Source of the DNA: Frateuria soli
GTDB lineage: Bacteria; Pseudomonadota; Gammaproteobacteria; Xanthomonadales; Rhodanobacteraceae
Assembly: GCF_021117385.1 (NCBI RefSeq)
Contig: NZ_CP088252.1
Span: forward strand, 1,984,001-2,048,000
Length of the DNA: 64,000 bases
Reading direction: 5' to 3'
Part shown: in pieces, positions 1 to 64,000 of the stretch
Layout of the letters: each line of letters starts with the position of its first letter
How positions within the stretch are numbered: position 1 is the stretch's first letter
Made by a program: the position numbers and the translations under genes
The notes under the pieces: model-generated
What the model was told of the DNA's origin: nothing
The model's database searches: none
Seen by the model: only the letters and a program-made list of their open reading frames with translations

Positions 1-143
1 ATGCATCGAAGAAGCGCGACCAGGTCATCGCGGCGACCTCGGCCGGTAGCGCGCTGGCATCCTCGCGGGCGGCCGTAGAAGGCGTTGTAGCCGACCCAAA
101 GAGACAGCCACGCGTCGTGGCCGGCACGGAGCACGTCCCGCAC
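1..143 (-). pseudogene. GNAT-family N-acetyltransferase, 5' part, apparently frameshifted (partial at window edge)
   Basis: Reading the minus strand from a GTG at 143, the product starts VRDVLRAGHDAWLSLWVGYN and continues AFYGR, a typical beginning of small GNAT acetyltransferases. The homology then continues in another frame as EDASALPAEVAAMTWSRFFD. The switch falls at a GGG run at 67-69; removing one base there joins the two pieces without loss. No single frame covers both, so either the gene is inactivated by a one-base insertion or the assembly has an error. The rest lies outside the window. A GTG at 160 is in the downstream frame but gives no recognisable N-terminus. The gene follows nadD on the same strand with a short gap. 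Its substrate cannot be predicted. Confidence 0.6.
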
Positions 144-177
144 GGTGACGGTCGGCTCACGGCAGCTTCGCCCGCGG

Positions 178-813
178 TTAGGACTGGCGGTAGGGTGCCA
201 GCAGCGCCGGGTCGCCGAACAGCGCCTCGGGCAGCAGGTAGCGGGGGTTCCGGCCCGCCGCGAGCAGGTCGCGGATGCGGGTCGCGGAGATGTCCAGCGG
301 GGTGACGTCCAGCTCCACGATCATTCCCGCCGGCCGTTCGCGCAGTCGACGGGGGTCGGCCACGCTGCGCGCCGCCACCTCCGCAGCCAGTTCGGCGGGC
401 CAGCCGTGCGTGCCGCCCGGCCGGGACAGTACGCCGATGTGCGCAGCATCGAACAGCGCGTGCCAGCGATGCCACTGGGGCAGCCCGGCGAAGGCATCGG
501 CGCCCAGCAGCAGCACGATCGGCCGTTCGCCCTCCTCCGCTCGCAACTCGGCCAGCGTGTCGATGGTGTACGACGGGCCGCCGCGCGCCAGCTCGCGGGC
601 GTCCAGAAGCAACCGATCCTGTCCGCACAGCGCGGCGCGCAGCATCGCCACGCGGGTGGTGGCGTCGGCGATCGGTGGCGGCCGATGCGGTGGCACGGCG
701 GCGGGCATCAGGCGCACCTCGGCATCGAGCAGTTCGGACGCCTCCCACGCCACCGCCAGGTGGGCGAGGTGGATGGGATCGAAGGTGCCGCCGAGGATGG
801 CTAGCGGGCTCAT
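178..813 (-). CDS. nadD: nicotinate-nucleotide adenylyltransferase
   Basis: Transfers AMP from ATP to nicotinic acid mononucleotide, the penultimate step of NAD synthesis in the cytoplasm. The 211-residue length is normal for NadD. The N-terminus has the nucleotidyltransferase signature GGTFDPIHLAH (residues 8-18, with the catalytic HxxH), and the C-terminus has the ISATRIR version of the ISSTxxR nucleotide-binding motif. It lies downstream of holA on the same strand, the usual holA-nadD neighbourhood, but a repeat-filled gap of about 180 bp separates them. The rsfS and rlmH genes that often follow nadD are not seen; the next gene is a broken acetyltransferase. Confidence 0.95.
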   Translation of the reverse strand: MSPLAILGGTFDPIHLAHLAVAWEASELLDAEVRLMPAAVPPHRPPPIADATTRVAMLRAALCGQDRLLLDARELARGGPSYTIDTLAELRAEEGERPIVLLLGADAFAGLPQWHRWHALFDAAHIGVLSRPGGTHGWPAELAAEVAARSVADPRRLRERPAGMIVELDVTPLDISATRIRDLLAAGRNPRYLLPEALFGDPALLAPYRQS

Positions 814-825
814 GGCGCCTCTGCT

Positions 826-980
826 CCCTCTCCCCGCCGGGGAGAGGGTTGGAGTGAGGGGCCACGCCCCGTAGAAGCTGCCGTCAGGCGAGAAGCAATC
901 TGGTCTCGCCTCGGGGCAGGAACAGGCACTTTCGCGAGCCCCGGCCCCTCACCCCGGCCCTCTCCCCGGCGGGGAGAGGG
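826..980. repeat. inverted pair of palindromic repeats (CTCTCCCCG family)
   Basis: Two near-identical palindromes, at 826-848 and 958-980, each have CCCTCTCCCCG opposite CGGGGAGAGGG. The flanks also match in inverted orientation (GTGAGGGGCC after the first, GGCCCCTCAC before the second). The whole therefore forms a large inverted repeat with about 80 bp of spacer. It fills the gap between the holA stop and the nadD start and could act as an RNA hairpin or a REP-like element. Degenerate relatives occur near 5441-5493 and 39901-39975. Confidence 0.75.
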
Positions 981-994
981 AGCGAAGGGCGCGC

Positions 995-2005
995 TCATCG
1001 CAGCGCCGCGGCCGCGCGCGGCTCGGCGATGGCGGCAATCAGCCGCTCGGCCTCCAGCCACGGCTCGCCCCATTCGCGCCCCTTGGCCATGCGGTCGATG
1101 CGCGAGGCGCGGGCCAGGCAGGCCAGCCAGTGCTCGCGCGGCGCGCGGCGCAGGGCCTTGCGGAACAACTGCTCGCGCGCCGGCCACAGCCGCTCGGCAC
1201 GCGCCTGCTGGGCGAAGTCGCGGGCGTTCGCCAGGCGCAGTGCGAGCTGCAACTGGTTGACCAGCCAGCCCATCAGCGGGATCAGGTCCTCGCCCTCGCC
1301 ACGCAGGCCGGCCAGGATGCGCAGCGCGCGACCGCCGTCGCCGGCGAAGGCGGCGTCGGTGAGCTTGAACGCATCGTAGCGGGCGCTGTCGGCGACCAGG
1401 TTCTCCATTTCGGCCGCATCGATGCGGCCACTGCCGTGCAGCACGACGAGCTTGTCGATCTCCTGCGCCGCGGCGAGCAGGTTGCCCTCGACGCGCTCGG
1501 CCAGCAGCGCGGCGGCGTCCGGCGTGGCGGTGAGTCCGCGCGAGGCGAGTCGCGCGCCGATCCAGCCGGCCCACTCCTGCGGCCTGGGCGCGTTGAACAC
1601 GGCCAGCACGCCGGCGGCGTCGACCTGCCTGGTCCAGGCGCCCTCGTGCTTGTTGCTCCACTCCACCGCGGTGATCAACAGCGTCACGTCCGGCGGCGGA
1701 TCGGCACAGAACGCGGTGATCGCCTTGGCTCCCTCCACGCCCGGCCGCCCGGTGGGCAAGCGCAGGTCGAGCAGGCGGCGACTGGCGAACAGCGACATGC
1801 CGGCGGCCGATCGCGCCAGGTCGTCCCAGTCGAAATGCTGGCCCGCTTCGAGCACCTCGCGCTCGGCGTAGCCCAGTTCACGGGCGCGCGCGCGCAACGC
1901 GTCGGCGGCCTCCAGCACCAGCAGCTCCTCGCCCGCCAGCAGGTACGCCGGCGCCAGCCGGTCGGATGCCAGCAGCTTGTTCCACTGGGCGGACGACAGC
2001 GGCAT
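995..2005 (-). CDS. holA: DNA polymerase III delta subunit
   Basis: Clamp-loader subunit that opens the beta sliding clamp during replication. The 336 residues match the family length. The N-terminus carries the typical block AYLLAGEELLVLEAADALRA, and the body follows the AAA+-like fold with a C-terminal collar domain containing LIPLMGWLVNQLQLALR. It follows lptE after a one-base gap and leuS before that, the conserved leuS-lptE-holA order of gammaproteobacteria, so it is probably cotranscribed from upstream of leuS. Confidence 0.95.
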   Translation of the reverse strand: MPLSSAQWNKLLASDRLAPAYLLAGEELLVLEAADALRARARELGYAEREVLEAGQHFDWDDLARSAAGMSLFASRRLLDLRLPTGRPGVEGAKAITAFCADPPPDVTLLITAVEWSNKHEGAWTRQVDAAGVLAVFNAPRPQEWAGWIGARLASRGLTATPDAAALLAERVEGNLLAAAQEIDKLVVLHGSGRIDAAEMENLVADSARYDAFKLTDAAFAGDGGRALRILAGLRGEGEDLIPLMGWLVNQLQLALRLANARDFAQQARAERLWPAREQLFRKALRRAPREHWLACLARASRIDRMAKGREWGEPWLEAERLIAAIAEPRAAAALR

Positions 2006-2006
2006 G

Positions 2007-5394
<3,388 letters not shown>

Positions 5395-5440
5395 GACGCT
5401 CCGGCGACGCAACGGGGCTTCGCTCGGGTGCGCACGGCAC

Positions 5441-5493
5441 CGGCCCCTGATCCTTTCCCCGTGCGGGGTACCTGCCCGAAGGACGGATGAGGG
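5441..5493. repeat. degenerate palindromic repeat in the pqiC-leuS gap
   Basis: The gap 5303-5584 has no gene. Besides the leuS promoter it holds an imperfect repeat with CCCCTGATCC, a CCCCGTGCGGGG hairpin and GGATGAGGG. It looks like a decayed member of the CTCTCCCCG palindrome family seen at 826-980. Confidence 0.35.
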
Positions 5494-5584
5494 CAATCCT
5501 GCGACCGCCTGGTCGGGAGATCGACCAGAAACCGGGCCATCCGCCCGTCGGCACTTTCCCGCCCTGGCGGGGAGGGCGCGGAGC

Positions 5585-6199
5585 CTATTCGCCCCGGCCC
5601 ACCACGGGACAGGCGGGTGACTGGCCGGCCGCGACCGACCCGGCGACCTGGGCGATCTCTTCGGCGAGCCTCGCCAGCGCGCGCTGGTGGCCTTCGACCA
5701 GCGCGCCGTAACCGGTCCCAACCGGCTCACGGAACTGGCCGGTGCAGGCGAGCATGGCGTCGCCCTGCAACTGGCGCACGCTCCAGGCCGCGTCCACCAG
5801 TGCGTAGTTGCCCGGGTCGGAATCGAAACGACGCAGGTCGACCTTGATGCGCAGCCGCGGCTTGCCACCGCTGGACAAACCGGTGACGTCCCGGGCATGC
5901 AGCGCCTGGGCGAGATCGGCCGACAGTGCCGCCCGCACCTCGTCCGCCAGCGGCGCGATCCAGCGCTCGCCGGACAACGGCGCCACGGCCTGCCCGCCCT
6001 GGCGGATCACCAGCTGCGGCTGGTCGACCTGGGCCGGAATGCCGACCGGCACCAGTTCGAAATCGAACGGTGCGGGACTCGCCGTGCCTGCCTCGGCCGG
6101 GGCCGGCGCCAGCAACGTGTAGTAGTGCGCCGGTTCGGAGGCGCAGGCGGCCAGCCCCAGCGCCAGCGCAGCGGCCGGCAGGTGTCGCGTACGGATCAT
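5585..6199 (-). CDS. pqiC: PqiC-like ABC-type transport auxiliary lipoprotein
   Basis: Predicted outer-membrane lipoprotein of the Pqi lipid-transport system. The 204-residue product starts with a short signal sequence and lipobox LAAC just before SEPAHYYTLLAP; the YYTL motif after the lipobox is typical of the PqiC/YmbA family. Its ATG overlaps the end of pqiB as ATGA. In E. coli PqiC forms an outer-membrane ring that docks the PqiB needle; I infer the same role here from the operon. Confidence 0.88.
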   Translation of the reverse strand: MIRTRHLPAAALALGLAACASEPAHYYTLLAPAPAEAGTASPAPFDFELVPVGIPAQVDQPQLVIRQGGQAVAPLSGERWIAPLADEVRAALSADLAQALHARDVTGLSSGGKPRLRIKVDLRRFDSDPGNYALVDAAWSVRQLQGDAMLACTGQFREPVGTGYGALVEGHQRALARLAEEIAQVAGSVAAGQSPACPVVGRGE

Positions 6200-7863
6200 G
6201 GCTTGCTCCCTTGCGGTGCGCGCGGCCGGGTGCGCTCGGGTGGCGCAGGCGGCGGGTCGTCCGGCCGGCCGCGGATCAGCGCTTCCGGGTGCACGCCCAG
6301 ATAATCGGTCAGCGCACGCAGCGAACGGGCCATGCGGCGCAGTTCCTCCAGCGTGCCGCCCAGATTCTGCTGCAGCGGCGAATCGGCCGACAGCGCGTTG
6401 TCGGCGCTGCCCAGCGTGCGCTGCGCGTCCTTGAGCGTGCCCTTCAGCTCCGGCAACACGCCGGAGTTGACCTGCTTGAGCGTGCGATCCAGTTCGGCCA
6501 GCGTCTGGTCGAGGTTGCGGCCGATGCTGTCGAACGGGATCTTCTGAACCTTGTTCACGATGTCAGCCAGCTGCTCCTGCAACTTGTCGAAGCTGCCGGG
6601 CGCGGTGGGCAGATCGACCGGCGTGGCGGCCTCGTCGAAGTGGGCCTTCGGTGCCTTGGGCACGAAATCCAGCGCGATGTAGAGCTGGCCGGTCAGCAGG
6701 TTGCCGGTGCGCGCCTGCGCCCGCAGGCCGCGCGCGACCAGCGGACCGAACATCCGCCCGAGGTCGACGCGACCGTCCTTCATACCCGCCTTCGCGGCCA
6801 GTTTCTCGTAGGCCTGGCCCAGCCGCCGCGGGTAGATCACCGCGCCCACCGTGAGCGGGAAGCGCTTGTCACGGGCTTCGTAGTCGAGGTTGATCGACAC
6901 CACCCTGCCAATGTTGACGCCAAGGAACTCCACCGGCGCATCCACCGCCAGCCCGCGCAGCGACTGGTTGAAGCGCATGCGGATGTAGCGCGGCGGCCCG
7001 TCCGGCGGGGACAGCGCGGTAGCTTCGTCGTCGAACAGGGCGAAATCCGCATCCTCGGCGGCGGGCGTGTTGTCGTGCGGCCCGCGCGGATCGCTGAAGG
7101 CGACGCCGCCGGCGATCACCGTCGCCAGCGACTGCGTGTTGAGCTTCAGGCCGTTGGCGCTCAGCGAGACGTCGACGCCGCTGGCGTTCCAGAAGCGCGT
7201 GTCACGGGTGACGAAGCGGTCGTTCGGACCGTCGACGAAGATGCGCAGCGATACGCCCTTGCCGTCCTTGTCCAGCGAGTAGGACACCACCCGACCGACC
7301 TGGATGCGTCGGTAGTACACCGGCGAGCCGATATCCAGCGAGCCCAGGTCGTCGGTGTGCAACACGAAGCTCTTGCCCGGAGCGCCGTGCAGCACGGCCG
7401 GCGGCATTTCCAGCCCCTTGAAATCGTATTGCTCTTCCTTGGAGTCGCCCACGTCGGTACCGATGAAGGCTCCGGAAAGCAGCGTATCCACGCCGGACAC
7501 GCCTCCCAGGCCGATGCGCGGACGCACCACCCAGTAACGCGTACCCCTGGTGGCGAAACTCTCGGCGCTCTTGTTGAGCGCCACCGTCACGCGCACGCGC
7601 TCGCGGTCGTCGGTCAGGTCCAGGCCGGTCACCTTGCCGATCACCACGTTCTTGTACTTGACCGGCGTCTTGCCGGACTCCAGGCCCTCGGCGGTCTGGA
7701 ACGTGATGGTGATCTGCGGACCCGCCTGCAGCCAGGCGTGCACCACCAGCGACAGGCCGACCAGCGCGGCCAGCACCGGCACCAGCCAGATCAGCGAGAG
7801 GCTGAAGCGGTGCTTGCGCACCACCGGCTCGGGCAAGTCCTCGCGCGGGGTCTGCTCAGTCAT
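6196..7863 (-). CDS. pqiB: PqiB, MCE/MlaD-family transport protein
   Basis: Periplasm-spanning MCE protein thought to form a tunnel for lipids between inner and outer membrane. Its 555 residues match E. coli PqiB. A single N-terminal membrane segment (about residues 20-46) is followed by three MCE repeats, recognisable by GKTPVKYKNVVIGKV (about 65), GSPVYYRRIQVGRVV (about 170) and APVEFLGVNIGRVVS (about 300). A coiled-coil helix follows, and the tail is rich in proline and arginine. Its start overlaps the upstream pqiA half by 8 bp and its end overlaps pqiC by 4 bp, so the four genes form one tight operon. Confidence 0.93.
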   Translation of the reverse strand: MTEQTPREDLPEPVVRKHRFSLSLIWLVPVLAALVGLSLVVHAWLQAGPQITITFQTAEGLESGKTPVKYKNVVIGKVTGLDLTDDRERVRVTVALNKSAESFATRGTRYWVVRPRIGLGGVSGVDTLLSGAFIGTDVGDSKEEQYDFKGLEMPPAVLHGAPGKSFVLHTDDLGSLDIGSPVYYRRIQVGRVVSYSLDKDGKGVSLRIFVDGPNDRFVTRDTRFWNASGVDVSLSANGLKLNTQSLATVIAGGVAFSDPRGPHDNTPAAEDADFALFDDEATALSPPDGPPRYIRMRFNQSLRGLAVDAPVEFLGVNIGRVVSINLDYEARDKRFPLTVGAVIYPRRLGQAYEKLAAKAGMKDGRVDLGRMFGPLVARGLRAQARTGNLLTGQLYIALDFVPKAPKAHFDEAATPVDLPTAPGSFDKLQEQLADIVNKVQKIPFDSIGRNLDQTLAELDRTLKQVNSGVLPELKGTLKDAQRTLGSADNALSADSPLQQNLGGTLEELRRMARSLRALTDYLGVHPEALIRGRPDDPPPAPPERTRPRAPQGSKP

Positions 7864-8476
7864 CGTCGGATATGTCCCACATCAGCCGGGGGTCGAAGCT
7901 CATCGAGGCGAACATCGTAAGTACCACGGTCAGGCCGAAGAACACCACGCCCGGCAGCGGTTCGACCTGGCTCAGGAAGCCGAAGCGCACCAGCGCGGTG
8001 AGCAAGGCCACCACGAACACGTCCAGCATCGACCAGTAGCCGATGAACTCCACCGCGCGGTAGAGGCTCGCCCGCTGGCGCAGTGCCCAGCGACTGCCAC
8101 GCTGCGTGGACAGCAGCAGCGTGCCCAGCACCAGGAACTTGGTCATCGGCACCACGATCGAGGCCGCGAACACGATCGCCGCCAGACTCGGGGAGCCCTT
8201 GATCCACAGCTCCACCACGCCGCTGATGATGGTGTTGTCGTCGACGTCGCCCAGGCTCACCGTGCGCATGATCGGCAGCACGTTGGCCGGGATGTAGAGG
8301 ATGAACGCCGCAAGCAGCAGCGCCCAGGTGCGCGCGATGCTGTTGCGCTTGCGCCGGTGCAGCGCGGCACCGCAGCGAGGGCAGCCCGCGCCATCGCCCG
8401 CCGGTGTGCGGCAGACCAGCCCGCAGACATGGCAGCCGATGATGCCCAGCTCCTGCGCGCGCGGAGCCCGGCTCAC
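7856..8476 (-). CDS. pqiA: PqiA family membrane protein, second half
   Basis: Integral inner-membrane protein of about 206 residues equivalent to the C-terminal half of E. coli PqiA. It starts with a zinc-ribbon-like CHVCG plus CPRCG pair, then four predicted membrane helices beginning at TWALLLAAFILYIPANVLPIM. I chose the GTG at 8476 because it overlaps the TGA of the preceding PqiA half as GTGA and is the only in-frame start before the cysteine motif. A much longer open frame upstream is read-through without conserved sequence. Together with the neighbouring half it would form the membrane base of the Pqi lipid transporter. Confidence 0.85.
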   Translation of the reverse strand: MSRAPRAQELGIIGCHVCGLVCRTPAGDGAGCPRCGAALHRRKRNSIARTWALLLAAFILYIPANVLPIMRTVSLGDVDDNTIISGVVELWIKGSPSLAAIVFAASIVVPMTKFLVLGTLLLSTQRGSRWALRQRASLYRAVEFIGYWSMLDVFVVALLTALVRFGFLSQVEPLPGVVFFGLTVVLTMFASMSFDPRLMWDISDDD

Positions 8477-9147
8477 GCGTCCTGCTCCGTGGCGTCCCAC
8501 AGCCGGCGCAGATCGATGCCGGAAAACACCGTGATCAGCAGCGTAAGCACGCCGTACGCCCAGATTCCCGGGTCCGGCTGCACATCGAAATAGGCGCGCG
8601 CCTTGACGATCGATACCAGCGCACCGAGCACGAACACCTCGGTCATGGTCCACGGCTGCAGGTGGAACAGCGTCTTCATGATCGGCGCGAAGCCCGGCGC
8701 GCGCCGGCCGTCGCGGGCGAACAGCAACACCCAGCCGAGCATAAGCATCTTGTTGAGCGGGAAAAAGAACAGCGTTGCGGCCGCCACCACCGCGACCAGC
8801 GGGGCGCCCTGTTCCCACATCATGAGGATGGTGCCCCACAACGTGGCGCTGCTCTGCTGCGCGCCCAGGCCCAGGGTGACCACCGGCCACACGTTCGCGA
8901 TCAGGAACACGATCAGCGAGGTGAGCACCAGTGCCAGCATGCCGTCGGCGTTGAGCGCGTGGTAGCGGGCCAGCAGCGCTCCGCAGCGCACGCAGCGCAT
9001 GGTTTCGCCCCGCGCCAGCGCGCGGCTGCGGTGCACCGTGTCGCAGTGCTCGCAGATCACCATCGACGGCGACGAGGCGTGCAGTCGCCCGGCCGCGGCG
9101 TTGCCGGTCGGGTCGATGGGGGCGAGGCCGTGTTCTGGCGTGCTCAT
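8473..9147 (-). CDS. pqiA: PqiA family membrane protein, first half
   Basis: First gene of the pqi operon: about 224 residues with a CEHCD and CVRCG cysteine pair followed by four predicted membrane helices, starting at LALVLTSLIVFLIANVWPVV. E. coli PqiA carries two such units in one 417-residue chain; here each unit is a separate gene with overlapping ends. The ATG at 9147 starts MSTPEHGL; an upstream in-frame extension looks non-coding. The 211 bp between this gene and the divergent thioredoxin gene would hold both promoters. Confidence 0.85.
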   Translation of the reverse strand: MSTPEHGLAPIDPTGNAAAGRLHASSPSMVICEHCDTVHRSRALARGETMRCVRCGALLARYHALNADGMLALVLTSLIVFLIANVWPVVTLGLGAQQSSATLWGTILMMWEQGAPLVAVVAAATLFFFPLNKMLMLGWVLLFARDGRRAPGFAPIMKTLFHLQPWTMTEVFVLGALVSIVKARAYFDVQPDPGIWAYGVLTLLITVFSGIDLRRLWDATEQDA

Positions 9148-9358
9148 CGGCCCATTCTCGCAAATCCGCGCCCCGGGGATGGCGGCAGCGCGCCGCATCC
9201 GCCCGGGAAACCGCGCGCCGATCGTGAAGGAGCCCACCGTGGGCGACGCCTTCCCGCAACAAGCGCCTCACGCGAGAAAGGCCGTGCAGGCGCGCCCATG
9301 CCTCTTGATATGCTGCCCGGCGCCCCGATCTCGAACCTTCCTTTCCTGGAGAGCTCAC

Positions 9359-10240
9359 GTGACCGCCGCTGCCCAAGCCCACGTCTTCGACATCGACACG
9401 GCCAACTTCGAGAGCGAGGTGCTGCGCGCCTCGATGACCACGCCCGTGCTGGTCGATTTCTGGGCCACCTGGTGCGGCCCGTGCAAGACGCTGGGCCCCA
9501 TGCTCGAAAAGCTCGCCGCCGAATACAACGGCGCCTTCCGGCTGGCCAAGGTGGACGTGGACAAGAACCAGGAGCTGGCCGCGATGTTCGGCATCCGCTC
9601 CATTCCCACCGTGATGCTGGTCAAGGACGGGCAACTGGCGGACGGGTTCGCCGGCGCGCTGCCCGAGGGCGAGCTGCGCGAGTTTCTTTCGCGCCACGTG
9701 CAGCCACTGGAGGGCGCGGCGCCGGCCGAGCCCGATGCGACCGCGGCGGCCGAGGCGGCCGAGGCGACGGACCCGGCTCAGGCGATCAACCGCCTGCAGC
9801 AGGAGATCGCCGCGGCGCCGGACCGCGCCGAACTCAAGCTCGACCTCGCACTGGCCCTGATGCGCAACGGCCAGTCCGATGCGGCCGAAGCCGAGCTCAA
9901 TGCGCTGCCGGCAAACCTGGCCACCGACGCCCGCGCCGTGCGCCTGCGCAGCCAGCTGGACCTCGCCCGTGCGCTGGACGGCGCCCCGTCGCTGGCCGAG
10001 CTGCGCCAGCGTGTGCAGGCCGATCCGGCCGACTGGGCCGCGCGCGACCTGCTCGGCGTGCGCCTGCTGCTGGAAAACGATCCGGCCGCCGGCCTGGACC
10101 AGTTCCTGGCGATCCTGGAGAAGGCTCGCGACTGGAACGAGGGCGGCGCGAAGAAGCGCCTGCTGGCCGCCTTCGCCACGCTGGACGATGCGGAACTGGT
10201 GGGTCGCTACCGCCGCCGCATGGCCTCGCTGCTGTTCTAG
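9359..10240 (+). CDS. cnoX: CnoX-like thioredoxin with C-terminal TPR repeats (chaperedoxin)
   Basis: A 293-residue fusion of an N-terminal thioredoxin domain and a C-terminal helical TPR-like region, the YbbN/CnoX layout. The active-site motif is intact as WCGPC (cysteines 39 and 42), with the cis-proline in IRSIPTVML. The GTG start at 9359 has a GGAG Shine-Dalgarno about 8 bases upstream and begins VTAAAQAHVF; longer in-frame extensions lack conservation. CnoX proteins hold unfolding or oxidised proteins and hand them to GroEL. E. coli CnoX lacks the redox-active first cysteine, so this protein may keep disulfide-exchange activity. An alanine/glutamate-rich linker joins the domains. Confidence 0.85.
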   Translation: MTAAAQAHVFDIDTANFESEVLRASMTTPVLVDFWATWCGPCKTLGPMLEKLAAEYNGAFRLAKVDVDKNQELAAMFGIRSIPTVMLVKDGQLADGFAGALPEGELREFLSRHVQPLEGAAPAEPDATAAAEAAEATDPAQAINRLQQEIAAAPDRAELKLDLALALMRNGQSDAAEAELNALPANLATDARAVRLRSQLDLARALDGAPSLAELRQRVQADPADWAARDLLGVRLLLENDPAAGLDQFLAILEKARDWNEGGAKKRLLAAFATLDDAELVGRYRRRMASLLF

Positions 10241-10324
10241 CCCGCGGGCATCCTTGCAGGAGCCCAGGGGGCCCATACGCCTGCGTACGTTAGACTGGCG
10301 CATTCCCGCCAGCTTTTTCCGCCG

Positions 10325-10783
10325 ATGCGCCCCACCACGTTCCGCCGCCTGCTCAATCTCTGGCCGCCGTTCCTGTTCAACAGCATCCGCGTGCTGGAGG
10401 TCAGCGAGGACTGGAGCCGGGCACGCGTCGTGCTGCGCCTGCGCCCGTGGAACCGCAACTACGTGCGCAGCCAGTTCGGCGGCAACCTGTTCGCCATGAC
10501 CGATCCGTTCTGGATGCTGTTGGCGATGCACCGCCTGGGCAGCGACTACTACGTATGGGACAAGGCCGGCGCGATCGACTTCGTGTCACCCGGCCGCGAG
10601 GATGTGTTCGCCTCCTTCGACCTGACCGATGCCGTGGTCGAAGAATTGCGCACGGCTGCTGCGGCCGGCGACAAGGTGTTGCGCTGGTTCGAGACCGAAG
10701 TGGCCACCGCTTCGGGCGAAGTCGTCGCCCGTGTGCGCAAGCAGCTCTACGTGCGGCTCAAGCCCAAGGCGCGCGGCGCCTAG
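10325..10783 (+). CDS. DUF4442 hotdog-fold protein
   Basis: A 152-residue protein of the DUF4442 family, related to PaaI-type thioesterases. It starts RPTTFRRLLNLWPPFLFN and contains RNYVRSQFGGNLFAMTDPF, the family's conserved core. The substrate is unknown. A -10-like TAGACT lies at 10289-10294, about 30 bp before the ATG, so it probably has its own promoter, although it is only 84 bp behind the thioredoxin gene. No partner gene suggests a pathway. Confidence 0.8.
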   Translation: MRPTTFRRLLNLWPPFLFNSIRVLEVSEDWSRARVVLRLRPWNRNYVRSQFGGNLFAMTDPFWMLLAMHRLGSDYYVWDKAGAIDFVSPGREDVFASFDLTDAVVEELRTAAAAGDKVLRWFETEVATASGEVVARVRKQLYVRLKPKARGA

Positions 10784-10846
10784 GATCGGCTTCCACCGGC
10801 CGGCCTTTCTGCGGGGTTGCCGGTTGGAGCCCTGGCCACATCCGCA

Positions 10847-11509
10847 CTAAGCGCCACGTTCGAAGCGGGCGATCTCCTCCAGCGCGGCCTCGGCCTTGCG
10901 CACCGCCTTGCCGGCGGCGTTGTCGGTGATCCAGCGCAGGCGCCCGGTCCAGTGCGCAAGCAATACCACCGCCAGCACGAGCGCCAGCGAAACCCAGCCG
11001 CAGATCACGAGCCAACCCACGAAGGCGGGCCAGCGGGCCCAGACATCCACGCCGATCTCCCAGTGCATCTCGATCAACAGCAGGGGGATCCAGACGAAGC
11101 TGCCGATCACCGCGAACACCGGCGCCTCGATCCGCACGCGCCAGGCGCGCAGCTGCGCCAGGCGACGCTGGATATCCAGCACCGGCGCGGTGTAGTCGAT
11201 CTCCAGCACCAGATGGAGGATGCGCCCGGCGAATGCGACCATGACCAGGCCGAACACCTGCACGGTCACGCCGAGCACGATCCGGTGCAGCACGTCCCGG
11301 TGGCTGGTCCAGTAGGCCGTGCCGAGCAGCATGAAGAGCACGCCGAAGGCGAGCTGGATCGACTGCCCCCACACCAGCGGCCGCAAGCCATGGCGCAGCT
11401 TGTCCAGCCGGCCTTCCCTGTAAAGCCTGAGATTGAGCGCCTGCTGCTGGTCCAGGCGCTGGTTGAGTTGCTGCCAGGCCAGCTTCATCTCGTCCAGTTC
11501 CATGCTCAT
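10847..11509 (-). CDS. membrane protein coupled to the ECF sigma factor, possible anti-sigma factor
   Basis: A 220-residue protein with a short cytoplasmic, glutamine-rich N-terminus (MKLAWQQLNQRLDQQQAL) and four predicted membrane helices. The C-terminal tail is cytoplasmic and ends EEIARFERGA. I recognise no named domain. Its ATG overlaps the sigma-factor stop as ATGA, so the two are translationally coupled, the usual position for an anti-sigma factor. It lacks an obvious zinc-binding anti-sigma motif (HxxxCxxC), so the role is inferred from context only. Confidence 0.7.
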   Translation of the reverse strand: MSMELDEMKLAWQQLNQRLDQQQALNLRLYREGRLDKLRHGLRPLVWGQSIQLAFGVLFMLLGTAYWTSHRDVLHRIVLGVTVQVFGLVMVAFAGRILHLVLEIDYTAPVLDIQRRLAQLRAWRVRIEAPVFAVIGSFVWIPLLLIEMHWEIGVDVWARWPAFVGWLVICGWVSLALVLAVVLLAHWTGRLRWITDNAAGKAVRKAEAALEEIARFERGA

Positions 11510-12018
11510 GCTCCGATGGAGGCTGCGGGCGCCATCTGGCCGCGCAGCCGTTGCTTGATGCGGCCGATCTTGGTGGCCACGTTGGTTTCGCTGATGCCCA
11601 GCACCTGGGCGATTTCCGCGTAGCTGCGGTCTTCGAGGTAAAGCAGGATCAGCGCACGGTTGAGCGGGTCGAGCTGGCCAACGAAGGCGTACAGGGCCGA
11701 CAGCCGTTCGTCCGGCTGTGAGACGTCCGCTTCCCCGGGCAGCTCCAGGTGCACGGCGTCGAGTGGCTCCAGGTGCTGTTCGCGGCTGGCTCGGCGGACG
11801 TGCGAGATCGCCACGTTGAGGGCGACCCGGTACATCCAGGTGGAGAACTTCGCGCGCGCCGCATCGAAGCCCGGGAACGAGCGCCACAACTGCACGGCAA
11901 TCTCCTGCGCCAGATCGTTGCGGTCCTCGCGGCCGTGCGCGTAGACACTGGCCACCTTGAAGACGATGCCGCGATGTTCCTGCAGCAAGGCTTCGAACTG
12001 GCGTTGATGATCGTTCAT
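11506..12018 (-). CDS. ECF-type RNA polymerase sigma factor
   Basis: A 170-residue extracytoplasmic-function sigma factor. Region 2 shows RNDLAQEIAVQLWRSFPGFD and the promoter-melting block KFSTWMYRVALNVAIS. Region 4 shows LNRALILLYLEDRSYAEIAQ and the helix-turn-helix LGISETNVATKIGRIKQRL. The chosen start is MNDHQRQFEALL at 12018; the upstream ATG at 12048 adds a non-conserved stretch. The next gene overlaps it and encodes a membrane protein. The regulon cannot be predicted. The upstream region holds a palindromic repeat pair. Confidence 0.9.
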   Translation of the reverse strand: MNDHQRQFEALLQEHRGIVFKVASVYAHGREDRNDLAQEIAVQLWRSFPGFDAARAKFSTWMYRVALNVAISHVRRASREQHLEPLDAVHLELPGEADVSQPDERLSALYAFVGQLDPLNRALILLYLEDRSYAEIAQVLGISETNVATKIGRIKQRLRGQMAPAASIGA

Positions 12019-12084
12019 GGTGTCGCCCGGGCTCCCTGTCCAAAGCATGATTCGCCAGGCGCAAAAGAAAAATCACACCGCCCC

Positions 12085-12229
12085 TGTAGGAGCGCACCTG
12101 TGCGCGACCGCCATGCCGAACCCGCGTAGCCCCTCCCCTGCCTCCTGATATGCACGGACAGAGACCACACGCAAGAGCGCACGGCACGGCTCACCACACA
12201 TGGCGGTCGCGCACAGGTGCGCTCCTACA
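12085..12229. repeat. inverted pair of GTAGGAGCGC palindromic repeats
   Basis: Two copies about 31 bp long, at 12085-12115 and in inverted orientation at 12199-12229, share TGTAGGAGCGCACCTGTGCG and GCGACCGCCATG. Each copy has its own internal palindrome (GCGCACCTGTGCGC). They lie between the divergent ECF sigma gene and the DUF502 gene. Related pairs occur at 21478-21541, 25535-25597, 35313-35405 and 37711-37775, so this is a dispersed REP/BIME-like family. Confidence 0.85.
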
Positions 12230-12278
12230 CGTCGCGCAGCGCGGCCTACAATGCGGGCTTTCCCGCTTTCTGCCCCCC

Positions 12279-12932
12279 ATGCCGCGCCTTCGCTTCAAAC
12301 GCTACCTGCTCACCGGCCTGCTCACCTTCATCCCGTTGTGGGTGACCTGGACCGTGTTCAAGTTCGTGCTGGGCTTCCTGGCCGGTATCGGTGCGCCGAT
12401 GGTCGCCGCGGCGCTGGGCGCGCTGGCGCTGGTGGCGCCGGAAACCGCCCAAGCGCTGGGCAGCGCATGGTTCATTTCCGTCGTGGCGCTGCTGATCACC
12501 CTGCTGGCGCTGTACCTGCTCGGCTTCCTGGCCAGCCGGGTGATCGGGCAACGGCTGCTGGATACGTTCGACGCGCTGCTGCAGCGCATTCCGCTGGTAC
12601 AGACGATCTACGGCGGAACCAAGAAGCTGATGGCGGTGCTGCAGCAGAAGCCTTCGGGCGTGCAGCGGGTGGTGCTGGTCGACTTCCCGCACCCGGGCGC
12701 CAAGGCGATCGGCTTCGTCACGCGGCTGATGATCGAGGAAGGCAGCGGTCGCGAGATGGCCGCGGTGTTCGTGCCGACCACGCCCAACCCCACGGGCGGC
12801 TTCCTGCTGACCCTGCCGGTCGGAGCGCTCACGCCCACCGACTGGACCATGGACCAGGGCATGGCCTTCATCATTTCGGGCGGTGCGGTGGCACCCGATA
12901 GCTTGCCGGCCGCTGACCGGAAGCGGTTGTAG
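12279..12932 (+). CDS. DUF502 family membrane protein
   Basis: A 217-residue inner-membrane protein of the DUF502 family, which includes plant COV1. It has two N-terminal membrane helices (about residues 8-30 and 60-85) and a soluble domain with the conserved blocks IPLVQTIYGGTKKLM and VFVPTTPNPTGGFLLTLP. The ATG at 12279 opens PRLRFKRYLLTGLLTFIPLW, the usual beginning; the longer open frame upstream runs through a repeat. A -10-like TACAAT lies at 12247-12252. The function of the family in bacteria is unknown. Confidence 0.85.
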   Translation: MPRLRFKRYLLTGLLTFIPLWVTWTVFKFVLGFLAGIGAPMVAAALGALALVAPETAQALGSAWFISVVALLITLLALYLLGFLASRVIGQRLLDTFDALLQRIPLVQTIYGGTKKLMAVLQQKPSGVQRVVLVDFPHPGAKAIGFVTRLMIEEGSGREMAAVFVPTTPNPTGGFLLTLPVGALTPTDWTMDQGMAFIISGGAVAPDSLPAADRKRL

Positions 12933-13136
12933 GGGCGCACGCGCGGCGCCCGCGGCGTGATCGCTCTGTTGCCAGTCTCGCCCGCAGCCCGCGGTGCTCG
13001 CCCTCCACCCCTGACCTTTGACACTGTCTGCCCCATGACCAATGGCCTAGCGTGCCCGGTCATGGCCGCGCCGTGGGGGGCGCGGCCGGCATCAAAACAA
13101 CCGCCGGAACGGCGAAAACCACACAGAGGGAAATCC

Positions 13137-15257
13137 ATGTCCAAGCAGTATCTGAAGCCGCTGGCACTCGCGGTGAGCCTGGCGCTGTCGCTGACCGCAT
13201 GCGGCAAGCACGAGGCCGACCAGAACCCTGCCGCCAGCAGCAGCGCACCCGCCGCCGCCGGCACCACCGCGATGGCCGGCGCGCCCACGAGCGTGTTCGA
13301 CGTCAGCGAGCTGGGTCCGATGGACCAGGCGTGCACCGACTTCGACCAGTTCGTCAATGCCAAGTGGGTCGCCGCCAACCCGATCCCGTCCGACCGCACC
13401 CGCTGGGGCGCGTTCGACAAGCTGGCCGAGGACAGCCTCAACACCCAGCACGGGATCGTCGAGAACGCCGCGAAGAATGCCGCCAGCGCGCAGGCCGGCT
13501 CCATCCAGCAGAAGATCGGCTACCTGTACGCCTCGGGCATGGACGAGGCGGCCATCGAGAAGGCCGGCTTCGACCCGATCAAGCCCAAGCTCGACGCCAT
13601 CGCGGGGCTGAAGAACGGCAAGGACGTGGCCGACTACCTCAACAAGAGCTTCAGCAATGGCGACATGCAGGTGTTCTCGTTCGGCTCGGGCGCCGACTTC
13701 AAGAATGCCTCCATGCAGATCGGCTACACCTTCCAGAGCGGCCTGGGCCTGCCCACCAAGGACTACTACACCGACGCCAAGTACGCCGAACAGCGCAGCG
13801 CGTACCTCGACTACATCGCCAAGTCGCTCGAGCTGACCGGCGTGCCGGCGGCCGAGGCCAAGAAGCAGGCCGACCAGGTGATGGCGTTCGAAACCAAGCT
13901 GGCCGCCGCCTCGTTCGCCCCGGTGGAGCTGCGTACCCCCGAACACCAGTACCACTTCGTCAGCCTCAAGGAAGCGGACAAGATCACCCCGCACTTCAGC
14001 TGGGAGAAGTTCTTCGATGCCCAGGGCGTGAAGGTGGACAAGGGCTTCTCGCTGTCGCAGCCGAAGTTCTTCGCCGAGTTCGACAAGCTGCTGGCCAGCG
14101 CGCCGATCGACCAGTGGCAGGCCTACCTGCGCTTCCACGTGATCGACGACGCCTCGCCGCTGCTGTCGAAGTCCTTCCAGGACAACAAGTTCGCCTTCTA
14201 CGGCAAGACCCTGTCGGGCCAGCCGGAGCAGAAGGCCCGCTGGAAGCGCGTGCTCGGCGCCGTCAACGGTTCGATGGGCATGGCCCTGGGCCAGCTCTAT
14301 GTCGACAAGATGTTCAAGCCGGAGGCCAAGGAGCGCGCGCAGGTGCTGGTCGACAACGTGCGCAACGCCCTGAAGGCACGCATCGAGAACCTCGACTGGA
14401 TGAGCCCGGAGACCAAGGCCAAGGCGATCGCCAAGTGGAGCACCTTCCTGCCCAAGATCGGCTACCCGGAGAAGTGGCGTGACTGGTCGGGTCTCCAGAT
14501 CAAGCAGGGCGACTACTACGGCAACGTGATGGCCGCGGCGAAGTACAACTACGACTACGACATCAACAAGATCGGCAAGCCGACCGACCGCATGGAATGG
14601 GGCATGACCCCGCAGACGGTCAACGCGTACTACAACCCGACCGACAACACCATCAACTTCCCGGCCGCGATCCTGCAGCCGCCGTTCTTCTATGCCAACG
14701 GCGACGACGCGATCAACTACGGCGGCATCGGCGCGGTGATCGGCCACGAGGCCAGCCACGGCTTCGACGACGAGGGCAGCCAGTTCGACGGCGATGGCAA
14801 CAACGTCAACTGGTGGACCAAGGCCGACCGCACCAAGTTCGACGAGCGCGCGGACAAGCTGGTGGCGCAGTTCAACGCCTACACCCCGATCAAGGACAAG
14901 CCGGATGCGCACGTCAACGGCCAGCTGACCCTGGGCGAGAACATCGGCGACCTGGGCGGCCTGAACGCGGCCTACGACGCGCTGCAGATGGCGCTGAAGA
15001 AGAACCCCGGGGAAGCCACCTCCAAGATCGACGGCTACACCCAGGACCAGCGCTTCTTCCTCAACTGGGCCCGCGTGTGGCGCGGCAACATCCGCGAGAA
15101 GGAAGCGCTGCTGCGCCTGAACACCGATCCGCACGCCCCCGCCTCGCTGCGCGCGATCGGCGCACCGTCCAACATGGACGCGTTCGCCACCGCGTTCCAG
15201 TGCAAGCCGGGCGACGCGATGGTCCGTTCGGGCGACAAGCAGGTGAAGATCTGGTAA
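13137..15257 (+). CDS. M13 family zinc metallopeptidase, lipoprotein
   Basis: A 706-residue neprilysin-like endopeptidase (PepO type) predicted to be anchored as a lipoprotein in the periplasm: the signal sequence ends with lipobox LTAC at residues 20-23 before GKHEADQ. The zinc-binding motif is HEASH at residues 537-541 (family form HExxH) and the third ligand is E601 in GENIGDLGG. The substrate loop NAYYNP and the C-terminal VKIW ending are as in the family. ATG 13137 follows an AGAGGGA Shine-Dalgarno. It is monocistronic with a strong terminator behind it. It probably degrades short peptides in the envelope. Confidence 0.95.
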   Translation: MSKQYLKPLALAVSLALSLTACGKHEADQNPAASSSAPAAAGTTAMAGAPTSVFDVSELGPMDQACTDFDQFVNAKWVAANPIPSDRTRWGAFDKLAEDSLNTQHGIVENAAKNAASAQAGSIQQKIGYLYASGMDEAAIEKAGFDPIKPKLDAIAGLKNGKDVADYLNKSFSNGDMQVFSFGSGADFKNASMQIGYTFQSGLGLPTKDYYTDAKYAEQRSAYLDYIAKSLELTGVPAAEAKKQADQVMAFETKLAAASFAPVELRTPEHQYHFVSLKEADKITPHFSWEKFFDAQGVKVDKGFSLSQPKFFAEFDKLLASAPIDQWQAYLRFHVIDDASPLLSKSFQDNKFAFYGKTLSGQPEQKARWKRVLGAVNGSMGMALGQLYVDKMFKPEAKERAQVLVDNVRNALKARIENLDWMSPETKAKAIAKWSTFLPKIGYPEKWRDWSGLQIKQGDYYGNVMAAAKYNYDYDINKIGKPTDRMEWGMTPQTVNAYYNPTDNTINFPAAILQPPFFYANGDDAINYGGIGAVIGHEASHGFDDEGSQFDGDGNNVNWWTKADRTKFDERADKLVAQFNAYTPIKDKPDAHVNGQLTLGENIGDLGGLNAAYDALQMALKKNPGEATSKIDGYTQDQRFFLNWARVWRGNIREKEALLRLNTDPHAPASLRAIGAPSNMDAFATAFQCKPGDAMVRSGDKQVKIW

Positions 15258-15285
15258 GTCGCGTTTCCTCCTCCGGGAGGTAAGG

Positions 15286-15313
15286 AAGCCCCGCTCAGGC
15301 GGGGCTTTTTTTT
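15286..15313 (+). terminator. rho-independent terminator after the M13 peptidase gene
   Basis: A perfect 7-bp GC stem, GCCCCGC (15288-15294) with GCGGGGC (15299-15305), has loop TCAG, and eight T residues follow at 15306-15313. It begins 28 bp after the peptidase stop codon. Confidence 0.95.
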
Positions 15314-15438
15314 GGCCGGGCGCGTGGTGCCGGGGGTTCGGGCCCGCCTTCCTCACAGGTACACCAGGCGCGCGCCGCAAGACCCGGAGTAAGCGCAGGG
15401 TGCACTCCAGCACGCGATCGGAATCGTCCGTAGTTGTT

Positions 15439-15457
15439 ATTGCGAATCGTTCTCATT
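15439..15457 (+). promoter_or_regulatory. candidate Fur box upstream of the TonB receptor gene
   Basis: The 19-bp sequence ATTGCGAATCGTTCTCATT is an imperfect palindrome whose right half, TTCTCATT, matches the Fur-box half-site; the left half keeps GAAT. It lies 41 bp before the ATG of the siderophore receptor gene, a position suited to block transcription when iron is plentiful. The match is by eye only. Confidence 0.65.
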
Positions 15458-15497
15458 AGGATTCGCGGCTTGCTGCTTCCGCCAGAAAAGGACACTC

Positions 15498-17816
15498 ATG
15501 GCCTGCATCGCCAGTCGCAAGCATCCGACGCGCCCTTCCACATTCACCCGCGGCATGGCCGCGAGCCTGCTCACCGGCCTCGCGCTCACCGTGCCGGCAC
15601 ATGCCGGCAGCACCGACGCCAACGATCCGCAGGTGCGTGACGCCAGGCGTCTGCCAGGCATCGAGGTCCGTGCCACGCGCGGCGCCGACTACCGCGCCGA
15701 CATGGTCGATTCGCCCAAGTTCACCCAGCCCTTGCTGGATACCCCCCAGACCATCGGCATCATCACCCGCGACCTGTTCGAACAGCAGGGCGCGACCACG
15801 CTGACCGAAGCGCTGCGCAACAGCCCCGGCGTGGGCACCTTCTACGTCGGCGAGAACGGCAGCACGACGACCGGCGACGGCATCTACATGCGCGGTTTCG
15901 ATACCTCCGGCAGCATCTTCGTCGACGGCGTGCGCGATCTCGGATCGATCTCGCGCGACCTGTTCAACATCGAACAGGTGGAAGTGACGAAGGGACCGGA
16001 CGGCACCGAATACGGTCGCACCGCGCCCACCGGCGCGGTCAACATGGTGACCCGGCAGCCGGTGCTGGACGATCGTGCCGGCGCCTCGCTCGGCTATGGC
16101 AGCGGCCAGCAGCGGCGCGCCAGTGCCGACCTCAACCGGCAGATCGGCGATCACAGTGCGTTCCGGCTGGACGCCGTGGGCCAGGACAGCGGCGTGCCCG
16201 GCCGCGACCGCGTGCGCAACCGCCGCTGGGGCGTCGCGCCCGCGCTGGCATTCGGGCTGGGCACGCCCACGCGCGTCTACCTGGACGTGCTGCACATCAG
16301 GCAGACCAACGTGCCCGATGGCGGCGTGCCCACCCTCGGCCTGCCGGGCTACACCAGCCCGGATCCGGTGCGGCCACGGATCGGCCTGGCACCACGCGTC
16401 GACAGCGCGAACTTCTACGGTACCGCGCAGGACCACGACGAGGTCACCGCGGACATGCTCACGCTTATCGTCGAACACCAGTTCAACCCCGATCTGTCCC
16501 TGCGCAACACCACGCGCTGGGGGCGCACGCGGCAGGATTACCTGCTGACCTCCTTCCGTGGCGATGCCGCCCATCTGCTGACGCCGGACCTGGCCGACCC
16601 CTCCACCTGGGCGATCGAGCGCAGCCTGCCGACTTTCAAACGCCGATCCAACCGGATCCTCACCAACCAGACCAACCTCCGCGTGGACTTCGCCACCGGT
16701 ACGGTGATCCACAATCTGAGCGCGGGGCTTGAACTGACCGGGGAGAAGGCGTCGGACATCGATCTCGCGCCGAGGGAAGGCAGCACCTGGCCGGCGGCGA
16801 ACCTGTATCACCCCGACCCGCGCGCGGACGGCCTGCGTTACGGTGAAACCGGTGCCTGGAGCACCGGTACCACCAACACCGCGGCAGCCTATGTGTTCGA
16901 CACGCTGAAGTTCGGCCCGCGCTGGCAGGTCACCGCCGGCGCGCGCCTGGACCGCTACACCACCCGCTTCGACAGCGTCTCCCTGTGCGGCGAACGCAAC
17001 AGCCCCGCGTGCGGCGCGCTGCCGGCCGGCACGCCGGTGCCGGGCCTTTCCGCCCGCATCGTCGACACCCTGCCCAACGGCAAGCTGGGCGTGCTGTACA
17101 AGCCCGTGCCCAATGGCAGCATCTACGCCAACCTCGCGCTCTCGCAGGAGCCACCCGGCGGCAATACGCTGCTGTTCAGCAGTTCGGCGCGCAGCGCCGA
17201 CAACCCCGGGCTGGACCCGCAACGCGCCAGCACGACGGAGCTGGGCACCAAGTGGGACCTGCTCGACCAGCGCCTGCTGCTCACCGCCGCGCTGTACCGT
17301 ACCGTGGTCCGCAACGAACTGACCCAGGACCCGGTCGACCAGCAGTACTACCAGGCCGGCCGAAAACGCGTACAGGGCATCGAGCTCGGGATCGTCGGGC
17401 GGATCACCGACGACTGGGGCGTCAGCGCCGGCTTCACCACGATGGACGCGAAGGTCACCGAGGGTGCGTCGGTCAGCAACGACGGCTCCAGCGACCTGGC
17501 CTACACGCCGGCCAGCGCGTTCACCGCGTGGACCACCTACCATCTGCCGTTCGGCCTGACCGTCGGCGGCGGCGCACGCTACGCCGGCGCGATGAAGCGA
17601 GGGACCGACGGCGCCATCGGCACACCCGGGACCATCGGTGCCTACTGGGTGTTCGACGCGATGGCGAGCCTGCCGGTCAACCGCCACCTCGACCTGCAGT
17701 TGAACCTCTACAACCTGTTCGACCGCCACTACGTCGCGGCGATCAACAAGAGTGGCTACCGTTACACGCCCGGCACACCGCGCGCGGCGATGCTCACGGC
17801 CAACATCCGGTTCTGA
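15498..17816 (+). CDS. TonB-dependent catecholate siderophore receptor (Fiu-like)
   Basis: A 772-residue outer-membrane receptor for ferric siderophores, powered by TonB. The signal peptide ends near THAHAG-like sequence VPAHAG (about residue 37). A plug domain follows with [19 protein letters not shown] and [12 protein letters not shown], then a 22-strand barrel ending NIRF with the terminal aromatic residue. The plug motif [17 protein letters not shown] and its neighbour piuC point to the Fiu/PiuA class, which takes up catecholate-type compounds including some siderophore-conjugated antibiotics. The Fur-like box upstream suggests iron repression. The exact ligand is not predictable. Confidence 0.92.
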
Positions 17817-17833
17817 CGCCCAGGGGATCCGCC

Positions 17834-18511
17834 ATGCTGCTGCACATCCCCGACGTGCTGGACCGCGGACAGGTAGAGCGCATGCGCGCAGCGCTGGCGG
17901 CCGCCACCTGGACGGACGGACGCGAGACCGTCGGACCGCAGGGGGCCAGGGTCAAGCGCAACCAGCAGTTGCCCGAGACCTCGCCGCTGCGGCGCGAGCT
18001 CGGCCGCGAAGTGCTGGACGCCCTGGCGCGCCATCCGCTTTTCCACGCCGCGGTGTTGCCGCAGCGGGTACTGCCGCCGCGCTTCAACCGCTACGAATGC
18101 GGGGGGCACTACGGCGCGCACGTGGACGGCGCCGTCATGGCCCTGCCCGACGGCAGCCAGCTGCGCTCGGACGTCTCATGCACGCTGTTCCTCAGCGCGC
18201 CAGGCGACTACGACGGCGGGGAACTGGTCATCAATGACCTCTATGGCGAGCATGCAGTCAAGCTGCCCGCGGGCGACGCCATCGTCTACCCGTCCAGCAG
18301 CCTGCATCGCGTGGAGCCGGTCACGCGCGGCGCGCGCGTGGCGGCGTTCCTGTGGGTACAAAGCCTGGTGCGGGACGATGGCCAGCGCCAGTTGCTGCTG
18401 GAGCTGGACAACTCGATCCAGCGCCTGACGCAGGGCGGCGCCGATGCCGATGCGCTGCTGCAACTGACCGGTGTCTACCACAACCTGCTGCGGCGCTGGT
18501 CCGGAACCTGA
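17834..18511 (+). CDS. piuC: Fe(II)/2-oxoglutarate-dependent PKHD-type hydroxylase
   Basis: A 225-residue dioxygenase of the PiuC/YbiX family, exactly the usual length. The iron ligands are H96 and D98 (in GAHVDG) and H158 (in [13 protein letters not shown]), and R168 would bind 2-oxoglutarate. The gene starts 17 bp after the receptor stop and is surely in the same operon, an association conserved for piuA-piuC and fiu-ybiX. The natural substrate is not established; a role in processing imported siderophores is an inference from this pairing. Confidence 0.93.
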
Positions 18512-18556
18512 ACCTGCGGAACACCACCCCGTGCACCTGGGCAGGATTTTCGAAGG

Positions 18557-18585
18557 TTCCCTCTAGACGGCCGGGAGCGGATAAT
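18557..18585 (+). promoter_or_regulatory. candidate promoter of rapA
   Basis: TTCCCT at 18557-18562 and GATAAT at 18580-18585 are 17 bases apart, and the -10 box ends 31 bp before the rapA ATG. The -35 match is modest. Confidence 0.35.
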
Positions 18586-18616
18586 CGGCGCCCCTTCATG
18601 CAACCTCGGCAGCACG

Positions 18617-21457
18617 ATGTTCGTACCTGGTCAACGCTGGATCTCCACCGCCGAACCCGAGCTGGGCCTGGGCACCGTCCTTCGGGTGGAGGGTCGCGGC
18701 GTCCAGGTGCTGTTCGCCAAGGCCGGCGTCCTGCGCCCCTACGCGATCGATTCGGCGCCGCTGGTACGCGCCGAGTTCCGCCCGGGCCAACGTGTCGCCG
18801 GCAAGGGCCTGGCCTTCCTGGTCGAGCGGGTGGAGATCAGGGAAGACCTGCTGATCTACAGGGGCGAAGGCCGCGAGCTGCACGAAGGCCAGCTCGACGA
18901 CGAACAGAGCGTGAGCCAGGCCGACGACCGCCTGGTCGGCGGGCGCACCGACACCGTCGCGCAATTCGAACTGCGCCTGGAAGGCCTGCGTCGCCGCGCG
19001 CAGGCCCGCCGCTCGCCCACCTGGGGCCTGCAGGCGGCGCGCATCGGCCTGGTGCCACACCAGCTGCGCGTGGCCGGCATCGCCGCCTCGCGTCGCCCCC
19101 CGCGCGTCCTGCTGGCCGACGAGGTCGGGCTGGGAAAAACCATCGAGGCAGGCATGATCCTGGCCCGCCAGCTCGCCACCGGCCGCGCCTCGCGCGTGCT
19201 GGTGCTGCTTCCGGACACGCTGGTCTACCAGTGGTTCGTCGAGTTGCTGCGTCGTTTCAACCTCAGCTTCGCGATCTACGACGAGGAGCGCTGCGAGGCG
19301 CTGGAACAGTCCGGCGACGGGCGCAACCCGTTCGACGACGAACAGCTGGTCATCGCCGACTTCCGCTTCCTCGAGGAAAACCCCAGGCGCGCAAGCGAAC
19401 TGGTCGAGGCCCAGTGGGACCTGCTGATCGTCGACGAAGCGCACCACCTGGCCTGGACACCCGAAGCGGCAAGCCCGCGCTATGCGCTGGTCGAGCAACT
19501 GGCGGCCAGGACGCCGGGCGTGATCCTGCTCACCGCCACGCCCGAGCAGCTCGGGCGCAGCGGCCACTTCGCCCGCCTGCGCCTGCTCGACCCGCAGCGC
19601 TACCACGACCTGGACGTCTATCTGGCTGAAGCCAAGCGCTTCCAGGCACTCTCGCCGATCGCCGACCGGCTGCAGTCGGGCGAGCCGCTCGACCCGTCGC
19701 AGCGCGCCGCGCTGCGCGACATCTTCGCCGGCGACGCCACCCTGCTTGCACTGCTGGGAGACTCCACCCGACCGGCCGCCGCGCGTGATCTGCTCGATGC
19801 GCTGATCGACCGCCACGGCACCGGTCGCGCCATGTTCCGCAATCGCCGCGCCGGCATCGGCGGCTTCCCGCGCCGCGTGCCCGAGTGGCAGCTGATCGAC
19901 GCCGACGCGCTGGACGAGAACGCCCGCCAGGCGCTGCTGGCCGAATTCCACGCCGACATCCAGCAGCCGCCGCCGGCGCTCGAGCCGGACTACGCCAGCG
20001 ACCCGCGCCTGGACGCGCTGGTCGTCCTGCTCGATGCGCACCCGCAGGACAAGTTCCTGCTGATCTGCCGCAGCCAGGCCAAGGTGCTGGCGCTGGAAGA
20101 AGCGCTGCGTACCCGCACCGGCGCCGGCATCGCCCGCTTCCACGAAGGGCTGGGCATCGTGCAGCGCGACCGCAACGCCGCCTACTTCGCACAGCCGGAT
20201 GGCGCGCGTTTGCTGCTTTGCTCGGAGATCGGCTCGGAAGGGCGCAACTTCCAGTTCGCGCACCGGCTGATCCTGTGGGACCTGCCGCTGGACCCGGACC
20301 TGCTCGAACAGCGCATCGGGCGCCTGGACCGTATCGGCCAGACCCACGACATCGCCATCCACATCATCGCCGTGCGCGACAGCGCCCAGCACGTTCTGGC
20401 GCGCTGGTACGACGAGGGCATCGACGCCTTCCGCTCCAGTCCCGCCGACGGGCGCGAACTGCTGCGCCGTTACGGCGAGCCCCTGGTGCAACTGGCCGAC
20501 GAGCACGCGCGCAACGCCGACAGTCGCGACCAGGAACTGGAAGCGCTGATCGCCGACACCCGCGCCACCCACGAGGAGCTGGCGGCACTCATCCGCGCCG
20601 GTCGCGACCACCTGCTGGAGCTGGCCGCCAGCCGCGACCCGCACGCCGACGAACTGGGCCAGGCATTCCGTCGCGAGGATATCGATCCGGCGCGCGACGC
20701 CTACGTGCAACGCCTGCTGGAGGCCTTCGGCATCCACGCCGAGGAGCTTGGCGGCAAGGTGCTGCTGCTCGATCCGCAGTACCTTTCCACCGATGCCCTG
20801 CCCGGCTTCGCCGAGGGCCCGGTCTCGGCCACCTTCGCCCGCGAAGTGGCACTGGCGCGCGAGGAGCTCCCGCTGCTGCGCTTCGACCATCCGCTGGTAC
20901 AAGGGGCGCTGGACCTGGCGCTGTCCGGCGAACAGGGCAATGCCGCATTCATGGTCGACGACGCGTTGCCGCCCCGCAGCGCACTGCTGCAGGCGGTGTT
21001 CCTGCTCGAATGCGTGGCCGATCGCGCGCTCGACGCCGAACGCTTCCTGCCGGCGCTGCCGCTGGTGGTCACCATCGACACGCGACTGGCCGAACGCGCA
21101 GGCTTCGAGCCCAGCGAAGCGGCCGTGCGCAAGGCCGCCGACCGCACCATCGAGGTGCCGCGCTACCGCAAGTTCCTCGCCAAGCTGGTGCCGCCGATGC
21201 TGGAGAAGGCCGAGGCGATCGCCGGCGAGCGCGCGCAGCAGCACATCGCCGACGCGGTAGCCCTGGCCACGGCGGAACTGGACGCGGGGCTGTCTCGCCT
21301 GCGCGCGCTGCGCGAGGTCAACCCGTCCATCAATCCGGCCGAGATCGACGCGCTGGAAGCCGAACGCCAGGCCTTGCTCGCCGCCCTGCCGCAATCGCGC
21401 CTGCGCCTGGACGCCGTGCGCTTCGTGGCCAGCCCGGACTTCCTCGCCCTGCGCTGA
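18617..21457 (+). CDS. rapA: RNA polymerase-associated SNF2-type ATPase RapA
   Basis: A 946-residue Swi2/Snf2 ATPase that binds RNA polymerase and helps recycle it after transcription. The N-terminus carries the RapA Tudor-like region (VPGQRWISTAEPELGLGTV). The helicase core has Walker A in DEVGLGKTIEAG (from residue 168), the DEAH box at 273-276 and motif VI in EQRIGRLDRIGQ. The C-terminal RapA-specific domain is present. It appears monocistronic with its own promoter candidate. Confidence 0.95.
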   Translation: MFVPGQRWISTAEPELGLGTVLRVEGRGVQVLFAKAGVLRPYAIDSAPLVRAEFRPGQRVAGKGLAFLVERVEIREDLLIYRGEGRELHEGQLDDEQSVSQADDRLVGGRTDTVAQFELRLEGLRRRAQARRSPTWGLQAARIGLVPHQLRVAGIAASRRPPRVLLADEVGLGKTIEAGMILARQLATGRASRVLVLLPDTLVYQWFVELLRRFNLSFAIYDEERCEALEQSGDGRNPFDDEQLVIADFRFLEENPRRASELVEAQWDLLIVDEAHHLAWTPEAASPRYALVEQLAARTPGVILLTATPEQLGRSGHFARLRLLDPQRYHDLDVYLAEAKRFQALSPIADRLQSGEPLDPSQRAALRDIFAGDATLLALLGDSTRPAAARDLLDALIDRHGTGRAMFRNRRAGIGGFPRRVPEWQLIDADALDENARQALLAEFHADIQQPPPALEPDYASDPRLDALVVLLDAHPQDKFLLICRSQAKVLALEEALRTRTGAGIARFHEGLGIVQRDRNAAYFAQPDGARLLLCSEIGSEGRNFQFAHRLILWDLPLDPDLLEQRIGRLDRIGQTHDIAIHIIAVRDSAQHVLARWYDEGIDAFRSSPADGRELLRRYGEPLVQLADEHARNADSRDQELEALIADTRATHEELAALIRAGRDHLLELAASRDPHADELGQAFRREDIDPARDAYVQRLLEAFGIHAEELGGKVLLLDPQYLSTDALPGFAEGPVSATFAREVALAREELPLLRFDHPLVQGALDLALSGEQGNAAFMVDDALPPRSALLQAVFLLECVADRALDAERFLPALPLVVTIDTRLAERAGFEPSEAAVRKAADRTIEVPRYRKFLAKLVPPMLEKAEAIAGERAQQHIADAVALATAELDAGLSRLRALREVNPSINPAEIDALEAERQALLAALPQSRLRLDAVRFVASPDFLALR

Positions 21458-21477
21458 CTCCGCCCGTCGAGCGCCCC

Positions 21478-21541
21478 CTGTAGGAGCGCCCCCGTGCGCG
21501 ACCACCATCCATCCCGGTCGCGCACAGGTGCGCTCCTACAG
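21478..21541. repeat. GTAGGAGCGC palindromic repeat pair (compact hairpin)
   Basis: Copies facing each other, CTGTAGGAGCGCCCCCGTGC and its inverted partner ending GTGCGCTCCTACAG, are separated by only a few bases. Transcribed, the pair would fold into a long hairpin just behind rapA and before the racemase gene. It may serve as a processing or termination structure. Same family as 12085-12229. Confidence 0.85.
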
Positions 21542-21595
21542 AAGCCCCAACCCGTCCTCGCACGCACACTGCCGGCCCACCCGAAGGAGAACCGC

Positions 21596-22288
21596 ATGCG
21601 CACCATTGGCCTGATCGGCGGCATGAGCTGGGAATCGACCGTCGAGTACTACCGCCTTATCAACCGCGGCGTGCGCGACCGCCTGGGCGCGCTCCATTCC
21701 GCGCGCCTGCTGCTGGACAGCCTGGACTTCTCCGTCATCGCCGCCTGCCAGCGCGAAGGCGACTGGGACGGCGCGGGCGTGCTGCTGGCCGAGTCCGCGC
21801 GTCGCCTGCACGCCGGCGGCGCCGAGTGCATCCTGATCGGCGCCAACACCATGCATCGCGTGGCCGACACCGTGGCCAGCGCCACCCCGCTTCCGCTGAT
21901 CCACATCGTGGACGCCACCGGCCACGCGATCCGTGCGCAGGGGCTGGACACCATGCTGCTGCTCGGCACCGCGTTCACTATGGAACAGCCGTTCTTCCGC
22001 GAGCGCATGCAACGCGACCACGGCGTGCGTTGCCTGGTGCCCGAACCGGCGCAGCGCGCCGAACTGCACCGGGTGATCTACGAGGAACTCTGTGCCGGCC
22101 AGTTCCGCCCGCAGGCGCGGGAGTTCCTGCTGGGCAGGATCGCCGACGGCGTCCGCGCCGGGGCACAAGGGGCCATCCTCGGCTGCACTGAACTGGGCTT
22201 GCTGCTCGGCGACGCCGAGGCCGGCGTGCCGGTGTTCGACACCGCGGCGCTGCATGCGGCCGCGGCCGTGGCATTCGCCCTGGCCTAA
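21596..22288 (+). CDS. aspartate/glutamate racemase family protein (YgeA-like)
   Basis: A 230-residue PLP-independent racemase. The start MRTIGLIGGMSWESTVEYYR is typical of the family. The second catalytic cysteine is present in ILGCTELGLLL near residue 200, but the first position reads GANTMH, so a threonine stands where classical aspartate racemases have cysteine. The E. coli YgeA (L-Asp/Glu-specific) group shares this asymmetric Thr/Cys pair, as far as I recall. ATG 21596 follows a GAAGGAGA Shine-Dalgarno. No neighbouring gene defines a pathway; production of D-amino acids or recycling of Asp/Glu is an inference. Confidence 0.85.
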   Translation: MRTIGLIGGMSWESTVEYYRLINRGVRDRLGALHSARLLLDSLDFSVIAACQREGDWDGAGVLLAESARRLHAGGAECILIGANTMHRVADTVASATPLPLIHIVDATGHAIRAQGLDTMLLLGTAFTMEQPFFRERMQRDHGVRCLVPEPAQRAELHRVIYEELCAGQFRPQAREFLLGRIADGVRAGAQGAILGCTELGLLLGDAEAGVPVFDTAALHAAAAVAFALA

Positions 22289-22297
22289 CCCCTCCTC

Positions 22298-22376
22298 CTG
22301 CAGGAGCCCACTTGTGGGCGATTTTTCTTGCCGCTGAATTCAACGCAGGGCATCGCCCACAAGTGGGCTCCTACAG
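22298..22376. repeat. inverted pair of GAGCCCACTTGTGGGC repeats
   Basis: CAGGAGCCCACTTGTGGGCGA at the left faces TCGCCCACAAGTGGGCTCCT at the right, with about 25 bp between. It is a sister family of the GTAGGAGCGC repeats: the same outer GTAGGAG but a different inner palindrome. It sits between the converging racemase and permease genes. A single half copy is at 29650-29676. Confidence 0.8.
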
Positions 22377-22413
22377 TGGGCGCGCGCCTCTCACGCGCGC
22401 CGGTTGCGAGCCC

Positions 22414-23778
22414 TCAGGGCGCTGTCGCCAGCGTCGCCCGCATGCGCCTGTCGATACCGAAAACCCGGTACGCCACGGTCAGCAGCACCAACCAGCCGGC
22501 GCCCACGTAAAGCGCCACGCGCGTGTCGGGGCTGTAGCCCAGCATCACCAGCACGAACGCCAGGAACGCCAGCGCCAGCACGCTGGAGAACGGCCACAGG
22601 CGCAGTCGGAACGGCAACGGTTCGGGCTGGCGGCGATGGAAGCGCCAGTGCGCCACCAGCACGGTGCCCCAGGTCCACACGGTGTTGAACGCGAGGATCG
22701 ACATGATCATGCCGAAGATGCGCTCGGGCACCAGGTAGTTCATCAGCACGCCCAGCAGCAGGAAGAAGATGGTCACCACCACGCCGTGCACCGGCACGCC
22801 ACTTCCGCTGAGGTGTCCCATCGCCGCCGGCGCCTGGCCCTTGGTCGCCAGGCTGTGCAGCATGCGGCTGCCGCTGAAGGTAGTGGAATTGAAGCTCGAC
22901 AACGCCGCGGTGATCACCACGAAGTTGATCAGCCCCGCCGCCTGCGGGATGCCCAGCTTGGCGAAGGTGGTGACGAACGGGCTTCCCTGCGTGCCCAACT
23001 CGTCCCACGGGTAGATCGCCATGATCACGAACAGCGAACCGATGTAGAAGATCAGGATGCGCCAGATCACCGAGTTGACCGCCTTCGGGATCGTACGCTC
23101 CGGGTGCGCGGCCTCGGCCGCGGCCATGCCGATCGTTTCGATGCCGCCGAAGGAGAACACCAGCACCGGCAATGCCAGCACCATGCCGGTGAAGCCGTTG
23201 GGGAACCAGCCGCCGTGCGTCCACAGGTTGGAGATGCCGACCGGCTGCCCGCCGTTGCCCCAGCCGAACCAGATGATGCCGAAGCCGCCCAGGATCATCA
23301 GCACCACGGTCAGCACCTTGATCAGCGCGAACCAGAATTCCATCTCGCCGTAGACCTTGACCGCCATCAGGTTCAGGCCGCCGATCATCACCACGGAAGC
23401 GAACGCCCAGATCCACTGCGGCAGCTCGGGAAACCAGTCCTTCATGTAGATGCCCACCGCCGTGCTCTCGGCGATGCCCACGCCCATCATCAGCACCCAG
23501 TAGTTCCAGCCGGTCAGGTAGCCGGCGTACGCGCCCAGGTACTTGTGCGCATAGGCACTGAAGGAGCCGGCGATCGGCTCGTGTGCGGCCATTTCGCCCA
23601 GTGCGCGCATGATCACGAAGATCATCGTGCCGCCGAACAGGTAGGCGATCAGCACCGAGGGCCCGGCCAGCTTGATGGTGCTGGCCGAGCCCAGGAACAG
23701 GCCCGCGCCGATGCACATGCCCAGAGCCATGAAGGTGATATGGCGCGGCGTGAGCTGCCGCTGGAGTTGCTCGCTCAT
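22414..23778 (-). CDS. amino-acid permease of the APC/AAT family
   Basis: A 454-residue inner-membrane transporter with 12 predicted helices. The first helix carries the substrate-binding glycine motif GMCIGAGLFLGSA, and the consensus blocks GEMAAHEPIAGSFSAYA and FSFGGIETIGMAAAEA match the AroP/ProY/YifK group of proton-coupled amino-acid importers. The substrate is uncertain: proline, serine/threonine and GABA permeases share these motifs. It is separated by 25 bp from the upstream rhomboid gene on the same strand, so the two may be cotranscribed. Confidence 0.9.
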   Translation of the reverse strand: MSEQLQRQLTPRHITFMALGMCIGAGLFLGSASTIKLAGPSVLIAYLFGGTMIFVIMRALGEMAAHEPIAGSFSAYAHKYLGAYAGYLTGWNYWVLMMGVGIAESTAVGIYMKDWFPELPQWIWAFASVVMIGGLNLMAVKVYGEMEFWFALIKVLTVVLMILGGFGIIWFGWGNGGQPVGISNLWTHGGWFPNGFTGMVLALPVLVFSFGGIETIGMAAAEAAHPERTIPKAVNSVIWRILIFYIGSLFVIMAIYPWDELGTQGSPFVTTFAKLGIPQAAGLINFVVITAALSSFNSTTFSGSRMLHSLATKGQAPAAMGHLSGSGVPVHGVVVTIFFLLLGVLMNYLVPERIFGMIMSILAFNTVWTWGTVLVAHWRFHRRQPEPLPFRLRLWPFSSVLALAFLAFVLVMLGYSPDTRVALYVGAGWLVLLTVAYRVFGIDRRMRATLATAP

Positions 23779-23803
23779 GTGGTGCCCGTCAGGAAGGGAA
23801 AGG

Positions 23804-24454
23804 TCAGCGCATCAACCTGCGCCTGGGTTTGATCGGCAGTCGCCCGCGCCAGTATTCGATCAGCACGTAGCCACCCAGCATGCCACCCAAATGCGCGAAA
23901 TGGGCCACCCCGGCCTGCGTGCCGGTCACGCCCAGGAACAGCTCGATCACCGCGTAGCCGGTCACGAACAGCCAGGCGGGCATCGGTACCGGCAGGAAGA
24001 TCAGCATCATCTTCTCGTGCGGATACATCATGCCGAAAGCCAGCAACAGTCCGAAGATCGCGCCCGAAGCGCCCAGCGTCGGGTAGAAGCCGTGGGTGAA
24101 CCATTGCACGACCATCAACTGCGCGAGCGCCGCCACGATCAGGCAGACGAAATAGTAGAGCAGGAACTCGCGACCACCGAACAGCCGCTCGATCGGCCCG
24201 CCGAACATGTAGAGCGCGAGCATGTTGAACGCGATGTGCTCGAAGCCGCCATGCATGAAGGCATAGCTGACCAGCTGCCACGGGCGGAAGCCGATGGCGA
24301 CCATGCCGTCGGGCGTGGGCAGGAAATGGTCCGGCCCCCAGGGCCAGAGTGCGAAATGCATGACCAGCACATCGCCCAGCAGCAACTGCAGCAGGTAGAC
24401 CGCGACATTGGCGATGAGCAGGTTGCGGGTAACGGGCGGGAGATGGAAAGGCAT
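23804..24454 (-). CDS. rhomboid family intramembrane serine protease
   Basis: A 216-residue membrane protein with six predicted helices that cleaves transmembrane substrates. The catalytic serine is S130 in GASGAIFG and the catalytic histidine is H185 or H188 in GVAHFAHLGGMLGG. The loop-1 region and the motif HGGFEHIAFNMLALYMFGG are typical. The start MPFHLPPVTRNLLIANVAVY is chosen at 24454; the upstream open extension is unlike rhomboids. Its substrate is unknown. Confidence 0.92.
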   Translation of the reverse strand: MPFHLPPVTRNLLIANVAVYLLQLLLGDVLVMHFALWPWGPDHFLPTPDGMVAIGFRPWQLVSYAFMHGGFEHIAFNMLALYMFGGPIERLFGGREFLLYYFVCLIVAALAQLMVVQWFTHGFYPTLGASGAIFGLLLAFGMMYPHEKMMLIFLPVPMPAWLFVTGYAVIELFLGVTGTQAGVAHFAHLGGMLGGYVLIEYWRGRLPIKPRRRLMR

Positions 24455-24674
24455 GGGTAATCCACTGGAGGCTTCGTGAGGGTAACCCAAACGGAACCGG
24501 CTGAAGGCCACGCCGGCTTCGAGCCTGGGGCGGTGTTTCGACTTCGGCCTGCAGCCTGTGTTCAACGCGAACGGTTCCGGCGGCCCGCATGGCTACGACC
24601 CAGACGCCGGTTCGCCCTGAGCGCAGGTCGCCGGCCGGGCGCGAGGGGTGCGGCCATCCGCTGCGATGCCCATG

Positions 24675-24698
24675 AAAAAAGGCCGCCTGTTGGCGGCC
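24675..24698 (-). terminator. rho-independent terminator behind the NlpC/P60 gene
   Basis: On the minus strand GGCCGCC (24698-24692) pairs with GGCGGCC (24687-24681), with a short loop, followed by six T residues (24680-24675). It lies 33 bp past the stop of the NlpC/P60 gene. The rest of the gap to the rhomboid gene (24455-24674) shows no gene. Confidence 0.9.
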
Positions 24699-24730
24699 CG
24701 ACTGTGGAAAACCCCGTGGGTGTTTCCCCT

Positions 24731-25357
24731 TCAACCGTTCTGCGCAATGCCCTCGGGACGGCGCGCACCGGCGAACCGCTTGGCCCAGTACGCCTCGTCG
24801 AGGCTGGAGACCTCCACCGACTTGCCCGCCGAGGGCGAGTGGATGAAGCGGCCGTTGTCCAGGTAGATGCCCACATGCGAGATGCGCTTCTTGCCGCGGG
24901 TGTGGAAGAACACCAGGTCGCCCGGTTGCATGTCGCCACGCTTGACCCTGGTGCCGGCCAGGAACTGCCGCGCCGAGTTGGCCGGCAGATGCAGGCCGAT
25001 CGCATGGGCGAACACGTAGCGCACGAAACCGCTGCAATCGAAACCGGTGGATGGCGAGCGTCCGCCGCGGACGTAGCGCACGTCGCGCAGCTTCATCGCC
25101 AGCGCGACCAGCGCCTGGCGCAGCCGGGAAGCCTCGTCGGCCGGACCGGCATCTTCGGCCTGCACCGGCACCAGCGCAGCCGGGTCGGCCGGCAGCGTGG
25201 CATGGGCCAACGCCGAGGCCAGGTTGGCCGCAGGCAGCGGGGCCAGCAGCGGCGCCATAGCCGGGGTGGGAACCGTGGGTTGGGCGGCATGCGCAGGCGC
25301 GATCGCGAGCAACGCGGCAAACAGGGCGGCGGTGGCGATCAGGCGCTGGCAGGGCAT
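24731..25357 (-). CDS. NlpC/P60 family cell-wall hydrolase
   Basis: A 208-residue secreted cysteine peptidase that probably cuts the peptide stems of peptidoglycan. The signal peptide ends near APAHA (residue 24). A low-complexity alanine/proline linker is followed by the NlpC/P60 domain from about residue 80. The catalytic residues are C108 in FDCSGFVRYVF, H161 in ISHVGIYL and H173 in RFIHSP. It has its own terminator, and no partner lies on the same strand, so it is probably a single-gene unit. Confidence 0.92.
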   Translation of the reverse strand: MPCQRLIATAALFAALLAIAPAHAAQPTVPTPAMAPLLAPLPAANLASALAHATLPADPAALVPVQAEDAGPADEASRLRQALVALAMKLRDVRYVRGGRSPSTGFDCSGFVRYVFAHAIGLHLPANSARQFLAGTRVKRGDMQPGDLVFFHTRGKKRISHVGIYLDNGRFIHSPSAGKSVEVSSLDEAYWAKRFAGARRPEGIAQNG

Positions 25358-25534
25358 GCAGGATCCCTTTGCGGGTCGGGGCTTGGCCAGGACCGCCGTG
25401 GCGGCTTGGCGAGGGGACCGACGTTAACAAAGGGCACCCGCCTGGATGTTGGATTGACGTTAAGCAAACCCTGGCGTTTCGAAACGTTCACACAGGCGTG
25501 TGACCGGAAGCACAAGAGAGAGGCAGGCGGCCGC

Positions 25535-25597
25535 CTCCTGCAGGAGCGCCCCTGTGCGCGACCGCCATGGTCCCGATCGCGCGCAGGGTGCGCTCAG
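25535..25597. repeat. GTAGGAGCGC-family palindromic repeat overlapping the yggS stop
   Basis: CTCCTGCAGGAGCGCCCCTG with GCGCGACCGCCATG is followed by a diverged inverted arm, GCGCGCAGGGTGCGCTCA. The TGA stop codon of yggS (25596-25594) lies inside the right arm. The region 25358-25534 upstream of the NlpC/P60 gene shows no gene. Confidence 0.75.
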
Positions 25598-26286
25598 CGC
25601 CGCCCGAAGATCGCCGTGCCGATGCGAACCTCGGTGGCGCCCTCGGCGATGGCAAGCGGAAAATCCCCGCTCATGCCCATCGACAGGCGCGGCAACTCAT
25701 GCCCCCGCCCCACCGCGGCATCGCGCAGCTCACGCAGACCGCGGAAACAGGCGCGCACGGCCTCGGCATCGTCCGATTGCACGGCCATGGTCATCAGCCC
25801 GCGCACGCGCAGCATGGGGTGATCGCGCAGGCGGTCGAGGAAGGCCGGCAGTTCATCCGGCGGGAGGCCCTGCTTGCTTTCCTCGGGCGAGGTCTTGACC
25901 TGCACCAGCACGTCGAGCGTGCGGCCTTCGGCCTCCAGGCGCCGGTGCAGCGCCTCGGCCAGTTCCAGCCGGTCCAGCGATTGCACCTCGCTGGCCAGTC
26001 GCGCCACGTCCCTGGCCTTGTTGGTCTGCAGGTGGCCGATCAGCACCCACTCGAGCTTGAGGTCGGCCAGCGCGGCCGCCTTCTCGCGCAGCTCCTGCAC
26101 CCTGTTCTCGCCGAAGCGCGTGAGGCCCAGCGCAGCTGCCTCGCGAACCACTTCCGGTCCGAAGGTCTTGCTGACCGGCAACACGTCCACCCCGGCTGGA
26201 TCGCGTCCGGCAGCGCGGCAGGCCTCATCCACGCGCTGGCGCACGGCGGCCCAGCGCGCGGCGAGCGTGTCGGCCGGCTCGCCCAT
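25594..26286 (-). CDS. yggS: YggS-family pyridoxal-phosphate homeostasis protein
   Basis: A 230-residue single-domain PLP-binding protein with an alanine-racemase-like barrel that keeps vitamin B6 and amino-acid pools balanced; it has no known catalytic activity. The PLP lysine is K40 in VSKTFGPEVV, and the motifs FGENRVQEL, WVLIGHLQTNKAR and LSMGMSGDFPLAI are all present. The usual downstream partners (proC, yggT) are absent. It starts 4 bp after the M20 peptidase stop, so it is probably cotranscribed with it. Confidence 0.95.
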   Translation of the reverse strand: MGEPADTLAARWAAVRQRVDEACRAAGRDPAGVDVLPVSKTFGPEVVREAAALGLTRFGENRVQELREKAAALADLKLEWVLIGHLQTNKARDVARLASEVQSLDRLELAEALHRRLEAEGRTLDVLVQVKTSPEESKQGLPPDELPAFLDRLRDHPMLRVRGLMTMAVQSDDAEAVRACFRGLRELRDAAVGRGHELPRLSMGMSGDFPLAIAEGATEVRIGTAIFGRR

Positions 26287-26290
26287 GGGA

Positions 26291-27724
26291 TCAGCCCTTG
26301 CGGGCCTGTTCGCCGTGGCGCGCGACCACCTCGGCCACCACCATGCTGACCCGCTTGCCGGTGGGGATGTGCAGGAACTCGTTGGGACCATGCGCGTTGG
26401 AGTGCGGGCCCAGCACACCGGTGATCAGGAACTGTGCCTGCGGGAACTTCTCGCCCAGCATGCCCATGAACGGGATCGAGCCACCCTCGCCCATGTACGC
26501 CGCCGGCGCGCCGAAGTAGTGCTCGGAAGCTTCGGCCACCGCCTGCTCCAGCCACGGCGACAACTGCGGCGCGTTCCAGCCACTGCCGTCCTTCTCCAGC
26601 TTGAAGCTGACCTTGGCGCCGTAGGGCGGATCCTTCTCCAGCAGCTCCTTCAGGAACCTGCCGGCCTTGGCGCCGTTGAGGGTCGGCGGCACGCGCAGGC
26701 TGAGCTTCACCGCGGTGAACGGGCGCAGCACGTTGCCGGCGCTTTCCAGCGCCGGCATGCCGCCGATGCCGGTCACCGCCAGCTGCGGGCGCCAGGTGCG
26801 GTTGAGCACCAGCTCGACCAGATCGCCGGTCACCGGCTGCATGCCCTCGACGAACGGGAACTTGTCGTAGACCGCCTCGCCCAGCACCTCGGTGGAGCGA
26901 CGCGCCTGCTCCACCCGCTGCGGCGGGATCTCTACGTACAATTCTTCCGGCTTGATCTTGCCGGTGGCCGGATCCTCCAGCCGCGAAAGGATCTCGCGCA
27001 GGATGCGGAAGCTGGAAGGCACCACGCCGGACGCGTCGCCCGAGTGCACGCCTTCCTCCAGCACCTGCACGGTCAGTTCGCCGCCGGTCATGCCGCGCAG
27101 CGAAGTGGTCAGCCAGAGCTGGTCGTAGTTGCCGCAGCCCGAATCCAGGCACACCACCAGCGAGGGGTTGCCGATGCGGGCGGACAGGTGGTCGACGTAA
27201 TGCGGCAGGTCGTAGCTGCCCGACTCTTCGCAGGCTTCGATCATGATCACGCAACGTGCGTGCGGCACGCCCTGCTCGGCCAGCGCCAGCAGCGCCGAGA
27301 GCGAGCCGAACATAGCGTAGCCGTCGTCCGCGCCGCCACGGCCATAAAGCTTGTCGCCCTTGATCACCGGGGTCCATGGGCCCAGGCCTTCGGCCCAGCC
27401 GGTCATTTCCGGCTGCTTGTCGAGGTGGCCGTAGAGCACCACGGTGTCATCGCAGCCGGCCAGCGTGGCGGGCACGTCGATGTAGATCAGCGGCGTGCGC
27501 CCCGGCAAGCGCACCACCTCGAGCGTGGCGCCCTCGAGCGAAGCCAGTTTGCCGCGCGCCCAGCGCTCCAGCAGCGACACCGCCTGGTCCATGTAGCCGT
27601 GCTCGGCCCACTGCGCGTCGAACATCGGCGACTTGTTGGGGATGCGGATGTACTCGACGAGCTGCGGCACGATCTCTTCGTCCCACAAGCCACCGATGAA
27701 GCCGGACAGGCGCGCGGTATCCAT
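26291..27724 (-). CDS. M20 family metallopeptidase (dipeptidase-like)
   Basis: A 477-residue zinc hydrolase of the M20 family, probably a cytoplasmic dipeptidase. Metal-binding blocks are YGHLDKQPE, GRGGADDGYAMFG and EACEESGS (acid base plus ligand), and the dimerisation (lid) domain holds GMTGGELTVQVLEEGVHSGD. The absence of a signal peptide and the length fit the CNDP-like branch. ATG 27724 starts MDTARLSGF. It heads a two-gene unit with yggS. Confidence 0.9.
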   Translation of the reverse strand: MDTARLSGFIGGLWDEEIVPQLVEYIRIPNKSPMFDAQWAEHGYMDQAVSLLERWARGKLASLEGATLEVVRLPGRTPLIYIDVPATLAGCDDTVVLYGHLDKQPEMTGWAEGLGPWTPVIKGDKLYGRGGADDGYAMFGSLSALLALAEQGVPHARCVIMIEACEESGSYDLPHYVDHLSARIGNPSLVVCLDSGCGNYDQLWLTTSLRGMTGGELTVQVLEEGVHSGDASGVVPSSFRILREILSRLEDPATGKIKPEELYVEIPPQRVEQARRSTEVLGEAVYDKFPFVEGMQPVTGDLVELVLNRTWRPQLAVTGIGGMPALESAGNVLRPFTAVKLSLRVPPTLNGAKAGRFLKELLEKDPPYGAKVSFKLEKDGSGWNAPQLSPWLEQAVAEASEHYFGAPAAYMGEGGSIPFMGMLGEKFPQAQFLITGVLGPHSNAHGPNEFLHIPTGKRVSMVVAEVVARHGEQARKG

Positions 27725-27943
27725 GGGCGAGACTCCTCAAATGCGTACGGGGAAGCCGCCTAGTGTACCAGCGGCGCCGGAAGAGCCCGTCACGGCCGAC
27801 ACGGCGTCGGACATCGCCCACAGGCGCGGGCGACCGGCACCGCCCGGACGCCACGACTCCCACCGACTGCCCTCGCCGCTGGCCGTGGCCACACTTGCCG
27901 GACGGCAATGGCGCCGTTCAACGCATCCCAGGGAGGGAGACCC

Positions 27944-28288
27944 ATGCAGTCGAAGTTCCGCCAACTGCTCGCCGCACTGGCCGTCGCGGCCTCGTTCGCG
28001 CTGCCGGCATTCGCCGCCACGCCGGTGAACATCAACAAGGCCGACGCCGCCACCATCGCCAGGTCGCTGGACGGCATCGGCCAGTCCAAGGCGCAGGCGA
28101 TCGTCGCCTGGCGCCAGGCCCATGGCCCGTTCAAGCGTGTGGAGGACCTGGCCCAGGTCAAGGGCATCGGCAAGGGCACGCTCGAACGCAACCACGACGC
28201 CATCCGCTTCAGTGGCGACCTGCCGCCGCCGAAGGCAACGCCGAAGAAGAAGGCACACCCCAAGGCCAAGGCAGCCGCCAAGGGCTGA
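27944..28288 (+). CDS. secreted helix-hairpin-helix protein, ComEA-like
   Basis: A 114-residue protein: signal peptide (cleavage near LPAFA, residue 24), then one ComEA-type helix-hairpin-helix DNA-binding unit (about 26-80; VNINKADAATIARSLDGIG and VKGIGKGTLERNHD), then a lysine- and alanine-rich tail from about residue 90. Such proteins bind DNA in the periplasm; several are required for DNA uptake in natural transformation, which is inferred, not shown, here. ATG 27944 follows a strong GGGAGGGAG Shine-Dalgarno. No other competence gene is nearby. Confidence 0.85.
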   Translation: MQSKFRQLLAALAVAASFALPAFAATPVNINKADAATIARSLDGIGQSKAQAIVAWRQAHGPFKRVEDLAQVKGIGKGTLERNHDAIRFSGDLPPPKATPKKKAHPKAKAAAKG

Positions 28289-28545
28289 TCGGCAGCAGAG
28301 CGTTCGGCCCCCGGGTCACACCGGGGGAACCGGTTGGGAAAGGGGCGGAGGCCTTCAACGCCGGCCAACCCCGCCCTTCTCCCCAACCACCCGCAGGGGC
28401 GCGGAGCGCTCCTCCAGCCATGGCAGTGGCAGGCCACCGCCCAGGGACGGGCATCTGGTGGTCCCCTTCCGAACGACCGGGGACGCAGCCGGCGCCGTTT
28501 CGCGCTTGCGCTACACTCGCGCGCTTTCCACGCCACCGGCACGCC

Positions 28546-28998
28546 ATGATCCTTCCGCGTTACCGCATTGCCGCCTCCACCATCGGCGGCGCCGGCAAGG
28601 GCCTGTTCCTTGACGAGGACGTGGCCGCCGGGCGCATCGTCACCGCACCAGACGCGATCGACTGCACCTGGAGCGCGGCCGACCTGGCCGCGCGGCCGGA
28701 AATGGCCTACGCCAGCGCACGCTGGTTCGAAGACCGCTACACACTCTCGCCGGACTGGCCCGACGAGTGCTACATCAACCACAGCTTCGAGCCCAACGGA
28801 CTGTGGCATCTGGGCTTCGTGTTCGCGCTCGCCGACCTGCCAGCCGGCACCGAGCTCACCGTGGACTACCGGCACCTGCTGCCGCCAGGACAGGCCGAAG
28901 ACTTTATCGATGCCGCCACCGGTGAGAAGATCGTCGGGTACGAATGGGCCGAAAGCCTGGCCTCAAGTACGCGTGCGCTGAGCCGATTGTTCAGGTAA
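28546..28998 (+). CDS. SET domain-containing protein
   Basis: A 150-residue protein consisting of little more than a SET fold. It has the early GGAGKGLFLDEDVAAG block, the cofactor-site motif YINHSFEPNG (the NHS core of SET lysine methyltransferases) and the ELTVDYRHLL motif near the C-terminus. Bacterial stand-alone SET proteins are presumed protein methyltransferases of unknown target. The usual post-SET cysteines are absent. A -10-like TACACT lies at 28510-28515. The gap 28289-28545 contains only a degenerate palindrome and this promoter. Confidence 0.8.
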   Translation: MILPRYRIAASTIGGAGKGLFLDEDVAAGRIVTAPDAIDCTWSAADLAARPEMAYASARWFEDRYTLSPDWPDECYINHSFEPNGLWHLGFVFALADLPAGTELTVDYRHLLPPGQAEDFIDAATGEKIVGYEWAESLASSTRALSRLFR

Positions 28999-29018
28999 CG
29001 GCCGCTGTACCGACGACG

Positions 29019-29558
29019 ATGCAAGATATTCCCACCCTCGAAACGCCACGCCTGCGCCTGACCGCATTGGCAGCGCGCCACTTCGACGACTACGCCGCCA
29101 TGCTCGCCGACCCCGACAGCACCCGCTGGATCGGCGACGGCCAGCCGCTGGACCGCACCGGCGCCTGGCGCTCGCTGGCCATGCTGCTCGGGCATTGGGA
29201 ACTGCGCGGCTGCGGCATGTGGGCGCTGGAGCTGAAGGACACGGGCCAGTTCATCGGCCGCGCCGGCCTGATGTACCCGGAGGGCTGGCCGGACCTGGAG
29301 CTCGGCTGGATGCTCAAGCCCGAGTTCCGCCATCGGGGCTACGCCACCGAGGCGGGCCACGCCATCCTCGAGTTCGCCTGGAACCAGCTGCACGCGGCGC
29401 GCGTGATCAGCCTGGTGCGCATCGGCAACGAAGCCTCCGATCGCGTGGCCGAGCGACTGGGCGGCGAGCATATCGAGGACATGGATTTCTACGGCAGTCC
29501 GAACCACGTGTTCGCCTACTACCCGCCCTTCCGCGAATCGCGCCGGGCCTGGGCCTGA
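29019..29558 (+). CDS. GNAT-family N-acetyltransferase (RimJ/RimL-like)
   Basis: A 179-residue acetyltransferase of the GNAT RimJ/RimL group. It begins with the hallmark LETPRLRLTALAARHFDDYA, and the acetyl-CoA loop lies in LKPEFRHRGYATEAGHAIL. ATG 29019 is 20 bp after the SET gene stop, so the two are likely cotranscribed. Its target (a small amine, ribosomal protein or antibiotic) cannot be told from sequence. Confidence 0.88.
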   Translation: MQDIPTLETPRLRLTALAARHFDDYAAMLADPDSTRWIGDGQPLDRTGAWRSLAMLLGHWELRGCGMWALELKDTGQFIGRAGLMYPEGWPDLELGWMLKPEFRHRGYATEAGHAILEFAWNQLHAARVISLVRIGNEASDRVAERLGGEHIEDMDFYGSPNHVFAYYPPFRESRRAWA

Positions 29559-29649
29559 CGGGCGGTTGCCAGGCGACTGGCGCATATCCTTTCCGTTACG
29601 AATGCCTTTGCTTTGCCGGCCCCGGTATCACGGGGCGCGTGGCGTCAGG

Positions 29650-29676
29650 CATCGCCCTCAAGTGGGCTCCCACAAG
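29650..29676. repeat. half copy of the GAGCCCACTTGTGGGC repeat
   Basis: CATCGCCCTCAAGTGGGCTC followed by CCAC matches the right arm of the repeat pair at 22298-22376, with one mismatch in the inner palindrome. It lies in the gap between the acetyltransferase gene and motB. Confidence 0.6.
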
Positions 29677-29729
29677 GGAGGCTGTGGCCGAGCGCAGGAT
29701 TCCCGCGATCGGGGCCGCAAGAAACGGAG

Positions 29730-30803
29730 CTAGCGGCCGGCCGGGCGCAGCGTCGGCGGCACCGGCAGTGCCGCAGCGGCCATCGGCGCGGCCTGCAGGA
29801 CATTGCCCGCAGGCTGGGTTTCGGAAGGCGACGTGGATGCCGGACCCGCATCGGCGGTCGGCGCGAGCGGCACCGGGACCGATGCCGTCGGCTGCGCCTT
29901 GCCGGGCGCGGGCCGGGTTTCGACCACGTCCTGCGACAACGCCGCCGCCTCCGCTTCCCTGGTCATCACGATGATGCTGATGCGCCGGTTGATCGGATTG
30001 TCCGGGTGCGTCCTGTCCAGCGGCACCGAGGCGGCCAGTCCGACCACGCGGGCGGTCTTGCCCTTGTCCATGCCGCCGGCGAGCAACGCGCGCCGGGCCG
30101 CGTTGGCGCGGTCGGTGGAAAGCTCCCAGTTGCTGTAATCGCGCTCGTCGGCGTACGGCGCATCGTCCGTGTGGCCGGTGATGCTGATGTGGTTGGGCAC
30201 GCGGTTGATGAAGATGCCCAGCTCGGCGAGGATCGCGCGGGTGTAGTCCTTCAGTTGCGCGCTGCCCAGGTCGAACATGGGCCGGTTGAGCTTGTCGACG
30301 ATCTGGATGCGCAGTCCCTCGGAGGTGATGTCCAGCAGCAACTGGTCCTTGAACGGCGCCAGCGCCTGGCTGTTCTGGATCGCCGCGTGCAGCTGCTGCA
30401 TCAGTTCCTGCAGGCGCGCCCGCTCCTGCTCGCGCGCACGCTTTTCGATGGCCTCCCTGGACACCGGCACGGCCGGACCGTTGTGGCGATCCTTGCCGGG
30501 ACCGTGCGAGAGGTCCATCGCGCCGCCCAACTGGATGGCGGCGTCGCTGGCACCACCGGGTCCCACCCGGCCCGGCGGCGCGATGGTGGCGTTGCCGGGC
30601 GTCATGCTGGGGTTCTTGAAGTACTCGGAAATCGCCGCCTTCTGTTCGCGCGTGCCGGCGCCGAGGATCCACATCACCAGGAAGAACGCCATCATCGCCG
30701 TGACGAAGTCGGCATAAGCCACTTTCCAGGCGCCGCCGTGGTAGCCGTGCACCTTTTTTCTCACCCGCCTGATGATGATCGGCGTGCCGCCCCCCTCGCT
30801 CAT
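29730..30803 (-). CDS. motB: flagellar motor stator protein MotB
   Basis: Stator subunit that anchors the proton channel to peptidoglycan. Of 357 residues, the N-terminal 25 are basic and cytoplasmic, and one membrane helix follows with the proton-binding aspartate D32 in WKVAYADFVTAMMAFFLVMW. A plug/linker precedes the OmpA-like peptidoglycan-binding domain (about 150-290; ISITGHTDDAPY and NRRISIIVM). The C-terminal tail of about 65 residues is proline/alanine-rich. Its ATG overlaps the motA stop. No other flagellar gene is in the window. Confidence 0.97.
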   Translation of the reverse strand: MSEGGGTPIIIRRVRKKVHGYHGGAWKVAYADFVTAMMAFFLVMWILGAGTREQKAAISEYFKNPSMTPGNATIAPPGRVGPGGASDAAIQLGGAMDLSHGPGKDRHNGPAVPVSREAIEKRAREQERARLQELMQQLHAAIQNSQALAPFKDQLLLDITSEGLRIQIVDKLNRPMFDLGSAQLKDYTRAILAELGIFINRVPNHISITGHTDDAPYADERDYSNWELSTDRANAARRALLAGGMDKGKTARVVGLAASVPLDRTHPDNPINRRISIIVMTREAEAAALSQDVVETRPAPGKAQPTASVPVPLAPTADAGPASTSPSETQPAGNVLQAAPMAAAALPVPPTLRPAGR

Positions 30804-31669
30804 GCGCCGGCTCCCGCGCGCACGCTCTTGAGGTGGTCCTCGAGATCCTGGAAGTTCGGTCGCGCATGCGCCGAAAGCACCTTGCGCGCAAACTCGACCG
30901 ACACCTTCGGGTTGTAGCCGCGCAGATTGGCCAGCAGCGCCACCTTGACGCACTCGAAGGCCTTGCCGTCCTCGCGCACACGGCTTTCCATCGCCGCCGC
31001 CACCGGTCCGATGAACCCGTAGCAGAGCAGGATGCCCAGGAAGGTGCCGACCAGCGCGCCGGCAATGTGTTCGCCGATCCGCGAAGTGTCGCCGCCCAGG
31101 TTGGACATGGTGGTGACGATGCCCAGCACCGCCGCGACGATGCCGAAGCCAGGCAGCGCATCCGCCATCTTGGCCACCGCCTGCGCCGGCGCCTCGGCCT
31201 CGTGGTGGTGGTTTTCCACCTCGGCGTCCAGCAGCGCCTCCAGCTCGTGCGGCTCCATGCTGCCGCCCACGATCAGGCGCAGGCAGTCGGTGATGAACTC
31301 GACCAGGTGGTGCTCGCGCAGCAGCCGCGGATAGGCCGAGAACACCGCGCTCGACTGCGGATCCTCGATGTGGGATTCCATCCCGAGCACGCCTTCCTTG
31401 CGCATGACACCGAAGATGTCGTACAGCAGTGCCAGCAGATCCACGTAGTCCTGCTTCTTGTAGTTCGGACCCTTTACCAGCGCCGCGGCCTCGCGCAGCG
31501 ACGCCTTGACCACCTTGCTGGAATTGGCGGTGAGGAAGGCGCCGATCGCACCCCCGAAGATGATCAGCAGCTCGTAGGGTTGCCACAGCGCCAGCAGCTG
31601 TCCATGCGACATCACATAGCCGCCAAGCACGCAACCGATGACGACCAACGTTCCAACCAGAACCAGCAT
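30800..31669 (-). CDS. motA: flagellar motor stator protein MotA
   Basis: Inner-membrane stator subunit that couples proton flow to rotor torque. Length 289 residues, four predicted helices. The conserved proline loop appears in MADALPGFGIVAAVLGIVTT and the N-terminal helix is LVLVGTLVVIGCVLGGYVMS. The cytoplasmic loop contains charged residues around EHHLVEFITDCLRLIVGG. It is translationally coupled to motB (ATGA overlap), and a terminator separates the pair from the upstream secF gene. Confidence 0.97.
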   Translation of the reverse strand: MLVLVGTLVVIGCVLGGYVMSHGQLLALWQPYELLIIFGGAIGAFLTANSSKVVKASLREAAALVKGPNYKKQDYVDLLALLYDIFGVMRKEGVLGMESHIEDPQSSAVFSAYPRLLREHHLVEFITDCLRLIVGGSMEPHELEALLDAEVENHHHEAEAPAQAVAKMADALPGFGIVAAVLGIVTTMSNLGGDTSRIGEHIAGALVGTFLGILLCYGFIGPVAAAMESRVREDGKAFECVKVALLANLRGYNPKVSVEFARKVLSAHARPNFQDLEDHLKSVRAGAGA

Positions 31670-31797
31670 TTCCCACTCCGGGCGCGCGCCGCCTTGCGAT
31701 CACTCCGGGTTATCGGTCGACCGGCGGAAAAATTGAACCGGCGAGGTGCGAATCGGATCTCCTTCGCGGCGTGTCCCGTGAATGGTGACGGACAGAC

Positions 31798-31829
31798 AAA
31801 AAAAGCCCGGCACAAGGCCGGGCTTTCTT
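31798..31829 (-). terminator. bidirectional-looking terminator behind secF
   Basis: AGCCCGGC (31804-31811) pairs with GCCGGGCT (31817-31824). On the minus strand it is followed by seven T residues (31804-31798), suited to end the yajC-secD-secF transcript 18 bp after the secF stop. On the plus strand only TTCTTT follows. Confidence 0.9.
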
Positions 31830-31846
31830 TGGGGAACACGATCGCC

Positions 31847-32821
31847 TCAGGGGCGCCGCGCAAGCTCCGGGTTGTCCCTGGTCTGCGGCATCAGGTCCTT
31901 CTTGGACACGCCCAGCCACAGCAGGATCGGGCTGGCCACGAAGATCGAGGACAGCGTGCCGACGACGATGCCGATCAACATGGTGATCGCGAACCCGTGC
32001 ACCTGCGGGCCGCCGAAGAAATACAGCGCGGCCATGGTGATGCCGGTGAACAGCGAGGTGATGATGGTTCGCGACAGCGTGGTGTTGATCGAGCGGTTGA
32101 GGATCTCCTCCGGGTCGGCCTTGCGGGCGAGGCGGAACAGCTCGCGGATGCGGTCGAACACCACCACCTTGTCGTTGATCGAGTAGCCGATCACCGCCAG
32201 CACCGAGGCCAGCACGGTCAGGTCGAACTCGCGCTGCACCAGCGAGATCACGCCCAGCGTCACCAGCGTGTCGTGCACCTCGGTGAGCAGCGCGGCGATC
32301 GCGAAGCGGCGCTCGAAACGGATCCACAGGTACACGCCGATGCCGATGATCACGAAGATCGCGGCGATCGAGCCGTCGCTCTTGAGCTCGTCGCCCACCT
32401 GCGGGCTGACGAAGCTGTGGCTGCTCTCCACCGCATCCGGCCGCTCCTTCCTGAGCGCGGCCATCACGCTGGCGGCGACCTTGTCGGCGCGCGCCGAAGC
32501 GCCCTCGCCCGGGCCGCCGGCGCCTTCCTTGCCGTCGACCTTCGGCTGCAGGCGGATCAGCACCTGGCGCGAACCGCCCAGGCTCTGCACCACCGGGTTC
32601 TCGATGCCGGCCTCGTCCAGCGCCTTGCGTACATCGGCGATGTCGATCGTCCGGTCGTACTTGACCTCGACCGAGATGCCGCCGGTGAAGTCCAGGCCGT
32701 AGTTGAGGCCCCGGGTGAGCAGCAGCCCCACCGAGGCGATCATCAGCAGCGCCGCGATGACGATGCTGATCTTGCGCCAGTGCAGGAACGGCACGTTGCT
32801 GTTGTGGTTGAAGATTTCCAT
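31847..32821 (-). CDS. secF: protein translocase subunit SecF
   Basis: Inner-membrane subunit of the SecDF complex that uses the proton gradient to pull proteins out of the SecYEG channel. Its 324 residues have six helices. The first periplasmic domain follows the signature GLDFTGGISVEVKYD, and the RND-type core contains VIGYSINDKVVVFDRIRE. It is located 13 bp behind secD as usual. Confidence 0.97.
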   Translation of the reverse strand: MEIFNHNSNVPFLHWRKISIVIAALLMIASVGLLLTRGLNYGLDFTGGISVEVKYDRTIDIADVRKALDEAGIENPVVQSLGGSRQVLIRLQPKVDGKEGAGGPGEGASARADKVAASVMAALRKERPDAVESSHSFVSPQVGDELKSDGSIAAIFVIIGIGVYLWIRFERRFAIAALLTEVHDTLVTLGVISLVQREFDLTVLASVLAVIGYSINDKVVVFDRIRELFRLARKADPEEILNRSINTTLSRTIITSLFTGITMAALYFFGGPQVHGFAITMLIGIVVGTLSSIFVASPILLWLGVSKKDLMPQTRDNPELARRP

Positions 32822-32834
32822 CGTTAGTACGTCC

Positions 32835-34715
32835 TCAGACCGACAGCGTCTTGAGCTTGCGGTTGCCGTGGATCAGCGCGGTGATCGCGTGGGTCACGGT
32901 GACCGAGGTGAACATCGAGGTCAGGATGCCGATCAGCAGCGTCACGCCGAAGCCCTTGATCGGGCCCGAGCCCATGGTGGTGAGCGCCAGCGCCGCGATC
33001 AGGTGGGTGACGTTGGCGTCCAGGATGGTCGACCAGGCCTTGTCGTAGCCGGCGCGGATCGCCGCGTGCGGGCTGGAGCCGTTGCGAAGTTCCTCGCGCA
33101 CGCGCTCGCAGATCAGCACGTTGGCGTCGATCGCCATGCCCAGCGTCAGCACGATACCGGCGATGCCCGGCATCGTCAGCGTCACCCCGATCATCGACAT
33201 CACCGCGACCAGGATCACCAGGTTGAAGAACAGCGCGATGTCGGCCACCAGGCCGAACAGGTGGTAGTAGATCGCCGCGGCCAGCAGCACCAGTCCCAGG
33301 CCCAGCAGCACCGCGCGCAGGCCCTTCTCGATGTTGTCCTGGCCCATGCTCGGGCCGATCACCGACTGCGAGGTGATGTTCATCGGCGCGGCAAGCGAGC
33401 CGCCCTTGAGCAGCAGCGCGAGCTCGGAGGCTTCCTTGGGGCTGTTCAGGCCGGTGGTCTGGAAGTTCTTGCCGAACACGCCCTGGATGGTCGCGTCGCT
33501 GATGACCTCCTGGGTGGTGTGCGGGATGTGCACTTCCTTGCCGTCGACGATCTTGGTGTCGTAGACGGTCTCCACGTACACCACCGCCATCGGCTTGCCG
33601 ACATTGGAGCTGGTGAAGTCGAGCATCTTCTTCGCGCCGGAGGCGCTCAGGGTAACGTCCACCTTCGGCGTGCCGCTTTGCTGATCGACGCCGGAGGAGG
33701 CGTCCACCAGCTCGTCGCCGGTGGCGATGATGCGCTTGGAGACCAGCACCGGGCGGTTGGTGCCGCGCTCGTAGTAGAGGTTGGCGTCCGGCGGGACGTT
33801 GCCGGTGCGCGCGGCCTCGACGGCACGCGGGTCGCCCGGATAACCGATGCCGGCGCGGTATTCCAGGGTGGCGATGGCGCCGATCACCTTCTTGGCTTCG
33901 GCCGGGTTCTGCACGCCGGCCAACTCCACCACGATCTGGTCTTCACCCTGCTGCTGGATCAGCGGTTCGGACACGCCCAGCGCGTTGATGCGGTTGCGCA
34001 GGGTCGCGGTGTTCTGGCGGATGGTGGCCAGCGCCAGCTCGCGAAGCTTCTCGGGCTTGACCTTGGCGGTGAGCACGAAGCGGTCGCCGGTGCTGGGCCC
34101 GTCCTGCACCAGCAGGTCGGGATATTCGGTGGCGATCGCATCGGTGGCGGCGCTGCGATCGGCGGCCGAGCGCAGCACCACGCTGATGCCCTGCCCGCGC
34201 TGGGCGTTGCGGGTCACCGACTCGTAACGGATGTTCTTCTCGCGCAGCAGGCTGCGGATGTCATCCGCGTAGCGCTCTTCCTGCTTGTCGACCACCGCGT
34301 TCTGGTCCACCGCCATCAGGAAGTGCACGCCACCCTGCAGGTCCAGGCCCAGCGGCATCGAGTCGGCATGGATGGCGCGCAGCCAGCCCGGCACGGTCGA
34401 CGCAAGGTTGAGCGCGACGGTGTAGTTGTCGCCGAGCGCGGTCTTGACCACGTCGGCTGCCTTGGCCTGCACGTCGGCGTTCGGGAAGTCGGCGACCAAA
34501 TGGTCCCCCTCGATCGCCAGCCCGCTATAGGGAACCTTCTGCGCGGTCAGCGCGTCGGCAACCTTCTGCTTGACCGAGGCATCGAGCGGGGCGCCGTGCG
34601 TGGCCAGCACCTGCACCGACGGCACCGGCGGGAACGCGTTGGGCAATGCGTAGATGATGCCGAACAGCAATACCAACGCGACCAGCGCGTATTTCCAGCG
34701 TGGAAAGTCACTCAT
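32835..34715 (-). CDS. secD: protein translocase subunit SecD
   Basis: Partner of SecF, 626 residues. The signature LGLDLQGGVHFLM lies near residue 130 and the large P1 periplasmic domain follows. The membrane core contains AIDANVLICERVREELRNG, which carries the conserved proton-path aspartate. The order yajC-secD-secF on one strand is the standard operon. Confidence 0.97.
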   Translation of the reverse strand: MSDFPRWKYALVALVLLFGIIYALPNAFPPVPSVQVLATHGAPLDASVKQKVADALTAQKVPYSGLAIEGDHLVADFPNADVQAKAADVVKTALGDNYTVALNLASTVPGWLRAIHADSMPLGLDLQGGVHFLMAVDQNAVVDKQEERYADDIRSLLREKNIRYESVTRNAQRGQGISVVLRSAADRSAATDAIATEYPDLLVQDGPSTGDRFVLTAKVKPEKLRELALATIRQNTATLRNRINALGVSEPLIQQQGEDQIVVELAGVQNPAEAKKVIGAIATLEYRAGIGYPGDPRAVEAARTGNVPPDANLYYERGTNRPVLVSKRIIATGDELVDASSGVDQQSGTPKVDVTLSASGAKKMLDFTSSNVGKPMAVVYVETVYDTKIVDGKEVHIPHTTQEVISDATIQGVFGKNFQTTGLNSPKEASELALLLKGGSLAAPMNITSQSVIGPSMGQDNIEKGLRAVLLGLGLVLLAAAIYYHLFGLVADIALFFNLVILVAVMSMIGVTLTMPGIAGIVLTLGMAIDANVLICERVREELRNGSSPHAAIRAGYDKAWSTILDANVTHLIAALALTTMGSGPIKGFGVTLLIGILTSMFTSVTVTHAITALIHGNRKLKTLSV

Positions 34716-34791
34716 GCCTGGGAAGCCCGTTCTCGTTACTTCGAAGGCCGCGGCCCCTGAAGCCGCGGCGGATGGCCTGGCTGGCCGTGTA

Positions 34792-35124
34792 TCAGGACGA
34801 CTTCAGCGTGCCCTTGGGCAGTACCTGGGAGATGGCGCCCTTCTGCAGCTTGATCCTGACGTTCGGCGCGATCTCGATGGTCAGGAAGCTCTCGCCCACC
34901 TCTTCCACGCGCCCGGCGATGCCGCCGTTGCTGACCACTTCGTCGCCCTTGGCCAGCGCGGACACCATGTTGCGGTGTTCCTTCTGGCGCTTCATCTGCG
35001 GCCGGATCATGAGGAAGTAGAAGATGACGAACAGCGCGATCAGCGGCAGGAAGCTGAAAAGCGGGTTGCCCGGCGCAGCGGCGGGGGCGGCCTGGGCGAT
35101 CACGAGGGACATGGGAAGACTCAT
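34792..35124 (-). CDS. yajC: preprotein translocase accessory subunit YajC
   Basis: Small SecDF-associated membrane protein of 110 residues with one helix (FLPLIALFVIFYFLMIRPQ) followed by the family motif RPQMKRQKEH and a cytoplasmic beta domain (GDEVVSNGGIAGRV). I start at the ATG at 35124 because it has an AGGA Shine-Dalgarno about 8 bases upstream; other starts at 35139 (TTG) and 35112 are possible. Confidence 0.95.
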   Translation of the reverse strand: MSLPMSLVIAQAAPAAAPGNPLFSFLPLIALFVIFYFLMIRPQMKRQKEHRNMVSALAKGDEVVSNGGIAGRVEEVGESFLTIEIAPNVRIKLQKGAISQVLPKGTLKSS

Positions 35125-35312
35125 CGTTTCATCCTGCAAGTAGTGGCGTGGACAGGAAAATTCGCCCGCGCCAGAAAAAGGTCTTGGATTATGCCATGCG
35201 GCCCAAGGGCATGCACGGCAACTTCACGCGTCCCCCGCATCGCGGTGCAACACGGCATTCCGCCTTTGGTAGACAACCCCTCGGGAAGTTCCCTTCAGCC
35301 CCGACCGCCTAC

Positions 35313-36639
<1,327 letters not shown>

Positions 36640-36662
36640 TCCAGCCCTTGCTGGAGAAGGAA

Positions 36663-37691
36663 TCAGGCGCGCGGCAGGATCAGCATCGCATCGCCGTAGG
36701 AAAAGAACCGGTACCGCTCGCGCACCGCATGCCGGTACGCCTCCAGCACGAACTCCCGACCGGCAAGCGCCGACACCAGCATCAGCAGGGTCGACTGCGG
36801 CAGATGGAAATTGGTGATCAGGCCATCGATGCTGGTGATGCGGTAGCCCGGGAAGATGAAGATCTGCGTCTCGCCCGCGAACGGATGCACCTGCCCGTCC
36901 GTCGTGGCGCTTTCCAGCGCCCGCACCACCGTCGTGCCCACCGCGATCACCCGGCCGCCGGCCGCGCGCGTGCGGCGCATCTTCTCCACCAGCGCGGCGC
37001 CGACGTTGAGCCACTCGCGATGCATCGTGTGCCGGTGGATGTCGTCAACGCGCACCGGCTGGAACGTGCCGGCGCCCACGTGCAGCGTCACGTATCCGGT
37101 TTCCACGCCCAGTTCGCGCAGGCGTCCGAGCAGCGGTTCGTCGAAGTGCAGGCCCGCGGTAGGCGCGGCCACCGCACCGGGTTCGCGGGCGTAGACGGTC
37201 TGGTAGCGCTCCAGGTCCGAGGCGTCGGCGTGGCGCTCGATGTACGGCGGCAGCGGCATCTCGCCCAGCCTGGCGAGCAGCTTTTCCAGCGGCTCGGGCG
37301 ACTCGAAGCGCAGCCTGAAGAACGCCCCGTCGCGCCCCAGCACGGTGGCATGGCTGCCATCGCCCAGCTCGATGCGGCCGCCCTCCTTCGGCTTCTTGCT
37401 CACCCCCAGCTGCACCGTTGCTTCGTGCGCCCCGGTGACGCGCTCGATCAGGATCTCCACCGCGCCGCCGGACTCCTTGCGACCGTACAGCCGCGCCGGC
37501 AGCACGCGGGTGTCGTTGAACACCAGCATGTCACCGGGGCGCAGGAAAGAGGGCAGGTCGCGGAACTGGCGATCCTCCAGCGTGCGGGCCACGGGGTCCA
37601 TCCTCAGCAACCGGCTGGCCGAACGCTCCGGCAACGGTGCCTGGGCGATCAACTCGGGCGGCAGATCGAAATCGAAATCGGATTTTTTCAA
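36663..37691 (-). CDS. queA: S-adenosylmethionine:tRNA ribosyltransferase-isomerase
   Basis: Adds the epoxycyclopentanediol ring precursor from S-adenosylmethionine to preQ1 in tRNA, the step after Tgt. The 342-residue length is standard. Hallmarks are [20 protein letters not shown] at the N-terminus, [33 protein letters not shown] and the C-terminal [16 protein letters not shown]. It is the first gene of the queA-tgt-yajC-secDF run, with a repeat pair in front. Confidence 0.97.
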
Positions 37692-37710
37692 GGCATGCCT
37701 CGCGGGGCTC

Positions 37711-37775
37711 TTTTAGGAGCGCACCCTGTGCGCGACCGCCGTGATCCCGGTCGCGCACAGGGGGCGCTGCTACAG
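37711..37775. repeat. GTAGGAGCGC-family palindromic repeat pair
   Basis: TTTTAGGAGCGCACCCTGTG with GCGCGACCGCC faces GGTCGCGCACAGGGGGCGCT and GCTACAGG. The pair lies in the divergent gap between queA and the carboxylase gene, so the promoters of both genes must lie around it. Confidence 0.8.
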
Positions 37776-37899
37776 GTCGTCGGGCGGCGACCGGCAATGA
37801 TAGCCCTCCCCGGCCGGCCTCGTGCTGCGCTGCGCATCGGCTACACACGGCATATCTGCTAATTTGCCGGGCTTTGCATCGACTTGGGGACAACCCTGC

Positions 37900-39888
<1,989 letters not shown>

Positions 39889-39992
39889 GGGGTTGCCAGG
39901 CGCCTCTCTCCCGCCAGCAAGCCCGTTCAACGTGGGTGGCACAGTCGGCTCCCTTCCGGGAGAGGGCCCGGGAGCGGCGGAACCGAGGCAAG

Positions 39993-40019
39993 AAAAAGGC
40001 GGCCCTGAGGCCGCCTTTT
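39993..40019. terminator. bidirectional terminator between the carboxylase gene and infC
   Basis: GGCGGCC (39998-40004) pairs with GGCCGCC (40009-40015) around a four-base loop. Five A residues precede (T run for the minus strand) and TTTT follows. It can end both converging transcripts. It lies just 4 bp beyond the infC stop. A degenerate CTCTCCCG palindrome is also present at 39901-39975. Confidence 0.92.
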
Positions 40020-40022
40020 CGT

Positions 40023-40550
40023 TTACTGCTTCTTCTTCGGCCCGATCATCATGACCATCTGGCGTCCTTCCAGCCTGGGGAAGGATTCCACCTGGCCGTT
40101 GTCGCCGATGTCCTCCTGGATCTTCCTGGCCAGGTTCTGGCCGAGGTCCTGGTGGGACATCTCACGGCCGCGGAAGCGGATCGTGACCTTGACCTTGTCG
40201 CCCTCTTCCAGGAAGCGAAGCATGTTGCGCAGCTTGATCTGGTAGTCGCCCACGTCCGTGACCGGACGGAACTTCACTTCCTTGATCTCGACCTGCTTCT
40301 GCTTCTTCTTGGCGGCGGACGCCTTCTTCTGGGCTTCGAACTTGAACTTGCCGTAATCCATGATGCGGCAGACCGGCGGGTCGCCGTTGGGCTGGATCTC
40401 GACCAGATCCATGCCCGCTTCCTGCGCCATGGCCAGCGCCTCGTCGCGGGTGAGAATGCCCAGCTGTTCCGAGTCGACGCCGATCACGCGCACGCGCGGC
40501 ACGCGGATTTCGAGGTTACGGCGGTTGCCCTTGTTGTCGGTGGTAGCGAT
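40023..40550 (-). CDS. infC: translation initiation factor IF-3, ATC start codon
   Basis: Binds the 30S subunit, prevents premature 50S joining and proofreads the start codon. No ATG fits: the conserved N-terminus reads [20 protein letters not shown] upstream of the first GTG (40502), and the homology begins at an ATC at 40550-40548. A perfect GGAGGA Shine-Dalgarno (40563-40558) lies 7 bases before that ATC. E. coli infC starts with AUU, and IF-3 represses its own translation by rejecting such codons; the same autoregulation is inferred here. The product is 175 residues and contains KFKFEAQKK and [12 protein letters not shown]. It follows thrS, but a terminator immediately follows it, and rpmI and rplT are not behind it. 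Confidence 0.95.
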
Positions 40551-40595
40551 ACCACTATCCTCCAGAAGAGTTATTGAATTAGGCCACGCGGAACA

Positions 40596-42497
40596 TCAAC
40601 GCCGCGTTTCGGCCTGTAGTCGTTCGGCGAAGGCGGCCAGCGGCATGCTGCCCAGATCCTCGCCCGAACGGGTACGCACGGAAACGGCCCCCGCTTCCTT
40701 CTCGCGGTCACCGACCACGAGGAGATAAGGGACCTTCTGCAGCGTATGCTCGCGGATTTTATAGCCGACTTTTTCGTTGCGCAAATCGGCCTGGACGCGG
40801 AAGCCTTTGTCGACAAGGGCTTGCGTCACCTCGCGCACGTAACCGGCCTGGGCGTCGGTGATCGAGAACACCGCCGCCTGCACCGGGGCCAGCCATGCCG
40901 GCAGGTTGCCGGCATGGTGCTCGATCAGGATGCCGATGAAGCGTTCCATCGAACCGACGATGGCGCGATGCAGCATGACCGGGTGGCGCTTCTGCGACTG
41001 CTCGTCCACATACTCGGCGCCCAGCCGCTCGGGCATCATGAAATCGACCTGCATGGTGCCGACCTGCCAGGCGCGGCCGATCGAATCCTTCATGTGGTAC
41101 TCGATCTTCGGGCCATAGAAGGCGCCCTCCCCCGGCAGCTCTTCCCATTGGACGCCGGCGGAGGAAAGCGCCTTGCGCAATGCGTCCTCGGCACGGTCCC
41201 AGACCTCGTCCGAGCCAATGCGTTTGTCGGGGCGCAACGCGATTTTCAGCGCGATGTCCTTGAAGCCGAAGTCGCCGTACACCTGCATGGCCTGCTGGTG
41301 GAAGGCCGTGACCTCCGCTTCGATCTGCCCGGGCGTGCAGAAGATGTGGCCGTCGTCCTGGGTAAAGGCCCGCACGCGCATGATGCCGTGCAACGCGCCG
41401 GAGGGCTCGTTGCGGTGGCAGCCGCCGAACTCGCCGTAGCGGATCGGCAGCTCGCGGTAGCTGTGCAGGCCGGTGTTGAAGATCTGCACGTGGCCGGGGC
41501 AGTTCATCGGCTTGAGCGCGTAGGTGTGCTTCTCCGATTCGGTGAAGAACATGTTTTCCGCGTAGTTGTCCCAGTGGCCGGACTTCTTCCACAGCGACAC
41601 GTCAAGCACCTGCGGGCAACGCACTTCCTGGTAGCCGCTCTTGCGGTACACGCCGCGCATGTACTGCTCGACCTGCTGCCAGATCGCCCAGCCGTTCGGG
41701 TGCCAGAACACCATGCCGGGACTCTCTTCCTGCTGGTGGAACAGGTCCAGCGCCTTGCCGATCTTGCGGTGGTCGCGCTTCTCGGCCTCCTCCAGCTGGT
41801 GCAGGTAGGCCTTGAGGTCCTTGTCGTTGAGCCAGGCGGTGCCGTAGACGCGCGTCAGCATCGCGTTGTTGCTGTCGCCGCGCCAGTACGCGCCGGCCAC
41901 CTTCATCAGCTTGAACGATCGCAGCCTGGCCGTATTGGGCACGTGCGGGCCGCGGCACAGGTCGGTGAACTCGCCCTGGGTGTAGAGCGAGAGCTCCTCG
42001 TTGGACGGGATCGACTCGATGATCTCGGCCTTGTAGACCTCGCCCAGGTCGCGGAAGAACTTCACCGCCTCGTCGCGCGACTTCACCGAGCGCGAGACCG
42101 GCAGCGCCTCCTTGACGATCTTCTCCATCTCCGCCTCGATCTTCGCCAGGTCGTCGGGCGTGAACGGCCGCTCGTAGGCGAAGTCGTAGTAGAAGCCGTT
42201 GTCGATCACCGGGCCGATCGTGACCTGCGCGCCCGGATACAGGCGCTGCACGGCCTGCGCCAGCAGGTGCGCGGTGGAGTGGCGCAGGATCTCCAGCGCC
42301 TCGGGGCTCTTCTCGGTGACGATCTCCACGCGGGCGTCATGGTCGATCGGGAAGCTGGCGTCCACCAGCTTGCCGTCCACCTTGCCGGCGAGCGTCGCCT
42401 TGGCCAGGCCGGCGCCGATGGAGGCGGCCACGTCCTGGACGGTCACGGGATGGTCGAACGGCTTCTTGCTGCCGTCCGGGAGAGACACTTCGATCAT
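40596..42497 (-). CDS. thrS: threonyl-tRNA synthetase
   Basis: Class II synthetase that charges tRNA-Thr, 633 residues. An N-terminal TGS domain ([20 protein letters not shown]) precedes the editing domain with [12 protein letters not shown] and YDFAYERPF. The catalytic core follows with motif 2 in [26 protein letters not shown] and the zinc cysteine in [13 protein letters not shown], and then the anticodon-binding domain. The leader upstream holds a candidate threonine-responsive attenuator (separate entries). infC begins 45 bp downstream and is probably cotranscribed. Confidence 0.98.
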
Positions 42498-42517
42498 GGA
42501 TGGGAACCCCGGAAATC

Positions 42518-42539
42518 AAAAAAGGGCGAAACGCCCTTT
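42518..42539 (-). terminator. intrinsic terminator in the thrS leader (candidate attenuator)
   Basis: On the minus strand AAAGGGCG (42539-42532 in complement) pairs with CGCCCTTT over 8 bp with a 3-base loop, followed by a run of six T residues ending at 42518, about 20 nt before the thrS ATG. On the plus strand no T run follows, so it is oriented toward thrS. No gene lies upstream on the same strand that would need a terminator here, since the neighbouring epimerase gene is divergent. Confidence 0.85.
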
Positions 42540-42559
42540 CATGCACGAAACAAAGGCGT
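42531..42559 (-). promoter_or_regulatory. candidate antiterminator helix of the thrS leader
   Basis: In the leader RNA, ACGCCUUU (complement of 42559-42552) can pair with AAAGGGCGU (complement of 42539-42531) using five GC-rich pairs, one bulged G and three A-U pairs. This uses the whole 5' arm of the terminator, so the two structures exclude each other. The upstream strand starts 8 nt after the leader-peptide stop codon, where a ribosome resting at the stop would cover it. Folding was judged by eye. Confidence 0.55.
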
Positions 42560-42566
42560 CGGGAGG

Positions 42567-42593
42567 TCAGCGATGGAAAAGGGTAGTCGCCAT
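42567..42593 (-). CDS. putative thrS leader peptide MATTLFHR with tandem threonine codons
   Basis: A nine-codon reading frame, ATG GCG ACT ACC CTT TTC, then CAT CGC TGA, lies 70 nt before thrS and ends 28 nt before the terminator stem. Two of eight codons are adjacent threonine codons (42587-42582). If charged tRNA-Thr is scarce, a ribosome stalled here would leave the antiterminator strand free; a ribosome reaching the stop would cover it and let the terminator form. The Shine-Dalgarno is weak (GAG about 10 nt upstream), and an eight-residue peptide gives little statistical weight, so the call rests on the surrounding RNA elements. Confidence 0.55.
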   Translation of the reverse strand: MATTLFHR

Positions 42594-42648
42594 GTCGCAC
42601 GCTCGACCGGCGCTTACGCGCGGGCCACCTTGTCTCGAACGGACGCCT

Positions 42649-42654
42649 AGTCTA
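42649..42654 (-). promoter_or_regulatory. -10-like element upstream of the thrS leader
   Basis: TAGACT on the minus strand, the same -10 form seen before other genes here (for example 10289-10294), would start a transcript near 42642 and give a leader of about 145 nt. I see no good -35 box at 17 bp. Confidence 0.35.
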
Positions 42655-42755
42655 GCCGAGAATGCCTTGCAGGAGACGGGATCCCGTGCGCCGTGCGCCC
42701 GGCCCTCACGCTCCGGCCCGCTAGAATACCCCGTCCCAAACTGGAACCGTAACGG

Positions 42756-43763
42756 ATGCGCATCCTCGTCACCGGTACCGCCGGCTTCATCGGCGCCGCG
42801 CTCGCCCAGCGCCTGCTCGCGCGTGGCGACGAAGTGTTCGGCATCGACAACCACAACGATTATTACGACCCGTCGTTGAAGGAGGCGCGCCTGGCGCAGT
42901 TCGCCGGACACCCGGCCTATACCCACCTGCGCGCCGACCTGGCGGACGCCGACGCGATCGACCGCGCCTTTGCCGAGTTCCAGCCGCAGCGCGTGGTGAA
43001 CCTGGCCGCACAGGCCGGCGTGCGCTACTCGCTGAAGAACCCGCGCGCCTACGTTCGGAGCAACCTGGACGGCTTTCTCAACATCCTGGAAGGCTGCCGC
43101 CACGGCCGGATCGAGCACCTGGTCTACGCCTCGTCCAGCTCCGTCTACGGCGCCAACCGCAAGATGCCCTTCGCGGTGGAAGATGCGGTCGACCACCCGG
43201 TCAGCCTCTACGCCGCCAGCAAGAAGGCCAACGAGCTGATGGCGCACAGCTACAGCCATCTCTACGGCCTGCCTACCACCGGCCTGCGCTTCTTCACCGT
43301 GTACGGTCCGTGGGGCCGCCCGGACATGTCGCCGATCCTGTTCGCCGACCGCATCAGCCGCGGCGAGCCGATCGACGTCTTCAATCACGGCAACCACAGC
43401 CGCGACTTCACCTACATCGACGACATCGTCGAGGGTGTGGTCCGCACGCTCGACCATACGGCCCAACCCGATCCGGCCTACGACCCGGAGCATCCCAATC
43501 CGGGCACGTCCAACGCGCCCTACCGCGTCTACAACATCGGCAACGACCAGCCGGTGCAGTTGCTGCGCTTCATCGAGCTGCTGGAGCAGAACCTCGGCCG
43601 TACGGTCGAAAAGAACCTGCTGCCGATGCAGCCGGGCGACGTGCCCGACACCTGGGCCGACGTGTCCGCCCTGCGCCGCGACGTCGGCTATGCGCCCGGC
43701 ACCTCGATCGAGGATGGCGTCACCCGTTTCGTGCAGTGGTACCGCGAGTACCACGGGCGCTGA
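42756..43763 (+). CDS. NAD-dependent epimerase, probably UDP-glucuronate 4-epimerase
   Basis: A 335-residue extended short-chain dehydrogenase. The NAD-binding glycine motif is TGTAGFIG (residues 6-13) and the catalytic pair is Y152 and K156 in [11 protein letters not shown]. Length and the blocks [18 protein letters not shown] and [20 protein letters not shown] match UDP-glucuronate 4-epimerases that make UDP-galacturonate for capsule or LPS. No other polysaccharide gene is adjacent. A -10-like TAGAAT (42722-42727) lies 28 bp upstream; the gene is divergent from thrS. Confidence 0.9.
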
Positions 43764-43943
43764 AGACCATCGTCCGGCACGCCCGTCGCGGGCCTCGCCA
43801 GGCCTCGATCCTGCTGCGCCCGCCCGCGACACGGGCTCCACCGAGGGGTGGCAGCGCCGGGCGCTGGCCGTGCAGTCAGCCGACGGCCGCCATCAGTAGG
43901 CCCATACCAGGCGGGCGATTCGCCAGCCGATGGGAATCATGGA

Positions 43944-44393
43944 TCAGAACGGTTTGGCCAGCACCAGGAAAATCACGCCCAACAACAGCAGTACGGGCAA
44001 TTCGTTGAGCCAGCGCAATGCCCGTGACGAGGGCAGCGCGCCACCGTTTCCGCGATGCTTCAACAGCCGACCAACGATAATGAAGTAGCCCAGCAGAAGT
44101 GCCACCAATCCAAGCTTGACATCGATCCAGTGCGTGCCCGACGCCACGTTGGGCAGCGTGGCGGGGAACACCCGCCAGCCCTGCCACAACACGAGCCCGA
44201 ACAGGAACGCGATGCCGAACATGTTGTGGCCGAACTTGTACAGCCGCCGCCCCATCAGGAGCAGACGCTCCCCTACCGCCTGGTCGTTGCCCGCTTCGGC
44301 GAGATTCACCAGGATCCGCGGCAGATAGAAAACCGTGGCCATCCAGGCGATGACGAACAGCAGGTGGAAGGATTTGAGCCAGAGGTAGGTCAT
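43944..44393 (-). CDS. HemJ/CopD-family membrane protein
   Basis: A 149-residue protein with four predicted helices. The first helix region WLKSFHLLFVIAWMATVFYL ending in PR matches the HemJ signature with its conserved lysine, histidine and arginine. HemJ is the protoporphyrinogen IX oxidase of many bacteria lacking HemG and HemY; the wider CopD-like family has other members, so the heme role is likely but not proven. Length is right for HemJ. ATG 44393 is chosen; the longer open frame has no conservation. No other heme gene is near. Confidence 0.75.
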   Translation of the reverse strand: MTYLWLKSFHLLFVIAWMATVFYLPRILVNLAEAGNDQAVGERLLLMGRRLYKFGHNMFGIAFLFGLVLWQGWRVFPATLPNVASGTHWIDVKLGLVALLLGYFIIVGRLLKHRGNGGALPSSRALRWLNELPVLLLLGVIFLVLAKPF

Positions 44394-44551
44394 GCGCGGT
44401 CGCCTGGTGACGGAACCACGCCATTGTGGCGCACCCGCCAAGTCCTCTCCAGCGACCGCCCCCGGGAACGCCGCGTCGGACGCAGGTCTCGTGACCGCGC
44501 GCCGCTCCCGCAGGCGCGATAATGCAGGCAGCACCGCCGCCGGAACCCGCC

Positions 44552-44929
44552 ATGAGCCAACGCACGCCCGACACTTCGAAACTGGACCGCATCGTTGCCG
44601 ACGCCCGCCGCGCCGCCGAGCAGCGCGAGCTTGGCTACCGCGAGCGGGCATTGAAGATGTACCCGTGGGTGTGCGGTCGGTGCGGGCGCGAGTTCACGCG
44701 CAGCAACCTGCGCGAACTGACGGTGCATCACCGCAACCACGACCACGATTTCAATCCGCCCGACGGCAGCAACTGGGAACTGTTGTGCGTGTACTGCCAC
44801 GACAACGAGCACTCCCGCTACATCGATCACGTGCGCGGCGCGGGCTACGAGCCTGACGGGCAAGCTCCCGCCACCGGCAACCCGTTCGCCGACCTCAAGG
44901 CGATGCTCGAGGCCAGGGGCAAGCGTTGA
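44552..44929 (+). CDS. yajD: YajD-family HNH nuclease
   Basis: A 125-residue HNH endonuclease-like protein. Two CxxC knuckles (VCGRCG and VCYCHD-like CVYCHD) bracket the catalytic LTVHHRNHDHDFNPPDGSNW, and the HNH histidines and asparagine are visible. E. coli YajD has the same size and arrangement. A -10-like GATAAT lies at 44518-44523. Its biological role is unknown; it is not in a restriction or phage context here. Confidence 0.85.
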   Translation: MSQRTPDTSKLDRIVADARRAAEQRELGYRERALKMYPWVCGRCGREFTRSNLRELTVHHRNHDHDFNPPDGSNWELLCVYCHDNEHSRYIDHVRGAGYEPDGQAPATGNPFADLKAMLEARGKR

Positions 44930-45039
44930 GCCGCTGACGGCGCCGCCGGGGCAGACCCCGGCGATGCGCTGCCCGGCTCCAGCGCGAGCGGCTCCGAACC
45001 GGGTGCGCATGGACCGCTCCGTATGGACGCCAGCCGGCG

Positions 45040-46056
45040 TCATCCCGCATCTGCCCGTCGCGTGATGCTGACGACGACCTTGCCCTGTGCCTGCCGCTGC
45101 TCGATCAGCGCATAGGCGTCGTCCACCGTCTCGAGGGTGAACGGACGGGCATCCAGCAGTGGCCTGATCCGTCCCGCCTCGGCCAGGCGCGTGGCTTCGC
45201 GCAGGATGTCGCCGTGGTGCGCCCTGCCCTCGCCGGTCAGCAGCGGCAGCAGGGTGAAAACGCCCGAATAGGTGGCCGCACGGAACGAGAGCGGCGCCAG
45301 CGCATGCGTGCCCCAGCCCAGCGAACTCACCACGTGGCCGAACCGCGACACGGCACGGAATGACGCATCCAGGCTGGCGCCACCGGCCGTATCGAAGACC
45401 ACGTCGAAGCCGCGGCCGGCGGTGTGCTCGGCGACGTAGTCCTCGACCGAAGCCTGTGCGTAGTCGATCGGGATGGCGCCAAGCTGCCGGATGAGGGTGC
45501 CGCGTGCCGCGGTATCGGTGGCGTACACCCGGGCGTCGAAAGCGCGCGCAATCTGGATGGCCATGCTGCCGACCCCACCCGCGCCGCCTTGCACCAGTAC
45601 CGTGTGGCTGGCGCCGACGTGGGCGCGATCAACCAGCCCTTCCCACGCGGTGATGAACACCAGCGGCAGCGAGGCGGCCTCGCGCATGCTGAAGTGGGCT
45701 GGCTTCAACGCGAGCAGGCTGGCGTCGACCGCGGCGTATTCAGCCAGCGAACCCTGCAGGCCACCCACGCCGCCAGTCATGCCATAGACCTCGTCGCCAA
45801 CGCGGAAATCGCTGACGCCCCGACCCACCGCGGCCACCACGCCGGCCAGGTCGATGCCCAGGATGGCGGGCAGAGCATGGCGTGCATGCTCGGCGGCACC
45901 GGCGCGGATCTTCAGGTCCAGCGGGTTGACCCCGCTGGCCGCGATGCGCACCAACACCTGCCCCGCCTGCGGCATGGGTCGGGGGATGGAGGCCAGGCGG
46001 AACGGTGCGCTGTGGTTTTCAAGCACTGCGGCTTGCATGGAATGGGACGTGCTCAT
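45040..46056 (-). CDS. zinc-independent quinone oxidoreductase / alcohol dehydrogenase family protein
   Basis: A 338-residue medium-chain dehydrogenase. It has the GroES-like N-terminal domain (VRIAASGVNPLDLKIRAG) and a NADPH-binding Rossmann domain with VLVQGGAGGVGSMAIQIAR, as in QOR-type quinone reductases; the structural-zinc cysteines are absent. ATG 46056 (MSTSHSMQAAVLENH) is chosen over an upstream frame. A LysR gene is divergent 127 bp away and probably controls it. It likely reduces quinones or unsaturated carbonyl compounds. Confidence 0.88.
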   Translation of the reverse strand: MSTSHSMQAAVLENHSAPFRLASIPRPMPQAGQVLVRIAASGVNPLDLKIRAGAAEHARHALPAILGIDLAGVVAAVGRGVSDFRVGDEVYGMTGGVGGLQGSLAEYAAVDASLLALKPAHFSMREAASLPLVFITAWEGLVDRAHVGASHTVLVQGGAGGVGSMAIQIARAFDARVYATDTAARGTLIRQLGAIPIDYAQASVEDYVAEHTAGRGFDVVFDTAGGASLDASFRAVSRFGHVVSSLGWGTHALAPLSFRAATYSGVFTLLPLLTGEGRAHHGDILREATRLAEAGRIRPLLDARPFTLETVDDAYALIEQRQAQGKVVVSITRRADAG

Positions 46057-46183
46057 GATGGACTCGGGCGCTGCGATGGGAGCCACCACGCTACGCTCGC
46101 CGCATCCGCCCGGAAATCCGAACAGCCGCATTGCGGCCATGCATAATTGAATGGCCGCCACTCACCCCGCTGGAGCTGCAGGG

Positions 46184-47035
46184 ATGGAATGGAACGACCT
46201 GCGCGTTTTCCTGGCCATCGCGCGCGAGGGCACGCTGGGCGCGGCCGCACGCCGGCTCGGGCAAACCCAGCCGACGATGGGCCGGCGGCTGCAGGCGCTG
46301 GAACGGGCCGTGGGCCACACACTGTTCCAGCGGACCAAGAGCGGCTTCGTGCTGACCGACGAGGGTGCCGCCGTCCTCGCCCACGCCGAACGTATGGAAG
46401 ACGAAGCGCTCGCCCTGCAGCGGCAACTCACCGGGCAGGAGAAGCAGCTGGAGGGCATGCTGCGCATCACGGCATCGGACTGGTTCGCGGAATACCTGCT
46501 GACGCCCGTGCTCGCGGAATTCTCGCAACGCCAACCGCGCGTGATCATCGAGCTGCTCACGGACTCGCGCCTCTTCAGCCTGTCGCGCCGCGAGGCCGAC
46601 CTGGCCTTTCGCATCCAGCCTTTCGAGGAGCCGGACATCGTGTCGCGCAAGCTGCTGCGCATGCCGTACGGCGTCTACGTGGCCGCGGGCCAGCCCGCGC
46701 CCGAGGCCGGCGACGGCGCGGGCATGGGCCTGATCACCATGGACACCGCCTTCGGCGCGATGCCGGACGTCTTGTGGCTGCAGGGGATGCTTCCCAACGC
46801 GCGCGTCGTCTTCCGGAGCAACGCCCGCGCCGTCCAGGCGCGGATGTGCGTACGCGGCGGGGGCGTAGCCGTGCTGCCACGCCCGCTGGGGGACGCCATC
46901 GAGGGATTGCAACGCATCGACCTGGGCGAAGATCCGCCCACGCGGGAGACCTGGATCGGCTACCACCGTGACATGCGGCGCCTGGCACGGTTGCGGGCGT
47001 TGCTTGACCTGGTGGTGGCGCGGCTGGCGGATTGA
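46184..47035 (+). CDS. LysR-family transcriptional regulator
   Basis: A 283-residue regulator. The N-terminal winged helix-turn-helix is NDLRVFLAIAREGTLGAAAR with RLGQTQPTMGRRLQALE, and the C-terminal substrate-binding fold runs from about residue 85. It is divergent to the quinone-oxidoreductase gene, the classical arrangement for a LysR regulator and its target, so control of that gene is inferred. The start MEWNDLRVF at 46184 is the usual family beginning; an ATG at 46151 adds 11 residues. Confidence 0.9.
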   Translation: MEWNDLRVFLAIAREGTLGAAARRLGQTQPTMGRRLQALERAVGHTLFQRTKSGFVLTDEGAAVLAHAERMEDEALALQRQLTGQEKQLEGMLRITASDWFAEYLLTPVLAEFSQRQPRVIIELLTDSRLFSLSRREADLAFRIQPFEEPDIVSRKLLRMPYGVYVAAGQPAPEAGDGAGMGLITMDTAFGAMPDVLWLQGMLPNARVVFRSNARAVQARMCVRGGGVAVLPRPLGDAIEGLQRIDLGEDPPTRETWIGYHRDMRRLARLRALLDLVVARLAD

Positions 47036-47294
47036 CCCGCTCCAGCGCGCGTGGAGCAGCGGACGGAATATCTGGATCGACCGCGGGCCCTTCCGGCTTT
47101 TTCGCGGAACGGCGGAGAACTCCGCCTGGTAGGCCCGGATCAGCCCGGCCGCCTGCCGCATCCGCTCCGGCAAGGGAGCGTCCCGCGCATGCCCGGGACA
47201 CTTCCGGTGGCTAGACCCTCCACGCCACCGGAGGCCTTCGGGCGGGCGACCGCGCGTGATGCCACGCCGACCGGTCGCCACCCTCTCGCGTTTC

Positions 47295-47801
47295 CTACTC
47301 GAGATCACCCAGCTGGGCATCCTCGCGCGGCGCGGCCAGCCATCCGGCAATGTCCTCGCCCAGGGCCCTGACCGAGCGACCGAGCACCGAGCAGGAACCC
47401 TTGAAGCCGCCGAAAGCGCCGCCCATCGAATTGCGGCGCCCCTTGAAACTGCCGGCCAGCTTGCCATCGCGGTAGAGCTTGCCCTTCACGGTCACCGACT
47501 TGTGGTGGCCGAGAAACGCATTGCCGTCGGACACCACGTCGCTGATCTCCATCACCAGCGACTGGCCCGGCGAGGTCGCGGTGACCTGCGGCGCGAACTC
47601 GACCGTGATCCCCTTCTCGCGCGCGTACTGCGCCACGAAATCGGCCAGCTGCTCGTCCAGCTTGCACTCGCGCTTGACGGCACCCGGCACCTCGGCGTCC
47701 TCGTTGAATGGCACCGGCCGCTGCACGTGCACCGCGTCGGCCGCCTGCGCGGCTTGCAGCATCCCCAGTGCCAGCACCGCCGCCGTCATGATCTTCCCCA
47801 T
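47295..47801 (-). CDS. hypothetical periplasmic protein
   Basis: A 168-residue protein I do not recognise. A signal peptide is clear (GKIMTAAVLALGMLQAAQA, cleavage near residue 21), followed by a soluble acidic domain with CKLDEQLADFVAQYAREKGI and a glycine-rich part GSFKGRRNSMGGAFGGFKG before a second cysteine. The two cysteines (about 46 and 137) could form a disulfide. ATG 47801 has a GGGAG Shine-Dalgarno. It stands alone: LysR ends converging at 47035, and the upstream 348 bp hold no gene. The gap 47036-47294 shows nothing recognisable. Confidence 0.7.
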   Translation of the reverse strand: MGKIMTAAVLALGMLQAAQAADAVHVQRPVPFNEDAEVPGAVKRECKLDEQLADFVAQYAREKGITVEFAPQVTATSPGQSLVMEISDVVSDGNAFLGHHKSVTVKGKLYRDGKLAGSFKGRRNSMGGAFGGFKGSCSVLGRSVRALGEDIAGWLAAPREDAQLGDLE

Positions 47802-48149
47802 TGCTTGCTCCCTCAGTCCGGCCTTCGTGGCCGGCCGGAAGTATGCCCAAAACAGCCAGGCGCCGGGCCACCGGCGTCCCTGCATGGGCCGCCCGCGCCG
47901 AACCGCCGCTTGCCCCTCGCACACAGGGCTTGACCGCCACTCCGCGATCCCATGCCTGCCCGGGATTCCCGCGGACGACAGCGGATGAAAGTGCGCGATC
48001 AGGTGGCAGTATCGGCAAGCGAAACGGGGTGGTCCATGCGCCGAGTCCAGATCCAGGTCACGCGGCCTGGCCGGCCGTCCATCGCGGGAGGTCGCCAGCG
48101 CCGATATCCGGTTCGATCCGGCGACCAACGGCGCGATCGAGCGCAGGAT
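47802..48149. other. gene-free gap
   Basis: Between the unknown periplasmic gene and the beta-lactamase-fold gene I see no convincing coding sequence, repeat or terminator. Short open frames on both strands have no recognisable domain. The promoter of the periplasmic gene must lie at its left end. Confidence 0.5.
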
Positions 48150-49352
48150 TCACGGCGACGGCCGCATCTTCTCGCCATCCACCGCACGCTTGATGTCGGC
48201 GACGAACGCACGACGCGCGGCCACCAACGCCTTGCTGGTGGCCTGCGGCCAGGCGGCCACCTGGGCGATCACCACCTTGCGTGCCGGATCAACGTAGACC
48301 ATCTGGCCGAAGATGCCGATTGCCGCGTAACTGCCGTCGGTGTCGGTCCACCACAGGTAGCCGTAGCCACGGCCCGGCTCGTCCACCCCGGTCTGCTGCC
48401 GGACGGCGCCCTGCAGCCACGCGCTGGCGATCACCGGCTTGCCGTCGATGCGGCCGCCGCCGAGCATGAACTGTCCCAGCCGCGCGTAGTCGGCCAGCGT
48501 GGCCGACAGGCCGCTGCCGCCGGTGTCGCTGCCATCGCACTCGTCCTTGATCCAGTACGCGTCGTCGGCCATGCCGTAGGGCTGCCAGATCGTCTGCGAG
48601 AGGTAGTCGGCCAGCGACCGGTGCGTGGCCCGCTGCACCAGGATGCCCAGCAGATCGGTCTCCGCGGTGTTGTAGTTCCAGCGGGTGCCGGCGGGCCATT
48701 GCCGTGGCAGCTTCGCCAGGTACGACAGCACATGCGCGCGGCCGTCGACGCAGGCGCCGAGGTACATCTGCGCCACGTCCGACCGGGCGTCCGCGTAGTC
48801 CTCGTTCCAGCGTACACCGGACGTCATCGTCAGCAACTGCTGCACGGTGACGTCCTCGTACGCGGTGTGGCGCAGTTCCGGAATGTAGGTGCCCAGCGTG
48901 TCGTCCATGCTGCGGATGTGGCCCTGCTGCAGGGCGATCCCGAGCAGCGTCGAGGTGACCGACTTGGCCACCGAGAACGAGGTCCAGCGCTGCTCCGGCC
49001 CGAAGCCTTTCGCATACCGCTGCAGGCGCACCTGCCCGTCCTGCAGCACCATCACACCGGCGATGTGATACCGCTCCATGTAGCCGGCAAGCCAGGCCGG
49101 CGTGTCCTTCCCCTCGACAGACAGCGGCCGTCCCTGCGGCAAGGCGTGGACATGCGCGCCATGCATGGCCCGGTCGCTGGGGAAGCGCCGGTACATCTGC
49201 GGGAAGCGCGCCTCGCGTTCGGCCTGGGTCCAGAACAGCACGCCTTCGCGCTGCTGCCCGATGGTCTGGGTGGCCTGCTCCGCGATCGACGCGGGCGGGA
49301 CGGAAAGGCAAAGGATGCCTGCGAACAGGCGGGCGAGGAGCTTCAGGGGCAT
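48150..49352 (-). CDS. serine hydrolase of the beta-lactamase/class C family
   Basis: A secreted 400-residue serine hydrolase. The signal peptide is PLKLLARLFAGILCLSVPPA (start at 49352; an ATG at 49385 adds 11 residues). The catalytic SxxK is S127-VAK130 in WTSFSVAKSVTS, the second motif is WNYNTAETD, and a late GYGYLWW block is typical of class C-type esterases and 6-aminohexanoate-dimer-hydrolase-like proteins. It may be an esterase or peptidase instead of an antibiotic-degrading enzyme; there is no AmpR-type regulator nearby. Confidence 0.85.
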   Translation of the reverse strand: MPLKLLARLFAGILCLSVPPASIAEQATQTIGQQREGVLFWTQAEREARFPQMYRRFPSDRAMHGAHVHALPQGRPLSVEGKDTPAWLAGYMERYHIAGVMVLQDGQVRLQRYAKGFGPEQRWTSFSVAKSVTSTLLGIALQQGHIRSMDDTLGTYIPELRHTAYEDVTVQQLLTMTSGVRWNEDYADARSDVAQMYLGACVDGRAHVLSYLAKLPRQWPAGTRWNYNTAETDLLGILVQRATHRSLADYLSQTIWQPYGMADDAYWIKDECDGSDTGGSGLSATLADYARLGQFMLGGGRIDGKPVIASAWLQGAVRQQTGVDEPGRGYGYLWWTDTDGSYAAIGIFGQMVYVDPARKVVIAQVAAWPQATSKALVAARRAFVADIKRAVDGEKMRPSP

Positions 49353-49445
49353 GGAGGATGGCCAGCGCGATGCGGGGGACGTCATTTTAAGGCGGACCGG
49401 GCTCATCGCATGGGGTCGCGGCGTTCCCGGGCGCGGGACGGCCCG

Positions 49446-49577
49446 GAGACCCGTGGCTTGCTGGACGCCATTACACAGGCGATGCGGCGCATGCGCGACT
49501 GCGGCGTCCGCATCGCCATCGACGATTTCGGCACCGGCTACGCATCCATCGCACACCTGCGCCGCTTTCCGGCTAGG
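49446..49577 (+). pseudogene. relic of an EAL domain (cyclic-di-GMP phosphodiesterase), middle part
   Basis: About 44 codons read ETRGLLDAITQAMRRMRDCG, then VRIAIDDFGTGYASIAHLRR and FPA, which is the central EAL-domain block with the metal-binding DDFGTG. Nothing upstream encodes the EAL motif itself, and homology ends abruptly at about 49577 where the response-regulator gene ends on the other strand. No start codon or full domain exists, so this is a truncated remnant. Confidence 0.75.
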
Positions 49578-49965
49578 CCCCGGCGCGGTCGCCCGGCACC
49601 GGTTCGCCCGCGTCAACCAGCCGCTCGAGCACCGGCAGCATCTCGGCGATCCGGAACGGCTTGCGCAGGAATGCCTGGAAGCCGCTGCAGGACTCGCGGG
49701 CCGTCGCTTCGTCCAGGGAGCTCATCAGAATCACCGGCACCTGCCGGAAACGCGGCTCGGCGCGCAGTGCGGCCAGTGTCGCGGCGCCGCCCATGATCGG
49801 CATCATCAAGTCCAGCATGATGAGGTCCGGCGGCGTCTCGGCCGCGCGCTCGAGGCCCTGGCGGCCGTTGATCGCGGTCACCACACGATAGCCCTCGTCC
49901 TGAAGGATGGCCTCCAGCACCTCGGCGACGCCGAATTCGTCATCGACCACGAGCACGGTGCGCAT
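49573..49965 (-). CDS. single-domain response regulator
   Basis: A 130-residue CheY-like receiver without an output domain. The acidic pocket is D8-D9, the phosphorylation site is D52 in LIMLDLMMP and the conserved lysine lies in FLRKPFRIAE. It is the last gene of the kinase-KaiC-regulator operon. An ATG at 49965 is preceded by AAGGGG, while a GTG at 49974 would overlap the KaiC stop as GTGA; both give the same receiver. It presumably takes phosphate from the adjacent soluble histidine kinase and acts by protein binding. Confidence 0.92.
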   Translation of the reverse strand: MRTVLVVDDEFGVAEVLEAILQDEGYRVVTAINGRQGLERAAETPPDLIMLDLMMPIMGGAATLAALRAEPRFRQVPVILMSSLDEATARESCSGFQAFLRKPFRIAEMLPVLERLVDAGEPVPGDRAGA

Positions 49966-49970
49966 CAGAC

Positions 49971-51479
49971 TCACCCCTTTTCCGGCGGCGAGGTCGTGCG
50001 CGCCGACGGCCTCGCCTGGGCATGCGCCAGGTCCGTGTCGCTCCACTCGATGCCGTAGCCGGAGAGCATCGATGGGGCGTCGGCAAACCCGTCGGCCAGC
50101 ACCACGCCCGCGTCGGATACCTGGAACGCGCGCAGGCGGGGGTCGAATGCACCTCCGCGGACCTTCATCACCGATATCAGCCGGTGGAGCCGCAGGCGGT
50201 ACTCGGCAAAGCGCAGCAGCACCATGTTCTCGCTCAGCGCGGAAATGCCCTCGGTCGGCATCTTGATGTCCGGGCCGACGAGGTTGGGTGTCTCCATCGC
50301 GAGCAAGGTTGTAACGCCCTGCGCGCGCAGTTCATCGGCCAGCGCGGCCATGAACACCGGCAGCCGTCCGGGCAGGTCCGCGGCCGCGGCGAACCCCCCC
50401 AGGCTGTCGATGAACAGCCGCTTGACGCCCCGCCGCTTCACTGCAGCGAGCAGCGCGCCGCCCAGGTCGTCCAGGATCTGCTCGGTAGGCGGTCGCCACA
50501 TGATTTCCAGCGCGCCCGAGTCCACCAGCGGTTGCAGGTGCAGCCCGATCGATGCGGCATTGGCGACCAGCCGCGCGGGCGTCTCGTAGAAACCGAAGTG
50601 CAGTCCCGGCTCCTGCATGCTGGAACGGCTGAGGAAACAGGTGCCCAGCGTGGTCTTGCCCGCGCCGCTGGCACCCAGCAGCAGCGTGCACGTCGCACCC
50701 AGCGGGCCACCTTCCATCATCGCGTCGAGCTCGGCGATGCCCGTCGAAACGCGCTCCTTCGTGGAGCCATAGCCGGTCGTGGGCAGGCGCGATTCGACCC
50801 TGGGGTAAAGCTCGATGCCGTTGTCGGTGATGCGGAAGGGATGGCGTCCCCGCAGCGAGGCCGAACCACGGAACTTCTTCACTTCCAGTTCGCGCTGGCG
50901 GCGCTTGCCGTAGGCGGTGTCGTCCAGCGTGATCAGGCCGTCGACCATGGTGTGTTCGGGGTGGTACTCGGCGCGGCTGCCGTTGGTCAGCAACAGCACC
51001 GTGCAATCGGCCAGCGCGGCATGCGCCTGCAGCTCGTGGATGAATTTGCGGAATTCGCGGTCGGAGCTGCTGCTCTCTTCCACCGCGAGCAGGCCGTCCA
51101 GGACCAGCAGGCCGGCCCGGTGCGCGCGCATCTCGCGCCGCAGCAGGTCCATCAGGCCCTTGAGGCCCTCATCCTCGAGCGTGCGGAACGCGCTGATGTA
51201 GTAGAGCGAGCCCGGGATGGCCTCGGCGCGGTAGAACTCCATGCCCGCCATGTGCTGGAGCATGCGCGCATGGCTCTCGGCCAGGAGCGTCACGAACAGC
51301 GCGCGGCCGCCCTGGTCCACGTGATGGAAGCAGACCTGGTTGGCCAGGATCGTCTTGCCCGCGCCCGGCGAACCGCGGACGATGTAGACGGCGCCGCCGA
51401 ACAGGCCGCCATCCAGGATCTCGTCCAATCCCGGCACGCCGGTGGGGATACGCCGCAGGGCCTGGTCTGTCACGTTCAC
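49971..51479 (-). CDS. KaiC-like double-domain RecA ATPase
   Basis: A 502-residue protein with two tandem KaiC/RecA domains, the architecture of circadian-clock KaiC. Walker A motifs are GSPGAGKT (residues 36-43) in the first half and GASGAGKT in the second; each half begins with a typical GLDEILDGGL- or ELDAMMEGG-type motif. It starts with a GTG at 51479 that overlaps the kinase stop (GTGA), and the regulator follows with overlap, so the three proteins are probably made in fixed ratio. kaiA and kaiB are absent. In non-cyanobacteria such KaiC homologues are linked to stress or signalling outputs; the function here is unknown. Confidence 0.88.
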   Translation of the reverse strand: MNVTDQALRRIPTGVPGLDEILDGGLFGGAVYIVRGSPGAGKTILANQVCFHHVDQGGRALFVTLLAESHARMLQHMAGMEFYRAEAIPGSLYYISAFRTLEDEGLKGLMDLLRREMRAHRAGLLVLDGLLAVEESSSSDREFRKFIHELQAHAALADCTVLLLTNGSRAEYHPEHTMVDGLITLDDTAYGKRRQRELEVKKFRGSASLRGRHPFRITDNGIELYPRVESRLPTTGYGSTKERVSTGIAELDAMMEGGPLGATCTLLLGASGAGKTTLGTCFLSRSSMQEPGLHFGFYETPARLVANAASIGLHLQPLVDSGALEIMWRPPTEQILDDLGGALLAAVKRRGVKRLFIDSLGGFAAAADLPGRLPVFMAALADELRAQGVTTLLAMETPNLVGPDIKMPTEGISALSENMVLLRFAEYRLRLHRLISVMKVRGGAFDPRLRAFQVSDAGVVLADGFADAPSMLSGYGIEWSDTDLAHAQARPSARTTSPPEKG

Positions 51480-52237
51480 GTACTCGGACTCGCTGGGTTG
51501 TGTTGGGTGATGTCGCGCGGCAAGCGCACGGTGAAGGTCGAGCCATGGGCCGGCTTGCTCAGCACCTGGATCTGCCCGCCCTGGGCCTCGACCAGCCGCC
51601 GCACCAGCCAGAGGCCCACGCCGAAGCCCCCGTTGGTGCGGCCGCCGCCTGCCTGGCCGAAGCGCTCGAAGATCCGCGCCTGGGCTTCCGGCGCGATGCC
51701 GATGCCCTGGTCCTGCACCCACAGCACGATGCCGTGGGGCGCCTCTTGCAGACCGATGGTGATGGGCTTGCCGGCACCGTAGCGGATCGCGTTGGACACA
51801 AGATTGTCCAGCATCTGTTCGCTGGAAAGCCGGTCCCAGGTGCCGATCACGGGTGGCTGCGCATGGCATTGCAGCGAGGAGCCGGCACGTTCGGCCAGCA
51901 GGCGATAGTTGCGCGAAGTCTGCGCGATCAGCTCGGCCATGTCGAAGGTGGAGGGCTCCAGGCACAGGTTGTCCGCGTTGACCCGGGACACGTCAAGCAG
52001 CACCGAGGCACGCCGGATGTAGTGCGCCACCGCGAGCTCCAGCCGTTCCAGTCCGGCGAGCATGGCCGCCGAGGCGCCCTCGCTCCGGGCCCGCGCGACC
52101 AGCAACTCGAGCTGGCCGGCGATCGGCGTCATCGGGTTGCGCAGTTCATGGGCCACTACCGCGATGAAGTCATCGCGGGCGGCGACCGCCTTGCGCAGCT
52201 CATCGATGAGCGACGACTGATCTTGGGAAGAACTCAA
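51476..52237 (-). CDS. soluble histidine kinase
   Basis: A 253-residue kinase with a HisKA dimerisation domain (phosphorylated H30 in VVAHELRNPMTPI) and a HATPase domain (N box DNLVSNAIRYGAG, G1 DQGIGI, G2 GGFGVGLWLV). It has no membrane helix and almost no sensor region: only about 20 residues precede the H box. It must therefore sense through a partner, and the overlapping KaiC-like ATPase gene is the obvious candidate. Confidence 0.92.
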   Translation of the reverse strand: MSSSQDQSSLIDELRKAVAARDDFIAVVAHELRNPMTPIAGQLELLVARARSEGASAAMLAGLERLELAVAHYIRRASVLLDVSRVNADNLCLEPSTFDMAELIAQTSRNYRLLAERAGSSLQCHAQPPVIGTWDRLSSEQMLDNLVSNAIRYGAGKPITIGLQEAPHGIVLWVQDQGIGIAPEAQARIFERFGQAGGGRTNGGFGVGLWLVRRLVEAQGGQIQVLSKPAHGSTFTVRLPRDITQHNPASPST

Positions 52238-52520
52238 CGCGGCCTTGCTCCCTATGGGCCAAGGGTGGAGACCCTTGCGGCTGTTCCAACTCGCCTGGCT
52301 GCGGGCAAGCGCGGTAAGGCATCAGGAGCCGTCTGCTGCAAATGCCGACACCCAGCCTAGCCGTGGCACCCGACGCTGTCGAGTGATCGTCGGCGGCGTT
52401 CCGGATACGGGCGGAAATCTCCATGGCGAGCCTCTGGTCGACCGGCAGGGTTCCCTAGGTTAAGCGACGGACGTCCATTTGCCTCGACGCCGGGCAACGG
52501 ACATCGCGCCGGAACGGGTA

Positions 52521-52844
52521 TCAGGGGTCACTCTGTCGCCCCCCGAACCATGCCGCGTACGGTGTGTTCTTCACCAGGTGACGATTGAGGTCGGGAGCGC
52601 CGTCGCTCCACCACACGGGGCCCCGCTCGCCGAGCGCCACCTTGGCTTCGTCGACCGCCTTCCCTGCGCGCGCAAGCGCCTGGGCATCCTGCGACCGGCG
52701 CGCCTCTCCCACCGCCCGGCGCGCCGACATCAGCCGACGAACCCATGCCTCCCGCAGCTCGGGCGCCAACGCCGGGTTGGCGGCCCGCCAGAGCCGGCCA
52801 CGAACCACCACATAGCGCCCGTCGGGTGTCAGCCGATGCTCCAT
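52521..52844 (-). CDS. conserved hypothetical protein
   Basis: A 107-residue soluble, helix-rich protein of a family I remember from Xanthomonas- and Burkholderia-like genomes but which has no function assigned. Conserved-looking features are EHRLTPDGRYVVVRGRLWRA at the N-terminus and GERGPVWWSDGAPDLNRHLV near the C-terminus. It stands alone between the histidine-kinase operon and the hybrid kinase gene; the 283 bp to its left and 425 bp to its right hold no gene. Confidence 0.75.
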   Translation of the reverse strand: MEHRLTPDGRYVVVRGRLWRAANPALAPELREAWVRRLMSARRAVGEARRSQDAQALARAGKAVDEAKVALGERGPVWWSDGAPDLNRHLVKNTPYAAWFGGRQSDP

Positions 52845-53269
52845 GGGAGGTTGCTAGCACAGTCGGCGCAAGGGCCAGGTCGTGCCACCCCCGCCTTGGC
52901 CGTGGCTTGGCCAGGAGGACGCGATGCGCGCCACGCGTCCCGGTGTCGCTTCCGCCTCGGTGGGCAGCCCCTGGTAGACCCGATGCGCCCGGCTCGGCGA
53001 CATGGGCGACAAGCGCGCTACTGCTTCCGACTCGTCCGGCAGCACGCAGCCGCGAGCGGAAATTGCCCGACCACGTCCCGTTTTTCGTGGCCAGGCTCCA
53101 CACCGAGTTAAGTATGTTGTTGATAGGCTTCACGGCCGCCCGGAAACTCCGGTGAGCACGATGGCAGTGCCCCTTACCCTCCGGTCGCCACGCGGAGCCA
53201 CCGCTCTGACCATTACGTGAGCAACCAGCCACAAAGGCCCAGCTGCGCACCCCCAAGAGGAAGAGCCCC
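52845..53269. other. gene-free intergenic stretch
   Basis: Divergent gap between the small conserved hypothetical gene and the hybrid kinase gene. An AT-richer segment around 53100-53125 (AAGTATGTTGTTGATAGG) could hold a promoter for the kinase gene. No domain, repeat or RNA gene is recognisable. Confidence 0.45.
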
Positions 53270-55822
53270 GTGTCCCTGCCTGATGTCACGTTGCCCGAGG
53301 AAAGCTTCCTCGCCGGCGGAGGAAAGGTCGCCGCGATGATGCGTGGCCACGACTGGTCGAGTTCACCGCTGGGCAGGCCCGACCAGTGGCCGCAATCGCT
53401 CCGCTCGGTGGTCAGCCTGCTGCTGAACTCGAAGTTCCCGATGTTCGTCGCGTGGGGGCCTGAGCTGGGCTTTCTCTACAACGATCCCTACGCCGAAATA
53501 CTGGGGGCCAAGCACCCGGCGGCGCTGGGTGCCCGCTTCGAAGACATCTGGCGCGAGATCTGGCCGGACATCGCGCCGCTGATCGATGCAGCGCTGTCGG
53601 GCGAGGGCGTCTACCGCGAAAACCTGCCGCTGCTGATGAACCGCAAGGGTTTCGACGAACAGACCTGGTTCACCTTCTCGTACTCGCCGGTGTGGGACGA
53701 AAGCGGTTCGATCGGCGGCATGTTCTGTGCCGTCGCCGAAACCACCGACCAGGTGCTGGCCGTCCGCCGCCAGCGCTTTCGCATCGAACTGGAAGAAGCG
53801 CTCAGCGGCATTGCCGACCCGCGCGTGCTGATCGGGCGGGCGGTCACGGCGCTGGGCCGCCACCTGGGCGCCCAGCGCGCCGGCTACGCCAGGGTGCAGC
53901 CGGACGATGAAAGCCTGGTCTTCGACGCATGCTTCGCCGACGGTGTCGAACCGCTGACGGACAGCTACCCGCTCACCTGGTTCGGCGCCGAGCGCGTGGC
54001 CCGCCACCGGAAAGGCATGACCGAGGTCTGCGCCGACGTCGAGGCCGAGGCGGACGATCCGGCGCTCTGGCGGGCGATCCAGACACGCGCGGTCGTGTCG
54101 GTGCCGTTGATCCGCGACGGGCACCTGGTCGCCACCCTTTACGTCAACTTCCGCGAGCCGCATCGCTGGACCGAGCAGGAAGTGGCGCTGATCGAGGACG
54201 TGGCGACGCGCACCTGGGCGGCGATCGAGCAGGCCACCGCCGAGAATGCCCTGCGCGAAAGCGAGGCGCGCTTCCGCGCCCTGCTCACCACCGGCGCGTA
54301 TTCGGTGTTCCGGATGAGCGCGGACTGGCGCGAGCTGCGCGAGCTCGAAGGCCAGGGCTTCCTCGCCGACACGACCGAGCCCAGCGAGGATTGGCTGCAG
54401 ACCTACGTCCACCCGGACGACCAGCCGCGTGTCCTCGCGGCCGTGCGGCAGGCGATCGCAAGCCGCAGCATGTTCGAGTCCGAGCACCGGATCCGCCAGG
54501 CCGATGGCCGTCTGGGCTGGACCCACGCCCGCGCGGTACCGATGCTCGACAGCGAAGGGCGGCTGGTCGAATGGTTCGGTGCGGCCAGCGACACGACCGC
54601 GCGCAAGCGTGGCGAGGACGCGCTGCGCCAATTGACCGCCGAGCTGGAAGAGCGCATCGCCGTCGCGGTGGATGAGCGCCAGGCTGCGCTGGCACAGGTC
54701 CACGAGATGCAGAAGATGGAGACCATCGGACAGCTCACCGGCGGTGTGGCGCACGACTTCAACAACCTGCTGACGCCGATCCTCGGCGCGCTCGACATGC
54801 TCGCGCGGCGCCTGGACGGCGACGAACGCGCCAGACGCATGACCGCCGGCGGCCTGCAGGCGGCCGAGCGCGCGCGGACGCTCATCCAGCGGCTGCTCGC
54901 CTTTTCCCGACGGCAACACCTTGCGCCCCGCCCGGTCGACGTCGCCCGGCTCCTGGCCGGCTTCTCCGACATGGTGTCGCGGTCGATCGGGCCGGGCATC
55001 CGGCTTTCGATCGCCTGTGCGGACGGACTGCCGCCGGCGCTGGTCGATCCCAACCAGCTGGAGCTGGCGTTGCTGAATCTGGTCGTCAACGCCCGCGACG
55101 CGATGCCCGCCGGCGGGGATCTGACCGTGCGCGTCACCCAGGAGATCGCAGGCGACCATCCGCGGTTGCGCGAGGGGCGCTACATCCGTTTCTCGGTGAC
55201 CGACAACGGTATCGGCATGGATGAGCAGACGGTCAAACGTGCGATCGATCCCTTCTTCACCACCAAGGGCGTCGGTCGCGGCACGGGGCTCGGCCTGCCC
55301 TCGGTGCATGGGCTTGCCGCCCAGTCCGGCGGCGATTTCGCGCTGGACAGCCGTCCGGGCCGGGGTACCACCGCGACGCTCTGGTTGCCCGTATCCACGG
55401 AGGCACCCCCCATCTGGCAGACGTCGGCGAACGATGCGGCGATCCCCGACGTGCCCGCCGCGACCGTGCTGCTGGTCGATGACGAGGACCTGGTCCGGGG
55501 CGGCACGGCCGAAATGCTTGCCGACGCGGGGTACAGCGTGGTTTCCGTCGGCTCCGGCTACGAGGCATTGCAGAAGATCCACGCCGGACTCGCATTCGAT
55601 GCGCTGGTCACCGACTACGCCATGCCCGGCATGACGGGCGCGGAGCTTGCCCAACAGGTCCGCAGGCTGCACCCGCACGTCCCCACGCTGATGATCACCG
55701 GCTTTGCCACCCTAACCGAACGCGAGGCCGGCGGCCTGCCCCGCCTGGCGAAGCCGTTCCGCCAGGCCGAACTGGTCGGCGCCGTGGCCGATCTGCTGGA
55801 GCCGACGCAACGGAGCGCCTGA
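53270..55822 (+). CDS. hybrid sensor histidine kinase with PAS and GAF domains and a receiver
   Basis: An 850-residue soluble signalling protein. In order: a PAS-like region (about 30-170), a GAF domain (about 175-320), a PAS/PAC domain (about 325-445; VHPDDQPRVLAAVRQAI), a coiled-coil, HisKA with H495 in GGVAHDFNNLLTPI, HATPase (NARDAMPAGG, DNGIGM, GTGLGLPSVHG) and a C-terminal receiver with D782 in VTDYAMPGMTG. The GTG start at 53270 follows an AAGAGGAAGAG Shine-Dalgarno. There is no membrane segment, so it senses a cytoplasmic cue, perhaps light or redox, but no cofactor motif is clear. The output regulator is not encoded next to it. Confidence 0.9.
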   Translation: MSLPDVTLPEESFLAGGGKVAAMMRGHDWSSSPLGRPDQWPQSLRSVVSLLLNSKFPMFVAWGPELGFLYNDPYAEILGAKHPAALGARFEDIWREIWPDIAPLIDAALSGEGVYRENLPLLMNRKGFDEQTWFTFSYSPVWDESGSIGGMFCAVAETTDQVLAVRRQRFRIELEEALSGIADPRVLIGRAVTALGRHLGAQRAGYARVQPDDESLVFDACFADGVEPLTDSYPLTWFGAERVARHRKGMTEVCADVEAEADDPALWRAIQTRAVVSVPLIRDGHLVATLYVNFREPHRWTEQEVALIEDVATRTWAAIEQATAENALRESEARFRALLTTGAYSVFRMSADWRELRELEGQGFLADTTEPSEDWLQTYVHPDDQPRVLAAVRQAIASRSMFESEHRIRQADGRLGWTHARAVPMLDSEGRLVEWFGAASDTTARKRGEDALRQLTAELEERIAVAVDERQAALAQVHEMQKMETIGQLTGGVAHDFNNLLTPILGALDMLARRLDGDERARRMTAGGLQAAERARTLIQRLLAFSRRQHLAPRPVDVARLLAGFSDMVSRSIGPGIRLSIACADGLPPALVDPNQLELALLNLVVNARDAMPAGGDLTVRVTQEIAGDHPRLREGRYIRFSVTDNGIGMDEQTVKRAIDPFFTTKGVGRGTGLGLPSVHGLAAQSGGDFALDSRPGRGTTATLWLPVSTEAPPIWQTSANDAAIPDVPAATVLLVDDEDLVRGGTAEMLADAGYSVVSVGSGYEALQKIHAGLAFDALVTDYAMPGMTGAELAQQVRRLHPHVPTLMITGFATLTEREAGGLPRLAKPFRQAELVGAVADLLEPTQRSA

Positions 55823-56029
55823 TCCGGCCGAGCGGAGGATGGATGCATGGGGCCAATGCCGGAGAGGCACTGCCAGCGCGCACCTGCGCCCCGAAGAGAA
55901 GGTGCCCCGGTTATCGACTGACACCAGCGTGACGAGCGACTGGCCGTCCGAACCCCGGGGCTGAACCACGATACGGCCGTGCTCGTCTACGGCCCGTCTG
56001 CAGGGCGCGTGCGACGTGGCGCGGACCGC

Positions 56030-56265
56030 GCATCGCTCGCCTGGCTGCGCCCCCTGCCGGTCACCATGGTCGAGATCGCCAGGAGTTCCTGGGCGCACTC
56101 CGGAAGACCGCGGCCGCGGTCGAGGTCATCGGCGCGATCGTCGCCATGAGCCACGTCGTGGATCTCGCGGTGGTGGCCGCGGGCGTGGAAACCGGACGCC
56201 AGGCCGCCCTGCACGAAGCGATCGGCTGCGACCTCGCGCGGGGCGCTACGGCCCCGGCGTGCCGC
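56030..56265 (+). pseudogene. relic of an EAL domain, C-terminal part, with frameshift
   Basis: From 56030 the frame reads ASLAWLRPLPVTMVEI, matching the EAL segment after DDFGxG. It then shifts and continues FLGALRKTAAAVEVIGAIVA and MSHVVDLAVVAAGVET up to AIGCDLARG. The shift at 56074 is repaired exactly by restoring a repeated GATC, which would recreate the conserved EIDR. The catalytic-site EGVET motif has become AGVET. No upstream EAL or DDFGxG part is found. It is a decayed phosphodiesterase fragment. Confidence 0.7.
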
Positions 56266-56601
56266 TCCCCACCGGATCACGGAGGCGCCGGGCGCCCGAG
56301 TTGATCGAAGAGCGTGGAAGCAAAGCCCTCCGGGGTCGCCCCATTCGACGGACCCGACCCGTCCCGCGCCACACCGCATGGAACAGTGAGCGTGGATGTT
56401 CCGCCCACTGGAGACGGGAAGCACGTCATCGGTGGGCGCGAACAATCGCCCGAGAACGATCCCCGACGCCGGATCCATGCTGCGGCGCTCAGGCAGCCAG
56501 AAGGGGTGGCCTTGGAGAGACTTGCGTGAAGCCAGCCTCGTCGAGCACGAGGCCCGTCGAGGCCGGCTGTGCTCCCGTCGGGAGCGCGTGCACGTGGCCG
56601 C
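56266..56601. other. gene-free stretch beyond the EAL relic
   Basis: No gene is recognisable here or in 55823-56029. Open frames on both strands lack family resemblance. Together with the EAL relic the whole 780 bp between the hybrid kinase and purA looks like decayed DNA. Confidence 0.45.
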
Positions 56602-58144
<1,543 letters not shown>

Positions 58145-58150
58145 CGACCC

Positions 58151-59014
58151 TCAGCGCTTGGCGCTGTCCTCGAAGTAACGCAGCAGTTCGGAGTCCGGCT
58201 TGAGTACCAGGGTGCCGTTGCCATCGGCGAAACCGCTCTTGTACGCCGACAGGCTTCGATAGAACGCGAAGAACTCCGGATCCTGTCCGTAGGCGCGCGC
58301 ATAGATGGCGGCCGCCTGTGCGTCGCCCTGGCCACGCACACTTGCGGCGTCGCGCTGGGCATCGGCGCGCAGCACCTGGCCCTGCCGGTCGGCATCGGCG
58401 CGGATCGTCTCGGCCTGCTCCTGTCCGGTGTAGCGCAGCTCGTTGGCCAGCTGCAGGCGCTCGGCGCGCATGCGCTTGTAGACCGACTCGCTGACTTCCT
58501 CGGGCAGGTCGATGCGCTTGATGCGCACGTCCACGACGGCAATACCGAGGTTCTTGCGCGCAGCGGCATCGGTCTGCTTGCGCACGCGTTCGGTGATGTC
58601 CTTGCGACCGCCGGCGATCAGGTCCTGCAGGCTGCGCGAGTTGAATTCGAAGCGCAGCGCGTCCTTCACCACCGGACTCAGCCGTTGCGCGGCCTGGTTG
58701 GCGTCGCCGCTGGTGGCACGGTAGTAGGCGGCGTTGTCGGCGATGCGCCACTTGACGTAGAAGTCGACGTTGACGCTTTTCTTCTCGGACGTGAAGTACC
58801 GCTCCGGCGGCGCGTCCAGGCCCTGGATGCGACTGTCGAAGCGCATCACCTGCTGGATCAGCGGCACCTTGAAATGCAGACCCGGCTTGTAATCGGTCTG
58901 CACGATACGGCCGAACTGCAGCAGCAGCGCGCTCTGCCCCTCGTGCACCACGAAGGCGCTGTTGAGGCCGAGCAGCACCAGCAGCACGGCGATCACGGTC
59001 CAGACGATTTTCAT
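58151..59014 (-). CDS. hflC: HflC, membrane regulator of FtsH protease
   Basis: SPFH/prohibitin-family protein that with HflK forms a large cage around FtsH in the inner membrane. It has 287 residues: one N-terminal membrane helix (VWTVIAVLLVLLGLNSAFVV) and an SPFH domain. The distal part ends with EFFAFYRSLSAYKSGF. Its start overlaps the hflK stop as ATGA. Confidence 0.96.
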   Translation of the reverse strand: MKIVWTVIAVLLVLLGLNSAFVVHEGQSALLLQFGRIVQTDYKPGLHFKVPLIQQVMRFDSRIQGLDAPPERYFTSEKKSVNVDFYVKWRIADNAAYYRATSGDANQAAQRLSPVVKDALRFEFNSRSLQDLIAGGRKDITERVRKQTDAAARKNLGIAVVDVRIKRIDLPEEVSESVYKRMRAERLQLANELRYTGQEQAETIRADADRQGQVLRADAQRDAASVRGQGDAQAAAIYARAYGQDPEFFAFYRSLSAYKSGFADGNGTLVLKPDSELLRYFEDSAKR

Positions 59015-60048
59015 GGCTGGTTCCCCTTGTCGCTGGGCTCATCGGTGGTGACGGTGGCCGCCGCAGGACTCGCCGGCGTGGCCGGCGGCAGGTTGATGAT
59101 GGTGCGGCCGCTGGAGCCGTCGATCACCTTGCGGTTGCCGGCCATCACCTGCTCCATCGTTTCCAGCCACAGGCGCTTGCGGGTCACTTCCGGCGCGGCC
59201 TTGTATTCCTTCAGCAACAGGTTGAAGCGTTCGGCATCACCCTGGGCGCGGGCAATGCGCTCGGCCTTGTAGCCGATGGCCTCGGCGGCGATGCGCGCCG
59301 CGTCGCCGCGCGCTACCGGTACCACCTTGTTGGCATACGCCAACGCGTTGTTCTCGATGCTCTGCTTGTCTTCACGGGCCTTGTTGACGTCGTCGAAGGC
59401 ATCCTTGACCTCGGCCGGCGGCGCGACGTTCTGGAAGCTCACCGCGGTCACCTGCAGGCCGCAGTGGTAGCTGTCCAGCGTCTTCTGCAGGGCCTGGCCT
59501 GCCTCGCTGACCAGCGCGGCGCCTTCGCCGGAAAGGATCGTGTCCATGTCGTTGCGGCCGATCACCGAGCGCACCGCCGCCTCGGAGGCGGCAGCGATGG
59601 TGCCCTCCACATCGTCCACCGCGAACAGGTAGGCACGCGCATCGTTCACCTGGTACTGCACGGTGAAATCGATGGTGATGATGTTCTCGTCGCGGGTCAG
59701 CATGCGCACGCTGTCCTGGAGCGAACGTACGCGGGTGGTCTCGACCTTGGTAACCGTCTCGATCGGCTGCGGCAGCTTGAAGTGGAAGCCCGGCGGCAAC
59801 GTTCGGCTGTACTGGCCAAAGCGCAGCACCACGCCGGCCTGGCGCGCATCGACGATGGTGTAGCTGCTCAGCAGCAGCCAGGCGAGCACCAGCGCCAGCA
59901 CGATGGTGATCATGCCGCCGGGACCGCCGTGCTTGCCCAGACGCGCGCGCAACTGCCTGAGCGCCGCGTCCAGGCCATTGCCGCTGTTGCCGGGACGCTT
60001 GCTGTTCCAGGGGTCGCGCTGGCCGTTGCCGGGTTCGTTCCAGGCCAT
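59011..60048 (-). CDS. hflK: HflK, membrane regulator of FtsH protease
   Basis: Partner of HflC, 345 residues. The N-terminal cytoplasmic region is rich in glycine and asparagine (NEPGNGQRDPWNSKRPGNSG). One membrane helix (ITIVLALVLAWLLLSSYTIV) follows, then the SPFH domain with QAGVVLRFGQYSRTLPPGFH. The C-terminal tail is alanine/proline-rich. The 264 bp to hflX contain no gene. Confidence 0.96.
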   Translation of the reverse strand: MAWNEPGNGQRDPWNSKRPGNSGNGLDAALRQLRARLGKHGGPGGMITIVLALVLAWLLLSSYTIVDARQAGVVLRFGQYSRTLPPGFHFKLPQPIETVTKVETTRVRSLQDSVRMLTRDENIITIDFTVQYQVNDARAYLFAVDDVEGTIAAASEAAVRSVIGRNDMDTILSGEGAALVSEAGQALQKTLDSYHCGLQVTAVSFQNVAPPAEVKDAFDDVNKAREDKQSIENNALAYANKVVPVARGDAARIAAEAIGYKAERIARAQGDAERFNLLLKEYKAAPEVTRKRLWLETMEQVMAGNRKVIDGSSGRTIINLPPATPASPAAATVTTDEPSDKGNQP

Positions 60049-60312
60049 GTCAGTCTCCTTGGGACAAGGGGCAGGCCGGCAGGACGGGCCGGTGGATGCA
60101 TTGCGGGATCAGGGTCATGGACACGCAGCGTCGAGGTCGGGGAAGGGTGAACCGCGGCGCGCCGCGATCGATCTCGGTGCGGGCGGGCAAACGCCGCACA
60201 AACGCCGTTTAGTCTAGCAGAGGTGAAATGGAACGTCGCCTTCGGGGACGCTCCGGGTGCTGCTTCGCCCCTTGCCTCGCCTCCCCTCGGGAAGCGCAAG
60301 GCAAGCCGGGAC

Positions 60313-61659
60313 TCACGGCGAGTCCGGCGAGTCCAGCATCCCGCGCAGCAGAGCCACGTCCTGGGGATTGCCGCCACCCAGCGGCGCAATGACGCTGCGC
60401 GGCGCGTCGATCTGCAGGCGCCAGCCGTGCTCGTCCACCGATTCTTCGGCGATCGCCCCGGCCGCACGCAGACGCGCGTGCAGGCGACCGGCAGACAGCG
60501 GCAGCTGCAGCTCGGTCTGCACCCGCTCTCCGCCGAGCCGCTCGCCCAGGGCCTGGCGCAGCAGGTCCAGCCCCTCGCCGGTGCGGGCGGACAGCCATAC
60601 CTGGGTCGACCGGCCCTCGGCATCGCGCACGATGCGCGGCTCGGTGCCCGCACGCGGAGGACCCTCGCCTTCGCCCTCGCCTTCCCGCAACATGTCGATC
60701 TTGTTCATGATGTGCAGCTGCGGCACGTCGCCGGCGCCGATCTCTTCCAGCACGCCGTCGACGACCCGATGCAGGCGCTCGCGCTCCTCGTCGGCCGCGT
60801 CGCTGACGTGCAGCAGCAGGTCGGCGTCGCGCGCCTCGGCGAGGGTGGCGCGGAACGCAGCGACCAGGTCGTGTGGCAGCTCCCGGATGAAGCCCACGGT
60901 GTCGGCCACTACGGCGGGGCCGCAGGAGAGGTCCTCGATCTTGCGCACGGTCGGGTCGAGCGTGGCGAACAGCAGGTTGGCGGCGAAGACGCCGCCCTCG
61001 GTCAGCGCATTGAACAGGGTCGACTTGCCGGCATTGGTGTACCCCACCAGCGCCACCCGCGGCACCGTGTTTCGCAGGCGGGCACGGCGCTGCTGGGTGC
61101 GCTGCACCTGCACCTTCTCCAGGCGTCTGGTGAGCATCTTCACGCGCTCGCCGAGCAGGCGGCGGTCGGTTTCCAGCTGCGTTTCACCGGGACCGCGCAG
61201 GCCGATGGCGCCGCCGCGCTGGCGCTCCAGGTGGGTCCAGCCGCGCACCAGGCGGGTGGCCAGGTGCTTGAGCTGCGCCAGCTCCACTTCCAGCTTGCCT
61301 TCGTGCGAGCGGGCACGCTGGGCGAAGATGTCCAGGATGAGTCCGGCGCGATCGACCACCCGCACCGCCAGCAGCTTCTCGAGATTGCGTTCCTGCACCG
61401 GTGTCAGCAGGTGGTCGACCAGCACCACGTCGGCCTCGGTGGCGCGCACCGCCTCGGCGACCTCTTCGGCCTTGCCGGTACCGATGTAGTAGCGTGGGTT
61501 AGGATCCTCGACCCGCGCCGGAACGCTCGCGAGCACCTCCGCGCCAGCCGAACGCACCAGTTCGGCGAACTCTTCCGCGCGGCGTGCCGAGTCGCCCTCG
61601 CCACGAGCGTGGGGCAGGACCAGGACGGCGCGTTCGCCCTTCTTTTGTCTATCGAACAC
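60313..61659 (-). CDS. hflX: ribosome-associated GTPase HflX
   Basis: GTPase that splits stalled or heat-damaged 70S ribosomes. The N-terminal HflX domain holds RYYIGTGKAEEVAEAV and VDHLLTPVQERNLEKL. A linking helical region carries the glycine-rich RGPGETQLETDRR, followed by the G domain (GYTNAGKSTLFNAL, DTVGFIRELP, NKID). A GTG at 61659 gives the normal start VFDRQKKGERAVLV, but no good Shine-Dalgarno precedes it; a TTG at 61755 would add 32 odd residues. About 448 residues. Confidence 0.94.
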   Translation of the reverse strand: MFDRQKKGERAVLVLPHARGEGDSARRAEEFAELVRSAGAEVLASVPARVEDPNPRYYIGTGKAEEVAEAVRATEADVVLVDHLLTPVQERNLEKLLAVRVVDRAGLILDIFAQRARSHEGKLEVELAQLKHLATRLVRGWTHLERQRGGAIGLRGPGETQLETDRRLLGERVKMLTRRLEKVQVQRTQQRRARLRNTVPRVALVGYTNAGKSTLFNALTEGGVFAANLLFATLDPTVRKIEDLSCGPAVVADTVGFIRELPHDLVAAFRATLAEARDADLLLHVSDAADEERERLHRVVDGVLEEIGAGDVPQLHIMNKIDMLREGEGEGEGPPRAGTEPRIVRDAEGRSTQVWLSARTGEGLDLLRQALGERLGGERVQTELQLPLSAGRLHARLRAAGAIAEESVDEHGWRLQIDAPRSVIAPLGGGNPQDVALLRGMLDSPDSP

Positions 61660-61821
61660 TAGGTTGGGATGGCCTGTGGATACGCGCCGCCGGCGGGGCG
61701 CCGGCGGCTGGGTCGGGGCGGCATTGTATGCCGATCCCCGCCTGACCGCCGGCAAGGCATCGCGGGGTCGTCACCCGGCCGGCCGGGCAACCCGCCCCGG
61801 CACGTGGACCTTGCCCCTTGG

Positions 61822-62088
61822 TCAGTCCTCGCCCTCGGCGGAGGCGTGGGCGTCGACGTGGCCTTCGTGGCCATTGCCCATGCGCACATTGCGGCTGGGC
61901 ACGACGGTGGAGATGGCATGCTTGTAGACCATCTGGCTCACCTGGTTGCGCAGCAGCACCACGAACTGGTCGAACGACTCGATCGTGCCCTGCAGCTTGA
62001 TCCCGTTGACGAGATAGATGGCCACCGGAACGCGCTCACGGCGAAGCGCGTTGAGAAACGGATCCTGCAATGACTGCCCTTTGGACAT
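61822..62088 (-). CDS. hfq: RNA chaperone Hfq
   Basis: Ring-forming Sm-like protein that pairs small RNAs with messengers. It has 88 residues: the Sm1 motif is in [19 protein letters not shown]-like sequence ([13 protein letters not shown]) and Sm2 in [11 protein letters not shown] short C-terminal tail is rich in histidine, glutamate and aspartate. It has the classical position between miaA and hflX. An AT-rich TTAATAT on the minus strand near 62165-62170 may belong to an hfq promoter in the 195-bp gap behind miaA. Confidence 0.98.
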
Positions 62089-62283
62089 GTTGTTGTACCC
62101 CCCTCGCGAACCTTCGCGGGCCGGAGAAAAGACGCGCTCGCGGCGACCGGCCCAAGTACGGGGGATATTAACCGCTTTTAAATGAAGGACGGAAGCTGGG
62201 GGACCACGACGTGCGTCGCGGCCTGCACCGATCGGCGTGCAGACGCACGGCCAAAGGGCGCCCGGCACCGGCGCGGGGCCGCC

Positions 62284-63222
62284 CTACAGGAAAAGCTCCA
62301 GCGCCTCCCCGGCACGGGGGAGCAGCTCGGCCCCGTCCGGATCCAGCACGCGCGCGTCCAGCTCTCCCCGCAGCCAGGTGATCTGCCGCTTGGCCAGCTG
62401 GCGGGTGGCGAAGATACCCCTGTCGCGGAAAGTGGCCGCATCGGTGGCGCCATCCAGGTGCTCCCACGCCTGGCGGTAGCCGACGGCGCGCAGCGCCGGC
62501 AGGTCGGGGGCGAGATCACCGCGCGCATGCAGCGCGCGCACCTCGTCGAGGAAGCCGGCCGCCAGCATGGCATCGAAGCGCCGGGCGATCCGCGCATGCA
62601 GTCCGGCGCGGTCGGCCGGCAGCAGCGCCAGCTTGAGCACGCGCCAGGGGAAGCGTTCGCCACTGCCGCCGGTCTGTTGTTCCGAGAGCGGCCGGCCGGT
62701 CAGCTCGATCACCTCGAGCGCGCGTTGCAGGCGCTGGGCATCGTTGGGACCGATGCGGGCGGCCGCGGCCGGATCGCGCATGGCGAGCCTTGCGTGCAGC
62801 GCGGGCCAGCCGAGCGTGGCCGCCTCGGCCGCCAGCCGCCCGCGGATCGCCGGCGCCGCATCAGGCAACGCGGAAAGCCCGCGCTGCAATGCACGGAAGT
62901 ACAGGCCCGTGCCCCCCACCAGCAGCGGCACCCGCCCCCGTGCGTGGATGCGCGCCATGGCGGCCAGTGCATCGACGCGGAAATCGGCGGCCGAGTAGGG
63001 CTCGGACGGGTCGCGCAGATCCAGCAAGGCGTGCGGATGCCGCGCCAGCGTGACGGCATCGGGCTTGGCCGCGCCGACGTCCAGGCCACGGTAGACCAGC
63101 GCCGAATCCACGCTCACCAGTTCGAGCGGGAAGCGCTCGCGCAGCGCACAGGCCAGCGCGGTCTTGCCCGAGGCGGTCGGGCCCATCAGGAACACGGCGA
63201 GCGGGCGGGCATCGGAGGACAT
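62284..63222 (-). CDS. miaA: tRNA dimethylallyltransferase
   Basis: Adds the isopentenyl group to A37 of tRNAs that read UNN codons. It has 312 residues with a P-loop [11 protein letters not shown] near the start, the substrate loop [19 protein letters not shown] and the zinc-less C-terminal helical region. It heads the hfq cluster. The usual upstream mutL gene is absent; a small unknown gene is divergent instead. Confidence 0.97.
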
Positions 63223-63333
63223 CGGCGCATTGTACCGACCGCCTTGCGCGGCCCGCGGCCTTGACCGGCGTCAAGAAAAACCCCGCAGGGCGGACGTACA
63301 ACAAAGTCCTACCCGTACCCTGGAGAGGCTTTC

Positions 63334-63768
63334 ATGAAACGGCTCCAGCCCGTCGGCATCAGGGCCGCTCCCAACGCGGCGGACAGGCTTCGGTCAAAAC
63401 AAGGTGAAACCGGTCACGCCATGGGCGATAATCCGGCCAAGGCCCCCTCCCATGACTTGCCTGCGAGCATGCACGGGATCACCATCGGGTCACGGCACCT
63501 ACACAGAATTCACGCAATGGCACACCGAATCGATGCCGAACACGACCAGGACGGAGGACACGGCGCCGTTGTGATGCTGCGACCCGAAGCTGCCACGTCC
63601 GCTCCCGGTGTCCATCCCGCCCCCCGGCCCCTTCCTCCGCGCCCCGCCCGGGACGAGGCGCCCGAGAGCCGCAAGCCGATCTGGGACAAGGACAGCTTCG
63701 GGTTCTGGCTGACCGTCTGCATCCTGATCAGCCTCGCCTTCTCGATCCTCTGGCACTCCGTCGGCTGA
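63334..63768 (+). CDS. hypothetical protein with a C-terminal membrane helix
   Basis: A 144-residue frame of unknown function. Only the C-terminus has a clear feature: one predicted helix, FWLTVCILISLAFSILWHSV, reaching the end of the protein, preceded by a proline-rich charged stretch. That is a tail-anchor-like arrangement. The ATG at 63334 has an excellent GGAGAGG Shine-Dalgarno, but an inner ATG at 63517 would give an 83-residue form containing all recognisable features. The first 60 residues are unlike any family I know. Confidence 0.45.
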   Translation: MKRLQPVGIRAAPNAADRLRSKQGETGHAMGDNPAKAPSHDLPASMHGITIGSRHLHRIHAMAHRIDAEHDQDGGHGAVVMLRPEAATSAPGVHPAPRPLPPRPARDEAPESRKPIWDKDSFGFWLTVCILISLAFSILWHSVG

Positions 63769-63794
63769 GCACGGCCGCACGCGCGGCAAGGCCC

Positions 63795-63800
63795 TATAAT
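63795..63800 (+). promoter_or_regulatory. -10 element of the tdh promoter
   Basis: A perfect TATAAT lies 47 bp before the tdh ATG. No clear -35 hexamer is seen at 17 bp. Confidence 0.45.
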
Positions 63801-63846
63801 CGTCCGCTTCCCCGCCCGCCTCCCCGGGCCCGACGATGGTGGTCCC

Positions 63847-64000
63847 ATGCCGCAGACGATGAAAGCCCTGGTCAAGCGCAAGCCCGAACAGGGCATCTGG
63901 ATGGAAGAAGTGCCGGTCCCGCAGATCGGCCCCAACGAGGTGCTGATCAAGGTCGAAAAGACCGCCATCTGCGGCACCGACCTGCACATCTACAAGTGGG
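63847..64000 (+). CDS. tdh: L-threonine 3-dehydrogenase, 5' part
   Basis: Oxidises threonine to 2-amino-3-ketobutyrate with NAD. Only the first 51 residues are in the window. They read [20 protein letters not shown], then the zinc-site segment [14 protein letters not shown], with the catalytic-zinc cysteine in ICGTD, closely like E. coli Tdh. The kbl gene that commonly pairs with tdh would lie outside the window if present. Confidence 0.93.

Follow-up and report, generated by a model that had tools for sequence, protein, structure and literature searches.

How is thrS, the gene for threonine--tRNA ligase, controlled in Frateuria soli? In E. coli, thrS serves as the standard example of a synthetase gene repressed in its translation by its own product through tRNA mimicry: threonyl-tRNA synthetase (ThrRS) binds anticodon-like hairpins in an operator with a split ribosome-binding site. 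In Firmicutes, the same gene is a T-box target. For the stretch of DNA analyzed here (64,000 nucleotides, hereafter the window), a first-pass annotation had proposed ribosome-mediated attenuation of thrS. It described a -10-like TAGACT, a reading frame for MATTLFHR containing the codons ACT ACC, an intrinsic terminator and an alternative helix, all of which direct reading of the sequence finds at the positions given.

Organization of the thrS leader region

The elements upstream of thrS and the neighboring genes are listed in Table 1. The threonine codons ACT ACC occupy positions 3 and 4 of the leader ORF. The arms of the terminator, AAAGGGCG (42539-42532) and CGCCCTTT (42528-42521), form a stem of 9 bp if a flanking G-T pair is counted; the T run consists of six residues (42523-42518), and the ATG of thrS at 42497 lies 20 nt past the last of these. 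As the upstream neighbor is divergent, the terminator cannot serve a co-directional upstream gene. The products of thrS and infC both exceed the cut-offs of their NCBIfam models, and the two genes are on the same strand, separated by 93 nt according to the called ORFs, and are perhaps co-transcribed.

Table 1. Features of the thrS leader and flanking genes (window coordinates).
Feature	Position	Strand	Remarks
-10-like element TAGACT	42649..42654	-	Direct reading of the sequence
Inferred transcription start	~42642	-	Placed from the -10-like TAGACT
Region 1, CGAGACAAGGTGG	42625..42637	-	Holds the Shine-Dalgarno-like AGGTGG; partner of region 2
Hairpin GGCC.C.GCGC-GUAA-GCGC.C.GGUC	42605..42626	-	Between AGGTGG and leader start; putative split ribosome-binding site
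Leader ORF ATG GCG ACT ACC CTT TTC CAT CGC TGA	42567..42593	-	MATTLFHR*
Region 2, CGCCTTTGTTTCG	42546..42558	-	Partner of region 1 or, partly, of region 3
Region 3	42531..42539	-	Terminator 5' arm; downstream strand of the putative antiterminator 2:3
Intrinsic terminator	42518..42540	-	8-bp stem AAAGGGCG/CGCCCTTT, loop TTT, T run
thrS, threonine--tRNA ligase	40596..42497	-	Regulated gene; NCBIfam TIGR00418, 716.8 bits
infC, translation initiation factor IF-3	40023..40502	-	NCBIfam TIGR00168; 3' of thrS
Epimerase-like gene upstream of leader	42756-43763	+	Divergent from thrS

The genome from which the window derives measures 3.49 Mb, and the closest relatives of its ThrRS among named records are from Rhodanobacter, Dyella and other Lysobacterales (records very near this genome were possibly omitted). 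No Rfam family matches at its gathering score within the whole window, including the T-box covariance model and Thr_leader, the family of thr operon leaders. In the leader region itself just two matches appear, with E values of 0.76 and 3.5 and scores well short of the gathering thresholds, and Thr_leader is not one of these. A tRNA-Thr predicted in the window sits in apparent coding sequence and was taken as a false positive.

Collection and classification of thrS upstream regions

We located thrS in 61/61 relatives, 143/147 genomes of the family and 221/250 genomes of the order, and added the best 80 loci from genome contigs. Upstream regions were taken from 283 loci, a subset of the genomes with a match, and 140 of these regions were chosen by hand. 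Prior to counting, we removed L220 (a second thrS copy of one genome with an uncertain start), L091 (for which the alignment starts at residue 29), regions shorter than 200 nt and regions identical across their last 200 nt. The final set comprises 272 distinct upstream regions in which the nearest relatives are over-represented, and shared ancestry is not fully removed in the permutation tests below.

Leaders were assigned to types by motif. Type A (GACATG-NNN-AC, 169 regions) includes the window, type B (ATGAC-N-CGA, encoding MTRT) has 21 regions and type C (GAGGTGGCACATG) has five. Among the remaining 77 regions, 48 with a threonine-rich frame were designated type D, for which the frame densest in threonine was taken; this choice is wrong in at least one region (L040). 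The peptides of type A begin mostly with MATT, MSTT or MRTT, and type D includes MTPRTTT (Massilia, Janthinobacterium) and MTPRTLT (Paraburkholderia). In type A, GACATG and the first two letters of codon 3 (AC) therefore follow by construction from the motif used for picking.

A short threonine-rich leader ORF is conserved

A threonine-rich frame was defined as an ATG frame of 5-25 codons in which threonine is specified by no fewer than two codons and by at least 20% of them. Such a leader ORF with control codons, characteristic of the attenuator class and represented by ACT ACC in the window, is present in 210/272 regions, compared to a mean of 4 in dinucleotide shuffles and 5/272 on the antisense strand. 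The same test for other residues gave results much closer to chance, with arginine as the maximum (91 vs 52). Some Lysobacterales regions in the set of 272 lack a leader in this frame test.

Exactly eight residues are encoded by 129/169 type A leaders. In this subset the stop codon is TGA in 122/129 while codons 5-8 vary, and a fixed stop beside variable codons is, in sequence terms, a coding signature. Two features free of the selection motif, ACT at codon 3 (148/169) and threonine at codon 4 (127/169), are likewise common in type A. The codon ACT accounts for 171/374 threonine codons in leaders and for 2.9% of those in thrS itself (78 type A loci). Similarly, CGA makes up 1.2% (A) and 3.0% (D) of the arginine codons in thrS, and 21/22 (B) and 54/91 (D) of those in leaders, types B and C each having one thrS gene in this comparison; it stands immediately before a threonine codon in 17/21 cases in B leaders and 40/54 in D leaders.

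The leader is followed by a terminator

In a first scan, a terminator-like hairpin was found in the last 300 nt of 189/273 regions, compared to 40/546 shuffles. With a looser definition, a terminator within 110 nt past the leader stop was identified for 229/243 leaders (68/729 shuffles), distributed as 158/169 in type A, 21/21 in B, 5/5 in C and 45/48 in D; the criterion used detects none after the 11 other type A leaders. The type A terminator starts 22-28 nt past the leader stop in 127/158 cases. As both the leader ORF and the terminator recur in relatives far above shuffles, their combination is above chance, in support of ribosome-mediated attenuation of thrS. Conservation in relatives extends to the Thr codons, to the length and stop codon of the leader and to the terminator. 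One refuting condition named in the first-pass annotation, a lack of conserved Thr codons or helices among relatives, was thus checked and did not refute the interpretation.

The fragment of the window containing the terminator folds better than shuffled sequences (z -2.24, 3/200 as good), as does the whole leader (z -2.66, 0/200 as good). When the 3' arm of the terminator is left out, the window leader folds no better than shuffles (z +0.29, 126/200). The predicted fold of the whole leader holds the terminator together with a helix between regions 1 and 2 (1:2).

Pairing of the segment downstream of the leader stop

Region 2 can pair in two ways. The helix proposed in the first-pass annotation as antiterminator (2:3) is formed in the window by 42559-42552 and 42539-42531 (ACGCCTTT/AAAGGGCGT) with one bulged G, and its duplex energy of -12.8 kcal/mol is close to that of the terminator (-11.7 kcal/mol). 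In type A, the energy of 2:3 is hardly above chance (native -10.78, shuffled -10.32 kcal/mol), and the reversed spacer pairs almost equally well (-10.5 vs -10.78). As this showed no clear excess over shuffled spacers, swap tests were added; these gave 3 and 7 of 2000 for type A and, after thinning, 72/5000 at 0.8 similarity and 896/5000 at 0.7. For type B the swap test gave 0/2000, and the energy (-10.24) is weaker than that of shuffles (-10.93) and of the reversed spacer (-12.46). For type D the swap test gave 0/2000, with 22 and 43 of 5000 after thinning. In a ribosome-edge model, masking at the stop weakens upstream folding by 3.47 kcal/mol in type A (4.82 in shuffles), 2.84 in B (5.71) and 11.07 in D (8.38), exceeding shuffles in D only. 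Helix 2:3 can thus be drawn in the window, but comparison lends it little support in the lineage of the window, with type A near chance; the outcome is mixed in type B and better in Burkholderiales-type leaders.

The 1:2 helix, like the hairpin that seems to split the ribosome-binding region (see below), had not been named in the first-pass annotation. Its duplex energy in the window is -18.2 kcal/mol. In type A (n=151), native pairs average -14.58 kcal/mol, swapped pairs -13.34 and shuffled pairs -11.68 (0/5000), and 38 of 151 beat all 20 of their own shuffles where 7.2 are expected; thinned sets gave 0/5000 (n=77) and, at the strictest level (n=25), 183/5000. Burkholderiales-type leaders (n=28) show a comparable pattern (native -18.74, swapped -14.97, shuffled -15.14; 0/5000), with 0/5000 (n=22) and 1/5000 (n=16) after thinning. 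Exact complementarity gives a weaker signal: a 6-nt complement of region 1 occurs in region 2 of 27/152 sequences (11.7 when swapped), mostly through one motif, and a 7-nt complement shows no excess (3 vs 3.0). No 1:2 signal was seen in type C (n=5) or for type B at -12..+20; type B at -45..-12 gave 48/5000.

We scanned the leaders for the segment that pairs best with region 2. Every second type A sequence was used (79 in all), and here the segment lies at -48 to -25, with a peak 2.4 kcal/mol better than shuffles and at most 0.7 elsewhere. The Burkholderiales-type D set shows a broad peak from approximately -24 to -1 (up to 2.4), and the small B set reaches 1.3. Distant Lysobacterales leaders (n=13, mostly putatively leaderless) show a dip of 1.8 at -24, in what is likely promoter DNA; as it falls where no RNA is expected, it warns, along with the B set, of noise in the scan. 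Overall, the evidence for 1:2 exceeds that for 2:3, both for type A and for Burkholderiales-type leaders. Comparison thus supports 1:2 as the protector helix of an attenuator, with the ribosome-binding region of the leader, and not its codons, serving as region 1.

Putative promoter and ribosome-binding region of the leader

A promoter-like pair (TTGACA/TATAAT, combined score of at least 9 out of 12, upstream of GGTGG) is found in 85/162 type A relatives and in 1/162 mononucleotide shuffles. The best pair in the window itself scores 6 of 12, a poor site. In 163/164 measured type A regions the leader ATG is preceded, at a distance of 32-37 nt, by a GGTG motif, which reads GGTGG in 155/164; the motif was not found in five of the 169 regions. 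An alignment of 88 of the 124 distinct type A blocks shows the GGTG to be invariant, the block itself having been located by GGTG. By eye, GGTGG could also pair with the ACTACC codons, an option set aside because leaders without GGTGG also keep ACT.

The hairpin between this motif and the leader start is paired in 98.0% of 609 cells in type A, and four of its seven pairs have changed on both sides. Its covariation score is 0.199, compared to 0.143 in shuffles (0/500), and RNAalifold recovers the same helix unaided. The loop differs in length and sequence among relatives, and a GNRA loop as a conserved feature was rejected. In type B the start is preceded by a different, small hairpin, in which all 80 cells are paired and two pairs show compensatory changes; its covariation is above all 500 shuffles, with no excess of pair types (2 vs 2.4). 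In type C, GAGGTGG stands directly before CACATG. This layout suggests that AGGTGG may be the Shine-Dalgarno sequence of the leader and that the type A hairpin may split its ribosome-binding site.

A covariance model built on this upstream block matches in 40/121 Lysobacterales genomes at E<=0.01 and in 36/121 at E<1e-9; the model itself draws on sequences from several of these genomes, and the strict filters can lose weak matches. The 36 strong matches occur once per genome, all just before thrS by coordinates. Seven weaker matches, with E between 5.6e-4 and 0.0098, appear to be due to chance.

Of 12 leaders from distant Lysobacterales, ten have a -10-like hexamer whose end is 6-9 nt (6-7 nt in nine) from the leader start codon, and these ten therefore look leaderless; their -35 elements are weak. 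A rule-based leaderless call passes 11/48 D leaders against a background of 2.9%, and L168 was judged a false match.

Operator-like hairpins in other families

For comparison, we used 39 thrS upstream regions, each from another gammaproteobacterial family and mostly the better-scoring of 136 matches. The scan sought anticodon-arm-like hairpins with CGU, GGU or UGU in the loop at most 90 nt from thrS, and as it demands a fixed loop form, operators can be missed. A first version, limited to 7-nt loops, proved too strict (6/39 regions of other families, 3/169 of type A); the version used instead tolerates a mismatch at the loop and requires G or C in the stem. This identified operator-like hairpins in 21/39 other families, a few of which may be chance, in 0/219 Lysobacterales regions (types A-C plus a further 24, assigned by hand) and in 6/53 remaining regions from the set of best 80 loci; shuffled means were 0.2 for the 39 families and did not exceed 1.2 in the other groups. 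The candidate hairpins match the known form of the E. coli ThrRS operator. A threonine-rich ATG frame was present in 3/39 of the other families, and together with a terminator in 2/39. Because the hairpins are found in other families and not in Lysobacterales, control by the leader seems to have replaced control by the ThrRS operator in this order.

A model for thrS regulation and its alternatives

Judging from these comparisons of sequence, it is very likely that a ribosome-mediated transcription attenuator raises thrS expression when charged tRNA-Thr, the tRNA with anticodon GGU that reads ACT and ACC, is scarce. When no ribosome is present, 1:2 would form, allowing the terminator (3:4) to form and stop transcription. 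With ample Thr-tRNA, the ribosome would reach the stop codon and cover region 2, and the terminator would form again. With scarce Thr-tRNA, the ribosome would stall at codon 3 or 4, taking region 1 out of play; having made one or two peptide bonds it may still hold the Shine-Dalgarno sequence, or else it would stand between regions 1 and 2. Free region 2 could then pair with the 5' arm of the terminator (2:3), giving read-through into thrS-infC.

A more specific form of the attenuator model is conceivable, though less likely than not. Here the competitor of the antiterminator would be the leader's own Shine-Dalgarno region; with the Thr codons just after the start, a stalled ribosome would still hold this region, and the signal would be whether the first ribosome retains its Shine-Dalgarno sequence. 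This version further supposes the same layout in Burkholderiales-type leaders of different sequence, leaderless leader ORFs in distant relatives, and replacement of an ancestral ThrRS operator by the whole, the type A hairpin perhaps being its remnant minus the anticodon loop.

The switch needs 2:3, so its near-chance energy in type A counts against the attenuator model. Attenuation could be real without a true 2:3 helix in the lineage of the window, the sole competitor being the helix of Shine-Dalgarno and post-stop segment, which would limit leader translation, with the stalled ribosome causing read-through in some other way, for instance through its coupling to RNA polymerase. The greater support for 1:2 in type A speaks for such an arrangement; we nevertheless find it unlikely, as 2:3 and the terminator have similar energies in the window, as a switch needs, and 2:3 is supported in type D. 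An operator of the E. coli kind, with translation (here perhaps that of the leader peptide) blocked by the synthetase bound to a tRNA-like hairpin, would fit the conserved type A hairpin between the Shine-Dalgarno-like sequence and the leader start, and the small one before the B start. The lower stem in type A (GUGGCC-C...C-GGYC) also resembles operator-like hairpins from other families, such as GUGGCC-C-CUCGUAU-C-GGUCAC (L311, L314). We regard it as very unlikely, because the type A loop varies, anticodon-arm mimics beside thrS number 0/219 in Lysobacterales against 21/39 in other families, and the Thr codons, fixed stop and terminator would be left unexplained.

The upstream block is strongly conserved, as might be expected of a constitutive short transcript whose RNA or peptide acts in trans, with thrS read-through independent of threonine. 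Short terminated leaders are known to act as small RNAs, as for trpL of Sinorhizobium. Such a role is highly improbable here, given that Thr codons are specifically enriched before the gene for the Thr-tRNA synthetase and that every strong block match precedes thrS. A T-box or other riboswitch for tRNA or amino acid, suggested by the T-box control of thrS in Firmicutes, can practically be dismissed, as no Rfam family reached its gathering score in the window and the two leader-region matches fall far below theirs.

Relation to known systems

The attenuator of E. coli pheST consists of the pheM leader peptide followed by an intrinsic terminator. The thrS leader resembles it in serving a synthetase operon with a cognate-rich leader peptide and an intrinsic terminator; it differs in the amino acid, its eight residues, its threonines at codons 3-4, and a best supported competing helix that uses the ribosome-binding region instead of the codons. 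With the thr, his and trp attenuators of E. coli it shares the 1:2, 2:3 and 3:4 layout and the control codons in a leader ORF, whereas its region 1 sits upstream of the leader start. Since pairing of the leader ribosome-binding site with distal RNA has already been described in trp, this arrangement is not without precedent. The E. coli thrS operator concerns the same gene and also has a hairpin interrupting a ribosome-binding site, but here it is the leader ORF whose ribosome-binding site appears to be split, a transcription terminator follows, and no anticodon mimic was found in the 219 Lysobacterales regions.

Leader-peptide attenuators have been predicted computationally for hisS of bacilli (Naville and Gautheret, 2010; PMC2965389), which are alike in being predicted for a synthetase gene and differ in the amino acid (His) and phylum (Firmicutes). 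The main text of that article contains neither "thrS" nor "Xanthomonad" and names threonyl-tRNA synthetase once, for E. coli. A word search found no thrS attenuator in the main texts of PMC2965389, PMC4833913, PMC10272879, PMC5688073, PMC10175445 and PMC4603805; that of PMC5688073 mentions short 5' UTRs of two B. cenocepacia tRNA-synthetase genes (BCAL3373, BCAL3436). The kind of mechanism is known, and thrS as a target and the present layout appear undescribed in the open-access texts searched, an earlier prediction being possible. The title of a 2010 article by Lopatovskaya et al. covers aminoacyl-tRNA biosynthesis operons. The gene might already be listed there, as the likeliest place, or in Vitreschak et al. 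(2004).

A large bacterial group has apparently swapped a tRNA-mimic operator for a ribosome reading Thr codons, which would make thrS a case from nature in which the regulatory logic of a single gene has been exchanged. The thrS leader, with eight residues, a fixed ACT codon and what appears to be a split ribosome-binding site, is also a compact system for asking how early ribosome stalling must occur to switch transcription.

Leader codons and variation among thrS loci

In leader types B (MTRT) and D (other Thr-rich frames), for example at L053 and L172, the rare arginine codon CGA often stands immediately 5' of a threonine codon, and types A (the window's own) and D favor ACT, a rare threonine codon. 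Both preferences may have a role in setting ribosome speed or RNA structure. Among distant Lysobacterales, a -10-like hexamer precedes the start of the leader ORF upstream of thrS by 6–9 nt at L265, L268–L270, L272–L274, L277, L278, and L280, and the leader peptides of these loci are probably leaderless. The L278 leader (MKTTTKN), one of this putative set, lies in an AT-rich region.

Some relatives (L009, L012, and L013) carry additional sequence with CCGGCCATCCATGGCCGGAC-like palindromes between the terminator and thrS. The family genome G010 has a second, divergent thrS (L220, 53% identity), the upstream region of which was excluded from the leader counts.

Other features of the window

The 98-nt tRNA-Thr (GGT) called by ARAGORN falls within sequence reading like membrane-protein coding sequence and is probably a false positive. 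Downstream of thrS, the ORF that comes after infC is convergent with it and, judged by eye, looks like a biotin carboxylase gene. In E. coli rpmI-rplT-pheST adjoin infC, whereas none were noticed beside it in this interval of the window.

Positions of features in the window
Feature	Position	Strand
ARAGORN tRNA-Thr call	12393-12490	+
infC and convergent ORF	37822-40502	
Type A hairpin	42605-42626	-

Operator-like hairpins

The 21 anticodon-arm-like hairpins of the class sample (L285–L321, last 90 nt before thrS) carry the loop triplets CGU (13/21), GGU (4/21), and UGU (4/21), whereas the E. coli thrS operator has CGU; some of those with UGU may be chance matches. In its lower stem and C-C mismatch, the hairpin of type A leaders (GUGGCC-C...C-GGYC) is similar to the operator-like hairpins in L311 and L314, and it could be a remnant of the ThrRS operator.
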